A stretch of 64,000 bases of DNA from Gimesia aquarii (GTDB lineage Bacteria; Planctomycetota; Planctomycetia; Planctomycetales; Planctomycetaceae), in the NCBI RefSeq assembly GCF_007748175.1, contig NZ_CP037422.1:3168020-3232019 (forward strand), given 5' to 3'. Below the pieces are notes generated by a model. That model had not been told where the DNA came from. It did no database searches and saw only the letters and a program-made list of their open reading frames with translations. Each line of letters starts with the position of its first letter. The first letter of the stretch is position 1. Position numbers and translations under genes: made by a program. Positions 1 to 64,000 of this stretch are shown here, piece by piece.

Positions 1-1
1 A

Positions 2-1360
2 GAAAAACTAAGTGATGAGCATAAAGAGCTATTGAAAGCGATTTCAGGATATTTGTATCTTCTGTCTGATGAAGATCATATCCGAGCGGTAATTCATGAT
101 GACATGCTCCAACTCAAACAGAAGTACGCCGACAAACGTCGGACTGATATTTCTGAAGAAGAATTGACAGACGTCAATCGGGATGACCTGATTTCAGAGG
201 AACCTATGGTTGTAACTCTTTCACAAAGAGGTTACATCAAACGAACTCAATTAAATACCTACCAGGCACAAAATCGAGGCGGAAAAGGAGTCAAAGGCGC
301 CAAAACCGATGATGAGGATCCGATCCAGCATCTTTTTGTTGCCAGCACACATTCCTATCTTTTGTTTATCACAAATCGAGGCCGTGTCTATTGGCAAAAA
401 GTATATGATCTACCACTGCAAGGTCGCACAGCCAAGGGAAGAGCATTGGTGAACTTGCTTACGCTCCAGGAAGATGAAACTGTCTCTAATTGTGTTGCGG
501 TGCGTGAGTTTGATGAAGAACGTTTCCTTGTAATGGCAACTCGAAATGGAATTATCAAAAAATCACCACTTTCCGCCTACAGCCGTCCCCAACGTGGAGG
601 CATCATTGCAATCAAACTCGATGAGGAAGATGAACTCGTTGAAGCCTTAATTGTTTCACCCGGAGAAGATTTGTTACTCGCCACTTCTGACGGGATGTCC
701 ATTCGCTTCGCTCAATCTGATGCGCGGAGTATGGGGCGTAACACTCGCGGTGTCAAAGGAATCAAACTCTCGAAATCAGGGCATGTGATTGGGATGGTGA
801 TTGCAGATCCTAATGCTTGTCTATTAACAGTTTGTGAAAACGGCTTCGGCAAGCGGACTCCGTTTGGCTTCATTTCCAGCAATTCCGATTCGGAAGAGGA
901 ATCGACAGAAACGATTGAAGACGAGATCGCTGAAACGGAAGGAGATCTCTCTGAATCTGATTTAGAAGATGGTTCTGATGATGAAACGGAAACTCGAAGT
1001 GGTATGCAATACCGCCGACAAAAACGAGGAGGTAAAGGAGTTCGAGACATTCGTACTTCAACGCGAAATGGACAAGCTGTTGATATTATTCCTGTTGCTG
1101 AGGACGATGAAGTACTCATGGTAACCAGTAGCGGAAAAATCCAGCGAGTTCGAGGGCGCGAAATCAGTCAGGTGGGTCGAAATACTCAAGGAGTTCGTGT
1201 CATTAAACTTGATGACAATGACAAGCTCGTTTCCTTAGCTCGAATTCCGGCAGAAATCGTTTACGCTACTGAAAATGGTGCACCAGCCAATTCAGACTCA
1301 CCAACTGAAATTCCTCAGACTGATGAGAACCCCGAAAATGATTCTGAATCTAACAATTGA
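2..1360 (+). CDS. gyrA: DNA gyrase subunit A, C-terminal part (5' end outside window)
   Basis: The reading frame is open from the first bases, so the gene starts upstream of the window. What is visible is the end of the breakage-reunion/coiled-coil region followed by the C-terminal beta-pinwheel that wraps DNA. Pinwheel blades are recognisable by repeated basic motifs: a GyrA-box-like NRGGKGVKG near nt 270-295, [11 protein letters not shown] near nt 738-770, a second box-like [10 protein letters not shown] near nt 1018-1045, and [11 protein letters not shown] near nt 1180-1210. An acidic Ser/Glu/Asp-rich insert of about 40 residues (roughly nt 880-1003) lies just before the second box, and the extreme C-terminus is also acidic. 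Gyrase A acts with GyrB to introduce negative supercoils; no gyrB is visible here. A ParC paralogue is less likely because ParC usually lacks an intact GyrA box. Confidence 0.93.
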
Positions 1361-1383
1361 CAGTTTCTTTAGTAGAAAGAAAT

Positions 1384-1395
1384 CTGATTAATCAG
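1384..1395. promoter_or_regulatory. Perfect 12-bp palindrome upstream of rfbB
   Basis: CTGATTAATCAG is self-complementary and lies 17 nt before the rfbB start codon, inside the short gyrA-rfbB gap. It could be an operator half-site pair, but a 12-bp AT-rich palindrome can arise by chance. No partner copy was noticed near other genes. Confidence 0.25.
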
Positions 1396-1412
1396 GTATA
1401 AGGTAGTTTTAA

Positions 1413-2435
1413 ATGAAACAAATATTAGTTACTGGCGGGTGTGGATTTATCGGATCGAATTTTATTCGCTACGAACTCTCCGAGTATCCTGGGGTTTCAA
1501 TTACAAATCTCGACAAATTGACTTACGCTGGCAATCTAGAGAACCTGAAAGAGTTTGAGTCTGACTCACGCTACAATTTTGTAAGGGGAGATATTGCAGA
1601 TCATGATTTTGTGAATTCTCTTTTGAGTTCAACGCATTTTGATGCGGTTGTTAACTTTGCAGCAGAATCACATGTAGACCGTAGTATTCTTGATTCAGGC
1701 CCCTTTATTCAAACCAATATCGTAGGAACGCAAGTTCTGCTTGATGCATTTCGCAAGCACAATATCAATCGATTCATTCAAGTTTCTACCGATGAAGTTT
1801 ATGGTAGCTTGGGAGCAGAGGGATTCTTTACTGAGGAGACTCCTATCGCCCCTAATAGTCCTTATTCTGCTTCCAAAGCTGCAGCAGATTTATTGGTTCG
1901 CAGTTATGTCAAAACGTTTCAATTACCTGCGATCATCACTCGTTGTTCAAATAATTACGGCCCTTATCAATTTCCAGAAAAGTTGATTCCACTCTTCATT
2001 TCCAACGCGATGGAAGATAAACCAGTACCAGTCTATGGTGAAGGCACGAATGTTCGTGACTGGATTCATGTGCTTGACCATTGCCGTGGTATTGATGCCA
2101 CATTAAGAAAAGGAGCTATAGGCGAAGTTTACAATTTCGGTGGTAATTCAGAGATGCAAAATATCAAAATCACGAAATTGCTACTCGGTTTACTGGGAAA
2201 GCCAGAAACTTTAATCAAATACGTCACAGACCGTCCAGGCCACGATCTACGTTATGCGATTGATTGCCGTAAAGCGAAATTAGAATTAGGCTGGGAACCA
2301 GAGATAGAATTTCAATCTGGATTAGAAGGCACGATTAAATGGTATCAAGATAATCAGGAGTGGGTTAATCGAATTCGTTCTGGGGACTATCTGAAATTTT
2401 ATGATCAACAATATGGAAATCGTTTAAAGTCCTAG
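1413..2435 (+). CDS. rfbB: dTDP-glucose 4,6-dehydratase
   Basis: This 340-aa extended short-chain dehydrogenase converts dTDP-glucose to dTDP-4-keto-6-deoxyglucose, an early step toward dTDP-rhamnose and other deoxysugars. The N-terminal Rossmann motif is GGCGFIGSNF (residues 8-17). The family's catalytic Thr-Asp-Glu is present in STDEVYG (T126, D127, E128), and the YxxxK pair is Y151/K155. The substrate-side motif YGPYQFPEKLIPL follows. Length matches the family (about 340-360 aa). The ATG is preceded by AAGGTAG, a reasonable ribosome binding site. It lies 53 bp after gyrA and 143 bp before ugd, another nucleotide-sugar gene. rmlA, rmlC and rmlD are not in the window. Confidence 0.93.
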   Translation: MKQILVTGGCGFIGSNFIRYELSEYPGVSITNLDKLTYAGNLENLKEFESDSRYNFVRGDIADHDFVNSLLSSTHFDAVVNFAAESHVDRSILDSGPFIQTNIVGTQVLLDAFRKHNINRFIQVSTDEVYGSLGAEGFFTEETPIAPNSPYSASKAAADLLVRSYVKTFQLPAIITRCSNNYGPYQFPEKLIPLFISNAMEDKPVPVYGEGTNVRDWIHVLDHCRGIDATLRKGAIGEVYNFGGNSEMQNIKITKLLLGLLGKPETLIKYVTDRPGHDLRYAIDCRKAKLELGWEPEIEFQSGLEGTIKWYQDNQEWVNRIRSGDYLKFYDQQYGNRLKS

Positions 2436-2578
2436 TCTTTTTTTGCCATGAAATAATTAATTTTACAGTTCTCTATCGAGTCGACTAACTTTGTACGAAC
2501 TTAAATGTGTCACTCCGGGCTGCTAAGAGAGTTAAACACATATCGATACTGAATCTATCTCTAAACCTCGAGAGTATT

Positions 2579-3889
2579 ATGAAAATTGCAGTTATTGGCA
2601 CTGGATATGTTGGTCTAGTGACAGGAACATGTTTTTCTGAAAGTGGAAATCATGTTACTTGCGTTGACATCAACGAAAAAAAAATTCAACAGCTCGAGTC
2701 TGGCATAATCCCGATCTATGAACCAGGGTTGGAAGAAATGGTCAAGCGTAATATCAAAGCGCGGCGATTATTTTTTACTAGCAATTATGAAGAATCAATT
2801 CCTGACGCAAAATGCATATTCATCGCTGTTGGAACTCCTCAAGGTTCAGATGGCTCTGCGAATCTGGAGAGTCTCTGGAAGGTGGCTAATGTATTAGCTC
2901 CTCATTTGTCTGAAGAAGCGATCGTCGTGATTAAAAGCACGGTCCCTGTCGGTACTAATCGTAAATTAGCAGAACTACTTGAATCTTTGACGGGAAGAGT
3001 CGTTGATGTAGCTTCCAACCCTGAATTTCTAAAAGAGGGAACTGCCATTGATGATTTTTCCAAGCCTGACCGAGTGGTCGTCGGCGTTTCTCGTCCGGAA
3101 GTCTCAGCAACATTACATGAGCTCTATCAACCATTTTTGCGCACAGAGAACCCATTCCTCTCAATGGAACTGGAAAGTGCGGAAATGACCAAATACGTCG
3201 CAAACTGTATGCTGGCGACAAAAATCAGTTTTATTAATGAAATGGCAAATCTGTGTGAGCGTGTTGGTGCAGATATCAATCAGGTTCGACGAGGAATAGG
3301 ACATGACCAGCGAATTGGCTTTTCTTTTCTTTTTCCAGGCGTAGGGTATGGAGGGTCTTGTTTCCCGAAAGATGTCTCAGCTCTGATTTCTGTTGCACAA
3401 CACCAAAATATGGAGCCAACTATTCTGAATGCCGTAGATCGAGTCAATGTCGCACAGAAAAAAGTGTTATTTAAAAAAATCAGCGATTATTTTAAAGGAG
3501 ATTTGGAAGGAAAGACCGTTGCACTCTGGGGACTCGCTTTCAAACCCAAAACAGATGACATCAGAGAAGCTCCCTCTTTGGTCTTGATTGACGAATTATT
3601 GCAAGCAGGTGTTAAGCTGAAAGTACATGACCCAGTTGCTATGGAGAATGTTAAAGCTCATTATGGAGACAAACTTTCTTATTTTGATCATCATTATGAT
3701 ACTCTGGAAGGGGCCGATGCGTTAGCCATCGTCACTGAATGGAATGAGTTCCGACATGCCGATTTTGATTACGTCCTTCACAGATTATCAACTCCCGTTA
3801 TTTTTGATGGCCGAAATCTTTACGATCCGCAAAAAATGAAACAAAAAGGAATTGATTACTTCGGAATTGGGCTCAGTTCTGTAAAGTAA
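2579..3889 (+). CDS. ugd: UDP-glucose 6-dehydrogenase
   Basis: This enzyme oxidises UDP-glucose twice with NAD+ to give UDP-glucuronate for envelope polysaccharides. The ATG at 2579 is chosen because it starts directly with the Rossmann motif ([16 protein letters not shown]); the frame can be extended to 2507, but that extension lacks family character. The catalytic cysteine is C261 in the signature [13 protein letters not shown], and the conserved lysine K204 in the EMTKY segment is present. The C-terminal nucleotide-binding domain contains [17 protein letters not shown], typical of the UDP-Glc/GDP-Man dehydrogenase family. At 436 aa it matches bacterial Ugd/TuaD. With rfbB it forms a small sugar-nucleotide pair. 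Confidence 0.93.
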
Positions 3890-4023
3890 GCGCATTCATT
3901 CATCCCAGCCAACAGGTTTCTGGCAGATAGGAACTAAACACTTTATAATCCGTCTGGTTTTACCGATCACAGAATCAGGCTCTTAGACCAAATCAATATA
4001 AAATATTCCGAAAGTACTTAGTA

Positions 4024-5134
4024 ATGGACCATGAACTTAAAGATAAATGTAATGGAATTATTGATCGCATTGTAAAACTACGAGACTCTCTTTGACTATG
4101 AAGCAAAAAAGAAACGCGCATCCGAGATTAACGAACTCATGGGGGCAGCCGGTTTTTGGGATAATCAGGAGAAAGCCCAGGCGTTAGTAAACGAAATGCA
4201 ACAACTTCAACTGATTGTCAAACCATTGACAGAACTGGTTACTGGCGCTGATGATCTTGAAGTCCTACTGGAATTTATTGAGGAAGAAGGCAGCGCAGAG
4301 AGTATCCCTGAACTCTCTGCGACTGGAGACAGACTTTCAGATTTACTAGATCAACTTGAACTTCAAGCAATGATGTCAGCACCGGAAGATGGTTCTGCCA
4401 CTTATCTCAGTATCCAGGCAGGAGAAGGGGGAACCGATTCTTCAGACTGGGCAGAGATGTTATTACGGATGTATTTACGATGGTGTGAACGACGGGGTTT
4501 CAAAGTAGAGCTACTTGATCGATCTGATGCGGAAGAAGCAGGCATCCGCAGCGCAACAATCCGTATCGAAGGTGATTATGCATATGGCTATCTGAAAGGT
4601 GAGACAGGAAACCATCGTTTAATTCGGATCAGTCCTTTTGATTCAGCAGGAAGGCGTCATACTTCATTTGCGGCCGTTGATGTCTCTCCTGATATGGGTG
4701 AAATCGCAGAAATTGAAATCAACTGGGATCAAGATGTTCGTGAAGATACTTATCGTGCCAGTGGAGCAGGGGGGCAACATATTAATAAAACAGATTCCGC
4801 CATCCGCTTAACTCATCTCGCAACTGGCGTTGTTGTACAATGCCAGAACAATCGGAGCCAACATAAAAATCGAGCTGAAGCACGTAAAATGTTAAAGGCG
4901 AAATTATTCAAAATTGAAGAAGAAAAGCGGGATGCTGAACTAGCTGCCAAACGGGGAGGAAAATCTAAAATCGGATTTGGAGGCCAAACCGTTCGCAATT
5001 ATGTTTTACACCCAGAACAATATGTAAAGGATGCTCGTACCGGATATAAAGCCGGTAACCCCGGCCCCATTCTAGATGGTGATCTGGACGGATTTCTGGA
5101 ATCATTCCTTCGGTGGGGAATGTCAGGGGACTAA
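4024..5134 (+). CDS. prfB: Peptide chain release factor 2 (programmed +1 frameshift)
   Basis: RF2 recognises UAA and UGA stop codons and triggers peptide release. Translation starts at ATG 4024 and reads 23 codons to CTT (4090-4092), where an in-frame TGA (4093-4095) follows. A +1 slip, skipping base 4093, continues with GAC TAT GAA and joins the main frame to 5134, giving 369 aa, close to the usual 365. The slippery sequence CTT TGA C is the canonical autoregulatory site. After joining, the anticodon-like SPF motif is at about residues 203-205 and the catalytic GGQ at about 249-251, matching E. coli numbering. The upstream Shine-Dalgarno-like stimulator is weak here: the hexamer in the equivalent position is CGAGAC rather than AGGGGG. 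The main-frame ATG at 4139 would lose conserved N-terminal sequence and is not the start. Confidence 0.95.
4081..4096 (+). promoter_or_regulatory. RF2 autoregulatory +1 frameshift site
   Basis: The sequence reads CGA GAC TCT CTT TGA C. When RF2 is scarce, the ribosome pauses at the UGA and the tRNA on CUU slips one base forward to UUU, continuing at GAC. When RF2 is abundant, translation ends after 23 codons. This mechanism is established for most bacterial prfB genes; the CTTTGAC core here is identical to it. Confidence 0.9.
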
Positions 5135-5186
5135 AATCAAAATCAGAAATATCCCCATTTTCATTGTCAAATACTGGGAGCACATC

Positions 5187-6491
5187 ATGCCACGGCATAC
5201 GATCAAATTCGTAGTTTTCATTGCCTTAGTTCCATTTATGTTGGCAGGTTGCCTAAAATTAGAATCACCTTCTCCTGCTGCAAAATCAAATGCAGAACCA
5301 CAGGCTGGTGAAGTTCCTATATCTCAGAAATCAGAAAAAACGACTGAACCTGCCAGTGATGTGGTCCCTGAAACAGGACTCACAGCTGAAGCAATTGAAG
5401 CGGGCTGGATTGCACTATTCGATGGACATAGTTTGTTCGGATGGAAAGCTAATAACGATGTTAACTGGCAAGTTGAAGAAGGGATCATCAAGGCAGATAT
5501 GGGCAAACCCGGATTATTGCTGACAACCACGCCTTTCGCCGACTATGAATTGAAGTTCGAATTTCGACTGACCCCCAAAACGAATAGCGGTGTCTTTCTC
5601 AGAACAATCTTTGATCCTAAAGATCCCGGCAAAGATTGTTATGAACTCAATCTCTGTGATCAATTAACAGAATATCCTACAGGCAGTATAGTTGGACGTA
5701 GCAAGATCAAAGAGCCAGTTCCTCCCAGTATAGAATGGCAATCATTTATCGTACGTTTGGAAGGCTCAAAGATTCAGGCTTCACTCAATGGAAAAGAAAT
5801 TCTTAATTTTAAAGATACTTCAGAGCAGCAGCGTAAGATCGGTTTCATCGGTCTACAAAAAAATGAAGGCCCCATTGAGTTTCGAAAAATCTATTTAAAG
5901 CCACTTCGAATGTCAACAATCTTTAATGGTGTCGATCTCGCAGGCTGGCGTGTTGTTCCGGGATCGAAAAGTAAGTTTGAAGTCGTCGATAGCACGATTC
6001 ACGTTACTGCCGAGAAACAGGGCTATTTAGAAACCGAGGAAACCTGGGATAACTTTCTCTTTCAGGCAACCGCCAAGTCAAATGGAACATCGTTAAACAG
6101 TGGCTACTTTTTTCGAGCAATCAAAGGCTCTGAAAGTGGCATGGCGAATGGATACGAGGTTCAGATTCATAATGGAATTAAAGATAAAGATCGAACCAAA
6201 CCAGAAAATGCGGGGACGGGAGCAATTTTTAGAAGAACAGAGGCCCGGCGCGTTGTCTCAAATGACCATGAATGGTTTACGACAACTCTTGCCGCTTATG
6301 GATCTCATTTCGCGGTATGGGTAGATGGATATCAGGTAACGGATTGGGAAGATACGAGAAAACCAGACGAAAATCCCCGAAAGGGACTTCGCTTAAAAGC
6401 GGGACATATCAGTCTGCAAGGACATGATCCTACCACAGACTTAAACTTTAAAAATCTTAAAGTCAGTTCACTGCCTGCGGAGTCGCCTTAA
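5187..6491 (+). CDS. DUF1080 (3-keto-disaccharide hydrolase-like) lipoprotein, two domains
   Basis: The ATG at 5187 is chosen because GGGAG sits 6 nt upstream and the protein then starts with a lipoprotein signal: a basic N-terminus, a hydrophobic stretch and the lipobox LAGC. After a Pro/Ala/Glu-rich linker there are two tandem DUF1080-type jelly-roll domains. Each opens with a form of the family signature (IALFDGHSLFGWK and STIFNGVDLAGWR) and contains the F/L-x-F-R-x-T-x-x-x-NSGVF/GYFFR pattern. DUF1080 proteins are abundant in planctomycetes and are linked to carbohydrate breakdown; the substrate cannot be read from sequence. Its end overlaps the 3' end of the opposite-strand gene by 29 bp. 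434 aa. Confidence 0.85.
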   Translation: MPRHTIKFVVFIALVPFMLAGCLKLESPSPAAKSNAEPQAGEVPISQKSEKTTEPASDVVPETGLTAEAIEAGWIALFDGHSLFGWKANNDVNWQVEEGIIKADMGKPGLLLTTTPFADYELKFEFRLTPKTNSGVFLRTIFDPKDPGKDCYELNLCDQLTEYPTGSIVGRSKIKEPVPPSIEWQSFIVRLEGSKIQASLNGKEILNFKDTSEQQRKIGFIGLQKNEGPIEFRKIYLKPLRMSTIFNGVDLAGWRVVPGSKSKFEVVDSTIHVTAEKQGYLETEETWDNFLFQATAKSNGTSLNSGYFFRAIKGSESGMANGYEVQIHNGIKDKDRTKPENAGTGAIFRRTEARRVVSNDHEWFTTTLAAYGSHFAVWVDGYQVTDWEDTRKPDENPRKGLRLKAGHISLQGHDPTTDLNFKNLKVSSLPAESP

Positions 6492-7272
6492 TCTTCAATA
6501 CGCGCGTGATTGCCTGAAACAGTGCCTGCTCGGGTCCTACTTTACATACAACCACTTCAATCCCGAGTTGTTTGGCAGCCTTAACGATTTCGGGATGGGC
6601 TAGACCCATTACGCCTATCATTACAGGCAAAGAATCCTGCGAAGATAGTTTCCCCACGACTAATTCCCATGGATCTAAATCAACAATCAATAGATCCACA
6701 TCTTGATTCTGATCTTGCTTTGCAATCTGGCCTTTCCAGGAAAGAATCAGCTCTTCCAACATCGCTTTATAGTGACAGTCCCCCGAATTCAATTGGATCA
6801 AGGGAGAAACTTCATCGATATCTAATCTGAACTGTTCAAAAAAAGTCTCCGATTGAAAAACTTCATCACGTCCTGCTGTTAGAGGTAATGCGATTGCCTT
6901 TCCATGGACAATATCCCACTCTTGCCGAATCCGTACGTGAGCGCTGCGAGCGGGAACACGAACACTGAGAGGCCATTCTGTTCTCGTTCTTCCATCTGAT
7001 TCACACCAGACTCCATAACAACAAATAAAACGACTGATTGGAAAACGGCTGATGAGCCCTCCCAATTCATCCGAATCGAATTCATCTGGCCAGTTTTGAC
7101 AGATAATGATTAATGCAGGAGCTTCTAATTCTTCTGAGATGGTGTTTATCTTCTTACTATGAAAAAGCCCTGCTTCAGAACAAATTTCATTAAGAGAATC
7201 TAAAACAGCCCTCATTTCGAGAGTCTGATAGTCACCAACGATCAGCACACTCTCCTGTTCAGAATAATTCAT
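6463..7272 (-). CDS. Hypothetical protein with degenerate receiver-like fold
   Basis: I do not recognise a named family. The 269-aa protein has no signal peptide or membrane segment and looks cytoplasmic. The N-terminus (ESVLIVGDYQTLEMRAVLDSL) and the C-terminal third (DLLIVDLDPWELVVG, then LPVMIGVMGLAHPEIVKAAKQLG and VVVCKVGPEQALFQAI) each resemble the beta-alpha-beta pattern of response-regulator receivers. In the C-terminal part an Asp sits where the phosphoacceptor would be (VDLD), but the usual conserved Lys is not evident. The middle contains Trp/Cys-rich segments without a known motif. It converges on the DUF1080 gene with a 29-bp tail overlap and is divergent from the kinase gene, with 242 bp between them. 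Confidence 0.75.
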   Translation of the reverse strand: MNYSEQESVLIVGDYQTLEMRAVLDSLNEICSEAGLFHSKKINTISEELEAPALIIICQNWPDEFDSDELGGLISRFPISRFICCYGVWCESDGRTRTEWPLSVRVPARSAHVRIRQEWDIVHGKAIALPLTAGRDEVFQSETFFEQFRLDIDEVSPLIQLNSGDCHYKAMLEELILSWKGQIAKQDQNQDVDLLIVDLDPWELVVGKLSSQDSLPVMIGVMGLAHPEIVKAAKQLGIEVVVCKVGPEQALFQAITRVLKIKATPQAVN

Positions 7273-7514
7273 GAGTCAAAACTTCTTGTTTAATTCACTA
7301 GAGAGAGGATAATTACAGCTTACCTTATACCCCAGATTACCAGTTTTAGAAAAGATCTCTCTGTTATTTTCACGTTGCTAGCCACAGATAGATCGCTCTT
7401 GCGAAATTTACTATTTTTTGTCATAAATAGGCCCGATTTCACCTTATTAGCGTGTAATCAAATCGACGACAGAAAATAATGAATTGCCTGTCACTGCCTC
7501 TTTAGAATTTTTAT

Positions 7515-9845
7515 GTGAAAAAGGACTCATTCACATTGTTGGAACCTCCTTCCAAAGAATTAATTCAGCGATTAACAAAGTTAAAGCTCTGCACACCCGC
7601 TGATTTGAAGCGTTGTCGACGTAGAGTTAAAAAACTAGCAAGGGGTATTCCTGCTTTTGATTCCGTCTGGATTGATGCACTTGTCCAGGCACAGAAAATC
7701 ACTCCTTTCCAGGCACGCACTTTAGAGTCAGGGAATCCGGAACAACTGGCAATTGGGCCTTATCTGCTCATCTCTGAATTAGGTCATAGCCACAAATCCA
7801 ATACTTATATTGCTAATGTTCCAGAGAGTACAGAGCGCTGCGTCTTAAAAATCACCAGACCACAGTCAGATAATCTTGATCTCCTCCAACAAAATGCTCA
7901 GAAATTATTACAAAGCTTGAAAGGCTTAGATCATCCTTCTCTGGTATATCCTCGCATCATAAAACAGCTCCAAGACAAAATTGTCATTGTGAGCCGATAT
8001 GTCCTATCCGCAACTGTATCTGAACTACTCATTCGAAGAGGGCGGTTTCCTGTACCTGTCGTGCTCGCGATTGGAGCCCAGCTACTTGATGCTTTAGTAT
8101 CATTAGAAAAACGAAAAATTGTTCACAGTGATATTCGCCCTTGGAATGTGCGATTGAGTTCAAATGGAATTGCCACTTTAGTGGATACAGGTATTGAATC
8201 AATTCTTTCTCCTGAACTCACCATCCATGCCTCATTACCCCCTCGTTGTTACGATGGTATCGCCCCTGAATTAATTGGTACAGGCAATTTCCCGAATTGT
8301 CAAAGTGATATTTACGCACTTGGATGTTTGCTCTGGGAACTATTGGCCAGCCGCCCTCCATTTACTACCGGAGATCCATTAGCAAAACTTGCCTGCCATC
8401 AAACGAAAACAATACCAGATATTCGCACTTGGGCTCCTGAGACACCAGATACACTTGCAGAAGCTTTACTGAAATTGACTGCTTCCAATCCAGAACAACG
8501 CCCTTCGAATATGCAAGAAGCCCAAAATATCTGGCCTACTCAATCGAAGATGTCGCATAAAATACTAACGAACTTTTACTCTTCATTTGATTCTCAGGTA
8601 ATTCAATCATCAGAGCGTTCTAAACCAAAGAAAACAGCTCAGTTATCAATCGTCGCTGCTTTAATTTTCGTGCTCTCAGGACTGTCATTAACACTTTTGA
8701 ATGAAGGGGCGCGTAATCAATTCCTAAAAATCACCTCACAAGTTTCGCTCAATAAACAAAGTGTGATTAAGCCTCAAAAAGCAACGTCTACGAAGGATGA
8801 AAATCAACGAGCAACATCTGCAACTTCCCAACCCCGATTGATCCCTCCTCCTAACGAACAGGGAATCATTTTACTCGATTCTTCCACTCCCTATGAACCG
8901 ACAAAAATTACAACTGTTGGATCTCTCGTAATCAGGGGTCCCGCAAAGAAACCTGCTATCATAAATATCAATGAAGATGGACTGACTATTGTTGCAGAAC
9001 AATTGACGCTGGAAAATGTAATCCTCATTAATCTATCAGAAAATTCCTCATCAAAAACACAAGCAACAAAAAATACCCTGCATCCTTCACTTTTAAACGT
9101 CACAACTCAAAGCTTGATTTTGAAATCTTGCTTTTTTGCTCAATTGGATGATGAACAGGTAGAAGGTCGCAAGATTGAACGTGACGCCCTTTATTGGAAG
9201 CTCATTGATCCTCAAAAACAAAATAGAAGTCAGTTGGAAATTTATAATTCTATGTTTGCTGTTTCGGGGCATGCCATTCATTTGACACAGACACCACAAA
9301 GCCTTTCTCTGATAAACTGTCTGAATATCACTTCGAGATCAACCTTTTTCTTGGAACACCCACCAGAAATTGATCATCAGATCAATTTAAACTTACGACA
9401 GCTTACCCTGAGAGAGGCCGGGCCGCTCATGCTCTTTAATTGGAATGATGCCCAGATCATTCCGGGAGCAATCCAGATCGAAGCTAAAGATTGCGTCTTT
9501 GATTTGGCCCAGTCTGCGTTATTTCAAGTCGCCGGATTTAAGCCACCTGAAAATTGGCTTTCTTCAATCGGCTTTATTGGGGAAGGCTCCATTGCTTCCT
9601 CAGAAATCCGCATTGCGGCCTGGCAACAAGCAAAAGATCTGGCTTTAGAGGAGTTTGACGCTTCGACAATGCGAATTGAAGGGCTCTCTACAGGAAAATT
9701 TGAATATGCTGCCCCTCTCAGCCTTAACCCTGAAGACTCGATGATTACTGAAGCACAGGTCCCACGGAAATCCGCATTGCCTCCAGGGATTCAAGCAGAA
9801 CAGTTTCCTGATTTCATTTCTCGCATACAAACTCTTAAAAACTAA
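7515..9845 (+). CDS. Divergent membrane-anchored Ser/Thr protein kinase with C-terminal repeat domain
   Basis: A 776-aa protein with an N-terminal helical region (1-80), a protein-kinase domain (about 82-340), one membrane span (about 377-395) and a large extracytoplasmic part. The kinase core is altered: the Gly-rich loop is replaced by ELGHSHKSNTY; the beta3 lysine survives (VLKI, K112); the catalytic loop is HSDIRPWN (D206, N211) instead of HRDLKPxN; the DFG is DTG (224-226); APE is intact (250-252), as is the subdomain IX Asp (D265). Activity is therefore possible but doubtful. The C-terminal 320 residues have short beta-rich repeats (for example LTLENVILINL, SLILKSCFF, LSLINCLN) suggestive of a right-handed beta-helix; this is inference. 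GTG start; no strong ribosome binding site seen. Confidence 0.82.
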   Translation: MKKDSFTLLEPPSKELIQRLTKLKLCTPADLKRCRRRVKKLARGIPAFDSVWIDALVQAQKITPFQARTLESGNPEQLAIGPYLLISELGHSHKSNTYIANVPESTERCVLKITRPQSDNLDLLQQNAQKLLQSLKGLDHPSLVYPRIIKQLQDKIVIVSRYVLSATVSELLIRRGRFPVPVVLAIGAQLLDALVSLEKRKIVHSDIRPWNVRLSSNGIATLVDTGIESILSPELTIHASLPPRCYDGIAPELIGTGNFPNCQSDIYALGCLLWELLASRPPFTTGDPLAKLACHQTKTIPDIRTWAPETPDTLAEALLKLTASNPEQRPSNMQEAQNIWPTQSKMSHKILTNFYSSFDSQVIQSSERSKPKKTAQLSIVAALIFVLSGLSLTLLNEGARNQFLKITSQVSLNKQSVIKPQKATSTKDENQRATSATSQPRLIPPPNEQGIILLDSSTPYEPTKITTVGSLVIRGPAKKPAIININEDGLTIVAEQLTLENVILINLSENSSSKTQATKNTLHPSLLNVTTQSLILKSCFFAQLDDEQVEGRKIERDALYWKLIDPQKQNRSQLEIYNSMFAVSGHAIHLTQTPQSLSLINCLNITSRSTFFLEHPPEIDHQINLNLRQLTLREAGPLMLFNWNDAQIIPGAIQIEAKDCVFDLAQSALFQVAGFKPPENWLSSIGFIGEGSIASSEIRIAAWQQAKDLALEEFDASTMRIEGLSTGKFEYAAPLSLNPEDSMITEAQVPRKSALPPGIQAEQFPDFISRIQTLKN

Positions 9846-9997
9846 GAGTCTGTATGAAATATCTCTAAGCCAACTCCTTGAAGGGAGCAGGGGGGATTGG
9901 TAATATTTGTTCCAACCCTGAGTAAACGACACGATCGGAGTGCGTCAATTTTATTTGTCTACGACCCGATTTGAAAACGCACACACTCAAACCTGAT

Positions 9998-10984
9998 ATG
10001 ACTATGAATATTGATCATGAGTACCGAACAGACATTTCAAACGGCTGGACCCGTAAGCATATTTTAGGATTGCAGGACCTTTCTAAAGACGAACTCAATA
10101 TCATCCTTAATCAAGCATCGGAATTTAAACGTTTAGCCGCGATTGGTGAAACCAAACTCACTCCCTTGTCAGGTACCGTTGTCGCTAACTTATTCTTCGA
10201 GCCTTCAACAAGGACTCGGGTCAGTTTTGGGCTCGCAGCAAAACGACTAAGTGCAGATACTGTCGACTTTTCCTCCTCAGGAAGCAGTCTTTCTAAAGGG
10301 GAAAGCTTCGTCGACACTGCCAAAACGATCGAAGCAATGGGAGTCTCTTATGTTGTCGTCAGACATAAAACCCCCGGCGCCCCGCAACTGCTGGCTCAAC
10401 ACCTCGACGCAAATATTCTAAATGCGGGAGATGGTACTCACGAACATCCGACTCAAGCATTACTTGATATTTTCACGATTCGGGAGCACTTCGGCAAAAT
10501 TGAAGGACTTACAGTGACTCTGGTCGGCGATATTCTTCACAGCAGAGTCGCACGTTCCAATATTTGGGGGCTTAAGAAACTAGGCGCGCATGTCATTGTC
10601 TGTGGGCCAACCACTCTCATTCCCAGTGAAATTTCTAACCTGGGTGTTGAAGTTTCAAATAATCTTGATGATGTCATCAGCAGAACTGACTGCCTGAATT
10701 TACTGAGGATCCAGTTTGAGCGACAGCGAGGACATTTTTTCCCATCCATACGTGAGTACGCACATCTATTCGGCATGAATAAACAAAGAATCAACAAAGC
10801 CAAAGAGGATGTTCTCATCCTGGCACCTGGCCCCATCAACCGAGGTGTTGAAATCACTCCTGATGTAGCTGATGGCCCTCATTCAGTTATTCTGGGACAA
10901 GTCAGTAATGGTTTAATCATCCGCATGGCCTGTCTTTATCTTCTTCATCTACAGCGTACTGCTTCCTTGGGGATACCGGGATGA
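9998..10984 (+). CDS. pyrB: Aspartate carbamoyltransferase catalytic chain
   Basis: Catalyses carbamoyl phosphate + aspartate to carbamoyl aspartate, the committed step of pyrimidine synthesis. The carbamoyl-phosphate site [11 protein letters not shown] is intact, as is the [12 protein letters not shown] signature, and the aspartate-side loop contains [11 protein letters not shown]. ATGs at 9998 and 10004 are both possible (328 or 326 aa); a TTG at 9971 is less likely. The protein is longer at the N-terminus than the roughly 310-aa E. coli/Bacillus enzyme, as in class A enzymes that assemble with a dihydroorotase-like partner. No pyrI regulatory chain is seen. Its stop overlaps the start of the next gene (ATGA), so the two are translationally coupled. 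Confidence 0.93.
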
Positions 10985-12261
10985 AATCAATCCTCATCAA
11001 AAATGGCCACATTGTCGATCCATCGCAAAACCTTGATCAACAGGCAAATTTGCTGATTGAAGATAGCAAAATCAAAGGTCTTTGTGATGAAACAACGACT
11101 GCCGATGAAGTCATCGATGCTTCTGGTCTTATTGTCAGTCCGGGTTTCATTGATATCCATGTTTCATTATGTGAACCTGGTTTTGAAGAAGACGAAACAA
11201 TCGAAAGTGGTACTGCAGCCGCTTTGGCTGGCGGCGTCACTTCGCTGGGTTGTATGCCCAATACCTCTCCTGTTGTGGATGATCGTTCTTCTGCCGAATT
11301 CATTCTCCTTCAAGCTGCCCGCGCTGCCAATTGCCATGTCTTCCCTCTGGGTGCTGTCACCAAAAATCACGAGGGGAAAGAACTCGCCGAAATCGGACAA
11401 CTTGTAGCCGGCAAAGCAGTTGGATTCACAGATGCAGATCAACCGATTGAAAATGCAGAGATCATGCGATGTGCTTTACAATATACACGCATGTTTGATC
11501 GCCCGATACTGAATCGTGCTCAGGTCCCTGAACTGGCCGAGAAAGGACAAATGCACGAAGGGTTCCATTCAACTGTACTGGGATTAAAAGGAATTCCAGC
11601 GGCTGCAGAAGAAATTATGGTGAATCGCGATATTGCACTCGCTGAATTGACTCGTGGGCGCATTCATCTGATGTGTATTTCTACACAAAATAGTGTGTCA
11701 CAAATTCGACGAGCCAAACAAAAAGATATTCATGTCACCGCAGATGTGACTCCTCATCATTTAACGTTAACAGATCAGATGTTGGAGACATATGACCCCC
11801 ATTATAAGGTTCTGCCTCCACTACGTTCGCAGGAACACATCGATGCTCTGATTGAAGGATTAAAAGATGGTACCATCGATGCTATCTGTTCGGACCACAC
11901 ACCGCATGCTTCAGAGAAAAAGACTGATGAAATTATAGGAGCAGATTTTGGAATCATCGGCCTGGAAACCTTGCTTCCTGTTTGTTTGCAGAGTCTCATT
12001 ACCCCAGGACATTTAACATGGTCTGAATTGATTAGGAAATTGACTTGCGGTCCAGCTAAAATCTTGGGACTCTCAAAGGGTACGCTGGCAGAGGGCGCTG
12101 ATGCAGATATCACACTGATTAACCCTGATATCAAATATCAGTTAGACCCTGTCAGCCTCAAATCCTCCAGTCAGAATACCCCATTTCTGGGGAAAGAACT
12201 GCAAGGCAGGGCAGAAATAGTCCTAGTTTCCGGTGAAGTCCGCTACAGAGCTGAAAAATAA
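10981..12261 (+). CDS. pyrC': Dihydroorotase-like protein, probably non-catalytic (PyrC'/PyrX type)
   Basis: Overall a clear type I dihydroorotase homologue of 426 aa (amidohydrolase fold; [46 protein letters not shown]). The active-site residues are largely missing. The metal motif HxHxxxPG is HVSLCEPG (second His to Ser62, substrate Arg to Cys64); the HCED motif is NRAQ (His to Asn178); the CHIST motif is MCIST (His to Cys232). Asp305 of SDH remains. Loss of several zinc ligands matches the inactive subunits that support aspartate transcarbamoylase assembly in pseudomonads. The 4-bp overlap with pyrB fits that partnership. A catalytic dihydroorotase should then exist elsewhere in the genome. 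That it is inactive is inference from residues only. Confidence 0.85.
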
Positions 12262-12543
12262 TAATCTTCGTTACACAAAATGATCGAAGTTGACGTTCCT
12301 CACTGTATCACCGACAATATAAGCAGATTAAATCTAAAGTATTCTGGCTATTTGCTTTACTCTAAATAAGTCTGCATTAAATTATTTATTAAAAGATTCC
12401 TCTTTTGTGTCGTATGAGAGATACAATAGTGAGAGATTCTTTACGCAAACTTATCTATTTATTTGAAGTGATTGAGCCTGAACCAGAAAATCAGATAATA
12501 AAAGATCCCATGCCTCTTTTATGACGGGACAAAAGAATTAATT

Positions 12544-13404
12544 ATGCCAACCAGATCATTGAATTCTGAAATTCATCTCAAAAATAGCAGCGCCCCAGTC
12601 ATTTTGTTATTGATCACAATCTTCTTATTAAATGGTTGTGGATCTGAGACATATGAGCAAAGACTGAAGGAAACAGTTAAGTATTTTGAATATGTTGACG
12701 TACGGAATCAGGCGTTATCTGGAATCTGGTCTGCACCAACGATCAAAATGAGAATACCAATTGAGTTCACGCAACTTGAAGCACCTAAAAAAGCTCCTGT
12801 GACAACTTCTGAAGAGGCTCCTCCTGAAGAAACCTCACCAGAAACAGTAGAAACAATCGACACCAGACAACCTGATTATATTGATCTCGAATTACCTGGG
12901 CTGGAAGGTGCGTGGCGTGGCGAAGTTCCTGTTGATTTGGATAATGAAATTGTTGACCGTCCCGCCTATCTTTATGTTCTCAGTAACAATTACCTGATAA
13001 AAGAAAAGAACATGGATGAAGCATCCGACTTTCATAATAAAGTTCTAGGTGCAATCGCAGGTACATTTAACCAATTCTTAAATCCTGATAACCAATTCTT
13101 AAATCTTGAAGAATTTACCTCTGAACGATTTCCGCAAGGAAAGGGTTATACCAAAGCCAAATCTTTTTTAGTGGGTAAATTCGAACCAGAAACACAAATT
13201 GAGGGCGTTGATTACCAATTTCGAATTTATCTGGACGAATCAGAAAAAAACCAAGTTGTGATCCTGCTTGTGATACCTAAAAATATATCGCGTGGATCAA
13301 AATTGAATGAGCATATGGACTACAGCCTGGAAACCGTCGATATCACATCACCTCAAAACTCAAGGGGTGGACAGAATTCATCATCAGGACGGTCTAGTTT
13401 TTAA
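12544..13404 (+). CDS. Hypothetical lipoprotein
   Basis: A 286-aa protein with a long N-terminal signal ending in the lipobox LLNGC, so probably anchored in a membrane. A Pro/Glu/Thr-rich linker (about residues 78-112) precedes a soluble domain of unknown family that contains LPGLEGAWRGEVPVDLD. A 21-bp in-frame tandem duplication (13069-13110) gives a doubled NQFLNPD/NQFLNLE. The C-terminus is Ser/Gly/Asn-rich. The gene precedes the BatA-like gene by 89 bp on the same strand and could be part of that operon. Function unknown. Confidence 0.8.
   Translation: MPTRSLNSEIHLKNSSAPVILLLITIFLLNGCGSETYEQRLKETVKYFEYVDVRNQALSGIWSAPTIKMRIPIEFTQLEAPKKAPVTTSEEAPPEETSPETVETIDTRQPDYIDLELPGLEGAWRGEVPVDLDNEIVDRPAYLYVLSNNYLIKEKNMDEASDFHNKVLGAIAGTFNQFLNPDNQFLNLEEFTSERFPQGKGYTKAKSFLVGKFEPETQIEGVDYQFRIYLDESEKNQVVILLVIPKNISRGSKLNEHMDYSLETVDITSPQNSRGGQNSSSGRSSF
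13069..13110 (+). repeat. 21-bp in-frame tandem duplication
   Basis: Two adjacent 21-bp units (13069-13089 and 13090-13110) differ at 2 positions by eye. They encode NQFLNPD followed by NQFLNLE, which suggests a recent slippage event. Confidence 0.8.
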
Positions 13405-13493
13405 CCTGAGTCACGAATTTCGCTCACTGTAACCTGAATACTGTAAACTGAATTAAGTATATTTTTGATCTGAAGATTGAACTAACTGGATAG

Positions 13494-15980
13494 ATGTCAT
13501 TAATACACCCTGGTTTATTATTTGGAATCGCTCTCGCAATCATCCCGATCATTTTGCATTTCCTGCTTCGCTCTAAACCTAAGAAAATCATTTTTCCTGC
13601 TTTAGCCTTACTCCAACGCCGTAAAATCCAAAACTCGCGTAGACTGAAATTACGGCATTTGTGGTTATTGTTACTAAGAATACTGATCATTATCGCAATT
13701 GTGATTGCACTGTCTAGACCTTCACTTCCACCTGCCAACTATAGTTTTTCAACATACGAATTGGTGATGCTGATAACCATCATCGTTATCGCGCTACTGT
13801 CATATACTGGCCTAATCCGATATTTTCAACAACACTCTGTCTCTCAACAAACTTTGAATACTCAGCGTACTTATCTGCGAGGTGGAGTCGGATTAGCGAC
13901 CTTTTTGTTGTTGTTATTATTTGTTTTTTGGCCGTATCAGCGCCGAATTTTTGCAGAAATATCAGAGCCGTTACCTGCTGTTTCAGAGAACATTCCTGTC
14001 ACAGCCATATTTCTGTTTGATACCAGTCTCAGTATGGATTACCGACAGGAAAATCAATCTCGCCTGGATCAAGCAAAAGAAATTGCTGGCCAACACCTAA
14101 GCAATTTGCCAGCGCAAAGTAGAGTTTCAGTGCTAAGCAGCAGCAGCGAAGATATCTCACCCTACCAATCAGACTTATCAGCAGTTCAATCCAGAATCAA
14201 AGCCCTCAAAACATCTGCCTATTCATTATTCCTGGACAATCGTTTGCGCACAGCAATCAACCGTCAGGAAGATGATTTAAAACGTAGCCAAAATGAGCAG
14301 ACAGGGTCACAAACAGAATCGTCTGGATCAAGTCAATATGTACGAGAAATTTATCTATATACAGATCTAGCACGATCTGCATGGAGAAGTCAGCCTTCAC
14401 AATTAATGAAACAGCAACTGGAAAAACTGAAGTGGCTGGGCATTTATATCATTGATGTCGGTGTTACCAACCCACAAAACATTGGCATTTCACAAATCCG
14501 ACTCTCCCGCGAGTCAGTTACGCTCGGAAATTCTGTGACTTTAAAAACGGAAATCGTTTCTTCCGGAATCACTGCAGAAAATACGATCCTCGAATTATTC
14601 ACTCAAAATGAAAAAGGACAATTGATCAAACGCGATCAACGACCACTCTCAACAATCGCTTCTTCGGAGAATAGGGACAATGGTAACAACGCTGGCTTAA
14701 ATCAGGGAGCGCAATTGGAAATGAGCCTTTCAAATATTGATCAGTCAGTCACTCAGGGGGAAGTACGCATCACCTCGTCAGACCCATATTTGCCAGATGA
14801 CGTTCGCTATTTCACGATCGTAGCAGAGCCACCACCTCATATTTTGATTGTCAGTCCAGATCAAAACTCCGCAAGTTTATGGAGTAATGTATTGGCACCT
14901 GAAAAACTGGTTGCTTTGAATAAAAATCGATACCTCTGCAAAGTTGCTTCTCTTAATGAAATCGAATCGATTCCGCTTGAAGAGTTTGCAGCTGTCTATT
15001 TAATCAATGTATCGAGTTTATCGGTAACAAGCTGGCAACAGTTGACAAAATATGCTCAAAAAGGAGGGGGCGTTTGCTTTATCTTAGGAAGTGACGGAAA
15101 TTCACCAGAGTCTATGATTGTCTCCTTCAATTCGGAAGCAGCTCAGAAATTACTTCCCATCGAATTACTCGGATCTTTGAAATTCATCCCACCTGAATTT
15201 TTAGACCTGGAGAACAATAAACACTCACTATTTTCTTATTTTCAAGATCTGGGCGGGACAGGTGAACTTGCTTCCATGGAAATCTCTCGCTTCTGGCGTG
15301 TCAGTCCTACCAAGCGAGGGCAGGTGATTGCACACTATACCGATTCCCGAAATTCCCCTGCAATTGTTGAACAGTCTCTGGGGAGGGGGAAAGTGATCGC
15401 ATTAACAACCGGTATTGACGCAAAAGGCTGGAGTCAGTTTTTGTTTGCACGCTGGGCTTATCTGGCATTCGCCGATCAATTGACCCGATACCTGATACAT
15501 ACAAGATCCAATCGCACAAACTATCTTGCAGGTGAAGTGGCCAGTTATCAATGGCCTGCATCCGCGAATCCCCCGGTTTCATTTCTATTAAGAACTCCCG
15601 ATTTAAAGCAACTTCCGATTACAGTCGAGCAAGGAAAATCGTCCGTGTTAATCCCTGACACGACGGCTATGGGTCATTATCAACTCATTAACAACTCCAA
15701 TAATCAAACTCGTTTAGCAACAGGGTTCAGCGTTAATGTGTCCGCCAGGGAAAGCAATTTTCAACCGATATCCGTTGAAGAACTTAACCAATTTTTGGGT
15801 GAAGGACGCTATAGTCTCTCACGTGATATGGAAGGGCTTAAACGAACCATTCGTAGCGAACGACTGGGTGTGGAAATTTTTCCTATGTTAGCGGCGTTAC
15901 TTTTAATCGTTTTCTGTCTGGAACATTTCACAGCAAACTACTTTTACGCAATTGACCAACCAGCGGAAGCTTCTTCCTGA
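13494..15980 (+). CDS. BatA-like membrane protein with von Willebrand A domain
   Basis: The N-terminus matches the BatA N-terminal domain: MSLIHPGLLFGIALAIIPII followed by HFLLRSKPKKIIFPAL and a second hydrophobic span (LWLLLLRILIIIAIVIAL). Two more spans lie at about residues 87-105 and 128-146. A von Willebrand A domain follows with the MIDAS motif DTSLS in FLFDTSLSMDYR. The middle is Ig/CARDB-like, then an amidotransferase-like alpha/beta region (GGGVCFILGSDG), and a final membrane span near the C-terminus. 828 aa. Such proteins usually sit with MoxR ATPase and DUF58 genes, but neither is in this window. Metal-ion binding and a chaperone-like or envelope-stress role are inferred from the family. 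Confidence 0.83.
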   Translation: MSLIHPGLLFGIALAIIPIILHFLLRSKPKKIIFPALALLQRRKIQNSRRLKLRHLWLLLLRILIIIAIVIALSRPSLPPANYSFSTYELVMLITIIVIALLSYTGLIRYFQQHSVSQQTLNTQRTYLRGGVGLATFLLLLLFVFWPYQRRIFAEISEPLPAVSENIPVTAIFLFDTSLSMDYRQENQSRLDQAKEIAGQHLSNLPAQSRVSVLSSSSEDISPYQSDLSAVQSRIKALKTSAYSLFLDNRLRTAINRQEDDLKRSQNEQTGSQTESSGSSQYVREIYLYTDLARSAWRSQPSQLMKQQLEKLKWLGIYIIDVGVTNPQNIGISQIRLSRESVTLGNSVTLKTEIVSSGITAENTILELFTQNEKGQLIKRDQRPLSTIASSENRDNGNNAGLNQGAQLEMSLSNIDQSVTQGEVRITSSDPYLPDDVRYFTIVAEPPPHILIVSPDQNSASLWSNVLAPEKLVALNKNRYLCKVASLNEIESIPLEEFAAVYLINVSSLSVTSWQQLTKYAQKGGGVCFILGSDGNSPESMIVSFNSEAAQKLLPIELLGSLKFIPPEFLDLENNKHSLFSYFQDLGGTGELASMEISRFWRVSPTKRGQVIAHYTDSRNSPAIVEQSLGRGKVIALTTGIDAKGWSQFLFARWAYLAFADQLTRYLIHTRSNRTNYLAGEVASYQWPASANPPVSFLLRTPDLKQLPITVEQGKSSVLIPDTTAMGHYQLINNSNNQTRLATGFSVNVSARESNFQPISVEELNQFLGEGRYSLSRDMEGLKRTIRSERLGVEIFPMLAALLLIVFCLEHFTANYFYAIDQPAEASS

Positions 15981-16029
15981 AATAAAAAAGCATGCTTTTT
16001 ATCACTTTTTCATTGATTTCAAGAACGTT

Positions 16030-18309
16030 ATGAAACCAATATTTGAACCAATCTGGTCCTGGCCGACGATGATTCTGATCATCATCGCATTGATCTTACT
16101 GGTTCTCCAAACATATCCCAAACGAGTCAAACACTTATCTCCCGTACTTCGTCGATCGCTGATTGCAATGCGGTTACTCACTGTATCGATGCTTGTATTT
16201 ATGTTGTTACGCCCCGCAATCGAGTTGACAGATAAATCAAAAAAACAGTCCTGGCTTTATATCCTGGCAGATGCCAGCCGTAGCATGCAGACTGCCGATG
16301 GCCCAGGTAGCACAACACGACGAAACGAATTAGTAAAAACTCTGAATTCTGTAAATAAACTATTTGAAAACATGGAACCCAATATTGGCATTAAGAGATT
16401 TAACTTTTCCAAAGAGCTTATGCCAGTTGAAGTATTTACTGAAGAGTCTAACGGAGAACAAACCGCCATTGGTTATTCACTGGAAACTATTGCAGCTCAA
16501 TTACAACAGGAACATCTTGTCGGACTCCTGTTGCTTTCAGATGGAGCAGAGCGGGCACTCCCTCCATACGACATTGATGTAAGATCACGGGCCAGCTTTT
16601 TTGGTGATTCAGGGATTCCGATTTATACAATTGGCTTTGGATCATCAAGTCTGCAAGATACAACATTGGATTTGGTTCTGGAAAGTTTGGTGATCGATCC
16701 AGTCGTGTTCGAAAAAAAAACCACACCGATCAGCGTGAAAGTTCGTAGCTTGGGCGCTGCCAATCGTGATCTGACAGTGCGCCTTTTAGTGGAAGACCGT
16801 ACTGGCAAGAAAAATGGTGAAGCTGGTAAAATGATACCTGCTCCTGCCTACAGCAATTCCCGTGTAGCAACACAAATTCATCCCACCCAGAATAATGAAC
16901 TCAGTACAGTTGAACTTTTCTGGACGCCTGAAATTCCTGGGGAATATAAAATTGCCGTTGAAGTCGTTCCTTTGGAAGGAGAAATCAAACAAACCAATAA
17001 CCGCCTGGAGACCATTGTTACCGTTCAAAAAGGTGGCATACAAGTTGTTTATTTTGACTCTCTACGTCCAGAACAAAAATTCATTCGCTCCTTAAACGAC
17101 CCCAAAATACAACTGGATTATATTCCTCTCGGAAGCGGCTTTTCTGATAATCAAAAAAAATTGCGTTCAGAACTAGTAGATTTGTCAAAGTACGATGTCT
17201 TTATCATCGGAGATGTTCCAGCCGATCTGCTAGGGGCAGCTGTCCTCAAACAGATTGCTGACCGACTCGATAAAGGAGCGGGGCTGCTGACAACCGGTGG
17301 TTACCATAGTTTCGGGCCAGGTGGTTACGCGAATACACCGTTAGATAATTTTATTCCTGTAGAAATGCGTCCCAGTGAAAAGCAGACGGGAAATACGATT
17401 GCAAAAGATCTACATTATTTTCAGGACCTAAAAATGGTACCGACAGCTCTCGGGCTCAGACGATATGTGATGCAATTGGATAGTTCCACAACCAATAACC
17501 AGCAAAAATGGAATTCACTGGCTCCATTGAAAGGAGCCAATCGACTAAGGAAAAAGCATGATCTGGTTGAAGTCCTGGCACAATCGGCGGGAAACGAAGC
17601 GGTTCCACTCCTCTTTGCTTATGAAGTAGGACAGACGCGCATCATGGCCTTTGCCGGTGATACTACGTTTCAATGGTTTCTCTCAGGTAATCGGACTGAA
17701 CATGAACGATTCTGGCGTCAGATAATTCTTTGGTTAGCACATAAAGAAAATGATTCTGGTCAGACCGTTTGGGCACGTGTCTCTCCCAGAAACTTCTCAC
17801 CGGGAGCGAACGTCCCCATCCAGTTTGGAGCGAGAGATGCCGAAGGGAATCCTATTTCTGATGTTAACTTCACAGTTCAAGTGAAGAATCCCTCAGGCAA
17901 ATTTAGCAAAGTAGAATCAACGAGCACGGGAGACTCCACAGTCACTTCGTTTTCTCTCACTGAAGAGCCAGGCGACTATTGGGTCACTGTGCATGCGGAA
18001 AAAAATGGCGTCTCACTTGGATTTGATGCAACAACACGATTCATCGTTGATCCACGTGATCTCGAAATGGATAATCCGGCAGCCGATTATTCATTACTGG
18101 AAACAATCTCTTCGCTTTCTGGAGGGAGTTCGCTTCCCCCCGAAGAACTGTCAAGTTTCTTAACCCGTATGAATAAAGAGAAATCTTGGAATAGCGATCT
18201 GGTAAGATACAGGCGGATATCACTTTGGGACAACTGGTTCTTCCTGGCTTTATTTGTCGCACTCCTGACTGCAGAGTGGTTTTTAAGAAAAAATAAAGGT
18301 TTGGTTTAA
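16030..18309 (+). CDS. Membrane vWA / glutamine-amidotransferase-like protein
   Basis: The ATG at 16030 is preferred over an upstream TTG/ATG-poor extension that overlaps the BatA-like gene. Two N-terminal spans (about residues 12-30 and 45-65) are followed by a vWA-like domain with DASRS (MIDAS DxSxS), an Ig-like region (about 210-340), a class I amidotransferase-like fold (VYFDSLRPEQKFIRSL, then GAGLLTTGGYHSFGPGGY) that lacks an obvious catalytic Cys-His-Glu set, another Ig-like region, and a C-terminal span. This architecture is common beside BatA-type genes in planctomycetes. It starts 49 bp after the BatA-like gene, so they are probably co-transcribed. 759 aa. Exact role unknown. Confidence 0.8.
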   Translation: MKPIFEPIWSWPTMILIIIALILLVLQTYPKRVKHLSPVLRRSLIAMRLLTVSMLVFMLLRPAIELTDKSKKQSWLYILADASRSMQTADGPGSTTRRNELVKTLNSVNKLFENMEPNIGIKRFNFSKELMPVEVFTEESNGEQTAIGYSLETIAAQLQQEHLVGLLLLSDGAERALPPYDIDVRSRASFFGDSGIPIYTIGFGSSSLQDTTLDLVLESLVIDPVVFEKKTTPISVKVRSLGAANRDLTVRLLVEDRTGKKNGEAGKMIPAPAYSNSRVATQIHPTQNNELSTVELFWTPEIPGEYKIAVEVVPLEGEIKQTNNRLETIVTVQKGGIQVVYFDSLRPEQKFIRSLNDPKIQLDYIPLGSGFSDNQKKLRSELVDLSKYDVFIIGDVPADLLGAAVLKQIADRLDKGAGLLTTGGYHSFGPGGYANTPLDNFIPVEMRPSEKQTGNTIAKDLHYFQDLKMVPTALGLRRYVMQLDSSTTNNQQKWNSLAPLKGANRLRKKHDLVEVLAQSAGNEAVPLLFAYEVGQTRIMAFAGDTTFQWFLSGNRTEHERFWRQIILWLAHKENDSGQTVWARVSPRNFSPGANVPIQFGARDAEGNPISDVNFTVQVKNPSGKFSKVESTSTGDSTVTSFSLTEEPGDYWVTVHAEKNGVSLGFDATTRFIVDPRDLEMDNPAADYSLLETISSLSGGSSLPPEELSSFLTRMNKEKSWNSDLVRYRRISLWDNWFFLALFVALLTAEWFLRKNKGLV

Positions 18310-18343
18310 GGTATTTCTGGTGATTTGTCTATAAAACACTCTG

Positions 18344-18382
18344 AAAAATCAGGAAAAATGAATCTGGATAAAAAATCAGGAA
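18344..18382 (+). repeat. 12-bp direct repeat in the 16030-18466 gene gap
   Basis: AAAAATCAGGAA occurs at 18344-18355 and 18371-18382, 27 bp apart, about 30 bp upstream of a TATAAT. It could be a regulator-binding pair; an AT-rich coincidence is possible. Confidence 0.35.
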
Positions 18383-18412
18383 CATTAACTCCATTGCCCG
18401 CGTCGATCATCC

Positions 18413-18418
18413 TATAAT
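18413..18418 (+). promoter_or_regulatory. Candidate -10 element
   Basis: A perfect TATAAT lies 48 bp before the start of the 1181-aa gene. No good -35 box is at 16-18 bp (TTGCCC is only 13 bp away), so the call is weak. If real, the large gene has its own promoter in addition to any readthrough. Confidence 0.3.
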
Positions 18419-18465
18419 AGATATGGAAGATCACAAAGAAGATTCTACGAATCAGCAGGCTTTTT

Positions 18466-21400
18466 ATGTCAACGGCATCCAAATCATCTCAATCGACAGA
18501 GCATCGTACTGAGCACTATGCAAAGTTCGATGAATATGTGGATTATCAGATTTCAAAAACCAGTTCTAATATTAAAGCTAATGACCTGCTCACAACTGCC
18601 GTCGGAATTTCCACAATTCTGCTCGGCTATTTGCTGGTATTTGTTGTATTCGACCATTGGTTTGTTAAAGGGGGATTTGGATATATACCCCGCTTACTAA
18701 TGCTCGCAGGTGTCGTGCTAGCCTGTCTGGGCTGGGCCGTTTGGAAACTTGTCCTTCCGTATTTCAAAAAAGTCACGCAGCTTTATTCTGCACATTCTTT
18801 GGAACAGACTTCTGATAAAATGGAAGGCTCACTGCTGAATCTGATCGATTTAAAGAAGTCAGAACGCCCCGTTAATCCAGCAATTATTAATTCACTAGAA
18901 AAAAAAGCGGCATTGACACTTTCCAAAACTGATACTGACCAAGCTATCGACCGTCGTCCCTTAATGAGACTCTCTTATGCTCTGTTAGGCGTTGTAACAT
19001 TGTTATGCTTCTACGCCTTGTTTTCTCCCAAAGAAATCTGGCCCTCACTTTCAGCGGCAATGTCGTTTTCGACTCAACGAGAATTTGCCACTCAAACTCA
19101 AATCAATTCTGTAACGCCAGGTAATACAGAGGTCCTCTCTGGTAGCCAGTTAGAAGTAATTGTTGATCTACGTGGCGAAGTTCCTGAAAAGGTGACGCTC
19201 TTCTACACATCAAACGATCAAGGCAGTGTCGATGAGCCGGTTACATTGCGCTCGATGGATGATACCTTAAAACGTTATCAAGGAGTAATTGTTGGTGTAA
19301 ACGGGCGAGGTATCAGACAGGAATTGACCTATCACATCGAAGCTGGTGATGCCGTTTCTGAAGATTTTCAGGTAAAAGTCATTCAGCCTCCTTCTGCTAC
19401 CGTTCATTCTGTTCGCTATGAATATCCTAAATACATGGAGCTTTCCTCAGTTGAACAACCGGGAGGCGCCATTGATGCCTGGGAAGGCACAAAAGTTACT
19501 GTTGATGCTACAACGAATATGCCAATCAGTTCCTTTGAAGTTCTTTTCTCAGATGAAGAAAACTCGAAGTCTCTACTGGAAGAATTCAAAATAGAAAAAA
19601 CAATCAAGGACAATACAATTACGGCGTCCTGGAAACTAAAATTACGTGCTGACGGTAGCTTTCCTAACTTTTACCAGATTAAATGTCGCAACGAGGCAGG
19701 CCAAACCACGCTTTCGCCCACCGTGTATCCACTCGTAATACGTCCAGATTTACCCCCTGAAATCTCGTTGCTGTCTCCAAAACGAGATTTAAAGATGCCA
19801 GCAAATGGTACCATTCCAATCTCAGTCATCGCCGAGGATCCCGATTTTAAAATCAGGTATCTCAATCTACGAGTAGATAAGGAACAAATCCGTGTGCTCG
19901 ATAAAACATTATTTGAAGGAGCCCAAAAGAGCGTCGACCTGACTCATGACTTTGAATTAAAGCCTTTGCGACTTACTCCTGGAGAAACTGTTTTTTTATG
20001 GGTTGAAGCCCGCGATAATAAACAACCTTCAGGCAATCGTAAAAATACACCGAAAATAAAAGTTGAAATTCTGGAACCTGTTTCGAAGGAAGAAGCGCAA
20101 AAACAACTGCAGGAACAAAAACAAGAGACAGCACAGGAAAATAAAAAACAAAGTTCGAACCAAAAAAATCAAACGGAGAAGGGAAAAGGTGGAGACCCTC
20201 AATCTGGCAAAGGTTCTTCCTCTAAGATGAAGTCAGGGCAATCTGAAGGAAACAAATCGGAAAAGAGCACTGAAGAAGGAAACAAATCCAAACAAGGAAC
20301 TGACCAGGACAACCAAGATAAAAAAGAAAAGCAACAGTCAGATTCTGAAAATCCACAAAGATCAAATGAGCCTTCAACAAAACAAAACAATCAAAAATCG
20401 GAAGATAAAAAAGGATTAGACAGTACTGGTAAAGACGATCAGGAGGCGATCAAAAAGATTCTGGAACAATTGAAGAAAGAAGGAAAACAGCCTGATTCAG
20501 ATTCAAAACCAGAACAACCTGATACAGAAAAATCAGATTCAAAGAATTCATCTTCTGACCCAAATACACAGGATCAAAATTCGTCAAAACAAACTCAAAC
20601 ACCAAATCAATCGCCTTCAAAGTCTTCTGATCACTCTAAAGGAACGCCCGACGCCAAAGGTTCCGAAAATAAGAACTCTAGTGCACAACCTTCATCAAAA
20701 GGTAACGAGCCTGATAATGACCCCAAAACTAAACCGAATCAAAAGCAATCTGACCAGCCTCTGAAAGGGAAAAAAGAACCGGCTCCCCCCTCTGACAATG
20801 CAATGAAAAGTAAATCAGATGGTAACACGAAAGGGAAAGCCACTCCGAACCATGACCCCGATGCCAAACCGGAAAAAAGCAGCAACGATATTCAACGTGA
20901 CCCTAAAGAGAAGCCCGCTCTTCGTCCTGGTAAAAAAGATAATCCTGATTCCCCAAAAAACAAACGAGATTCGCAGACTCCCAAAGAAAATACATCACCA
21001 GGAAAAGCGTCTCCCTCTTCTGAAAATAAACCTCAGAAGGGAATGAGGAAGCCTGAGAATTCAAATCAAAATCCATCTCCTTCCAAGGAGCAAGAACAAT
21101 CGAACGGGACTGATAATAAGAAAAAACAAGATCAAGTCGATGGTGCTAATACCCCACCCAAAGGTAAGAACAAACCCACGGAACAAAAATCAAAACGCCC
21201 GCAGGACGGAGAAAATGGAAATAGCTCTCAAAATGATCAGGGACAAAAAGGGAGCAAACAATCAGGTAAAGGTGACTCTACAGGACAAAAGGGGAATCAA
21301 GAACAAGGAACTCAAAAAAATTCATCTGGTTCTAAACAGCCAATGAATAATCAAAAAAGTTCTCAAGGAAAGGGCTCATCCCAGAAAAACAATCAATCAG

Positions 21401-22011
21401 GTTCTGGTAAGAAAGGCGCAGACTCGAAAGGCAAGGGAGGGGCATCACAGGGAAAAGGCCAATCGAAGCCAGGATCAAAACCAGGGCAAGGTTCCAGTGC
21501 AGGCTCTAAAACAGATAACCCTAAAGGCAGCAGTGCCACCAGCGGAGGACGAGCATCCGGCGATGGCAATGAAAAAACGGGGGCAGGTAACGATTCCAGC
21601 CTCCCTGAGGCTGAAGATGCCAATTTGGAGTATGGTAAAGAAGCAGCAAACTTAGTCTTAAAACGTATTAAAGATGAACTAAAGCGGAAAGAAGTCAACC
21701 AGGAATTACTAGACGAATTAGGTTGGTCGAAAGAAGAAATGAAGCGTTTTTCTGAACGCTTACAAAAACAACTTCAAAGTCCGGACGCAAAGCAACAGAC
21801 TCCAGAATCTCTCGCTCGAAAACGCCAATTTGAAGAGATGTTAAAATCATTGAAACCAACATCGCGTGCCGCACAGCGAAATCGCACAAGTACTCGAAAG
21901 CAAACCAACGATAGTCTTGGCCCCCGCAGACTACCAGTGCCTGAGGAATACCGCGAAGCGTACGAGGCATTTACACGAGGGCTGTCTGAAAAACAATCGT
22001 CTGGTAAGTAA
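18466..22011 (+). CDS. Giant low-complexity membrane protein (DUF4175-like)
   Basis: 1181 aa. The N-terminus has two membrane spans (about residues 43-64 and 75-98) and a third near 168-186. Beta-rich, Ig-like regions follow to about residue 540. Then comes a roughly 490-residue stretch dominated by Lys, Ser, Gln, Asn, Gly, Asp and Pro without a fixed repeat. A compact, probably helical C-terminal segment follows (EYGKEAANLVLKRIKDELKR, then ELLDELGWSKEEMKRF). This arrangement resembles DUF4175-type proteins found next to BatA/vWA genes. It lies on the same strand 156 bp after the vWA/amidotransferase-like gene. The low-complexity part is very hydrophilic and probably disordered; it may reach across the periplasm. 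Function unknown. Confidence 0.8.
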   Translation: MSTASKSSQSTEHRTEHYAKFDEYVDYQISKTSSNIKANDLLTTAVGISTILLGYLLVFVVFDHWFVKGGFGYIPRLLMLAGVVLACLGWAVWKLVLPYFKKVTQLYSAHSLEQTSDKMEGSLLNLIDLKKSERPVNPAIINSLEKKAALTLSKTDTDQAIDRRPLMRLSYALLGVVTLLCFYALFSPKEIWPSLSAAMSFSTQREFATQTQINSVTPGNTEVLSGSQLEVIVDLRGEVPEKVTLFYTSNDQGSVDEPVTLRSMDDTLKRYQGVIVGVNGRGIRQELTYHIEAGDAVSEDFQVKVIQPPSATVHSVRYEYPKYMELSSVEQPGGAIDAWEGTKVTVDATTNMPISSFEVLFSDEENSKSLLEEFKIEKTIKDNTITASWKLKLRADGSFPNFYQIKCRNEAGQTTLSPTVYPLVIRPDLPPEISLLSPKRDLKMPANGTIPISVIAEDPDFKIRYLNLRVDKEQIRVLDKTLFEGAQKSVDLTHDFELKPLRLTPGETVFLWVEARDNKQPSGNRKNTPKIKVEILEPVSKEEAQKQLQEQKQETAQENKKQSSNQKNQTEKGKGGDPQSGKGSSSKMKSGQSEGNKSEKSTEEGNKSKQGTDQDNQDKKEKQQSDSENPQRSNEPSTKQNNQKSEDKKGLDSTGKDDQEAIKKILEQLKKEGKQPDSDSKPEQPDTEKSDSKNSSSDPNTQDQNSSKQTQTPNQSPSKSSDHSKGTPDAKGSENKNSSAQPSSKGNEPDNDPKTKPNQKQSDQPLKGKKEPAPPSDNAMKSKSDGNTKGKATPNHDPDAKPEKSSNDIQRDPKEKPALRPGKKDNPDSPKNKRDSQTPKENTSPGKASPSSENKPQKGMRKPENSNQNPSPSKEQEQSNGTDNKKKQDQVDGANTPPKGKNKPTEQKSKRPQDGENGNSSQNDQGQKGSKQSGKGDSTGQKGNQEQGTQKNSSGSKQPMNNQKSSQGKGSSQKNNQSGSGKKGADSKGKGGASQGKGQSKPGSKPGQGSSAGSKTDNPKGSSATSGGRASGDGNEKTGAGNDSSLPEAEDANLEYGKEAANLVLKRIKDELKRKEVNQELLDELGWSKEEMKRFSERLQKQLQSPDAKQQTPESLARKRQFEEMLKSLKPTSRAAQRNRTSTRKQTNDSLGPRRLPVPEEYREAYEAFTRGLSEKQSSGK

Positions 22012-22019
22012 CGTTAGTA

Positions 22020-25000
22020 TTAAGACAAGAGCAGTTCGAGATCATCACTCGACAGATTCTTAAGTACGCTCTGATTTTCTTCGAGGATCGCATCTGCCAA
22101 TTCACGTTTCTGCTGCTGCAGTTCCGTAATTTTTTCTTCAACCGTATTACGGCAAATCAGCTTATAAGCAAAGACGCGTTTCGTTTGTCCCACACGATGT
22201 GCACGGTCTATGGCCTGTGTTTCTACAGCCGGGTTCCACCAGGGGTCTAGAATGAACACATAATCCGCGGCAGTCAAATTCAATCCGAGACCACCCGCCT
22301 TCAAACTAATCAGAAAAATGCCACACTCTTTCTCAGTCTGGAATCGCTCAACTCGTTCTTTACGATCACGGGTTTGACCGTCTAAATACTCATAAACGAT
22401 CTCTTTCTGATCTAAATGTTCCTGTACAATGGAAAGCATGCTGGTAAATTGAGAAAACACAAGGGCCTTATGTCCCTCTTCAATCAATTCTTCCAGATGT
22501 GGTATTAAAACATCCATTTTTGCTGAAGCATCCATAGCTTCACCACGTTCAAGCAGAGCTGGATGGCAAGCCGCTTGCCTCAAACGCAGTAATGCTTCGA
22601 GAACGTGTATTTTGGTTTTGCCAAGCCCCTTTGATTCGACCATCCCTAAAATTGAGTCACGATAGTGTTGTCTCAACTCGTCATAAAGCCGAGATTGCTC
22701 TTCGCCCATATCACAATACAGAGTTTGTTCAACCTTCTCAGGTAGTTCGTTGGCAACTTGTTCCTTCGTCCGCCGTAATATGAAGGGGCGTAATGCGTTC
22801 CCCAACATGACTCGCGAATTCTTGTCCTCGATATCACTCGTGTAGGTTTTGAAGACGGAACTACGCCCTAACATTCCCGGATTGAGAAACTCAAAGATCG
22901 ACCAAAGATCACCTAAATGATTTTCAACAGGAGTACCACTTAATGCAAGCCTATGTTTTGCTTTCAGCAGGCGCGATGCTTTCGCGACTTGTGATCCTGA
23001 GTTTTTAATCATTTGAGCTTCATCAAGGACAGCATAATCAAATTGAATATCCTTGATGAGTGTTACATCTCGACGCATCGTACCATAAGTCGTTAATACT
23101 AAATCATGATCGGGTAACTGCTCGATGATTTTACTACGATCACCGCCCGAATATTCAATGACTTTAAGAGAAGGTGTAAATTTACCCGCTTCCTGCAGCC
23201 AGTTGAACATCAGAGATTTTGGTACAACAGCCAAAGATGGTAAATGTTCTTCGCGAGTCTCTTTACGTCTGAGCAGCAATGCAAGTAATTGAACCGTTTT
23301 TCCCAGGCCCATATCATCAGCCAAGCAGCCACCAAAATGAAAATCCTGTAAAAACTGTAACCACCCTAAACCTTCAAGTTGATATTTTCTTAAATCACCT
23401 TCAAATCCATCAGGCTCGTCTTCGATCGAAATTCCTGAAAATGAGCGAATCTTTTCCCGGAACTCATCGAAAACTTCATCTGTTTCTACAAACTCTTGTG
23501 CATTCAGAAGGGCATCCAGTAAAGCGACCTGATTAGGTGCAAAACGGAGGTGATCTTCATCGGTAACAGCGAGTCCAGCCAGAATCCCATATTGCTCAAT
23601 CCATTCTTCAGGAAGAATTCCAAGTGATCCATCATCAAGTCGAATAGAAGTATCGCCGCGCGCCAATGCAGAAAGTAATTCAGGAAAGAGAACGGTCTGA
23701 CCTTCAAAATCAATGTCGGCATGTAATTCAAACCAGTCGATTCCAGACTGTACTTTGAATTGCATGGCTGAGGGTTGATGAACCTGCTTACCATCAGCAC
23801 GAACCGCCCAACCTTCTTTAATTAATTCACGAACCGCATTCCCCAAGTCCCGCGCCGCAATTTCGACATCACGTCCTTGAATACGACGATCCAAGAGCCT
23901 GCGAAAACCACTGTCTTGCAATAAAGTCCAGGCCTTCGATTCCAATTCTCGATTACGCAGAATGCATCGTTTTTCTTCCCTATCAACGATGGCCCACTGT
24001 GTACTGGCTCCTGAAACCAAATGGTCTAGATAATTAAAGTGAATTTCGCCATAAAGGCGGTCCTGTTGCCAACGTTTTTTTTGCGGAGAATGAATTAATA
24101 ACTCTGGCAATGGTTCACAGGTAATCTCTTCAAGATGTAATTCTTCAGGTAACTGCAACCGAGGTAAAACGGGCATATCTAATAAGCGATCTACCAGTTC
24201 CTGCTGTTCTCCATCCTCCACTTCAATTGTCTCGTTTAACTGGATCATTTTGATCCATGGAAACGCATCGTAATCTTCCAACGGAGTAATTCGATCGTGT
24301 GTTAATACCAAACCACCTGGAACAATCAATCTTGCTGCAGAAATCTTTAAAATATCCTCTTCACGTTTTAAGTGGCCCTGCAGCCTCCAGGTTGACTCTT
24401 TTCGGTTCCGTTCGACCCCCATGCAAAATTCCCAGGAATTTTCTGCGTCCCAGATCAGAGAATCAACATCATCAGGCTGACGGTCCAGATATCGAACATG
24501 ACCAGTTCCACACATGAGAGGTAAAATCAATTCACATAATTCATAGGGAACCCGGTATCGAAATGCTGCAATCTGGGTTTCTGTTTGCTGAGCCCGCCAA
24601 TTTGTCCTTTCGGGAGTTCCTCCGGATAGGTAAGCAAGAATCCGACGGTCGTCTTCATGTTCGACTTCCTGCAACTGACCAGCCTTCAGCTTGAGTGGCT
24701 TTAGCTTGCCCCATTGACCATTTGCACGACGCTGTCGCTGTGAAGTTTGGACTACAAGTTGCCCTGACTCCAGACTTTCTTCCACATCAATCTCATAAAA
24801 GATTTCGCGTTCCTGTTGAGTTGTTTTCGAAAGTACAGGTGCCAGCGCAAATTCGTTTTTGAGATCGACCAGGCGGGTTTCCCATTCGCGCAACCGGGGC
24901 TTAGCAGAAACTGCTGTTGATTGACTGTCGCCTGATTTGGACTTTCTGGAACGAGGGCTCCCCAATTCAAACTCAGCAGGCATGGAGAAATCGAAATCTT

Positions 25001-25346
25001 CGTCTCCCTCATCAAATGAGAGTGGAGCATTTTCGATAATGAAAGGAGGTATGTATCCTGGTTTGACAGTACCTGTCAAATATCCCGCATCATCCACAGC
25101 TAGAATCGATGCCCAAAGATGCTTGCAGACATTAAACTTTTGAAACTGGTCGCAAGTACAATACGTTTTCAAATTACCATCGTCACGTGATAATTGCGTC
25201 TGATATTCGACACCATCACGAACAACAGCAAATATATGATCGGCAGTAATTCGAGTTAACTCAACTCGTTCTGCTTCGATATATGCTGCTCCTCGAAAAC
25301 GTATATCTGCGCGAAATTGATTTTCCAGCAGTTCTGCTAACGTCAT
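22020..25346 (-). CDS. SNF2-family helicase with N-terminal SWIM zinc finger
   Basis: The start at 25346 is fixed by a perfect AGGAGG six nt upstream of the ATG; the frame extends 8 codons further to a TTG, within which the AGGAGG lies. The N-terminus carries a SWIM zinc finger (C63, C65, C74, H76 in CTCDQFQKFNVCKH). The C-terminal half is a full SNF2/RapA-type motor: Walker A DDMGLGKTVQ, DEAQ box (LDEAQMIKN), SGTPVENHLGDLWS, and the helicase C motifs VFSQFTSML and DRAHRVGQTKRV. About 480 residues between SWIM and motor are of unknown family. Such proteins translocate on DNA and remodel protein-DNA complexes; the bacterial substrate is unknown. 1108 aa. It ends 8 bp from the convergent 1181-aa gene. 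Confidence 0.9.
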   Translation of the reverse strand: MTLAELLENQFRADIRFRGAAYIEAERVELTRITADHIFAVVRDGVEYQTQLSRDDGNLKTYCTCDQFQKFNVCKHLWASILAVDDAGYLTGTVKPGYIPPFIIENAPLSFDEGDEDFDFSMPAEFELGSPRSRKSKSGDSQSTAVSAKPRLREWETRLVDLKNEFALAPVLSKTTQQEREIFYEIDVEESLESGQLVVQTSQRQRRANGQWGKLKPLKLKAGQLQEVEHEDDRRILAYLSGGTPERTNWRAQQTETQIAAFRYRVPYELCELILPLMCGTGHVRYLDRQPDDVDSLIWDAENSWEFCMGVERNRKESTWRLQGHLKREEDILKISAARLIVPGGLVLTHDRITPLEDYDAFPWIKMIQLNETIEVEDGEQQELVDRLLDMPVLPRLQLPEELHLEEITCEPLPELLIHSPQKKRWQQDRLYGEIHFNYLDHLVSGASTQWAIVDREEKRCILRNRELESKAWTLLQDSGFRRLLDRRIQGRDVEIAARDLGNAVRELIKEGWAVRADGKQVHQPSAMQFKVQSGIDWFELHADIDFEGQTVLFPELLSALARGDTSIRLDDGSLGILPEEWIEQYGILAGLAVTDEDHLRFAPNQVALLDALLNAQEFVETDEVFDEFREKIRSFSGISIEDEPDGFEGDLRKYQLEGLGWLQFLQDFHFGGCLADDMGLGKTVQLLALLLRRKETREEHLPSLAVVPKSLMFNWLQEAGKFTPSLKVIEYSGGDRSKIIEQLPDHDLVLTTYGTMRRDVTLIKDIQFDYAVLDEAQMIKNSGSQVAKASRLLKAKHRLALSGTPVENHLGDLWSIFEFLNPGMLGRSSVFKTYTSDIEDKNSRVMLGNALRPFILRRTKEQVANELPEKVEQTLYCDMGEEQSRLYDELRQHYRDSILGMVESKGLGKTKIHVLEALLRLRQAACHPALLERGEAMDASAKMDVLIPHLEELIEEGHKALVFSQFTSMLSIVQEHLDQKEIVYEYLDGQTRDRKERVERFQTEKECGIFLISLKAGGLGLNLTAADYVFILDPWWNPAVETQAIDRAHRVGQTKRVFAYKLICRNTVEEKITELQQQKRELADAILEENQSVLKNLSSDDLELLLS

Positions 25347-25853
25347 GGACGGCCTCCTGCCTGATCCCAAAACGCAACTCGCATAATGGAAACACTCCCA
25401 TTTATTTGCATAAGTCAGTCCTGAGTATATTCTGGACCAACGAATTTATCGGTCTGAACACAATGATTTTGATCTCTCGACTTCAACAAAAAAGCCAAAG
25501 TGGCTCAGTTTAGAAATGAGAGCGTAAGCTCTCAAATCAAATCTACAGCGCATCTTACGAGGTTACTAGATCGACGCTACTTTTGACCAGTCTATCTGGT
25601 GAGTTTTCTTATGAATTTTTGACTTCCATCAAAAAAGTGATGTGAACATTCTATTTCCATCAAGAGTCTCACAAGTTCATTCCCATGAGACTGGTCTGAC
25701 CACAGTCAGTGTGATATTACGACTTTCCTGGAACGAGGGGGAGCACGATTCACTTTTTACAAAAAATATTTATATAATAGTTTTCTTCGTTGTCCCACCA
25801 GAATATGAAGAACAAATGATCTTAAATAGACTTGTCTGAAAGTAATTTTCTTA
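25347..25853. other. Divergent intergenic region, helicase / LarA-like
   Basis: About 507 bp separate the two divergent starts. It contains a hairpin with GTAA loop at 25517-25534, a shorter hairpin AGCC-AAAGT-GGCT near 25495-25507, and a TATAAT at 25773-25778 with a poor -35 (TTCACT, 18-bp spacing) that could serve the + strand gene. No convincing gene is present. Confidence 0.6.
25517..25534 (+). other. Hairpin with GNRA-type tetraloop
   Basis: TGAGAGC-GTAA-GCTCTCA forms a perfect 7-bp stem with a GUAA loop when transcribed on +. No T-tract follows, so it is not an intrinsic terminator. It may be part of a leader RNA of the LarA-like gene or a chance structure. Confidence 0.4.
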
Positions 25854-27098
25854 ATGAAAAACGTCCATAATACTCTTACACAACAGGAAGTGATTCAATG
25901 GTTCGAGTCCCATATTCCTGTTGAAGATTATAGATATAAAAGCATTCTGCTTATTGTTCCCGATGCGACCCGAACCGCGCCGTTGCCTCTTTTGTTTTCG
26001 ACCTTCCATCGAATTCTCAGCCCGGTTGCAAAACAGATCGACGTTTTGGTTGCACTCGGTACACACCCTCCGATGCCAGAGGAAGACATTTGCCAGTTAT
26101 TGGGAATTTCCGAAAGCGAGCGTGAATCAAAATACAAGAATGTAGGGCTTTTCAATCATGAGTGGGACCAACCTGATAAACTCACTCAGATCGGAACGCT
26201 CACAAAAGAACAAACGTCTGCTATTTCTGAGGGACTTCTGGAAATGGATGTCCCTGTCACCATTAATTCTCGTATTAAGGATTATGATATCCTACAAATT
26301 ATGGGGCCAGTATTCCCTCATGAAGTAGTCGGATTCTCTGGGGGAAGCAAATATTTCTTCCCGGGCATTTCCGGTCCCGATCTGCTGAATTTCTTCCATT
26401 GGTTGGGAGCCTTGATCACGAATGTGGGAATTATTGGAGTCAAGCAGACTCCCGTTCGACAGGTCGTAAACCTCTCTGCTGCAATGATTCCGAACGATAA
26501 GCGTTGTATTACTTTTGTGGTAGCACCGGATAGCTCCCTTTATGGTCTGTTTTATGGTACCCCTGAATCTGCCTGGGAATCTGCTGCAGATTTATCTGGT
26601 CAGATTCATATCAAACGCAAGCCCCAACCATTCAAACAAGTTCTTTCCTGTGCGCCACTGATGTATGATGAATTATGGGTTGCCGGAAAGTGTATGTACA
26701 AGTTGGAACCCGTTGTAGCAGATCAAGGAGAATTGATTATCTACGCCCCTCATATGAAAGAAATCTCAATTACACATGGAACATTGATCGAAAAAGTTGG
26801 TTATCATGTTCGTGACTACTTTACGAAACAATGGAACCAGTTTAAGGATATTCCCTGGGGGATATTAGCTCATTCCACTCACGTGAGAGGAACTGGATCA
26901 TTTGAGGGTGGTATAGAACACCCTCGAGTACAAGTCACATTGGCATCACAAATTCCACCCGAACTTTGCGAAAAAATTAACCTTGGTTACCGAGATCCGA
27001 AAAGTATTGATGTGGAATCGTTTGCAAACCGTGAAGAAGAAGGTATTCTGCTGGTTCGAAAAGCAGGGGAGCACCTTTATCGCCTGGAGAACGAGTAG
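25854..27098 (+). CDS. LarA-family (nickel-pincer) racemase homologue
   Basis: 414 aa, related to lactate racemase LarA (formerly DUF2088). Conserved positions match those that bind the nickel-pincer cofactor: GTH (H71) in VALGTHPPM, PHEVVGFSGGSK (H156 and K166; the lysine is the covalent anchor in LarA), and H182 in FFHWL. The motif FFPGISGPD is also family-like. LarA enzymes racemise or epimerise alpha-hydroxy acids; substrates of most homologues are unknown. The cofactor-synthesis genes larB, larC and larE are not in the window. The ATG at 25854 follows an AT-rich leader without a clear ribosome binding site. The next gene (HisN-like) starts 86 bp later. Confidence 0.82.
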   Translation: MKNVHNTLTQQEVIQWFESHIPVEDYRYKSILLIVPDATRTAPLPLLFSTFHRILSPVAKQIDVLVALGTHPPMPEEDICQLLGISESERESKYKNVGLFNHEWDQPDKLTQIGTLTKEQTSAISEGLLEMDVPVTINSRIKDYDILQIMGPVFPHEVVGFSGGSKYFFPGISGPDLLNFFHWLGALITNVGIIGVKQTPVRQVVNLSAAMIPNDKRCITFVVAPDSSLYGLFYGTPESAWESAADLSGQIHIKRKPQPFKQVLSCAPLMYDELWVAGKCMYKLEPVVADQGELIIYAPHMKEISITHGTLIEKVGYHVRDYFTKQWNQFKDIPWGILAHSTHVRGTGSFEGGIEHPRVQVTLASQIPPELCEKINLGYRDPKSIDVESFANREEEGILLVRKAGEHLYRLENE

Positions 27099-27184
27099 GG
27101 AATTTCTAGACCTTCAGCTTATGTTCATTGGTTTCCAACTAAAGATCAGCCTCATATTTAAAAAATTAATACGAAAACAATATC

Positions 27185-27988
27185 ATGAATACACACTCTG
27201 AAAGCTTTGAATTAAAAGCACGACTCGAATTAGCTTTATCCGCCTCTGAAAAGGCCAGAAGCTTAATTCTCAAATACTATCAATCTCCCGATCTCAAAGT
27301 AGACCGCAAAAGCGATGATTCACCTGTCACCATCGCTGATCGCGGTGCAGAAGAATTACTAAGAGAAGAAATCATTCGAGCTTTCCCAGAAGACAGCATT
27401 TTGGGAGAAGAACTCCCTCCAGTAGAAGGCACGAACGAGTTCAAATGGATTCTTGACCCCATTGACGGCACAAAACCATTTACTCAGGGTGTCCCTCTAT
27501 TTGGAACGCTCATGGGCTTAGAGGAAAACGGGAAACTCGTTCTCGGCGTGTGTCGCTTCCCTGCACTCGATGAAGTTGTGTATGCAATTAAAGGATCTGG
27601 GGCGTGGTGGAAAATTAGAGACTTAGAACCACGACAGGCAAAAGTTTCTGAAAAATCACAACTCTCTGAATCTGTGTTTTGCACAACAACCATGACCCGT
27701 TGGGAAAAAATCGGTAAACAAAAAGCATATGAGGATCTTTGCCGAAATTCCTACTTGGCTCGTGGGTGGGGAGACTGTTATGGTCATATGCTGGTCGCAA
27801 CTGGGAGAGCTGATGTCATGGTCGATCCTGTTTTAAGCCCATGGGATGCTGCTGCTTTGGTTCCGATCCTTGAAGAAGCAGGGGGGCACTGGATCGACTT
27901 TGATGGCAATCCTTCCATCTACACAGGGAATGGAATGGCTGTGAATGCTGCTTTAAAAGACGAAGTTTTGCGGATCATTTCGCAATAA
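27185..27988 (+). CDS. hisN: Inositol monophosphatase family phosphatase, HisN-like (histidinol-phosphatase)
   Basis: 267 aa. The Mg2+-dependent phosphatase motifs are intact: GEE (metal ligand) in SILGEELPP, DPIDGT in WILDPIDGTKPF, and WDAAALVPILEEAGG near the C-terminus. Pairing of DPIDGTKPF with SPWDAAALVPI is more typical of the HisN-type histidinol-phosphate phosphatases than of SuhB or CysQ, but substrate specificity in this family is hard to call. No other his gene is nearby. It lies 86 bp after the LarA-like gene and 135 bp before the membrane protein gene. Confidence 0.8.
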   Translation: MNTHSESFELKARLELALSASEKARSLILKYYQSPDLKVDRKSDDSPVTIADRGAEELLREEIIRAFPEDSILGEELPPVEGTNEFKWILDPIDGTKPFTQGVPLFGTLMGLEENGKLVLGVCRFPALDEVVYAIKGSGAWWKIRDLEPRQAKVSEKSQLSESVFCTTTMTRWEKIGKQKAYEDLCRNSYLARGWGDCYGHMLVATGRADVMVDPVLSPWDAAALVPILEEAGGHWIDFDGNPSIYTGNGMAVNAALKDEVLRIISQ

Positions 27989-28123
27989 GCTAGCATTTTC
28001 GGTCTATTAACACCTGAAATTGAAGTTCCATTGATCCGATTTAGCATTCTTTGCTACCATCCTCTTCATAAAGACTTGCTTCACAGAAACCAGAATTGTA
28101 CCGCAGCTTCAGGGAAGATAAGT

Positions 28124-28837
28124 ATGGCCGGTTACAAGGAACATATCAGTGTTAGTGGAATGCTAGGCATTGGATATGGAACAATCGCCTCTCTACTATT
28201 AGGCTTCACACCCGCTCAGGGAATATTAGCAGGCGTCCTCACCTGGATTGGCGGGATGCTACCAGATCTGGATTCTGAAACAGGACGACCTGTAAGAGAA
28301 CTTTTTGGTTTGACTGCAGCCATTGCCTCATTTGTGGCAATGCGCAGTATGGTTCGAATCGGAGCCGACCCTGATGCTGCTCTGTTGGCAGCAGCGATTA
28401 CTTATGCGGCGGTACGATATGGTGCTTCTGCCTTAATGGCGAAATTTGCCGTTCATCGAGGAATGTTTCATAGTCTTCCCGCTCTAATTATTGCAGGCGA
28501 AGCAGTTTTCCTGGCATACACTAGTGAATCTTATGCAGTAAAATTTTTAATGGCCGGGGGTGTCTGCCTGGGCTTCTTTTCTCATCTTGTGCTGGACGAA
28601 GTCTATAGTGTTGAGCGCAAGGGGGCGAAAATCCGTCTGAAAAAATCTGCAGGAACCGCGATAAAATGGTTTGGAAAAGGACTCTTTGGGAATGCTGTCG
28701 CTTATGCGATTCTATTTACCCTCACCTATATTACCTTAGTTGAATCAGGTATACTCATCCCGCCACAACAAGTCGCACCTACAGAAAACTCAAAGCCTAT
28801 CCAACAAGCATCCCCCTTTGAATTCATGCGTCGATAA
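28124..28837 (+). CDS. Membrane-bound metal-dependent hydrolase-like protein (YdjM/DUF457 type)
   Basis: The ATG at 28124 is preferred because AGGGAA lies just upstream and the N-terminus then begins MAGYKEH; the frame runs upstream to 28031 without family character. 237 aa with several membrane spans. Short polar motifs between spans fit the DUF457/YdjM pattern: H7 early, GGMLPDLDSE after the second span, FAVHRGMFHSLP, and FFSHLVLDEVYS. The Asp/His clusters probably bind metal. YdjM is an SOS-regulated inner membrane protein in E. coli; role here unknown. No LexA box was noticed upstream. Confidence 0.75.
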   Translation: MAGYKEHISVSGMLGIGYGTIASLLLGFTPAQGILAGVLTWIGGMLPDLDSETGRPVRELFGLTAAIASFVAMRSMVRIGADPDAALLAAAITYAAVRYGASALMAKFAVHRGMFHSLPALIIAGEAVFLAYTSESYAVKFLMAGGVCLGFFSHLVLDEVYSVERKGAKIRLKKSAGTAIKWFGKGLFGNAVAYAILFTLTYITLVESGILIPPQQVAPTENSKPIQQASPFEFMRR

Positions 28838-28963
28838 CGAATTTTCTCGTAATTGAGTGAAGACAATAGCGACTCAGAATTCGACTCTCTATAATCAATG
28901 CATTGACATGTTGAATATTTAGTCCCTGCAATCGCTTGTTGGATCTTTCAGGAATTGGTGTCT

Positions 28964-29818
28964 ATGAAAATTGCTGGCATTCAAATGGATGTTTCTTTGA
29001 TGGAAAAGGAACAAAATCTAAATCGTGTGATTGAAAAAATGAACGAAACCGCGTCCCAGGGTGCCAACCTTTCCGTATTCCCGGAATGCGCATTAACCGG
29101 TTACTGTTTCGCCAGTTTAGAAGAAGCCATCCCTTTTGCGGAACCAATACCTGGTCCATCTACACAAAAATTACAACAGGTTTGCCGTGAATTAGATCAT
29201 TCCATCGTGATTGGAATGCTTGAACTGACAGAAAAAAAACAGGGGGTTTATAACGCTGCTGTTCTCATCACACCAGAGGAAGTCTTAGGGAATTATCGGA
29301 AAATTCATCTTCCATTTCTCGGAGTTGATCGATTTGCTACTCCCGGTGATCGTGAATTCGATGTCTACAAGCACCCTCAAGCAATCATTGGTCTCAATAT
29401 CTGCTACGATAGTGCCTTTCCTGAATCGTCCAGAGTCATGTCTCTTTTGGGAGCCGATTTGATCACACTTCCGACAAACTGGCCTTCCGGAGCTGAATGT
29501 ATGGCAGAACATGGAATCAATATGCGCGCAATGGAGAATGGAATTTATTATTGTGCCATCAATCGGGTCGGTTTGGAGCGCGGGTTTCAATTTATCGGCA
29601 AGAGCAGCATTTGTGCTCCTTCCGGCGAGAGTTTAGTTCGCGCTTCCGGTACAGATGAAGAAATCCTGTATGCTACCATTGATCCAGCGATTGCTCGTAA
29701 TAAAAGAGTCGATCGTGTACCTGATTTGCATGTGATTGACCGTCTGGCAGACAGACGGCCTGAAATGTATGAGAAGATTATCGAACCGCATGGCTTACAC
29801 CCTCCCGGTCGTAATTAA
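28964..29818 (+). CDS. Carbon-nitrogen hydrolase (nitrilase superfamily amidase)
   Basis: 284 aa from the ATG at 28964, with AGGA about 10 nt upstream. The Glu-Lys-Cys triad is visible: E41 in FPECALTGY, K113 in YRKIHLP, and C147 in NICYDSAFPE. The glutamate-adjacent GEE-like support and the C-terminal dimerisation region are typical of the aliphatic amidase/omega-amidase branch. Substrate cannot be assigned. No neighbours point to a pathway. An AATCACT/AGTGATT inverted repeat follows the stop and may help end transcription. Confidence 0.87.
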   Translation: MKIAGIQMDVSLMEKEQNLNRVIEKMNETASQGANLSVFPECALTGYCFASLEEAIPFAEPIPGPSTQKLQQVCRELDHSIVIGMLELTEKKQGVYNAAVLITPEEVLGNYRKIHLPFLGVDRFATPGDREFDVYKHPQAIIGLNICYDSAFPESSRVMSLLGADLITLPTNWPSGAECMAEHGINMRAMENGIYYCAINRVGLERGFQFIGKSSICAPSGESLVRASGTDEEILYATIDPAIARNKRVDRVPDLHVIDRLADRRPEMYEKIIEPHGLHPPGRN

Positions 29819-29819
29819 A

Positions 29820-29852
29820 AATCACTCAAATTTAGGTTAAGTGATTGTATTT
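29820..29852 (+). terminator. Weak terminator candidate after the amidase gene
   Basis: Arms AATCACT and AGTGATT flank a 13-nt loop directly after the stop codon, followed by GTATTTG rather than a true T-run. The stem is AT-rich, so efficiency would be low. Confidence 0.3.
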
Positions 29853-30087
29853 GATCCCAAACTAATATCGGTTGTAATCATTTTTTGGCACAATCTATGC
29901 TGTTGATCACATGACTTGAGTAAAATTCAACCGCATCATGTTTATCTCTTTACTGTTCTAAAGAAGAAGAGACCAGCTTAAATGTTTCTGATTCAAAGCG
30001 GTTTCGTGCTTGATTGTATCAGTTACTTAACACCTGATCGCATTTCTTTGCTGACAACAGTTTTAATTAATTTTGAGAATAATCCAC

Positions 30088-32517
30088 ATGACTTCCAAAC
30101 TGTTTCAAAATGCAATAGCAGCTTTGGTACTTGCTCTCATTTCCGGACTTTGCTTTCAAGTATTGTTGATTAACCCAAGTGATGTTCTCGTAGGATCGCA
30201 AGATAACGGCCATAACGATACGACAAACACCTTCATTGCATTAAAAAACTATCAAAAAGACTCGATTGAACGACAACAACATATTCCGTATTGGAATCCT
30301 TACTCCTTACTGGGAGTTCCTGTTCTAGGAAATCCTCAAACATCGCTATTTTATCCAGGCAACTGGATATTCTTTTTTACAAATGCGCTATCCACAATGA
30401 GTTGGGTTCTCATATTTCATCACTGGTGGGCCGGGTGGGGTACCTATCTACTCGCTCGAAAATATCAGTTGAACTTTTTCAGTTCTATATTATCAGGAAT
30501 CATCTTTCTGGCTGCGCCCTACTTTGTCGCCAAAACGGGAGAGGGCCATTTTACATCGATCACTCAAATTGCCTGGTTCCCTTGGATTTTTTATGGCTAT
30601 GAACTTTTGATCGAAGGTCGCAAAAAAGCACCTGCTGTCATGGCTATTTTCATTGCTCTCGCTTTTTTCTGCGGACATGTTCAAGAAGTTTACTACCTGC
30701 TTCTCTTTTTAACAGCTTCCATCGTGATCGAATCTGTAATCGCTTTCTTTCAGAAAAATAGGAAAGTCGATTCTGATCAACTCGTTCATGATCAAATCAA
30801 ACCTGAGAAGAGTAGTATTTCCTATTCAGCCGGTAGCTTACTCAAGAGTTGGCTAATCACCGGAATTTTAACAGTCGGGCTGGTCGCCATTGATCTGGTA
30901 CCAGTTTATATTTACACCCAGCAAGCGGTCAGAGCCAGTGGTATTGATGCCATAGCGTTGAAAAGCGGGAGTCTCTCCCTTCCGAGCTTGTTACAGTTAC
31001 TGGATCCCTTTGTATGGGGAGGGCCAGATCACTACAGAGGGTCAGGTGGATATTATTGGGAAGCGGTTTGTTATTTTGGTTGTCTGCCTTTGCTACTCGC
31101 GTGCGTAGGGATATTGACTTCGATCCGAAACCGAACTGTTCTTCGATTGTTTTTGATTGGTTTGACTTCGTTTCTGTTGGCGTTCGGCCCTCATTTGCAA
31201 TTCTATACATTGCTATATGACATCGTTCCCGGATTTTCCATGTTCCGAATGCCTGCGCGGTTACTGTGGATCTGCTCGCTAATCATTGCCTTGCTGGCAG
31301 GCTTTGGCTGTGAATCAATTATGTCGTTATGCCTTAATACTGTTAAAAAGAGATATCGAATTCTCTCTTTAATTGGCTTGGTCACCACCTCACTTCTCTT
31401 ATTTTATCTGATTTATTCATCGCAAGGTGTCATTTCTTTCGAAGTTGCCCCTCAACAAGTATTTAAGATCCAACTCATCTCATTTTTCGTTGCTGTTCTA
31501 ACGCTTTCAATCGCAGTTTTTTCAGCATCTTTCTCACATAAATCAGCCATCTGTGGATCTCTACTGCTTTGTGTTGTTGCTACGGGAGAACTTACTCTGC
31601 ATAGCAATCATATTTTAAGATCAATTCCACAATCATCGTTTCGAGCAGAAACAAAAATCACGAAGTTCTTGAAAGCAAATCTGGGACAACACAGAGTCCT
31701 CGTCGGCCAAAAGCTAATGAGTGATCGAGAAGCATGGGATAACCAGATACTCAAAGTTCAAGGATATGAGCCAGTACCTCTTGTACGTCTTGGGTTATTG
31801 GCGGCGGCGGCCTTTCCTCAACCGGATGCTGCACTGATGATGGCGGGATATAGTAAGCCACAGCTTTCTACAGCACGCAAACCAATCTTAGATCTCATGA
31901 GCGTGAAATACGCTGTTTTGGAAACTGAGAAACCTATTGAAATCGATGGCTGGAAAATCGTTGATCAAGGATCCATCCCTGAGGAGTTTGCTTTGCGAGA
32001 TTCCGAACCAGCCACATTACCGTACCTGATTCTCGAAAACGTGAATCCATTACCAAGAGCATATTTAATTGGAAATACCAAAACCTTAAATCCCAATGAA
32101 CCAAGTAAACAAATCGTCGAAACCATCGCAAAACTACAGCCAAAGAATGAAGTATTCCTGCAAGCTGATATCCTGCCCCAAGGCAAACGGCAATCCTATA
32201 AAGCAGCTACCATTAAGAGTGCAGGCCCTGATCACCTGGAAATACAGGCTGAGTTAGATACACCAGGCTATCTTATTCTCTCCGACATTTATTACCCGGG
32301 CTGGTCTGCACATGTCAAAGATAAATCAATTCCAATTTTACCTGCCAATTTTTCATTGCGAGCGATTCCTCTTCCAGCCGGTAAACATGTGGTTCAACTC
32401 TCATTCACTCCGCCAGGATTCAAGATTGGTCGCATCATTTCGCTGACCACTCTCGCTGTGATACTCATCTTATTGCTAATGTCTTCACGTTCGTCCAAAG
32501 AGGTTAAGCCGAACTAA
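30088..32517 (+). CDS. YfhO-like polytopic membrane protein
   Basis: The ATG at 30088 is chosen over the upstream TTG (30073). About 809 aa with roughly a dozen hydrophobic spans in the first 550 residues. The sequence contains YWNPYSLLGVPVLGNPQTSLFYP after the first span, typical of YfhO/GT-C proteins in which an acidic first loop (GSQDNGHNDTTN) precedes. The C-terminal soluble domain ends with the YfhO-type segment YLILSDIYYPGWSAHV and LPAGKHVVQLSFTPPGFKIG, then a final span. YfhO family proteins are thought to glycosylate envelope polymers using lipid-linked sugars. It is convergent with the GT39-like gene (73 bp apart). Confidence 0.8.
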   Translation: MTSKLFQNAIAALVLALISGLCFQVLLINPSDVLVGSQDNGHNDTTNTFIALKNYQKDSIERQQHIPYWNPYSLLGVPVLGNPQTSLFYPGNWIFFFTNALSTMSWVLIFHHWWAGWGTYLLARKYQLNFFSSILSGIIFLAAPYFVAKTGEGHFTSITQIAWFPWIFYGYELLIEGRKKAPAVMAIFIALAFFCGHVQEVYYLLLFLTASIVIESVIAFFQKNRKVDSDQLVHDQIKPEKSSISYSAGSLLKSWLITGILTVGLVAIDLVPVYIYTQQAVRASGIDAIALKSGSLSLPSLLQLLDPFVWGGPDHYRGSGGYYWEAVCYFGCLPLLLACVGILTSIRNRTVLRLFLIGLTSFLLAFGPHLQFYTLLYDIVPGFSMFRMPARLLWICSLIIALLAGFGCESIMSLCLNTVKKRYRILSLIGLVTTSLLLFYLIYSSQGVISFEVAPQQVFKIQLISFFVAVLTLSIAVFSASFSHKSAICGSLLLCVVATGELTLHSNHILRSIPQSSFRAETKITKFLKANLGQHRVLVGQKLMSDREAWDNQILKVQGYEPVPLVRLGLLAAAAFPQPDAALMMAGYSKPQLSTARKPILDLMSVKYAVLETEKPIEIDGWKIVDQGSIPEEFALRDSEPATLPYLILENVNPLPRAYLIGNTKTLNPNEPSKQIVETIAKLQPKNEVFLQADILPQGKRQSYKAATIKSAGPDHLEIQAELDTPGYLILSDIYYPGWSAHVKDKSIPILPANFSLRAIPLPAGKHVVQLSFTPPGFKIGRIISLTTLAVILILLLMSSRSSKEVKPN

Positions 32518-32590
32518 TGCTGTTGGTCTTTGAGAAATCAACAGAACAAATATGATAAATGTTGTGTTACTGCAATCATGGTTTCTTTGA

Positions 32591-34345
32591 CTAGCCTGAC
32601 TGTTTTGTCTGCTTCTTTTTTTTCTGTTGTCGATAGTACTCTTTGACTTGTGCCTCAGTGGGAAGATTTCCAACTCCCACAAATCTCCCGATAGGGCGCT
32701 CAATTTTATGAACCAGATATCTTCCTGAACGAAAAACAACGGGATGCGACCAGGGATAAGCACCTTTCAGACTGACTGGATAATCTGTAGGTGTCGTTTG
32801 TTTTGGGTCAGGTGATATAGCTAAAGCCATTTGTCTATTAAAACCGCTATCGATCAGGTCAGTCACAACGTATTTCTGTTGGCTTTCATTCACAGCCTTA
32901 TAAAGTTCTTTGCGATGATTAGGACAAAAAATCAATACAGAATCAAAAAAGACAAATCGGGTAGCTGGCCTGACAGCAAGCTCAGGGTATAAATAAACCA
33001 GCGTACTGTTATAACAGTGCAATTGCCCATCCTTTAAATTTTGTGATTGCAGAAATTGTTTTACAGCATCCAGATCTTTCCAGTCCACTTGCACTAACAG
33101 AGCTAGCTGTGACTTTAATTCCGCATTGCTGGAGTTCAATAAACAAGTTTTCCACAACATCATGCGGTTTGGTCTGAATCCAGGGAATGATAAGACAACC
33201 ATCATCAGAAAGAATGCCAATCCACTTTTCCATCCCCAGTTAAGCCCCTCATTCTGATATCGATTGTCCAAATATCCTCCAATAAGGGTGATTGCTAATA
33301 AGAGAGAAGGAGGATGCACATAATCAAACAAATGTTGAAAAGCAAAAGATTGAACGACCCAGCCTAAATACATTAAAGCCAACAATACTGAATCTCGCTT
33401 CCCAGATTCAACGAGAGTATCACGTTCGGAGTTACCTCTATATTTCCAATAGTCCCTGATAGCCATCAAAGCGAGAGGCACAGCAATTAAATGCAGAAAA
33501 ACCCAGGGGTAAAATCGGTATAAAAACTGAGCAAATCGTAGAGGTTCCCATCCTGCTTTACGCGCTGCGACATACTCTGGATTCCATTCAGTAAAGGTCT
33601 CATAAAACGCAGGCCAGGCGCCATTCTGCCACATCCAGTAACTTCCTGCTGCTCCCAAAGCTAAGCCGCCCAACAGTAAACCAGAAAAATCGATCAGCAT
33701 TTTTTTAGGTTGTCGTATTATGAACAGTGATCCAATCCAAACACATAAGGCTGGTACTGCTACAAAGGGCTTGATCCAAAAAGCGGTTGCCCACAAGAGA
33801 CCTTCCAGGAAAGCCCATCTCCATACAGACGCGAACGAACGCTTACCTGCTGTCTGTCTATTCTCAATGAGTTGATCGCTTTGTCTACGTCTTAACCACA
33901 CCGCAGCCAAAGCGGGAAAGAGAATCAATGTATCTCGCTGAAAGTGAGACCATTCTGAGATCGAAAAGTAAAATGAAAATAAAGCAATACCGATCCAAAT
34001 CATGCCGGTCATAGAGAGTTGGTTTCGACGATTCCACAACATCAAAAGCAAGGCACTGCCGCTGAAAATGATCAAATCTACAATCCGAATCGCGTCAGAA
34101 CTCATCCCGACTAAAGAACGAACCAGCATGTGTAACCATACGATTCCCGGCAGATTCGTCTCAAACATATCTTTGTATAAAACCCCATCATTAAGAGCCA
34201 TTTGCGCTTGAAGGTCATATAAGACGACATCTGTTGCTAAAGGCATCCTGATAAACAATGGGACATTCAAGATCAGAATCAGAAAAAAAATAATAAGAGC
34301 AACCCAGGTTAAGCCTGTGATTTGCCGGGCTGGCTGGCTTTCCAC
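32591..34345 (-). CDS. GT39-like membrane glycosyltransferase (PMT/ArnT type)
   Basis: The GTG at 34345 has GGAG 8 nt upstream and is preferred over the TTG at 34351. 584 aa with about ten hydrophobic spans. The first periplasmic loop has the PMT/ArnT-like arrangement with an Asp and an aromatic before YKDMFETNLPGIVWLH, the segment usually involved in lipid-phosphate sugar use. The C-terminal soluble part is shorter than in ArnT. Acceptor and donor unknown. It is divergent from the methyltransferase-GT2 pair, so all these genes may serve one envelope glycan pathway. Confidence 0.75.
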   Translation of the reverse strand: MESQPARQITGLTWVALIIFFLILILNVPLFIRMPLATDVVLYDLQAQMALNDGVLYKDMFETNLPGIVWLHMLVRSLVGMSSDAIRIVDLIIFSGSALLLMLWNRRNQLSMTGMIWIGIALFSFYFSISEWSHFQRDTLILFPALAAVWLRRRQSDQLIENRQTAGKRSFASVWRWAFLEGLLWATAFWIKPFVAVPALCVWIGSLFIIRQPKKMLIDFSGLLLGGLALGAAGSYWMWQNGAWPAFYETFTEWNPEYVAARKAGWEPLRFAQFLYRFYPWVFLHLIAVPLALMAIRDYWKYRGNSERDTLVESGKRDSVLLALMYLGWVVQSFAFQHLFDYVHPPSLLLAITLIGGYLDNRYQNEGLNWGWKSGLAFFLMMVVLSFPGFRPNRMMLWKTCLLNSSNAELKSQLALLVQVDWKDLDAVKQFLQSQNLKDGQLHCYNSTLVYLYPELAVRPATRFVFFDSVLIFCPNHRKELYKAVNESQQKYVVTDLIDSGFNRQMALAISPDPKQTTPTDYPVSLKGAYPWSHPVVFRSGRYLVHKIERPIGRFVGVGNLPTEAQVKEYYRQQKKKKQTKQSG

Positions 34346-34405
34346 AATCAATACTCCACATATTTACACATATTACTGCTGTCATGAGAACCAGATGGAG
34401 CCAAT

Positions 34406-34430
34406 ACTATAGACGGCATAAACACTATAG
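34406..34430. repeat. ACTATAG direct repeat in divergent gap
   Basis: ACTATAG occurs at 34406-34412 and 34424-34430, an 18-bp period, between the divergent GT39-like and methyltransferase genes. It might be a binding site; the sequence also resembles -10 boxes. Weak. Confidence 0.25.
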
Positions 34431-34593
34431 GTAAAATAAATCCTTGTAGATTGGATGAAAAACTGCCATTTTTGTGGAGAAACAGGAAGAGTTGTCCTAT
34501 TTGCACTGTTATGCTGGGCTTAGTAGGCCATTTTTTTAGTCAGAGATCTTATTACGATTTTATTTTAAAACCCATAACGAAAACAGAAGAATT

Positions 34594-35325
34594 GTGGATC
34601 CCGGACATCTCACTGAACTTATTGAATTAGAAGAGAATTATTGGTGGCACGTTGCTAAACGTAAGTTGGTAACTGAAATTCTAACCTCCGAATTTCCCGC
34701 TCCCGGCTTAATTATCGAAGGGGGAATTGGTTCTGCACGTAACTTACTGGAATTCAGCCAACTAGGATACGAAGTGACTGGATTTGACCTCATGGAAGAT
34801 GCAGTAGAACATGGGCGTTCGCGTGGATTAAACAATCTCTTCGTACACGAACTCAGTCAACCTTGGCCCGTTCCTCCGGCCACTGCAAAAGCGGTGCTTC
34901 TGTTAGATGTCATGGAGCATATGGAGAACCCGGTTCAGTTATTAAAAAATGCTAAGGAAACATTAGCTGACAATGGTGGGATCATTATTACAGTCCCCGC
35001 TTACCCCATGCTCTATTCGGACTGGGATCGAAAATTGGGACATTTCCGACGCTACACAAAATCAAAATTTCGTGAACATGCTGAGCAAGCAGGCTTGAAA
35101 GTAAAATGGTTGACATACTGGAATTCGTTTACTTTACCCGCTGCTATAGCGATTAGAGGAAAAGATAAAATTCTGAAACGTACTGATGATTCTCCTCCGC
35201 GCTTTGCCAGAGTTTCACGATTTACAAACGCCTGTCTGAAATCGTGTGCCAATATTGAACGTAAACTAATTCATTCGACAGGAGTCCCATTTGGCCTTTC
35301 ACTGGTAGGAGTATTGGTCAAATGA
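34594..35325 (+). CDS. Class I SAM-dependent methyltransferase
   Basis: 243 aa with a GTG start (no strong ribosome binding site). The SAM-binding motif I is IEGGIGSARNLLEF, motif II an acidic residue in GFDLMEDAVEHG, and motif IV-like LLLDVMEHMENP, followed by GGIIITVPAYPMLYSDWD. The family (UbiE/COQ5-like) acts on many small molecules and sugars. The WDRKLGHFRRYTK segment is frequent in methyltransferases coupled to lipid-linked sugar synthesis. Its stop overlaps the start of the GT2 gene (4 bp), so the two products probably act together. Confidence 0.85.
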   Translation: MDPGHLTELIELEENYWWHVAKRKLVTEILTSEFPAPGLIIEGGIGSARNLLEFSQLGYEVTGFDLMEDAVEHGRSRGLNNLFVHELSQPWPVPPATAKAVLLLDVMEHMENPVQLLKNAKETLADNGGIIITVPAYPMLYSDWDRKLGHFRRYTKSKFREHAEQAGLKVKWLTYWNSFTLPAAIAIRGKDKILKRTDDSPPRFARVSRFTNACLKSCANIERKLIHSTGVPFGLSLVGVLVK

Positions 35326-36392
35326 ATGAATGTAATCATGAACATTCTCATTCTGTGAGGAAACCGATTGCAGATGCCCTGATTTCGGTTGTTCTACCTG
35401 TGTTTAATGAGCAGGATGTGCTACCGCAATTACTACAAGCTGTTGAAGATTCATTACAAACAGCAGGATGTCAATATGAAATTATCTTTGTTAACGATGG
35501 ATCGTCCGACAAAAGTGGAATCATTCTTGATGATCTTGCCGAATTAAATTCTCGTGTTAGAGTCGTCCATTTCGCCAAAAATTTTGGACATCAGGCAGCA
35601 GTTCAAGCGGGTTTGCTGCACACAACCGGTGATGCCATTGTGATTATGGACTCTGATATGCAAGATTGTCCTAAAGCCATCATTGACTTTATCATGCACT
35701 GGCAAGCGGGATATGATGTTGTTTACGCGGTACGTACAGAACGAAAAGAGAATATTGTAAAACGGTGGGCGTTTCAAACTTTCCATAAAATTCTGAATCT
35801 GATTTCCAGTACTCCCATTCCACGTGATGCTGGCAATTTTGGTTTAATTGACTGTAAAGTAGCCATTCAAATCGCACAGCTTCACGATCGAGACCGCTAC
35901 TTTCCCGGACTCCGATCCTGGGTTGGTTATCGTCAGATAGGTGTTACGGTAGAACGCCTGGCCCGTTATGACGAAAATCCTCGCGTGTCTTTTATTCAAC
36001 TGTGCCGCTTAGCAAAAACCGCTATTTTTTCCTTTTCTTTTTTACCACTTACGATTTTTTATGTGATCGCCGCCTTATCAGCTGTTGTCTGTATCGGACT
36101 GATTTCCTTTGTGCTTTATCATAAGCTATTCACTGAGTTAGCAATTCCTGGCTGGGCTTCGACTACAATTACCGCATCATTTTTCGGAGCGCTGAATGCA
36201 TTAGGAATTGGAATTCTCGGTGAATATGTCACCCGAATTTATGACCAGGTAAGAGCCCGGCCGATGTTCATTGTTGGATCTAAAACCAATTTTGACTCAC
36301 CTGAAATCGAAGCGCCACTACTAGCCAAACTAGAAAAAAATCAAATCGCTAAAGAAGATGACGCTCTTGATGCTGCCGAAAATTTTTCTTAG
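35322..36392 (+). CDS. GT2 glycosyltransferase (dolichol-phosphate mannosyltransferase / ArnC-GtrB type)
   Basis: 356 aa. The GT-A domain has VVLPVFNEQDVL at the start, the nucleotide-binding VNDGSSDKSG, the metal motif MDSDMQD, and GNFGLIDCKV with RDRYFPGLRSWVGY, as in GtrB/ArnC/DPM enzymes. Two C-terminal membrane spans (about residues 240-262 and 275-300) fit the GtrB arrangement. These enzymes load a sugar on polyprenyl phosphate, which GT-C enzymes then use; two GT-C-like proteins lie just upstream. Start overlaps the methyltransferase stop. Confidence 0.88.
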   Translation: MNECNHEHSHSVRKPIADALISVVLPVFNEQDVLPQLLQAVEDSLQTAGCQYEIIFVNDGSSDKSGIILDDLAELNSRVRVVHFAKNFGHQAAVQAGLLHTTGDAIVIMDSDMQDCPKAIIDFIMHWQAGYDVVYAVRTERKENIVKRWAFQTFHKILNLISSTPIPRDAGNFGLIDCKVAIQIAQLHDRDRYFPGLRSWVGYRQIGVTVERLARYDENPRVSFIQLCRLAKTAIFSFSFLPLTIFYVIAALSAVVCIGLISFVLYHKLFTELAIPGWASTTITASFFGALNALGIGILGEYVTRIYDQVRARPMFIVGSKTNFDSPEIEAPLLAKLEKNQIAKEDDALDAAENFS

Positions 36393-36419
36393 CAGATTTG
36401 TTCGAGATCAATCGAAGTC

Positions 36420-37739
36420 TTATTGAGTCGTCGGTTTCACAATGCTGACTGAATCTTGAAAACGTGAAGTGGGCTTTTCGCTACTTTGTTGATGCCGATC
36501 CACGTCTTTGTTCTGGGTAGTATGTAAGAGCCGTGGACGAAAGACAACCATGAGCAGCATCGGTAAGTACCACAGCAAATAAACGCTTCCTTGTTGAGGA
36601 TACCACAACAGCGTCGCAATAATGATAGCCGTCGAATGTGACATGAGATGGGCTAAATTCTTTCGACGCGGCCAAATCGTCAGACAGGCAATTAAGAGTA
36701 CAAAACCAATAAAGACGGGAATACGATAAGCCGATTCATAATCCCCCCAGAATCCGGGAATTTTTTGTCCTCCCTCAAATTTGAGAACTGACCAGTCGAT
36801 CGAACCAATTGTTTGTTTTGTAAATGAAAAGCGATCAACAGATGTCAGGATAAGACTACCTAATAAGATAATACCAACAACACTCCCGGACAAAGCAAAG
36901 CGTTTGAATCCATTTTTCCAATAAAAGCTGGCCCACAAAGGTAACAGAAATACGGGAAAAAACATGGCGCCACATGCCAGCCCCATAAAAATGCCCGATA
37001 GAATGGGTTTCTGGTAGGTCACAAACGCCCAAACCAGTAACGCAGCGGGCAGCACGTGATTTGCTTTACTTACATCATATGCAGTACATGGCAACAAAAG
37101 ATAAAGTAATGCCATCGCTAGTCCCAATTGAGTATCGGAAAAATGAACCTTTCCCATAATAATCAATCCTACCACGACAAAGGCATGCGCTAGAAACGCC
37201 ATAATGCGTGCTGCCAAAGTGGATGCATCCAGTCCGTTAACCATGGCAGTTGAAAGTGGAACAACAGGCGTCGCTAATAAACGAGCAGTTGGCCCGGCTT
37301 CAGGAGTTCTTTGTATTTGAGTTTTTGTGACATCTTGCATACTCAATAAATTATCTGCCTGCTTTACGGTTTGAATGGTTTCCGGTGCAGGGATTTCCGT
37401 GAATACGCGAATCATCAAAAAGGTGAATATTGAAATACACAGAAAAGCCATTCCGAAACTATTCAGATTCTGTTCACCACGCGGCCTGCGTTGAAAAAAA
37501 CAATCAACACTCATCCGAACCACAAATAACCCGGTTCCCACAAACAACCAGACATTCCCCAATATAGGATTGGTACCGACAAACAACAGACCTGGAGAAA
37601 TCGAAAGCAACAACAATAAGTCTAAATTGCGCAAGGACAGGATACGATCAAATCGGAAAAAGACCGCGATCGACAGCAACAAGGATAGATAGAACCATGT
37701 TGCTTCACTGACAAAATAATCGGGTAAGATGTGATCCAT
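36420..37739 (-). CDS. Polytopic membrane protein, possible GT-C-type
   Basis: 439 aa from ATG 37739; a GTG at 37772 would add 11 residues. Neither start has a strong ribosome binding site, though GGCGG lies upstream of the ATG. At least nine hydrophobic spans, an extended loop after the third span (about residues 115-170) with PETIQTVKQADNLLS, and a hydrophilic C-terminal tail rich in Ser/Gln/Lys. No catalytic motif is obvious. Its convergent position next to the GT2 gene suggests a role in the same glycan system; this is inference. Confidence 0.72.
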   Translation of the reverse strand: MDHILPDYFVSEATWFYLSLLLSIAVFFRFDRILSLRNLDLLLLLSISPGLLFVGTNPILGNVWLFVGTGLFVVRMSVDCFFQRRPRGEQNLNSFGMAFLCISIFTFLMIRVFTEIPAPETIQTVKQADNLLSMQDVTKTQIQRTPEAGPTARLLATPVVPLSTAMVNGLDASTLAARIMAFLAHAFVVVGLIIMGKVHFSDTQLGLAMALLYLLLPCTAYDVSKANHVLPAALLVWAFVTYQKPILSGIFMGLACGAMFFPVFLLPLWASFYWKNGFKRFALSGSVVGIILLGSLILTSVDRFSFTKQTIGSIDWSVLKFEGGQKIPGFWGDYESAYRIPVFIGFVLLIACLTIWPRRKNLAHLMSHSTAIIIATLLWYPQQGSVYLLWYLPMLLMVVFRPRLLHTTQNKDVDRHQQSSEKPTSRFQDSVSIVKPTTQ

Positions 37740-38250
37740 ACGTGAATACCGCCAGTGATTAGAATTGATCACCAGTCGAAACGATTCGTTGTTTGAGCGT
37801 CAAACAGGTCCCCTTGTTTTTACCCAAACTTTTACACCTATTCCAAGATTGATCTTTGAAATCAATGTTTAATCTTGATTAGAGGATTATTCTGCACTCA
37901 TTGTTTAAAGATTTGAAAATTATAACCAGTCGATTAATCGCATTTTTCTCAAGTTGGTAAAGATTCTGAATGCAACACGAGTCATTAGTACACATAAATA
38001 ATCTGACACACACTCTCATGATTTCAATCATTAGCCCATCAATATAGAAAAACTCGCATGATTTGCTTCATAAATATCATTTGCTAAACTCACATAGGAA
38101 TACTGTTTTTTTCAAATTTCACTTTGAAATTTGAAATCAATGCTGAGATGATAAAAAACAAATCAACGTTATTGGATCTGAGATTCCAACTCGAAATGGA
38201 AATGATTCTCACAGCTTATTACTCTACAAGACCTGCAGAGGAATCAAATT
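37740..38250. other. AT-rich divergent intergenic region
   Basis: About 510 bp between the membrane protein (-) and the PQQ-type gene (+). It carries one perfect 11-bp inverted repeat (38110-38136). The open frame starting at 38124 overlaps the PQQ gene in another frame and lacks coding character. Nothing else recognisable. Confidence 0.6.
38110..38136. promoter_or_regulatory. Perfect 11-bp inverted repeat
   Basis: TTTCAAATTTC-ACTTT-GAAATTTGAAA is a perfect palindrome with a 5-nt spacer, 114 bp before the PQQ-type gene. It is flanked by T on the 5' side and no T-run on the 3' side, so a protein-binding operator is more likely than a terminator. Confidence 0.45.
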
Positions 38251-41200
38251 ATGAATCGAACCAAAATATGCTCACTGTTTCTCATCTACTGTTTGTGTTT
38301 AGTGATTCATACTCCACTTCTGGCAGAAACCCCGAAAAATAAGCACACCGTTTCCTCCGATACTGATGCCTCTCTCAAAAAATTGAAATCGAATAAAGGA
38401 CTGTGTGTCGTTCTGGGACTACCTCAGGTAGATAAAGCGTCCTTCGTTGTCGAATTAGTTCAGAATACCAATTTACAAGTTTATTTTCAGTCAGAGTCAC
38501 AAGCAGAAGTGGCGCAAGTCCGCCGCTTGTCAGATGAAGCGGGACTATTAGGTCAACGTATTTTTGCTGATCGGGGAACGAAGAATGCCATTGCTCTGGC
38601 CAGTAATCTGGCTGATGTGATTTTCGTACAAAAAACCGCGGGAAATTGGGACTCTAAGACTGAACTCTTACGTGTCTTACGACCTCAGGGGATCGCTTTT
38701 TTATCGGACTCCAAAATAACAAAGCCAGTTCCCAAAGGAAATGATTATTGGGATCACCCCTATCATCGTCCCGATAACAACCCTCAATCGACTGATCAAA
38801 ATGCGCGATCTCCTTACCGCACCCAATTTCTGGCAAATCCCAAATTTTCACCAATGCCTGAAATATCCGTTGCAGCCGGAGGAAAAGTTTATAAAGCATT
38901 CGGCCACATTGCGCATAAAGAAAATCAAAACGCCATCTTAAACACTTTAATGTGCATCAATGCCTACAATGGAACCATTCTCTGGAAACGTAAGCTGCCA
39001 GAAGGTTTCATGATTCACCGTAACACTATGATCGGAACCGAAGATGCCTTGTATATGGCTGATAATGAATCCTGTAAAATCATTGATAGTGAAACGGGAA
39101 AGATCCGGGATGAAATCGTCATTGATGAGAAGATGGCCGATGGTCCTGTCTGGAAATGGATGGGTATGCAGAATGGTACACTGTATGCATTGATTGGCAA
39201 TAAAGAGGTTCAGGTGGACACTAAAAAATCTGCTAGACGCGGATTAGGACACTGGCCTTGGGGGATGTGGAAAGGGCATGATTATTCCGATCCCAAAAAC
39301 GCATTTGGTTTTGGTCGCACCTTTGTTGCCATCAATCCTGCCAACAAAAAGATCCTCTGGCATTTTCGTGAAAAAGACTATATCGACAGCCGCGGCGTCT
39401 GTATGAAAAATGACAATATTTATTACTACTGTCCAGACAAATTTCTAGCCTGTCTCAACATCAAAAATGGAAAACAAGTCTGGAAAAATGATGATAAAAA
39501 GCTGTTGGCTTCAATTGGCTCAAATCAAAAAGCGCAACATTATGTCACAGGCTACGCAACGACCACCTACTTGAAATGCAGTGACGACTATCTGTTTTTT
39601 GCAGGACCACAGCGATTACATCTCGTAACGGCATCCGCCGCTGATGGTTATTGGTTGTGGGAAAAAGAGCATGGAAATCTCCAATTAGTTTTGCGTGATG
39701 ACGGCATTTACGCTGCTGGTCCTAAAGAAACAGGTATGAAACTCGACTATGCAACCGGAGAGAAAATCGCTTCACTACCAACCCGCCGGGCTTGTACTCG
39801 AGCTACAGGAAGTGTCGACAGCATCTTTTTCCGTACTAGTGGAGGAACTGTTCGACTGGAAACGGACTCACATACTGCCCAGCATATTGCCCCTATGCGG
39901 CCTCCCTGTCAGGATGGAGTCATCGTTTCTAATGGCCTGTTATACTGGGGTCCCTGGATGTGCGGTTGCCAGTTGTCTCTGTATGGACACATTTGCTTGG
40001 GCCCTGAAAAGAATTCCTCTACGCCATCCGCTCAAACTCCTCCACGAAGAGTGACTTATACAAGTAAACTGTCAGATGTCGAATCGCTATCAGTCCAGAA
40101 TGATGACTGGCCTGTTTTTCGTGGTGACAATCGGCAATCTTCCACGACGAAATCCCCCATTCCGATGAAATCAAAACTTGCCTGGACAGCACAAGTAACA
40201 AAGTCCTCATTACCTACGGCACCTATTGTCGCAGGAGAAATGATTTTTGTGGGCGACCGGAATGGCGTTATCAGTGCATTTGATATGCAGGGTAAATTGA
40301 TCTGGAAACGATATACCGGAGGCGCTATTTATTATCCACCGACCGTCAACAACCACCGCCTTTTTGTTGGTTCAGCTGATGGGCGAGTTTATGCATATGA
40401 AGCAAAAACAGGAAAACCTCTCTGGTCTTTTCGAGTGGCACCGCATCAACGTCTGATTCCTGTTTATGGTAAATTGATTTCAACCTGGCCTGTCGCTGGT
40501 GGCGTCGTCGTTCAAGACGATACGGTTTACGCTGTAGCAGGAATTGCGCACTTTGATGGCACGCATGTCGTTGCTTTAAATTCAATTACTGGTGAATTGA
40601 AACAGGAAAATAATTCCTCAGGTGCATTATCACAAGAAGTAAATAGTGGGATCAGTCTGCAGGGAAGCTTATACATCGAGGAAGATGAGCTCAGGTTCCT
40701 GGCAGGGGGCGTCTATGAAACAGCCCGTTATGACCTGAAAACATTAAAGTGTCTTAATTCTCCCAGTACTGAAGTTCGATCACAGTATCGAACTGCATTT
40801 TATCCCTACTATCCTGGTTACGGTAAATATCTATCGATTGAACACATGCTAAATGACCGACGGGAACTGGTCCATGACGCCAGTTATGAAGGAAGCGTTT
40901 TTACCAATCTTACTTTAAAAGAAGCGCTTCCCCCTGGTGCCCCTAAAGCGAAAAAAGAAGCAGCTCGCTGGTTAAGTATGCGTGCTCGACGAACAGGGCA
41001 AGCTTACAAACGTAAAAATCTCTGGGAAGATCAGAAACAACGCCGTTTTACCAGTTTTATCGTCTCTCCTGAAACACTCCTGGTAGCCGGTCATCCAGAT
41101 TCAAAACCAGAGTCACCTTTCCTGACAGCCATCAATATTAATGAAGGTACAGATCTCTGGACCCACAAGCTACCAGCTTTGGCAGTGAAGGGGGGAACTG

Positions 41201-41271
41201 CCATCGATTCAGAAGGAAGAATGATTGTCTCATTGGAAAATGGGCAACTCTGTTGTTTTCACAAAGAATGA
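38251..41271 (+). CDS. Secreted PQQ-type beta-propeller protein with methyltransferase-like N-terminal region
   Basis: 1006 aa with a signal peptide (cleavage likely after LLAETP) and GAGGA upstream of the ATG at 38251. Residues about 45-160 resemble a degenerate SAM-methyltransferase fold: CVVLGLPQVDKASFVVEL, then a hydrophobic strand ADVIFVQ and LLRVLRPQGIAFLSD. Two large beta-propeller regions follow, with many PQQ-like blade motifs (for example YNGTILWKRKLPEG, NPANKKILWHFREKD, DMQGKLIWKRYTG, AKTGKPLWSFRVAP, NEGTDLWTHKLP). PQQ cofactor binding is not proven by these motifs. The fusion recurs in planctomycetes as far as I know; role unknown. No neighbour gives a clear function. Confidence 0.82.
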   Translation: MNRTKICSLFLIYCLCLVIHTPLLAETPKNKHTVSSDTDASLKKLKSNKGLCVVLGLPQVDKASFVVELVQNTNLQVYFQSESQAEVAQVRRLSDEAGLLGQRIFADRGTKNAIALASNLADVIFVQKTAGNWDSKTELLRVLRPQGIAFLSDSKITKPVPKGNDYWDHPYHRPDNNPQSTDQNARSPYRTQFLANPKFSPMPEISVAAGGKVYKAFGHIAHKENQNAILNTLMCINAYNGTILWKRKLPEGFMIHRNTMIGTEDALYMADNESCKIIDSETGKIRDEIVIDEKMADGPVWKWMGMQNGTLYALIGNKEVQVDTKKSARRGLGHWPWGMWKGHDYSDPKNAFGFGRTFVAINPANKKILWHFREKDYIDSRGVCMKNDNIYYYCPDKFLACLNIKNGKQVWKNDDKKLLASIGSNQKAQHYVTGYATTTYLKCSDDYLFFAGPQRLHLVTASAADGYWLWEKEHGNLQLVLRDDGIYAAGPKETGMKLDYATGEKIASLPTRRACTRATGSVDSIFFRTSGGTVRLETDSHTAQHIAPMRPPCQDGVIVSNGLLYWGPWMCGCQLSLYGHICLGPEKNSSTPSAQTPPRRVTYTSKLSDVESLSVQNDDWPVFRGDNRQSSTTKSPIPMKSKLAWTAQVTKSSLPTAPIVAGEMIFVGDRNGVISAFDMQGKLIWKRYTGGAIYYPPTVNNHRLFVGSADGRVYAYEAKTGKPLWSFRVAPHQRLIPVYGKLISTWPVAGGVVVQDDTVYAVAGIAHFDGTHVVALNSITGELKQENNSSGALSQEVNSGISLQGSLYIEEDELRFLAGGVYETARYDLKTLKCLNSPSTEVRSQYRTAFYPYYPGYGKYLSIEHMLNDRRELVHDASYEGSVFTNLTLKEALPPGAPKAKKEAARWLSMRARRTGQAYKRKNLWEDQKQRRFTSFIVSPETLLVAGHPDSKPESPFLTAININEGTDLWTHKLPALAVKGGTAIDSEGRMIVSLENGQLCCFHKE

Positions 41272-41396
41272 TTCCTATTTGGTATCAATGTTTAAAAATG
41301 ACTTTCTGCTGAAATGAAAATCAGGTACTTTAGAAAAGACAAAATGATCGCGTCCTCATAAAGCCTCAATTTTTGATTCACTGAAGTTTGATACCA

Positions 41397-42449
41397 ATGA
41401 CAGCCCGTACCCAATTTTATCTGCTCGGAAATCACAGCCATCTGTCTGATAGCTTGAATAAACTCTCTGATTACAATTGTACTAAACTCGAAAATCAAAC
41501 TCTCGAAAACCTTCAACCGGATGAGATCGTTTCCCTCTTTGAAGAATCTTCTTCAGAATATGTCGGATTTATAGAACAACCAGAGTTAATTGATCAGGCC
41601 CAACTCAATCAGATCAAAAACTTTGAGTTAAAAAGAGATCAGACAGGAGCCTGCTTTCTTCCTTTCAGTTCTGCAGAACTATTTACACAATCATATGAAA
41701 TTCTCTCTCCACTAGCAGTGCTTCTTGCCATGAATCCTTTTCGGCACGCAATCGTGCTGATGCATAAATCGACATTTTTAAGCTTGAAAGAAATTCCCAA
41801 CTCTAAAGACCTACTTTGGCATTCATTGATTCTCATGGCGCAAGCAGGAATTAAAAATCAGCTAATTGCTGCCCCAGCTCTCGATGTAGGTAGAAAATTA
41901 CCATTTCCTTTACCTCAGTTAGCTCCAGATTATCCTGGATATGATCGCGACTGGTTGCTTCATTTGATACGCGATTATCAACCTGCTCAGGACTTGCCGT
42001 CGGTTTCTTCTCAAGCGGACGCGATCGCTCTGAAAGCGGGATTACTCTGCATCCACGACTATCTTGAGGAAAGTCATCAGCTCTCACAATCAGTTGAGCA
42101 CGAGGGTCCACACCGCTCGGGAGATTATTGGCATCACATAATGCACCGTCGTGAACCAGATTACTCCAATGCTAAATATTGGAGCAGGGCTGTGGGTCAT
42201 CACCCCTTACATGCGGTCTTACCTGAAACTGTAGAGCCTCTGTTTGATCAGTTCCATAGCCCGGTTGTTGCTAACTGGAAAAACCAGTTATTGCAAAGTG
42301 AACACTGGTCTCTCAATTCCTTTGTTGATTGTTGTGCTGAATGTGAATCAAATCAGAATTCGGAACTGAACGACTTGGCTCAAAATATTCAATGGATCGA
42401 AATGCAACTCCTGCTACAGAAAACATCCCTAGATGCCACAACAGGTTAA
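41397..42449 (+). CDS. Conserved hypothetical protein (planctomycete type)
   Basis: The ATG at 41397 is preferred over a TTG nine bases upstream. 350 aa, no signal peptide or clear membrane span, so probably cytoplasmic. I recognise no named domain. A dense His/Arg/Glu/Trp segment near residues 235-265 (GDYWHHIMHRREPDYSNAKY, then WSRAVGHHP) looks like a conserved core and could bind metal or a cofactor. A separate Cys-rich motif FVDCCAECES lies near the C-terminus. It follows the PQQ-type gene by 125 bp on the same strand. Confidence 0.75.
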   Translation: MTARTQFYLLGNHSHLSDSLNKLSDYNCTKLENQTLENLQPDEIVSLFEESSSEYVGFIEQPELIDQAQLNQIKNFELKRDQTGACFLPFSSAELFTQSYEILSPLAVLLAMNPFRHAIVLMHKSTFLSLKEIPNSKDLLWHSLILMAQAGIKNQLIAAPALDVGRKLPFPLPQLAPDYPGYDRDWLLHLIRDYQPAQDLPSVSSQADAIALKAGLLCIHDYLEESHQLSQSVEHEGPHRSGDYWHHIMHRREPDYSNAKYWSRAVGHHPLHAVLPETVEPLFDQFHSPVVANWKNQLLQSEHWSLNSFVDCCAECESNQNSELNDLAQNIQWIEMQLLLQKTSLDATTG

Positions 42450-42838
42450 GTTCAAGCGAGAAATCAGATATTTTGAGAGTCTTAATGCGGAAATACTTCC
42501 GTTTTTTCAATCATTGCTGTTCATAATGACAAATCACAGGAATTGCATAGCTAAATTCTGTTGACAGCCACGTTTGCGCGGTTATGATTTATGTACTTAC
42601 CGCTCAATCCTCCTGCGACTCCTGCGGGCAAACCGAGTGGATATCCATCCATGGGATTTCCTTCGAGATATATTTTCGCAGGGACTATCAGACAGGAATG
42701 ACAACATTCCTTTTGATCTATTCCTCAGCATCGGCAGAGCATACCTTTTCAGGAATATCCCATTTATCTGGTATTCATTTTATCGGTGACGTCTTTGTCA
42801 ATTACCATTTCACTGAAAAAACCTGGTTGCTCGAGTAG
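42450..42838. other. Intergenic region upstream of tatA
   Basis: 389 bp without a gene I can support. Short open frames at 42574-42789 and 42584-42838 (+) have no ribosome binding site or family character and are rejected. No clear terminator or promoter seen. Confidence 0.5.
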
Positions 42839-43090
42839 ATGTCAATACTCGATGATTTCACCATAGTTAATGGGATAATTAGTATGTTTGGCTTTCCTGG
42901 CTGGATTGAAATTACGATCATTTTAGGAATTATCTTGCTCCTCTTTGGTAAGCGTTTACCTGGAGCTATGAATTCTCTTGGAAAAAGTATCGTAGAGTTC
43001 AAAAAAGGTGCACGGGAAGTTTCAGAAGAAGATGAAAAACCTTCTAAAATGGAGGCCCCAGACTCTGAACAGGACAATCAATCAAGCTAA
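42839..43090 (+). CDS. tatA: Sec-independent translocase subunit TatA/TatE, copy 1
   Basis: 83 aa. One N-terminal membrane helix (WIEITIILGIILLLFG) is followed by the TatA hinge and amphipathic helix KRLPGAMNSLGKSIVEFKKG and an acidic tail. TatA oligomers form the pore that exports folded proteins with twin-arginine signals. An ATG at 42884 (MFGFPGW) would give a more classical short N-terminus; 42839 is kept because the second copy has a comparable extension. A second tatA starts 127 bp downstream; tatC is not in the window. Confidence 0.85.
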   Translation: MSILDDFTIVNGIISMFGFPGWIEITIILGIILLLFGKRLPGAMNSLGKSIVEFKKGAREVSEEDEKPSKMEAPDSEQDNQSS

Positions 43091-43217
43091 AATATCAAAC
43101 TGAATGATAATGACACTGAACTCTTATTAATCGCATTGGAAAAGAAACAAGGCTCAAAGGGCTCGCTCTTTTTGGTAAAGAAATCCCTGAAACCTTATTA
43201 TAAAAAGAGGTGAAACA

Positions 43218-43547
43218 ATGTTTCAAACTATCACACACATAACTGCCGTTCCTGCGATTTTTGGAATGCCCGGTGGATATGAGATGATCATCGTCGGAAT
43301 TATTGCGCTTCTCTTATTCGGTAAACGCTTACCGGAAGTGGCACGTAGCCTGGGGAAGGGGATTGTGGAATTTAAGAAAGGCGTCAGCGGAATTGAAGAT
43401 GAGGTAAATCAAGCCTCTTACTCACAATCACAGACAGAAACCCCTCGACCTACACCTGAGGAACATTCTGAGGAATTTACAGCGCCGAAATTTGAAGTGC
43501 CCACATCAGAACCAACTACTGAGAAGAATTCCGAACAGCAGTCATAA
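43218..43547 (+). CDS. tatA: Sec-independent translocase subunit TatA/TatE, copy 2
   Basis: 109 aa with GAGGTG 6 nt before the ATG. The same plan as copy 1: a short N-terminal extension, membrane helix (YEMIIVGIIALLLFG), then KRLPEVARSLGKGIVEFKKG. The acidic, Pro/Glu/Thr-rich tail is longer than in copy 1. The shared GKRLP-SLGK-IVEFKKG core suggests a local duplication followed by divergence; the two may act as TatA- and TatB/E-like partners. Confidence 0.88.
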   Translation: MFQTITHITAVPAIFGMPGGYEMIIVGIIALLLFGKRLPEVARSLGKGIVEFKKGVSGIEDEVNQASYSQSQTETPRPTPEEHSEEFTAPKFEVPTSEPTTEKNSEQQS

Positions 43548-43586
43548 GCATTACCAGCTTTTAATGCTAAACCAAATCAGTCTGAA

Positions 43587-45215
43587 TTAATAGGGGGCTT
43601 TACTGCTCATCACTTCGACATCAACAATTCGTCCTGAGGGCTTCGTTAAGTCAACAATGATGGGTTGAGGTGTAACCACTTCGGAGAGATTTCCGGCTGC
43701 ATCGCGTGCAACGACCTGTAGATAAAACTTGGATGGATTACCTTGCTTAACAGACCAGGTAAACCGTCCTAAATCTTCCTGCCATTCTACAATGGGCTCC
43801 CATGGTCCCTGCGGTTGAGTAGAAAAATTGATAGAGATCGGTTTTTCGGCTGGATTCAATTCGTTTACTGTCCAGGAAATGGTTACTTTGTTTCCTTCCC
43901 CACCCAGTCCCTGTTTTACTGGATTTAATTTGATTGTGGGGGCAGTTCGATCAACGGCAACCACAACATCAGGCTTTTCACCGGACTTGGGTAGGGCATC
44001 TGCCAATCCGACACCACTGCGAACACGCAACGCAAATCCATAAACTCCGTCATGAGGAACCTCCACAAGAAATGGGCTCTTCTTGTCAGGATCTTCTCCA
44101 TACTTATACCACTTTTGACCATTATCTTCTGTAATATAAAGTTCAACTGCACCAACGCCTGATGGTCCTACTTCATCAATTTGAAAACCGATCTGAAAAT
44201 TTGTAGCGTTCACTATCTGCTTTCGTTCAGAAGACCATTTCTTCTCCTTTACGGGATATCGATTTTTAGCATACAGCGGACGTTTCTCCGGATCATCGGC
44301 GACATATTGTCCTTTGATCTGGTCAGGAATTGACTGCCCTCCAAGTGATGGTTCAGTCGATCCATCATTTTTAGGAAAGACATTGGGAAGTTGTTGATTT
44401 GCAAGTGGCGTTTGATTCTCAAACGAATCCGGCTGACTCGTCTGTAATGGCTGGGGCACATCAGAATAGGGAGTCAACGCTTCTGGTTTCGAAAATCCTG
44501 AACTACCCTGGGCAATTGGTTGATTAAAATCAGGTACATCTTGTTTAGGTTTTGGTACTGTACGGCTCGCAGCAGCTACTACACGGATCTGTTTTTGACT
44601 GGTCCCTACATTTGCAGCCCTGTCTTTGATTGATCCCCTCACCGCGACCACACCACCTTGGGAAATAGACCAGGTTGTTTGACCTTTACTATGTGGAGCC
44701 ACTATCACACGTTGCCAGTTCTGACTACCATTTTGAGCATATTCGAGAACCAATTTTGTTGGATCAAGATATTTATCGGTTGCGTTCCAAACGAGTTGTA
44801 CTTTTCCGGGAGAAACCTGCCTCAAATCCAAATCTAACTGGGGAGGCGTGGTATCGATTACAACACGTAATCCTGGTTCAAAAACTCTCCCTGAAGGATG
44901 AAGCTGATTATTGGAATCCAGAGTTCTGACTGAAAACCAGTATTCTCCATCCTGATTCGCCTCGAATGGAAACTTTCGAGCGGTAGGCGCAACGGATTTC
45001 ATATGATTCCAAGTCACCCCTCGATCGGTAGAAACATAGAGCCGGATTTCTCGAGCCCCCAAGCGTTCAATCTCAGCTTGATCATAGTGGTAGGGAATTC
45101 GAAACTGAGTCTTACTGGTATACACGGGCGCGGAAGAAACTGCTGCTGCCTGGGTTATAAAAGGAAAAAATCCATAGACCCAGCAACTGACCACCAGTAA
45201 TGTCACTCGTCTCAT
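43587..45215 (-). CDS. Secreted protein with duplicated Ig-like/fibronectin-like domains
   Basis: 542 aa with a signal peptide (hydrophobic LLVVSCWVYGFFPFI, cleavage near QAAA). GGGAGG lies upstream of the ATG on this strand. The N-terminal and C-terminal halves repeat the same plan: a strand motif RLYVSTDRGVTWNHMKS or ELYITEDNGQKWYKYGED, then DGEYWFSVRT or DGVYGFALRV, followed by an Ig-like segment opening with DTTPPQLDLD or DRTAPTIKLN and containing W-x-V/I-x-x-G motifs. A Pro/Gln/Asn-rich linker (about residues 215-310) separates them. Function unknown; possibly a surface or periplasmic binding protein. It is convergent with tatA copy 2 (39 bp). Confidence 0.8.
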   Translation of the reverse strand: MRRVTLLVVSCWVYGFFPFITQAAAVSSAPVYTSKTQFRIPYHYDQAEIERLGAREIRLYVSTDRGVTWNHMKSVAPTARKFPFEANQDGEYWFSVRTLDSNNQLHPSGRVFEPGLRVVIDTTPPQLDLDLRQVSPGKVQLVWNATDKYLDPTKLVLEYAQNGSQNWQRVIVAPHSKGQTTWSISQGGVVAVRGSIKDRAANVGTSQKQIRVVAAASRTVPKPKQDVPDFNQPIAQGSSGFSKPEALTPYSDVPQPLQTSQPDSFENQTPLANQQLPNVFPKNDGSTEPSLGGQSIPDQIKGQYVADDPEKRPLYAKNRYPVKEKKWSSERKQIVNATNFQIGFQIDEVGPSGVGAVELYITEDNGQKWYKYGEDPDKKSPFLVEVPHDGVYGFALRVRSGVGLADALPKSGEKPDVVVAVDRTAPTIKLNPVKQGLGGEGNKVTISWTVNELNPAEKPISINFSTQPQGPWEPIVEWQEDLGRFTWSVKQGNPSKFYLQVVARDAAGNLSEVVTPQPIIVDLTKPSGRIVDVEVMSSKAPY

Positions 45216-45636
45216 GCCAAAACACCTCCCTACCTGGACAACATAAATAATAAAATGATCCAGGCTTGGAGCCCCTCCTGAGAAGTTGGAAATCAGTCAA
45301 TAGCCAATGCGAACGGATAAGAGAGCCTGCACTCCCATAAGCCGGAACTCGGGCGAGTAAACGGAATATCGACTATCTAGGCATATCGTCAAATGAGTTC
45401 GTATGACTTGAGAGGATCTTTCTGGTTAAAACAGTAGGGTAGTTGAAGGAAATCTTCCCTGTATTGAGTAACAGCAAGATCAATATGATGCAAACGATTC
45501 AGCTGAATAAGGGTGCTTTAGCAGTCTCTACTGAATGCCTAATACTTAGAACAATAAATACAATCTATAAATACATTTACGAAGAAATATACAACCAGAT
45601 AAATGCACGTATCACCCTAGAGAGAATACTTAATGA
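45216..45636. other. Intergenic region between Ig-like protein and aldolase genes
   Basis: 421 bp. Immediately upstream of the Ig-like gene an inverted repeat CCTGGA...TCCAGG with about 20 nt between arms could form a leader hairpin. A short open frame at 45443-45640 on + lacks a ribosome binding site and coding character. Nothing else seen. Confidence 0.5.
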
Positions 45637-46284
45637 CTAGTTTTTGCGTATCTCTTTGATCTTATTCATGTATTCAGTAGTTAAATTCTGAATTCCCTCC
45701 AGGTCTCCTGCTTCAACCATCTGTTTTGTGACAAGGGAACTTCCTAAACCAACTGCACATGCTCCTGCCTGGAGATAGGCCGGTATTGTTTCTAAATCGA
45801 CTCCTCCAGTAGGCATCAGCGGAATTTGAGGCAGAGGACCATGTAATGCTTTGAGATATTCAGGCCCCCCCACAAACGCAGGAAACACTTTAATAATGTC
45901 AGCACCCGCTTCCCAGGCTGTAAGCGCTTCTGTCGGAGTCAAAGCCCCCGTCATAATCAGTTTGTCGTAACGATTACATAACTCAATGACATCGGTGTTA
46001 ACCGTAGGAGTTACAATAAACTCCGCTCCGGCAAGAATTGCAGCACGAGCAGTCTCTGAATCAAGCACAGTCCCTGCACCTAAGAGAATCCGGTCTCCTA
46101 ATTCCTGCTTCACCTGAGACAGGATGTCGAGAACTCCCGGAACTGTAAAAGTCACTTCGATCACATCCAAACCACCAGCATAGACTGCTTTTGAGACATC
46201 AACCAGTAACTCACCTGATTTTGCACGAATTATGGCAACGGCACCACGATCAATAACCTGAGAGAAAGCCGTGTGTCGACTCAT
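45637..46284 (-). CDS. eda: KDPG/KHG aldolase
   Basis: 215 aa. Class I aldolase of the Entner-Doudoroff pathway; it splits 2-keto-3-deoxy-6-phosphogluconate to pyruvate and glyceraldehyde 3-phosphate and can act on 4-hydroxy-2-oxoglutarate. The Schiff-base lysine is K132 in DIIKVFPA and the catalytic glutamate E43 in VIEVTFTVP, matching E. coli K133 and E45. The phosphate/pyruvate-site motifs GAGTVLD, TPTVN and MPTGGV are present. The 6-phosphogluconate dehydratase gene is not in the window. It is followed upstream (same strand) by a small unknown gene 49 bp away. Confidence 0.93.
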   Translation of the reverse strand: MSRHTAFSQVIDRGAVAIIRAKSGELLVDVSKAVYAGGLDVIEVTFTVPGVLDILSQVKQELGDRILLGAGTVLDSETARAAILAGAEFIVTPTVNTDVIELCNRYDKLIMTGALTPTEALTAWEAGADIIKVFPAFVGGPEYLKALHGPLPQIPLMPTGGVDLETIPAYLQAGACAVGLGSSLVTKQMVEAGDLEGIQNLTTEYMNKIKEIRKN

Positions 46285-46333
46285 AAGAAGATTACCTTTT
46301 TCTATTATTAACGACAGCGTCGATATTCATCAG

Positions 46334-46819
46334 TTATGTTTGAAACGAAAATTGTTCAGCAAATTCTAAAATCCATAAGTCCACCAAGTCCTGAAATGAC
46401 TGCATATCAACTTCAGCGATGAATTGATAATGAGAACGATTATAAGTCTCTTTATTTCGGATTGTGGCCTTAGCAACCAATTCAATGATATGAGTATCCG
46501 TAAATGGTCTGACTACCATTTCCAAACGGCTATAAAGACTTTGCGCCCTTTGCTTCGATCCGATGCTGACATCATCACGAGTGATTCTTGATCCCCAGCC
46601 ATCTTCTTCCATTAGTGTTTTAAATTGGAATCCAGGAAAATGATCGGTTAGTTTCTTCAGACAATCATCAATGTGGTCTGTTAGTTCCAGTCGGTATTTC
46701 AAATGCAGATTCCGAAATTCTTCTTCCGTCATCTTCTTGCCGACTTCCTGTTGTAATTCTTCATCTTTGGCTGCACGCCCTTTATTGATGGCATGCTGAA
46801 GACGTTTATTAAAGTCCAT
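46334..46819 (-). CDS. Conserved hypothetical protein
   Basis: 161 aa with GAGGA six nt before the ATG, so the start is firm. No signal peptide or membrane span. The N-terminal half is rich in Lys/Glu and probably helical (EELQQEVGKKMTEEEFRNLH); the C-terminal half is beta-rich (RLEMVVRPFTDTHIIELVAK, SHYQFIAEV). No named family recognised. It may be co-transcribed with eda, which starts 49 bp further on. Confidence 0.75.
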   Translation of the reverse strand: MDFNKRLQHAINKGRAAKDEELQQEVGKKMTEEEFRNLHLKYRLELTDHIDDCLKKLTDHFPGFQFKTLMEEDGWGSRITRDDVSIGSKQRAQSLYSRLEMVVRPFTDTHIIELVAKATIRNKETYNRSHYQFIAEVDMQSFQDLVDLWILEFAEQFSFQT

Positions 46820-47482
46820 CCAAAATCCTCAGTAAAATTGAGCGTATGCTGCTGGTTCGATTGTCACAAACTCTACTCAGAAGGTATGAATCATGGTAGT
46901 TTAAGAATCGATCATAAAAATGAGCAGTCGGGGATGCAAGGTATGCTACTACTCGCATGTCAATTCTGTCAGTCTGTTATGAATCAGCCAATTAAATTAA
47001 TAGTCCGATTTTGTGCTTCGGTAACATCAACAATGTAAGCTTTACTTTTTTCAGGGTCCGAAAGTACATTTCTCGCTAATATGAAACCAATTCACATTTT
47101 TTCTATTTTCTGTGAGATGATCACTCATCAACGAACTTGATTTAAGTGATTTTCAACGGAATCCAGTTGTTTTTACCGTATCCCATGCAAAAATAATCTA
47201 TTATGTCAACACCAAATCAGACGCTGGCAATCTTTGTATTCCATCATATTTTACAAATTTTTGGCGCGAGATATGCTAAATATTCCCGTATACTAATACA
47301 AGTCTTTAATACTCAGGAGGACTTGCCTCAAACTTGACTGTACCCAATAATAAACGATATGCCAGAAACGAGATTGGGATCAGCAGTGAGGTAAGTTCAA
47401 AAGAGGATTGTTTTCGTAGCGAAACAATTTAGGGATTCGTATTAGGAAAGGCAGGGAGAAAATACTTTCTGCTTACTTTAAA
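46820..47482. other. Large intergenic region
   Basis: 663 bp between divergent genes. A TATACT at 47289-47294 and an AGGAGG at 47315-47320 stand out, but the only open frame after the AGGAGG starts with TTG 13 nt later and has about 35 codons. A + frame at 46793-47038 overlaps the start of the neighbouring gene and is unconvincing. No clear structured RNA found by eye. Confidence 0.45.
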
Positions 47483-47803
47483 GTGATTCAACTTAATTTA
47501 ACTCTAGGAAATTTATCAGGAAAACAAAAGCTATTCAAGGAACTCTTTGAAGGTCAGGTTCTTGGGTGGATTTTAGCGGCTTTCATTATCAGTTTTTTGA
47601 TTTGGTTGACCGTAAGGATCGTAGGGCGTTTTCGGGAAAATGAGGATCGTCATGTTGATACATCTGAATTACTTCTACAATTCTCAGAAATGCGCCGAGA
47701 AGGTGACCTCACCGACGATGAATTCCGATCCATCAAAAAACGGCTTACTGACCTGCCCGATAAAGGTCTCAAAGAAAATGAAGCTACTGATCAAATAGAA
47801 TAG
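47483..47803 (+). CDS. Small membrane protein with SHOCT-like C-terminus
   Basis: 106 aa. GTG start by default, because no ATG lies upstream in frame and the next ATG would remove the membrane span; no strong ribosome binding site. One span (VLGWILAAFIISFLIWLTVR) is followed by a basic/acidic linker and a short helical motif LLQFSEMRREGDLTDDEFRS that resembles SHOCT domains. Function unknown. It precedes clpX by 218 bp and is probably not co-transcribed. Confidence 0.65.
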   Translation: MIQLNLTLGNLSGKQKLFKELFEGQVLGWILAAFIISFLIWLTVRIVGRFRENEDRHVDTSELLLQFSEMRREGDLTDDEFRSIKKRLTDLPDKGLKENEATDQIE

Positions 47804-48021
47804 TCCGATTAGAAAATTTGGACTGTTAGAATCTTATTATTCTTAATTGATTATCAAATGATCGTAAATTTACTCAATTGCCTCTTGTTAAGTTAAAGTA
47901 GATTCAACCTTTAGATTCATGTCGCAAGTTTTTTACATATCAAGTGATTTGCACGGAGGCAGAATCAAAACTCACTGGACGTTGAACGCCATTATTTAGT
48001 TGACACCGTTGAAGGGAAGCT

Positions 48022-49305
48022 ATGCCCACCGGACGAGATATCACCTCTGGAAAACGTAATTCTTCTGGGAAGAAAAATGCAAACTGTTCTTTTTGTAGAA
48101 AAAGTTATCGCGAAGTTGGCCCCTTAGTAGAGGGTCCAGACAACGCGTACATCTGCGGAGAATGTATTGAAGTATGTCAATCAATACTGGAACAAGAGCA
48201 TCGACGTAGAGGAACTACAAAGAAACTCTTTAAGAATGTTCCTACACCTCGCGAAATTGTAACTCACTTGAATGATTACGTCATTGGTCAGGAACGAGCC
48301 AAAAAAATCATGGCTGTTGCTGTGCACAACCATTATAAGAGACTCATGCATGCCGAAGATGATAGTTCGGAAGTCGAACTTGATAAATCCAATATCCTCC
48401 TGATTGGACCAACAGGATCCGGGAAGACATTGCTGGCAAAAAGCTTGGCGCGTTATCTCCAAGTTCCCTTTGCAATCGGAGATGCGACAACCCTTACGGA
48501 AGCTGGCTATGTTGGTGAAGATGTCGAAAACCTTTTATTGAAATTATTGCATGCTGCTGACTTTGATGTTGAAGCAGCACAAAGAGGAATTCTGTTTATT
48601 GACGAGATTGATAAGATCGGAAAAACGAGTCAGAATGTCTCAATTACACGTGATGTTTCAGGCGAAGGGGTCCAGCAGGCTTTACTTAAGATGCTGGAAG
48701 GAACTGTTGCCAACGTTCCTCCACAGGGAGGTCGTAAACACCCTGAGCAACAATATATTCAGTTAGACACGACCAATATTCTCTTTATCTGTGGCGGAAC
48801 GTTTGTAGGCCTGGAAGATATTGTAGGTAAACGTCTTGGTCGAAAAACGATCGGCTTTGGTCAGTCTGGCCAACAGAAAGAGCAGGAAAAGACGAAAAAC
48901 GAATTACTTGCTCACGCTTCAGTCGATGATGTCTTAGAATTCGGGCTGATACCAGAGCTTCTTGGACGTCTTCCCGTACTATCATCATTGGCCCAACTCG
49001 GCGAGGATGATCTGGTTAAGGTATTAACTGAGCCTAAAAACTCACTCGTGAAGCAGTTCCATAAATTCTTTGAAATGGAAAATGCAAAACTCGAATTCAC
49101 TGATGCGGCTCTTCATGAAATCGCATGTATTGCACAAAAGAAAAATACAGGGGCTCGAGGCTTACGCAGTGTTATCGAACAGGCAATGTTTGATATTATG
49201 TTTGAGCTTCCCGAACAAGAAGAGGGCAAAAAATATGTGGTCACACCTGAAGTCATCCAGGGAACAGAACAATTATTCCCCACGGATGATTCAGCAGCCG
49301 CATAG
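48022..49305 (+). CDS. clpX: ClpX, ATP-dependent unfoldase of the ClpXP protease
   Basis: 427 aa. ClpX unfolds tagged substrates and feeds them to ClpP. The N-terminal zinc-binding domain has C22, C25, C45 and C48. Walker A is GPTGSGKT (128-135), followed by the ClpX motif [13 protein letters not shown], Walker [10 protein letters not shown], the pore loop and sensor regions, and the IGF-type ClpP-binding loop (KTIGFGQSG). GAAGGGA precedes the ATG. clpP and tig, often next to clpX, are not adjacent. A strong intrinsic terminator follows, so the next three genes are a separate unit. Confidence 0.97.
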
Positions 49306-49354
49306 ACTTCCAGCCACCCAGTCCCTATAATTAATTCGAGAAATGATCACATTT

Positions 49355-49388
49355 CCCGCCGAAGTCTTTATCTTCGGCGGGTTTTCTT
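49355..49388 (+). terminator. Intrinsic terminator after clpX
   Basis: CCCGCCGAAG-TCTTTAT-CTTCGGCGGG forms a perfect 10-bp GC-rich stem with a 7-nt loop, followed by TTTTCTT. It lies 49 bp after the clpX stop and 16 bp before the FHA gene. Confidence 0.9.
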
Positions 49389-49403
49389 ACTTGTGGCTGA
49401 GTC

Positions 49404-49973
49404 ATGAAAATTCGACTGAACGTCCAAAATCCCTCAAAAAAATCCAAACCAATCACACTCACAAAAAACACGCTTATTGGGAGAGCATCTGATTGTGATT
49501 TGAAGCTAAACTCCGATCTAGTCAGTCGTTATCACTGTAAAATTTTTCTGACTGATTCAGTTGCTTTACTGCATGACCTGGGCAGTTCAAATGGTACCTT
49601 TATAGACGGAAAAAAACTCACCCCCAAACGTGACACTAAATTGTCTTCGGGCAGTCTACTTTCAATCGCCGATGTAAGTTTTCGGATTGAGTATGATTCC
49701 CAGGAATTCCTTGAAGTAGGATCAACAATTCATTTAAATAGTCTTGATGAACTTACTTCAGATAATCCACTCGTTTCAGTTTCTGATGACGTTGTTCCCA
49801 TCGATTCACCTGCGGAAATTTCACTCCCTGAAAATCACAAGCATCCAGATCAGAAGAAACCGAAGGACACTGTTACGATTGAAGAATATTCTCCCGATGA
49901 TCAGACAGATGAAAACAAAAAGACAATTCAATTTCCCGAAATTGACCTGACCGACAATATGGAAGAAGATTGA
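49404..49973 (+). CDS. FHA-domain protein
   Basis: 189 aa, probably cytoplasmic. The N-terminal 100 residues form a forkhead-associated domain with all signature residues: GRASDCDLKLN (Gly-Arg), SRYHCKI (Ser, His), and LGSSNGTFIDGKKL (Asn-Gly). FHA domains bind phosphothreonine, so this protein probably reads the output of a Ser/Thr kinase. The C-terminal 90 residues are acidic, rich in Asp/Glu/Ser/Pro and Thr, and could be a kinase target. The next gene, a CaMKII-hub homologue, starts 33 bp downstream; together with the receiver-like gene they look like one operon. Confidence 0.9.
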   Translation: MKIRLNVQNPSKKSKPITLTKNTLIGRASDCDLKLNSDLVSRYHCKIFLTDSVALLHDLGSSNGTFIDGKKLTPKRDTKLSSGSLLSIADVSFRIEYDSQEFLEVGSTIHLNSLDELTSDNPLVSVSDDVVPIDSPAEISLPENHKHPDQKKPKDTVTIEEYSPDDQTDENKKTIQFPEIDLTDNMEED

Positions 49974-50006
49974 CACAACTTAAACTTTCTTAGACGGGAT
50001 TCATTT

Positions 50007-50393
50007 ATGTCAGATAATGATGTTCAACAGCTCTTGAAATTAAATAAACAATTACTTGATGCCATTGATCACAAAGACTGGAATACTTATACCGCCCTTT
50101 GTGATGAAGAATTGACATCGTTTGAGCCAGAATCAGAAGGGCACTTAATTTCCGGAATGGATTTTCACCGTTTTTACTTTGAGATGAACCCAACGGGGAG
50201 ACCGAGGCAATCCACAATCAGTTCCCCCATGGTTTCCATTATGGGTGACGTTGCACTCGTAACCTTCGTTCGAATCGTCCAGACCATTGATGAACATGGT
50301 CATGATTCAAGTTCTGCCTTTGAAGAAACACGTATTTGGCAAAAACAGAACGATGAATGGCAGCATGTTCATTTTCACCGATCAATCGTATAA
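50007..50393 (+). CDS. CaMKII association-domain (hub) homologue, NTF2-like fold
   Basis: 128 aa. The sequence closely follows the association domain of animal Ca2+/calmodulin-dependent kinase II, which builds 12-14-subunit rings: LLDAIDHKDWNTYTALCD, LTSFEPESEG, GMDFHRFYFE, FVRIVQTID, FEETRIWQKQ, and WQHVHFHRS. The residues lining the hub pocket in CaMKII (as I remember them, His395, Arg433 and Arg453) correspond to H54, R89 and R109 here. There is no kinase domain. Stand-alone bacterial and algal hub homologues are known, so the domain itself is not new. The setting between an FHA protein and a receiver-like protein is the notable point. 17 bp separate it from the next gene. Confidence 0.88.
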   Translation: MSDNDVQQLLKLNKQLLDAIDHKDWNTYTALCDEELTSFEPESEGHLISGMDFHRFYFEMNPTGRPRQSTISSPMVSIMGDVALVTFVRIVQTIDEHGHDSSSAFEETRIWQKQNDEWQHVHFHRSIV

Positions 50394-50410
50394 AGATTTC
50401 ACGTTAAATA

Positions 50411-50794
50411 ATGAATGAACCCACGCAAACACCTCAAATTGTCATTCTTTGCTCAGACATGCTTTTTCTAAGCAAGATCACAGGAGTTGCGAAACATCTG
50501 GATCTCTCGTTTTGTACTGTCCTCAGTGCTAAAAGGGCTTCAGAATCGATTATTGAAGGAACAAGACAACTACTACTGGTAGATCTCAACCAGCCTGACC
50601 TGAACTGGCAACAACTTGCATCAATTCATGATCGTTATTCAAATGTGGTCAGCATTGCGTTCGGACCACATGTGGATACGGAGGGTCTTGAAAAAGCTAA
50701 AGCAGCAGGGTGTACTCAAGTATTGCCACGCAGTCAATTTTCTGCACAGCTTCCTCAGCTCTTGCAAACAGCACTTTCAGTAGAAACAGACTAG
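50411..50794 (+). CDS. Degenerate response-regulator receiver-like protein
   Basis: 127 aa single domain. The beta-alpha pattern fits a receiver: TPQIVILCSDMLFLSKITGVAK, then LLLVDLNQPDLNWQQL with an Asp (in LVDL) at the phosphoacceptor-like position, VVSIAFGPHVD, and VLPRSQFSAQL. The acidic pair after the first strand is absent (CSDM only) and the conserved Lys is replaced (VLPRS), so phosphotransfer is doubtful. No output domain. It lies 17 bp after the hub gene. It may be a protein-protein interaction module for the same system. Confidence 0.72.
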   Translation: MNEPTQTPQIVILCSDMLFLSKITGVAKHLDLSFCTVLSAKRASESIIEGTRQLLLVDLNQPDLNWQQLASIHDRYSNVVSIAFGPHVDTEGLEKAKAAGCTQVLPRSQFSAQLPQLLQTALSVETD

Positions 50795-50818
50795 CATCAC
50801 TGTTTAAGCAGCAGGGAA

Positions 50819-52615
50819 TTATGTCAATTGGAATTTCTTTAGTAGTCCTTCATAAGCCTTTTTACCATGCTTAAGATCGACAACTGCACTGATGCGGGTT
50901 TCGCTGGTATTTATCATCTGAATATTGATATTGGATTCTGCCAGTGCATGAAACATGGATTGCCCCACACCCGTATGACTGCGAAGCCCAATTCCGACAA
51001 CGGAAAGCTTCGCAATTTCCGCTTCATGACTGACTTCTGCCTCACCCCATTCAGAAAGTAGAGGCTCTACCAATTCCAGGCTTTTTTCCAAAGAGGTTCT
51101 CGGAACTGTAAATGACAAGTGTGCCTGCTCTTCCTCACCCATATTCTGCACGATCATATCGACAGACACGCCTCCCTCAGCCACAACAGAAAACAGTCTT
51201 GAGCAGATCCCAGGACTATCTGGTAAATTTCTGACCGTCACGCGAGACTGACTTTGATCAAGTAATACCTCGCTGACGACGATATCTTCCATATTGGCTA
51301 GCTGATCGATGATTTCCTGCTCTAACTGCGACATTTTTTGTACTTGTATTTCAGTATCAGAATCATCTGATTGTTTCTCGTTAGTAGCAAATTCATAACT
51401 TGGGAGGCGATTAAGCTCAAAGCCGTTATGAATGACTTGTACTGCTTCTTCACACTGGTTTCGATCTACGAGAACCGTCACTTTAATTTCGCTGGTGGTA
51501 ATCATGCCAACATTAATGTCGGCATCGGCCAGGATTGAGAACATACGACTAGCCACACCATAATGATTTCGCATTCCGCTACCAACAATCGAAACCTTAG
51601 AAAGATTTGTCCCATGTTGAATCTTTCCTGCACCGATTACATCAATCGCTTCGCTGGCAGCAGTCAGGGTTTCTGCCAGGTCTGACTGAGGAACGGTAAA
51701 AGAAACACGAGCCACCCCTCCAGTTCCCACATCCTGAACGATCATATCCAAACTAATCTTCCGTTCTGCCATGCGGGTAAAAATACCGCTCATGACACCA
51801 GGCTCATCAGGAATGTCAGTCAGACTGACTCTGACTTCATCTCGAACAAAAGCAATTCCTGTGACTACTGGTGCTTCAGTGAGTGGTTGGATAGCGATCA
51901 AAGTTCCCTCGCCATCTGAGAAAGAGGGGCGTACCCTCAATGGTACTTTATATTTTTTTGCAAATTCGATAGACCGTGAATGCATCACCCCGGCTCCCAA
52001 ACTTGCCAGTTCGAGCATTTCGTCATACGAAATGCTGTCCACTTTGTGAGCTTCAGGGACAATGCGCGGGTCTGTTGTGAAAACTCCTTCAACATCAGTA
52101 TAGATCTCACACATATCAGCATCCAGAACAGCGGCTAACGCTGTTGCCGTTGTATCACTTCCACCTCGCCCGAGCGTGGTAATATTCCAATCTTTATCTC
52201 TTCCCTGAAAACCGGCGGCAATGACAATCTTTCCTTCGTTGAGTGCTGTTCGCATTCTATCTGTCGAAATCGAAATAATTCGTGCTTTCGTATGAGAGGA
52301 ATCAGTAACGACGCCAATTTGTGAACCAGTCAGACTAATTGCTTCTCCTCCGAGCTTGTGAATCGCCATAGCCATTAATGCGACAGATTCCTGTTCGCCA
52401 GTCGAAAGTAGCATGTCCATTTCACGCGGAGTAGGGTCATCTGTAATTTCAGCGGCTAGCCTGACAAGCTCGTCGGTCTTCTTTCCGCGTGCGCTCACGA
52501 CCATGACTACCTGATGTCCTGCCTGATGCATGTCAGTGGCACGCTGAGCCGCAGCTTGAATCTTGCTAGTATCGGCTACACTTGTTCCACCAAATTTCTG
52601 GACAATCAGTGACAC
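50819..52615 (-). CDS. lysC: Aspartate kinase with four ACT domains
   Basis: Catalyses the first step from aspartate to Lys, Thr, Met and meso-DAP. 598 aa, well above the usual 400-460. The kinase domain starts with [11 protein letters not shown] and contains the [20 protein letters not shown] and [13 protein letters not shown] motifs. Two ACT pairs follow: one about residues 265-400 ([20 protein letters not shown], then [20 protein letters not shown]) and a second about 430-598 ([20 protein letters not shown], then [20 protein letters not shown]). The four-ACT form is known in cyanobacteria and planctomycetes and gives multi-effector control. GTG start with GGAG 7 nt upstream. It follows murG by 263 bp on the same strand; DAP made through this path feeds MurE. 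Confidence 0.93.
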
Positions 52616-52656
52616 GTTTCTTCTCCGTTTCTTTTTTAAAAACTCGTTTTAATAGC

Positions 52657-52675
52657 GGGACAACCAGAGTGTCCC
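52657..52675 (-). other. Hairpin in the murG-lysC gap
   Basis: GGGACA-(7 nt)-TGTCCC forms a 6-bp stem between murG and lysC. A T-run (GTTTTT) lies about 11 nt further along the transcript, too far for a classical terminator. It may still act as a weak terminator or leader structure. Confidence 0.35.
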
Positions 52676-52878
52676 TGATAACAATTTACATAAAGCTCAC
52701 TCGACTAAGTTAACGAACCTAGAAAGGTAACAAATGGCCTCGTCTTCGTGAATCATTAGCGTTTTCAGATTCCATAAAACATCGAAAACCCCATCGAAAG
52801 TTCGGTTTTCTCTGTTAGGAGACACGTTGATTTAGTCTTAGTTCTTTCACAGCACAAAAAAATGAACAAACAAACACA

Positions 52879-54030
52879 TTACTTGGCGATCAATTTTACC
52901 ACCTCGTCCGCAACATGCCGTGCAGCACCTGGAATTGAGAGTTCCTGCATCGACTGCCTCATTTGTCTTCTACGTTCATCCTCCTCCAGTAAAGCAGTTA
53001 TCGTCTCTCCCAGCAATCTGACAGTGAGATCAGATTCCTTAGACTGCAATACGATAGTCGCTGCACCCCGGTCTGCATAAAATCGAGCGTTTTTGAGCTG
53101 ATGATCCCTAATAGAACCCGGAAAGGGAATAAGGACCGTCGCACACCCCACACTTGCCAATTCTGCAAGTGTGGTTGCTCCTGCTCGGGAGATTACCAGG
53201 TCAGATTGCAGATACCAGTTTTTAAGGTCATTAAAGAAGGGCTGAACCGTGACTTTGAGATTTGGATGCCTCTCTCGCAACAGCTCATATTTTTGCTCAA
53301 TATTTGAAAAATCAAGCATGCCTGTTTGATGAACCATATGAAGTGGACCGCTTATCTTGTCCAAATACTCTTCCAACATTGAAATTACAGCAGCATTGAC
53401 CGCAGTGGCTCCCTGACTGCCTCCTAAGACCAGAATCGAAGTTTTATCAGATGGTGTTGTACTTTTTTCTTTCTGTGAAACTGCTTGAACAATTTCCTTT
53501 CTGATTGGATTTCCAGTAAATACAATCTCAGGAATCACAGTTTTTCGAGTCATTTTGATTTCAAATGGCGTCTCTGCAAAAGAGGTACAAACCAGGTTTG
53601 AAAGTGGAAATAAAAATCGATTGGCTCTTCCTGGTACGGTATTCTGCTCCAGTAAGACAATGGGAATCTTGAGACGCGATGCTGCCAATACAACTGGTAC
53701 ACTAGCAAAACCTCCCAAACCAATCACGACTGCCGGCTTTTCTCGTATTAAGAAACGACGCGTCCGAAAGAACGCACGGCTATTATTCCACAGAAAACGA
53801 AAGGGAGCTCGTTTTAAATCACTCGTTGAGGAAGAAGGTAGGGGGAGATGCTGGTATCCAGAACTTTTAATGATTTGTTGCTCGACTGATCGATTGGAAC
53901 CAACAAACGTAATTCGACATTGGCTGAGAGCAACCAACTGCTCAGCGACAGCAATTCCCGGAAGCAAATGACCGCCTGTTCCGCCACCTGCAAAAACGAT
54001 CAATTTCGTATCTGAAATGGTTTCGGTCAT
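52879..54030 (-). CDS. murG: MurG, lipid II-forming GlcNAc transferase
   Basis: 383 aa. Adds GlcNAc to undecaprenyl-PP-MurNAc-pentapeptide on the cytoplasmic face, giving lipid II. The N-terminal Gly-rich loop is FAGGGTGGHLLPGIAVAEQL, a second is LVLGGSQGATAVN, and the donor-site signature SRAGATTLAELASVG is intact. ATG start without a strong ribosome binding site; 90 bp separate it from ftsW. Fifth gene of the mur cluster. Confidence 0.96.
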   Translation of the reverse strand: MTETISDTKLIVFAGGGTGGHLLPGIAVAEQLVALSQCRITFVGSNRSVEQQIIKSSGYQHLPLPSSSTSDLKRAPFRFLWNNSRAFFRTRRFLIREKPAVVIGLGGFASVPVVLAASRLKIPIVLLEQNTVPGRANRFLFPLSNLVCTSFAETPFEIKMTRKTVIPEIVFTGNPIRKEIVQAVSQKEKSTTPSDKTSILVLGGSQGATAVNAAVISMLEEYLDKISGPLHMVHQTGMLDFSNIEQKYELLRERHPNLKVTVQPFFNDLKNWYLQSDLVISRAGATTLAELASVGCATVLIPFPGSIRDHQLKNARFYADRGAATIVLQSKESDLTVRLLGETITALLEEDERRRQMRQSMQELSIPGAARHVADEVVKLIAK

Positions 54031-54119
54031 AGTACTGAGGAATCACTGCTGAAGATACTATTAAAGTTCAAAGACTGATCGAAAGTGACAGCATAGAGGA
54101 ATTCCACTTAGTTTCCCAG

Positions 54120-55676
54120 TCAAGCCTCCTCTTCATCTTCGTACTCTTCATCTTCGTACTCTTCATCTCCGGATTCTTCATCTTCGTACTCTTCATCTTC
54201 GTACTCTTCATCTTCGTACTCTTCATCTTCGGACTCTTCATCTTCGAACTCTTCGTCTTCGAACTCTTCGTCTTCGGACTCTTCATCTTCGTACTCTTCA
54301 TCTTCGTACTCTTCATCTTCGTGCTCTTCATCTTCGGACTCTTCATCTTCGGACTCTTCATCTTCGGACTCTTCATCTTCGGACTCTTCATCTTCGGACT
54401 CTTCATCTTCGGACTCTTCATCTTCGGACTCTTCATCTTCGGACTCTTCGTCTTCGGACTCTTCAGCCTCATAGATTGGCGATATCGTGGCGAGTTCTGA
54501 GATCGCTGCCTCTTCTGACAATGACCTGTCTTCATCTTCACTGTCGGTATCGATGAGTAACTCATCTTCCCCAGCTGATCGTGTCAAGCTGACAATAATA
54601 CCCAAAGAGAGCAGGCTCACCATCAAATTCGTTCCGCCATAACTAATCAAAGGATGCGATATTCCTTTTGGAGGTACCATGGCTGTCACAACCGAAACAT
54701 TGATAATCGCCTGCAAAACTAACTGCAGTAACAGTGTGAATCCCACAACATAAGCAAATGATTTCTGATTTTGTGACCGCAAAATATTGTAACCAGCAAG
54801 AAACAATCCTAACCAAAGTCCGACAATCCCAAGTGTTCCAATCAAACCAAGCTCTTCACCTGCTACCGAAAACACAAAATCGGTGTTGGCTTCTGGTAGG
54901 AAGCTCAATTTTTGAGCACCTTTCCCTAAACCAGATCCAGTCACTCCACCGGTTCCTAAAGCCATGAGAGACTGTTTGACTTGATAGGGAGCCGATTGCC
55001 AATTGGTCCAGGTATCAAGAAATCCACTGATACGCTTTAACTGATAGGGACGCAATGCGACTAAGACTCCCAATACGGGAATCGCACACAGCCCTCCCAC
55101 GACAAAGTTGCGCAGAGGCCACCCTCCCAAAAATAACGCGATTGTGACGCCACCAACCAGGAAAAGTGAAGTTCCCAAATCGGGTTGTTTCAACACAAGC
55201 GGTATAACAATTGCAAGAGGAACCAGTAAAAAGACCGTGCCTTTAATCCAATGCTTTAGAACTGTTCTGCGTTGAACCATAAGGCGTACTGTCAGAAGGG
55301 GCAGCGCAATTTTAGCAAGTTCAGAAGGTTGCAGTGAGATCGGTCCAAATCTCAGCCAGCGTTGTGCACCATTCACGCGCGTCCCAATTCCCGGCACAAG
55401 CACGAGTGCTAACAAAACAACCGTGACCCAAAAGAGAAGGGGAGCCCGATCATACCAGAAACGAGCGGGCAGATAAGAAGCAACCGAAGCAACAATGGCG
55501 GCAATCGTCAGAAACGTTAAATGCTTTGATAAGTAAACCTGCTCAAATTCAGTCGGCCAGGACGTAATACTGGCGCTGTGCACCATGAGCACACCCAACC
55601 CCAACAACGCACATGCCATTGAGATAAAAAGACTGCGATCATGTTCTGGATTTGATAAAAGCGAAGCCGACTTCAT
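54120..55676 (-). CDS. ftsW: FtsW, peptidoglycan glycosyltransferase, with acidic repeat tail
   Basis: 518 aa. The first about 375 residues are a normal SEDS protein with ten membrane spans; typical motifs include LVPGIGTRVNGAQRWL, GPISLQPSELAKIALP, KQPDLGTSLFLVGG, and PKGISHPLISYGGTNLM. FtsW polymerises lipid II at the division site with a class B PBP. The remaining about 140 residues are an acidic cytoplasmic tail whose last about 115 are pentapeptides of the form ExEDE (x = S, Y, F, H), encoded by a 15-bp repeat. Such a tail is not part of normal FtsW. FtsW without FtsZ is expected for this phylum. Upstream neighbour is mraY; murD is not between them. Confidence 0.93.
   Translation of the reverse strand: MKSASLLSNPEHDRSLFISMACALLGLGVLMVHSASITSWPTEFEQVYLSKHLTFLTIAAIVASVASYLPARFWYDRAPLLFWVTVVLLALVLVPGIGTRVNGAQRWLRFGPISLQPSELAKIALPLLTVRLMVQRRTVLKHWIKGTVFLLVPLAIVIPLVLKQPDLGTSLFLVGGVTIALFLGGWPLRNFVVGGLCAIPVLGVLVALRPYQLKRISGFLDTWTNWQSAPYQVKQSLMALGTGGVTGSGLGKGAQKLSFLPEANTDFVFSVAGEELGLIGTLGIVGLWLGLFLAGYNILRSQNQKSFAYVVGFTLLLQLVLQAIINVSVVTAMVPPKGISHPLISYGGTNLMVSLLSLGIIVSLTRSAGEDELLIDTDSEDEDRSLSEEAAISELATISPIYEAEESEDEESEDEESEDEESEDEESEDEESEDEESEDEESEDEESEDEEHEDEEYEDEEYEDEESEDEEFEDEEFEDEESEDEEYEDEEYEDEEYEDEESGDEEYEDEEYEDEEEA
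54130..54464 (-). repeat. 15-bp minisatellite inside ftsW
   Basis: About 22 tandem units of the 15-bp motif GAAGATGAAGAGTNC (- strand) encode ExEDE pentapeptides. The nine units nearest the start of the array are almost identical (Ser form); later units vary at one codon (Tyr, Phe, His, Ser). The unit length is a multiple of three, so copy number change alters tail length without shifting frame. Confidence 0.92.
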
Positions 55677-55889
55677 GTTGAATATCTCATTGCTCTTTGC
55701 GGATGGATATCAATAAAATCGACTTTCAATCTGATTTAGCCGCAGCCGTAAGCCCTTTGGTAATTCACGATTGAGAAACATTCAGCGGCCAGATGAATTA
55801 GCTGACAGAATCGTGATAACAGGCCTTTTCCCAATCATGTCGAATTTCCTGACTGGTAGAAACCGTATTATCAACAAACTACTTCAGGT

Positions 55890-56996
55890 TTACGTTGCAA
55901 TCTTCAGGCTGGCAATCGCGATAATGGCCAGTAATGCTGAACAAATCCAGAAACGAACCACGATTTTCATTTCATGCTGCCCTTTAAACAGATAATGATT
56001 ATGCAAAGGACTACAGGCAAGTATGCGGTTGCCTGTTCTCCGAAACCAGAACACCTGCATGATGACGCTTAATGTTTCAGCAACAAATACCCCACCAGCA
56101 ATCACTAACAAGGCCTCTTGGCGAATGACGAGCGCCGCAAATCCCAATAACGCTCCCAGAGGCAGCGAACCGGTATCTCCCATGAAAACCTGAGCCGGAT
56201 AGCAATTGAACCATAGGAAACCAAGAACCGCACCGACAGCGGCTCCTAAAATAATGCTCATTTCCCCAGCACCAGGAATGTAAGGCACTTGTACATATTC
56301 AGCCATCACTTTATGACCGGCCAGGTAGGTTAATCCGGCAAATGCAGAACCAGCAAAAACCATACAACCACTGGCCAGCCCGTCCAAGCCATCAGTGAGA
56401 TTCACAGCATTGGAACTTCCCACCAACACTAACACCGACCAGGGCACAAAGAACATACCCAGGTAACAAGTGATCCGAGTCACAGGCATAATCAAGTCTA
56501 AACCAGAAGTTAAACTGGAATTGCTAAACCAGATTCCTGTCCCTATGAGGCAGGCAAGCACAATTTGAACAACCAACTTCTGCCGTGGTGTTAATCCATT
56601 CCGGTTAGTACTAAGTTTGATCCAATCATCATAAGCCCCCAATAATGCGAAACCAGTAGCTGTAAAGATCCCCAACTGTACGTATCGATTTGAAAGATCC
56701 GCCCAAAGCAATGCCGAGATTAGGATGGATCCAACAATAAAAATCCCCCCCATTGTCGGAGTCGCATTTTTAGAGGCATGGATTTCATTAAGTCTGGCAG
56801 AAGCACTATCGACCCGTTCGCGAAAGCGTTTTTCCAGCCATCGAATTGCGATAGGGCCTAGCAATATGGCAATTAAAAAAGAAGAGATGCTGGCTAATGC
56901 AATCCGCGCAGTAAGAAAGACGCGCGAATCACCCGTTGAAACCACTTCAAGTTGTTCTAACAAAGGAGAAAATGTCTTCAACAACCAGATTATCAT
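55890..56996 (-). CDS. mraY: MraY, phospho-MurNAc-pentapeptide translocase
   Basis: 368 aa, ten membrane spans. Transfers phospho-MurNAc-pentapeptide to undecaprenyl phosphate to form lipid I. The Mg2+/catalytic motifs are present: GAYDDWIKL, NAVNLTDGLDGLASG, and the C-terminal HNHYLFKGQHEMKIVVRFW (the HHH-type loop). Also TPTMGGIFI near the N-terminus. 213 bp separate it from ftsW and 294 bp from murF, large gaps for this cluster; the murF gap holds a terminator-like hairpin. Confidence 0.96.
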   Translation of the reverse strand: MIIWLLKTFSPLLEQLEVVSTGDSRVFLTARIALASISSFLIAILLGPIAIRWLEKRFRERVDSASARLNEIHASKNATPTMGGIFIVGSILISALLWADLSNRYVQLGIFTATGFALLGAYDDWIKLSTNRNGLTPRQKLVVQIVLACLIGTGIWFSNSSLTSGLDLIMPVTRITCYLGMFFVPWSVLVLVGSSNAVNLTDGLDGLASGCMVFAGSAFAGLTYLAGHKVMAEYVQVPYIPGAGEMSIILGAAVGAVLGFLWFNCYPAQVFMGDTGSLPLGALLGFAALVIRQEALLVIAGGVFVAETLSVIMQVFWFRRTGNRILACSPLHNHYLFKGQHEMKIVVRFWICSALLAIIAIASLKIAT

Positions 56997-57107
56997 GAAG
57001 TAATTTTCTCGCCGCCTACTAGTTCACAGGAAAAGATCTAAGGGTCGATTTCAAACTTAGCAGTCTAATTAATCCGGCACGGACTCACTACCCCTTATTG
57101 TCGTAAC

Positions 57108-57158
57108 TTCTCAAAAAAAGAGAGACCGGACGCCGAGACCCCATATCTCGACGTCCGG
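57108..57158 (-). terminator. Intrinsic terminator-like hairpin between murF and mraY
   Basis: On the - strand CCGGACGTCGAGA-(7 nt)-TCTCGGCGTCCGG forms a 13-bp stem with one mismatch, followed by TCTCTCTTTTTTT. This is a well-formed intrinsic terminator inside the mur cluster. It suggests that mraY-ftsW-murG has its own promoter or that attenuation occurs here. Confidence 0.75.
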
Positions 57159-57161
57159 AAA

Positions 57162-57285
57162 TGATTTCATCATGCTACAGCAGTGGAGTGATCGACCCAA
57201 TGAATCACATATTTCCTTTGCTGATTTGTCCGCCGAAACGAACGCACTTAGGATTCCCGCAAACCCAAAGTACATGATGAAATCA
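57162..57285. repeat. 13-bp inverted repeat spanning the murF 3' flank
   Basis: TGATTTCATCATG (57162-57174) and CATGATGAAATCA (57273-57285) are perfect inverted copies 98 bp apart, just before the murF stop. With the neighbouring hairpin they could form a larger RNA structure or bracket a small insert. Confidence 0.6.
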
Positions 57286-57290
57286 CAACG

Positions 57291-58691
57291 TTAGACACAT
57301 GATATTTTTTCTTCCCTCAATGCAGCCTGCTGTTTGAGACTTTCAATGAGTCGTTCCATTCGCATGCTACGAGAGCCTTTTATTAAAACAACATCTCCCG
57401 GCTCTAACCGAGAGTAAAATTCCTTTTGTATTTCACTGACATCTGCCGCTTGTAACACTTGATCTTGAGAGAGAATTCCAGAAATTGCCCCTTTTGCTAC
57501 TGCTTCTGCCTGTTTTCCACAAACGAAAAGTAAATCAATTCCTGATGAGGCGATCAACTCACCTATTTCCTGATGATACCTGCTTGACTCGGCCCCCAAT
57601 TCAAGCATGTCGCCCATTACAACGATTCGCTTACCCGTACCAGTCCAACCCTGAATCACCTGACAAGCTGCTTTCATCGATACCGGACTTGAGTTATAAG
57701 AATCATCGATGATCGTCCAGGGGCCGATTTGTTCGATATGACAACGGCCCTGCACTGTAGTAAATTGTCGAATACCTTCAACTAGATCTTGGTTTGATAA
57801 TCCAAACTCTTTCGCGACAGCAATGGCAAACAGAGCAGGGTAGACAAAATGTTTGCCAAGTACCGGCATGAAGAACTCAATTCCTTCTACCTTAAACGAA
57901 ACTCCCTCACTTGTTTGTCGGAGGGATGCCGCACGGAAATCATTCGACTCGTCGAGCCCAATCTTCAACGTACGCGCTGAAGCCTTAGAAATTAAACAGG
58001 AAGCAAAAGGATCGTCCCCATTTAAAATCGCCAAGCCATTTTCAGGTAACTGTTCGAAGAGCTCTCCTTTTGCATCCGCCGTTCGTTCCAGACTGCCAAA
58101 ATGCTCCAGATGGGAAGGGCCAATCCCAGTGATTACTCCTATTTCTGGTCTGGAAAGTTTGGCTAAAGCTCGGATTTCCCCCTGATGCGAAGCCCCCAAC
58201 TCCAGAACCGCATATGCGTGATCAGATTTAATTTGTGCAATACTCAAAGGTACGCCAAATTCATTATTATAATTCGCAGGACTTTGAATACCTTTCAAGA
58301 AAGGTGACAAAGCCGTATGAATCATAGTACGTGTTGTCGTTTTCCCAACGCTTCCCGTCACTCCGATTACGGTTAATTGTTGTTGACTCCGATACCAACT
58401 CGCGAACTGCTCAAAAGCCCGGTTAACATCATCAACATAAATGAGTGGCTGTTGTAGTTTTTCTGGTTCACGTCCCTGTTTTACGACGCAAGCTCGAGCA
58501 CCTTGCTCTAATGCGTTTGAAACAAATTGATGACCATCCTGACGTTTGCCTTGGATCGCAAAGAATAAATCTCCTCTCTTAATTCTTCGCGAGTCGATTG
58601 AAAGCCCCTCAACATCGGACATCATCAGATCGGGACGTATAAACTTCCCCTGTATAACCTGACTAATTTTGCTGAGTGACACACGATCCAT
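57291..58691 (-). CDS. murF: MurF, UDP-MurNAc-tripeptide D-Ala-D-Ala ligase
   Basis: 466 aa. Adds D-Ala-D-Ala to the UDP-MurNAc-tripeptide in the cytoplasm. The N-terminal substrate domain contains GLSIDSRRIKRGDLFFA, the ATP loop is GVTGSVGKTTT, then YNNEFGVPLS and LELGASHQGEI, and the C-terminal ligase domain has DDSYNSSPVSM and VVMGDMLELGAES. ATG with GAGAA upstream. 54 bp after murE. Confidence 0.95.
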   Translation of the reverse strand: MDRVSLSKISQVIQGKFIRPDLMMSDVEGLSIDSRRIKRGDLFFAIQGKRQDGHQFVSNALEQGARACVVKQGREPEKLQQPLIYVDDVNRAFEQFASWYRSQQQLTVIGVTGSVGKTTTRTMIHTALSPFLKGIQSPANYNNEFGVPLSIAQIKSDHAYAVLELGASHQGEIRALAKLSRPEIGVITGIGPSHLEHFGSLERTADAKGELFEQLPENGLAILNGDDPFASCLISKASARTLKIGLDESNDFRAASLRQTSEGVSFKVEGIEFFMPVLGKHFVYPALFAIAVAKEFGLSNQDLVEGIRQFTTVQGRCHIEQIGPWTIIDDSYNSSPVSMKAACQVIQGWTGTGKRIVVMGDMLELGAESSRYHQEIGELIASSGIDLLFVCGKQAEAVAKGAISGILSQDQVLQAADVSEIQKEFYSRLEPGDVVLIKGSRSMRMERLIESLKQQAALREEKISCV

Positions 58692-58745
58692 GCTATTTTT
58701 TCTCGGTTTTAAAACAATTAATAAATGGTAGTTCTGAAGAAGGCT

Positions 58746-60287
58746 TTAAGCAGGAATCTTATCTGATTTCCTGGAGTGTAAATTTCCAAAATAATTCTCT
58801 ACAACTAAACGGTCACTGAATGGTATCTTGCAATCTCCGATAATCTGTTCACATTCATGCCCTTTACCGGCAATCAATACCAAATCTCTCTCACAGGCAA
58901 TTTCCAGAGCCCGATATATGGCCTCTTTTCGGTCCACAATCAATTCTGGTGTTACTCCTGTCTCGCTAAAGCCTGTAGCAATCGCCTGCATAATTTGTTC
59001 TGGATCTTCACTTCGCGGATTATCACTCGTAATGATTGCCAAATCTGCTTCGCTTCCAGCCAAGCCCAATAAGCCACGTTTTGAGATGTCACGATCTCCA
59101 CCAGCTCCAAATACACAGATAACGCGTCGGTCACAAACTTGCTTTGCCGAACGAATGGCGTGCCTTAAAGCATCATCGGTATGTGCATAATCAATCAGAA
59201 CTGAAAATGGCTGGCCACAATTGACCTGCTCCATCCGTCCAGGAACAGATCCAAGGTCGCTAATACCCTCTGCAATTTCGGCTAAAGATAAACCTAATAC
59301 CAGACAGACAGCTGCCGCTGCCAAACAATTAGAAATATTATGAGTTCCTATCAAATTCGTAATGACAGGAACTCGAGACCCGTTATACAAAATTTCAAAC
59401 TTGGACTGCTTATCTGATTCCTGAAGTTGAGATGCGGTTACATCCGCGACATTTTCAATGGCATAGGTCAACAATGTTTTTGATTCATTCACGTTCGGTA
59501 TGAATGAATGGCAGACAGGATCATCTAAATTTAAGACAACCGTTCCATCCCGTTTGACATGCTGAATGATTTTTGACTTGCATGCAGCATAATTATCCAT
59601 ATTTTGATGATAATCAAAGTGATCCTGCGTCACGTTGGTTATCACACCAACCGAAAGCTCTGTACCTGCGAGCCGGCTTTGATCCAAAGCATGGCTGGAA
59701 ACTTCCATCACTGCATGTGTTGCATTGTTCTTAACCATCTCTGAGAAGAGTTGAGATAGCTCTTGCGCATCCGGAGTCGTTAAAGGTGCAGGGCGTGCTG
59801 AAACACTATCATGATACTCTACCGTTCCCAGCAAACCGGTCTTTCGTTGCGCACTTTGCAAAATTGCTCTGACCAACCAGGAGACGGTTGTTTTGCCGTT
59901 TGTTCCAGTCACTCCCACAGTCTGCAATTGCTGCGAAGGTGAGCCTGCTAATTCAGAACAGACAAGTGCATAAGCTTTGCGCACATCATTAACAATACAC
60001 TGCGGGGCCTGGAGTCCAGTCAAAGGACGCCCTGTGAGTACAGCTTTAGCACCATTCTTTAGCGCTTCAGGAATAAATTTCTCTGCATGCTGCCTTGTGC
60101 CTGAAATGACAGCAAAGATATCACCCGGTTTACAGAGACGACTATCAGATTGAATTGAAGTCACACAAATATCTGCACAATCTACAAAACTAGCTGAAGG
60201 AAGCAGGGCTCTTAAACTAACAACCACTGATCCTGAGGATAAGCTGAGCGATGAAGACGGCATGGAAGTGAGGTAAGAACCATGCAT
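58746..60287 (-). CDS. murE: MurE, UDP-MurNAc-L-Ala-D-Glu:meso-DAP ligase
   Basis: 513 aa. Adds the third residue of the stem peptide. Motifs: SDSRLCKPGDIFAVI, ATP loop GVTGTNGKTT, MEVSSHALDQ (with the Lys carbamylation region downstream), and YAHTDDALRHAI. The specificity motif is DNPR (SDNPRSEDP), which in characterised enzymes selects meso-diaminopimelate; Lys-adding enzymes have a different motif. The start could be ATG 60287 or ATG 60263; neither has a good ribosome binding site. First gene of the visible mur cluster; ftsI, ftsL and mraW do not precede it. Confidence 0.95.
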   Translation of the reverse strand: MHGSYLTSMPSSSLSLSSGSVVVSLRALLPSASFVDCADICVTSIQSDSRLCKPGDIFAVISGTRQHAEKFIPEALKNGAKAVLTGRPLTGLQAPQCIVNDVRKAYALVCSELAGSPSQQLQTVGVTGTNGKTTVSWLVRAILQSAQRKTGLLGTVEYHDSVSARPAPLTTPDAQELSQLFSEMVKNNATHAVMEVSSHALDQSRLAGTELSVGVITNVTQDHFDYHQNMDNYAACKSKIIQHVKRDGTVVLNLDDPVCHSFIPNVNESKTLLTYAIENVADVTASQLQESDKQSKFEILYNGSRVPVITNLIGTHNISNCLAAAAVCLVLGLSLAEIAEGISDLGSVPGRMEQVNCGQPFSVLIDYAHTDDALRHAIRSAKQVCDRRVICVFGAGGDRDISKRGLLGLAGSEADLAIITSDNPRSEDPEQIMQAIATGFSETGVTPELIVDRKEAIYRALEIACERDLVLIAGKGHECEQIIGDCKIPFSDRLVVENYFGNLHSRKSDKIPA

Positions 60288-61002
60288 TTCAGGGAAACCA
60301 ATTAATTAAAAGGCGAGATGGCTGAAAGAAACTTCGTTGACTAAATTGATTATAAAAAAATAAAAGCCGGAATCGGCATGGGAGAGAACAAACTTAGATG
60401 TGATCAGAATGCTGCTTTCTGAAAACGAAGGGCATTCTCTTAATTACTTGAATATCGTCAACCCTGGATATCCAAAAAATGTGGTTTTCAAATCTTCCTT
60501 GTAATTATTACAGAAACGAACAGGAGTCACTCGACTGGGAAAATTGCGAACACAACTAGATTCAATGTCCCTGCAAAACCAAGTAAAACCTTACGGTTCT
60601 ATACAGTAAATATCCTCATTTTCAGACCCGAACTAAGAACACTACAGGTATGAATAATCAAGGCCTTATCACTGAATCTCTACTATTTCACGCGATTATA
60701 CATAAGAATTAATATTAGTATTTTTACCTATTTAATAAATAATACTATAGATAACAGAGCTGCACCTCGATATGCTATTTCTTATCAGCTACTTTATGTC
60801 CCTTCTCCAAAAAGTATCTGATTCTCAGGCCATTTAGGCTTATTGTTTCAAAATGCGAGTTCTCGTTAGCAAATCCTGCCAAGTCTGGCATTCGGTTTGC
60901 GATACATTTAGATACATAGGAAAACTGTGTGGAGAAAGTCTTCGTACACCAACTTTCCCCTTTCTCAATGATCTCATTTCAATCTGTTAAAGGATAGAGA
61001 AG
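60288..61002. other. Divergent intergenic region, murE / DUF1559
   Basis: 715 bp. It holds a GATACAT-TTA-GATACAT direct repeat (60901-60917) and a hairpin 60931-60960 (GGAGAAAGT / ACTTTCCCC with one mismatch) followed by TTTCTC, 42 nt before the DUF1559 start. The left half near murE has a small GCCG/CGGC hairpin (60366-60377). No gene is supported. Confidence 0.5.
60901..60917 (+). repeat. GATACAT direct repeat (10-bp period)
   Basis: GATACAT occurs twice with a 3-nt spacer, so the copies face the same side of the helix. It lies about 100 bp upstream of the DUF1559 gene and may be an operator. Confidence 0.35.
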
Positions 61003-62010
61003 ATGCAAAGGCACTCACGATTGAAAAAAGGCTTCACTCTGATTGAACTACTTGTTGTCATCGCAATTATCGCTATTTTAATTGCCCTTTTGTTACCGGC
61101 AGTCCAACAGGCCAGAGAAGCAGCCAGAAGGTCTACCTGTAAAAACAATTTGAAACAGCTTGGTCTGGCGTTTCATAATTACCATGACACTCACCGCTGC
61201 TTCCCTTTCGCCTGGTTTTTAGACCCTACGAACCCGGCTAATATTAAGGCAGGTGGTTACGGTGTCATGCTACTTCCGCTTATAGATCAGGCCCCCCTCT
61301 ACAATCAGTGGAACTCCTCGTACCCTGCAATTAACGAATTCGCAGCCATTCCAGAAGTCCAACAAAATTTATCAGTAATTGCTACACCACTCCCCGTATT
61401 TATGTGTCCGTCCACACCAGAAGCGTCAGTGCATGACTACACCCTGGCCCCAGCTTTTCCTTTCAGCTGGACTGCCGCTCGTTCTGACTATTGCCCTGCA
61501 TCTGGTGTCCGTGGTACTTATTCTTCTCTTGCCTACACAGGGCATCCGGCAGCTGCGAGCCGTAGCGGAATGCTGAATTTTGTGGGACTAGATACATCCG
61601 GCTCACCTGGAGACTCTATTACTAGAATTCGCGATATCGTCGATGGCTCCTCTAATACTGTTTTACTCGGAGAGAGAGTAGGAGGAACGAATATCTACAG
61701 CGGCCAAACAATTAGCCCCACTTTATCAGTAGCCTTGGGCCCAAGTAACGGTGGTGCCTGGGGAGATTTCCTGAACGGCGAACATTGGTATCAAGGATCC
61801 TTGCGAGATGGGACTGACGGTGGCAGCGGAGGACCTTGTGCCATCAATTGCAGTAATGCAAGAAGCACTGGTTTCTTAAGCTTCCATGTAGGCGGTGCAC
61901 ATTTTCTGCTAGGAGATGGTGCAGTCCGTTTCATTAGCCAAAATGTGGATGCTTACACATTTGCATCACTTACCACCCGGGCCGGTGGCGAAGTGGTTGG
62001 AGAATTTTAA
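61003..62010 (+). CDS. DUF1559 protein with type IV pilin-like N-terminus
   Basis: 335 aa with AAGGA eight nt before the ATG. The N-terminus is a prepilin signal: KKGFTLIELLVVIAIIAILI, cleaved before the Phe by a prepilin peptidase, with Glu at position +5. After the hydrophobic helix comes the DUF1559 hallmark QQAREAARRSTCKNNLKQLG and AFHNYHDTHRCFPF, and the C-terminus contains FLSFHVGGAHFLLGDGAVRF. DUF1559 proteins occur in many copies in planctomycetes and are thought to be secreted or surface pilin-like proteins. A strong terminator follows. Confidence 0.93.
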   Translation: MQRHSRLKKGFTLIELLVVIAIIAILIALLLPAVQQAREAARRSTCKNNLKQLGLAFHNYHDTHRCFPFAWFLDPTNPANIKAGGYGVMLLPLIDQAPLYNQWNSSYPAINEFAAIPEVQQNLSVIATPLPVFMCPSTPEASVHDYTLAPAFPFSWTAARSDYCPASGVRGTYSSLAYTGHPAAASRSGMLNFVGLDTSGSPGDSITRIRDIVDGSSNTVLLGERVGGTNIYSGQTISPTLSVALGPSNGGAWGDFLNGEHWYQGSLRDGTDGGSGGPCAINCSNARSTGFLSFHVGGAHFLLGDGAVRFISQNVDAYTFASLTTRAGGEVVGEF

Positions 62011-62040
62011 TTCTCGAAGCCTTTCTTAAGTTAATCGTTT

Positions 62041-62075
62041 GCCGGCAGTACACCACAGAGATACTGCCGGCTTTT
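62041..62075 (+). terminator. Intrinsic terminator after the DUF1559 gene
   Basis: GCCGGCAGTA-(11 nt)-TACTGCCGGC forms a perfect 10-bp stem followed by TTTTAAT, 31 bp after the stop codon. Confidence 0.87.
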
Positions 62076-62121
62076 AATCCCCTCTTTCAAACACTCTATA
62101 CGATTCTGAGAGTGCGTGACG

Positions 62122-62559
62122 ATGATACGACTGACCTTATCTCTGGTTTTGACTACATTCTTACTCCTTTCCTGCAAAAGCCCTGAAGAACCTTTCACAA
62201 AAAAGACCTATCCTGTTAAAGGGAAAATCATGGTTGATGGAAAGGAACCTGACTTCCCCCTTCAGATCACCTGCCACAATACTGGCGAAATCGACACGGA
62301 ACATCCCACTGCCTCTGGAAGTATCTCCAAGCGAGGTGGTACATTCGAACTTTCAACTTATACGACCGGTGATGGAATCCCTCCAGGTGATTATGTTTTA
62401 ACATTCGTCTGGAAGAAATTTGATGTAATGTCGCGTAGTTATACCGGCCCCGATAAACTCAATAAGCGCTACGACGAACCTGAAAAATCGGATATTAAGT
62501 TTTCTGTCGTCGAAGGAAAGCCAACCGATCTCGGGGTCATTGAATTAACCACAAAATAA
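62122..62559 (+). CDS. Small lipoprotein, carboxypeptidase-regulatory-like fold
   Basis: 145 aa from the ATG at 62122 (a GTG at 62116 is an alternative). The signal ends in a lipobox LLSC. The mature part opens with YPVKGKIMVDGKEP, the usual start of small transthyretin-like/carboxypeptidase-regulatory domains that follow DUF1559 genes in planctomycetes, and later has GDGIPPGDYVLTFVWKK. Function unknown. 102 bp precede the PqaA-like gene. Confidence 0.78.
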   Translation: MIRLTLSLVLTTFLLLSCKSPEEPFTKKTYPVKGKIMVDGKEPDFPLQITCHNTGEIDTEHPTASGSISKRGGTFELSTYTTGDGIPPGDYVLTFVWKKFDVMSRSYTGPDKLNKRYDEPEKSDIKFSVVEGKPTDLGVIELTTK

Positions 62560-62659
62560 CGAGACTCCTTCTCTAATAGTTAACCTGAGAAGAAAAACAA
62601 CCAGTTATTAGGATTCAAACGGTCCTAAAAAAAATCACTAATACAACTTCTAGATTGAG

Positions 62660-63997
62660 ATGATTACTATGTTCTTACGAGTCGTTACAAGCCTGTTGGT
62701 AATCACACTCTGCACATCATTTATTTCGGCAGAGAGTTCCAATATTCCCGCGTCATTGAGAGATGCGAAGGAAATCCCAGAAGCATTTTTCAAATATATC
62801 GAACGAGAAGAACCAGAGTATAAGTGGGAAATTCACGATTCATTTTCACATGAGGGCGTTACCGCTTATCCCGTCGAATTGACATCTCAAACCTGGCAGG
62901 GAATCACCTGGAAACATTGGCTCTACATCTTTGAACCGGATAACGTTCGCATCAACAGCAAGGTTTTATTGTTCGTAACAGGTGGCAGTAATGGATCTCG
63001 TCCGAATGAAAAACGACTCAAGCCCGCATTTTTGCTGGCAAAAGCCACTGGAGCCCGAATCGCTTTACTCACACAGGTTCCCAATCAGCCTCTATTCGAT
63101 GGCAAAAAGGAAGACGATCTGATTACAGAAACCTGGTTGCGTTACCTCAAAACCGGCGACGAAAACTGGCCACTGCTGTTCCCGATGGCTAAAAGCGCAG
63201 TGAAAGCCATGGATGCGATTCAGGAAATCGCCTTAGAGAAACGAAACCTTGCAATCGACGGTTTTGTCATTACAGGGGCGTCCAAACGGGGATGGACAAG
63301 CTGGCTAACCCCGGTTGTAGACAAGCGAATCATCGCTACTGCGCCAATCGTCATTGACACACTCAATTTCCGCAAGCAGATGAAGCATCAAATTGCGACC
63401 TGGGGCAAATACAGCGAACAAATCATCGATTACACAAGTAAAGGACTGATCGTCGAAGGCGAAGAAAATGCCCGAGAAAAACATCTCCGCCTGATGATGG
63501 ACCCTTACACCTATCGACAACAGATCAAAATTCCCAAATTGCTCGTGAATGGCACCAATGACCCTTACTGGGTGGTTGATGCCATGCGTTTTTACTGGTC
63601 AGATCTGGTCGGGCCCAAATATATCCTCCAGGTTCCCAATGCAGGTCATGGCCTGGGGGATGGAGTCGAGTATGCCCTGCAAACAATCGGCGCGTTTTTC
63701 ATTCATGCTGCAACAGGAAAAGAACTTCCTGCTATCAAATGGGATAACACCAACGAATATGAATTAAAACTAACATGTATCAATAAACCAGCACAGGTCC
63801 GAGTCTGGAGCGCCTACTCAGAAGACAAAGATTTCCGCGACGCAGAATGGACCTCAAAAGAAGTGAGCCCAGAAGACAATGTATATCTAGCTAAAATAAG
63901 CAAACCTGAAAAAGGTCATGTCGCCTATTACATGGAAGCAGTATACTCAATAGGTCAAATCCCTTTTTCATTATGTACAATCACAACATCTAAATAA
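62660..63997 (+). CDS. PhoPQ-activated pathogenicity-related (PqaA-like) alpha/beta hydrolase
   Basis: 445 aa with a signal peptide (hydrophobic VVTSLLVITLCTSFISA). The alpha/beta hydrolase triad is visible: nucleophile S208 in TGASKRGW, D301 in NGTNDPYW, and H330 in NAGHGLGD. The family matches Salmonella PqaA, whose biochemical activity is uncertain. The N-terminal half includes the family motifs YKWEIHDS and LFVTGGSNG. An in-frame ATG at 62669 is a possible alternative start. The complete gene ends three bases before the window end. Confidence 0.87.
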   Translation: MITMFLRVVTSLLVITLCTSFISAESSNIPASLRDAKEIPEAFFKYIEREEPEYKWEIHDSFSHEGVTAYPVELTSQTWQGITWKHWLYIFEPDNVRINSKVLLFVTGGSNGSRPNEKRLKPAFLLAKATGARIALLTQVPNQPLFDGKKEDDLITETWLRYLKTGDENWPLLFPMAKSAVKAMDAIQEIALEKRNLAIDGFVITGASKRGWTSWLTPVVDKRIIATAPIVIDTLNFRKQMKHQIATWGKYSEQIIDYTSKGLIVEGEENAREKHLRLMMDPYTYRQQIKIPKLLVNGTNDPYWVVDAMRFYWSDLVGPKYILQVPNAGHGLGDGVEYALQTIGAFFIHAATGKELPAIKWDNTNEYELKLTCINKPAQVRVWSAYSEDKDFRDAEWTSKEVSPEDNVYLAKISKPEKGHVAYYMEAVYSIGQIPFSLCTITTSK

Positions 63998-64000
63998 CCC

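Follow-up and report, generated by a model that had tools for sequence, protein, structure and literature searches.

A three-gene cassette encoding an FHA protein, a stand-alone CaMKII-type hub, and a predicted pseudo-receiver behind clpX in Gimesia aquarii and related planctomycetes

An earlier note, made from the sequence alone, had described a cassette of three genes behind clpX in the window, i.e., the whole 64,000-nucleotide stretch of the Gimesia aquarii genome analyzed here. All three open reading frames (ORFs) lie where the note had placed them, and the spacings are exactly those that it gave, with 33 bp between the FHA and hub genes and 17 bp between the hub and receiver-like genes (Table 1). 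The cassette is bracketed by clpX and by lysC. Where synonymous sites were unsaturated, dN/dS was about 0.07 to 0.20 for the FHA gene, 0.03 to 0.04 for the hub gene, and 0.09 to 0.14 for the receiver gene; judged by these ratios, all three genes evolve as proteins under purifying selection, the hub most strongly. Two further genes of the window are listed for their own features: a small membrane protein gene immediately 5' of clpX, which is kept in that position across many genera, and a gene whose predicted product is FtsW/RodA-like and has a C-terminal tail that is long, acidic, and repetitive, with ESEDE repeats.

Table 1. Features of the cassette and its surroundings (positions in the window)
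Feature	Position	Strand	Basis
Small membrane protein	47483-47803	+	weak SHOCT match
clpX	48022-49305	+	
Promoter-like site TAGACT-N17-TATAAT, overlapping the clpX stop codon	49303-49331	+	0.02 expected per window
G+C-rich terminator-like hairpin with U tract, in the clpX-FHA interval	49355-49381	+	stem of 10 bp, 8 G-C pairs
FHA-domain protein, 189 aa	49404-49973	+	Pfam PF00498, 5.2e-19
Stand-alone CaMKII-type hub (association domain), 128 aa	50007-50393	+	Pfam PF08332, 2.8e-39; human CaMKII alpha hub, 5.3e-34
Predicted pseudo-receiver, 127 aa	50411-50794	+	receiver fold of the model; family alignment
lysC	50819-52615	-	
Predicted FtsW/RodA-like protein	54120-55676	-	ORF list

The cassette had been thought to be isolated from clpX by a strong terminator. 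The hairpin itself is real: its stem is directly followed on the 3' side by TTTTC, all of its cells are paired across 15 Gimesia genomes (14 distinct rows), and one pair is compensated among the distinct rows (A-U/G-U/G-C). The idea of a clean isolation did not stand, since the hairpin is preceded by a promoter-like site that is itself conserved. In Gimesia, this site has the same 17-nt spacing throughout, with TAGACT present in 15 of 15 genomes and TATAAT in 13 of 15. Given this upstream site and the distance of only 22 bases between the end of the hairpin and the FHA ATG, the cassette's own leader probably includes the hairpin as well. The two elements (window 49303-49403) look like an attenuator-type leader; if the putative promoter is real, transcripts of the cassette would begin ahead of the hairpin, which may then restrict their level besides ending the clpX transcript. 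An Rfam search of the cassette gave no match above the curated cut-off.

The central gene of the cassette encodes a protein in which the three motifs highlighted previously (DFHRFYFE, FVRI, and FEETRIW) are all found. A profile built from 19 planctomycete hubs and run against PDB families matched every solved CaMKII hub with E-values of 1e-37 to 1e-47, compared with 1.6e-3 for the next-best family and 0.09 for the bacterial CaMKII_AD structure 3h51. The AlphaFold model of the protein (pLDDT of 93.6) gave a consistent picture in Foldseek, in which the top 50 matches were all CaMKII-family hubs with TM scores of about 0.9. The possibility raised in the earlier note that the protein belongs to an unrelated SnoaL/NTF2 clade was thus settled in favor of CaMKII by both the profile E-values and Foldseek, and, as far as sequence and model can tell, the protein is a true CaMKII-type association domain. 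We rejected a CaMKII holoenzyme as an identity, because the hub of such an enzyme is fused to a kinase domain under calmodulin control and the gene here is a stand-alone one of 128 aa. Kinase or receiver fusions were sought in six long hub ORFs, and none was found.

In CaMKII alpha, residues H395, R433, R453, and R469 are required for the binding of GHB analogues (PMC12148480), the ring depends critically on the lateral F394-Q436 contact (PMC11199487), and the F397A mutation sets dimers free (PMC4859805). Their equivalents are retained in planctomycetes. The pocket residues H54, R89, and R109, named in the earlier note as kept, and also R125 do not vary among 100 distinct planctomycete hubs, which were collected with scan patterns that include R125 and adjacent His residues and do not include F53, H54, R89, Q92, or R109. 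The lateral contact residues F53 and Q92 are likewise present in all 100, as is an extra His at the position of I464, and F56, the equivalent of the aromatic F397, is F in 90 and Y in 9 of them. Two non-hub PF08332 proteins have lost most of these pocket and ring-contact residues. That bacterial hub homologues are known, as had been stated, is borne out by the stand-alone hub of the planctomycete Pirellula sp. SH-Sr6A, which the accessible text of PMC9120016 cites as a reported 14-mer. CaMKII hubs are characterized by a double ring of 12 to 16 subunits. For the Gimesia hub, a ring and its stoichiometry are predicted from residue conservation, and the putative His/Arg pocket would be suited to a small acid or to the carboxylate end of a peptide.

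An invariant, charged pocket is also what an active site would look like, and the hub might accordingly be read as a small enzyme with a catalytic activity like that of iota-carbonic anhydrases or of SnoaL-like cyclases. The domains of iota-carbonic anhydrases resemble CaMKII-AD (PMC8395977), and the Pfam models DUF4440 and SnoaL_3 match the hub protein too, more weakly than CaMKII_AD does. Retention of the CaMKII ring contacts argues against catalysis, as does the comparison with iota-carbonic anhydrases in particular: their HHHSS motif reads HFHRS in the hub (i.e., the His and Ser positions are kept and the motif is not), and no structure of this class appears among the hub-profile matches up to an E-value of 10. 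On the latter two grounds, iota-carbonic anhydrase was rejected as an identity, and an enzymatic hub of either kind appears improbable.

Upstream of the hub, the FHA domain spans residues 18 to 96, approximately, and is followed by an acidic tail. Its identification in the earlier note is upheld by the Pfam match and by the predicted phosphothreonine (pThr)-binding residues (GR, SRYH, and SSNG), which are intact and conserved: G26, R27, S41, H44, and G64 are invariant among 24 relatives, and R42 and N63 are nearly so. It is from these FHA residues alone that phospho-dependence of the system is predicted. Most FHA relatives outside Gimesia share a D..L..FL..L-like tail end, which the Gimesia proteins do not have and which is a possible docking motif. 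Among clpX-following FHA proteins, this motif occurs with or without a nearby hub gene; FHA genes that carry it are L046, L048, L049, L087, L091, L092, L094, L100, L112, L123, L163, L183, L196, L201, L219, and L222. The genome has writers of the pThr mark, given its 34 Pkinase matches (two of them within one ORF). Kinase genes beside hubs are not enriched, being found at 2 of 80 loci, which is about background. At one locus (L237:6799-9896), an FHA-kinase fusion gene and then a second Ser/Thr kinase gene are divergent from a hub-receiver pair.

The third product was described earlier as a degenerate receiver, and this description fits what we found. The model shows the alternating beta-alpha fold of receivers (pLDDT of 92.3), with a best Foldseek E-value to receivers of 2.7e-6. 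A Pfam search with the protein of the window gave no match, and Response_reg was matched by 13 of 30 members of its family. In the family alignment, D16 is kept in all members and Asp58 in 90% or more. The window protein has both D16 and D58; one acidic residue is missing, the position of the switch Thr is Gly, and that of the Lys is Arg. Because of the latter two replacements, we infer that the protein is a pseudo-receiver that has lost switching. The pseudo-receiver family (L131-L150), marked by the motifs DL.F..K(I/V) and AFGPHV, is widespread in planctomycetes, with about one copy per genome in the sampled family.

Conservation of the gene set was assessed in a family sample of 150 genomes, 89 of which have a detected hub. 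The complete cassette occurs in 11 of 11 Gimesia genomes of this sample and in genomes of six other genera, so the three genes proved to be neighbors in related genomes, as the cassette idea of the earlier note supposed. Gimesia genomes with a detected hub show the order clpX-FHA-hub-receiver-lysC, barring contig ends and one FHA gene that is split by a frame break (L035:7320-7969), which is either a sequencing error or a real disruption. A receiver lies directly downstream of the hub, on the same strand and at a distance of 26 to 661 bp, for 41 of the 89 hubs (14 genera); as the receiver is roughly one per genome, only 0.004 such pairs would be expected by chance placement. The other 48 hubs have no receiver neighbor, and many are adjoined by neither partner. 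In the family sample, whether a genome has a hub is uncorrelated with whether it has the FHA or the receiver gene. Given these receiverless hubs and this lack of correlation, the cassette represents a frequent association and not an obligate system. In one clade (L180:3809-4705; also L164 and L172), a gene of the formylglycine-generating-enzyme (FGE-sulfatase) family replaces the FHA gene upstream of the hub-receiver pair.

The absence of presence-absence coupling would be expected if the three genes function separately and are passengers of synteny, linked mainly through the stable clpX-lysC region of the family. In Gimesia and its relatives, a large part of the linkage does come from a single locus. 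The hub tree is compatible with this as well: based on only 129 columns and poorly supported, it requires 11 changes of the receiver label, at least 3 of which fall on well-supported branches, so that its labels force just 3 changes. This tree is unrooted and therefore gives no direction for the origin of eukaryotic hubs (from planctomycetes to eukaryotes or the reverse). Against the passenger explanation, all 41 adjacent receivers lie downstream of the hub on its own strand, and each pairwise link recurs in other settings. Hub-receiver pairs are flanked variously by lysC, by argC (with panD between hub and receiver), by a DUF1598 gene, by a 3-keto-disaccharide hydrolase gene, or by a divergent clpX. 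Away from clpX, FHA-hub pairs were found in 8 genomes of 4 genera and FHA-receiver pairs in 2 genomes of 2 genera (other settings of the former being in g9, g49, g59, and g64 and of the latter in g54 and g68). Because FHA-hub, hub-receiver, and FHA-receiver pairs each recur at other loci, more than one frozen neighborhood is involved; on this gene-order evidence, plain synteny at clpX does not account for the recurring pairwise links, and we regard the passenger explanation as unlikely.

The position next to clpX may itself carry functional meaning. In a ClpXP adaptor complex, which is in our assessment the strongest mechanistic rival, the receiver-like protein would act like CpdR or RssB in handing clients to ClpX, while the FHA protein would select pThr-bearing substrates and the ring would concentrate them. 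In 37 sampled genomes, clpX is immediately followed by an FHA orthologue, and a hub-receiver pair lies near a divergent clpX in another genus; in Caulobacter, moreover, PopZ is an assembly hub to which the receiver CpdR binds, and CpdR brings in ClpX and substrates (PMC11519897). The clpX-following FHA gene is accompanied by both hub and receiver genes in 23 genomes (7 genera), by the receiver gene only in 4 (2 genera), by the hub gene only in 1, and by neither in 9; outside Gimesia, it is as often with clpX alone as with hub and receiver genes. Plain synteny can place genes near clpX, no ClpX-binding motif was identified, and there are hub-receiver and FHA-hub pairs at loci remote from clpX, all of which makes an adaptor role quite unlikely.

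Since related genera keep the genes together far beyond chance, the FHA, hub, and receiver-like products probably work as one signaling assembly. Gene linkage is what points to their partnership, and physical binding among them is predicted. More specifically, we give a probability of about 0.5 to a single planctomycete signaling or assembly module composed of a hub ring, a pseudo-receiver adaptor, and an FHA pThr reader. In such a module, copies of the hub protein, a stand-alone CaMKII-type association domain, would close into a ring, and each subunit would offer its His/Arg pocket to a ligand of the kind described above. The pseudo-receiver, as the commonest gene partner of the hub, would serve as an adaptor with little or no phosphoryl switching. 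One of the roughly 33 Ser/Thr kinases of the genome would write a pThr mark on client proteins, and the FHA protein would carry the marked clients to the ring. A bolder and rather doubtful extension is that the cassette corresponds to the CaMKII holoenzyme in split-gene form. On this reading, a ring hub would already have organized phospho-signaling by means of separate FHA and pseudo-receiver subunits before, or apart from, its fusion to a kinase, and it would have sensed an acidic ligand in the pocket that binds GHB in brain CaMKII.

Work on the CaMKII hub has dealt almost exclusively with its place in an animal kinase, and there is no settled explanation of why its charged pocket is conserved. 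In the present data, free-standing bacterial proteins, which recur alongside an FHA protein and a pseudo-receiver, keep this pocket and the ring contacts in every case. This provides specific candidate partners, together with a simple bacterial setting for studying what the hub does in the absence of a kinase, which ligand it naturally binds, and how it is tied to phosphorylation. The hub family and an oligomeric bacterial member are already known; no description of the gene set was found in the literature searched. This search, which left most subscription papers outside its reach, returned no paper joining CaMKII-type hubs with FHA and receiver genes, and for CaMKII and planctomycetes it returned nothing relevant beyond the mention of Pirellula. 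One paper covers both Gimesia and FHA domains, and its topic, as far as its accessible text goes, is kinase expansion.

Several known systems are comparable in part. Iota-carbonic anhydrases (COG4875/COG4337) share the broad NTF2-like fold and were once described as CaMKII-AD-like, but they differ from the hub in its lack of the HHHSS motif and of any hub-profile match to them. The Pirellula sp. SH-Sr6A hub is likewise described as a stand-alone bacterial CaMKII-type protein from the same phylum, with a reported oligomer; the accessible text of PMC9120016 gives no account of its gene neighbors or function. The CpdR-PopZ-ClpXP system of Caulobacter also brings ClpX together with a receiver protein and an assembly hub in one phospho-controlled assembly (PMC11519897). 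PopZ is unrelated to CaMKII hubs, however, and the link to ClpX in Gimesia is one of gene position only; CpdR is switched by phosphorylation (PMC11519897), whereas the Gimesia receiver is without the switch Thr and Lys. The closest likeness in fold and residues is to the CaMKII hub of metazoans and green algae (PF08332), with about 43% identity to human alpha and with the pocket His and three Arg residues, the Phe and Gln of the lateral contact, and the His residues of the vertical contact in common. The Gimesia hub differs in being encoded by a free-standing gene, with no kinase, no regulatory segment, and an extra His at the I464 position, and the planctomycete hubs differ in their conserved FHA and receiver-like gene neighbors.
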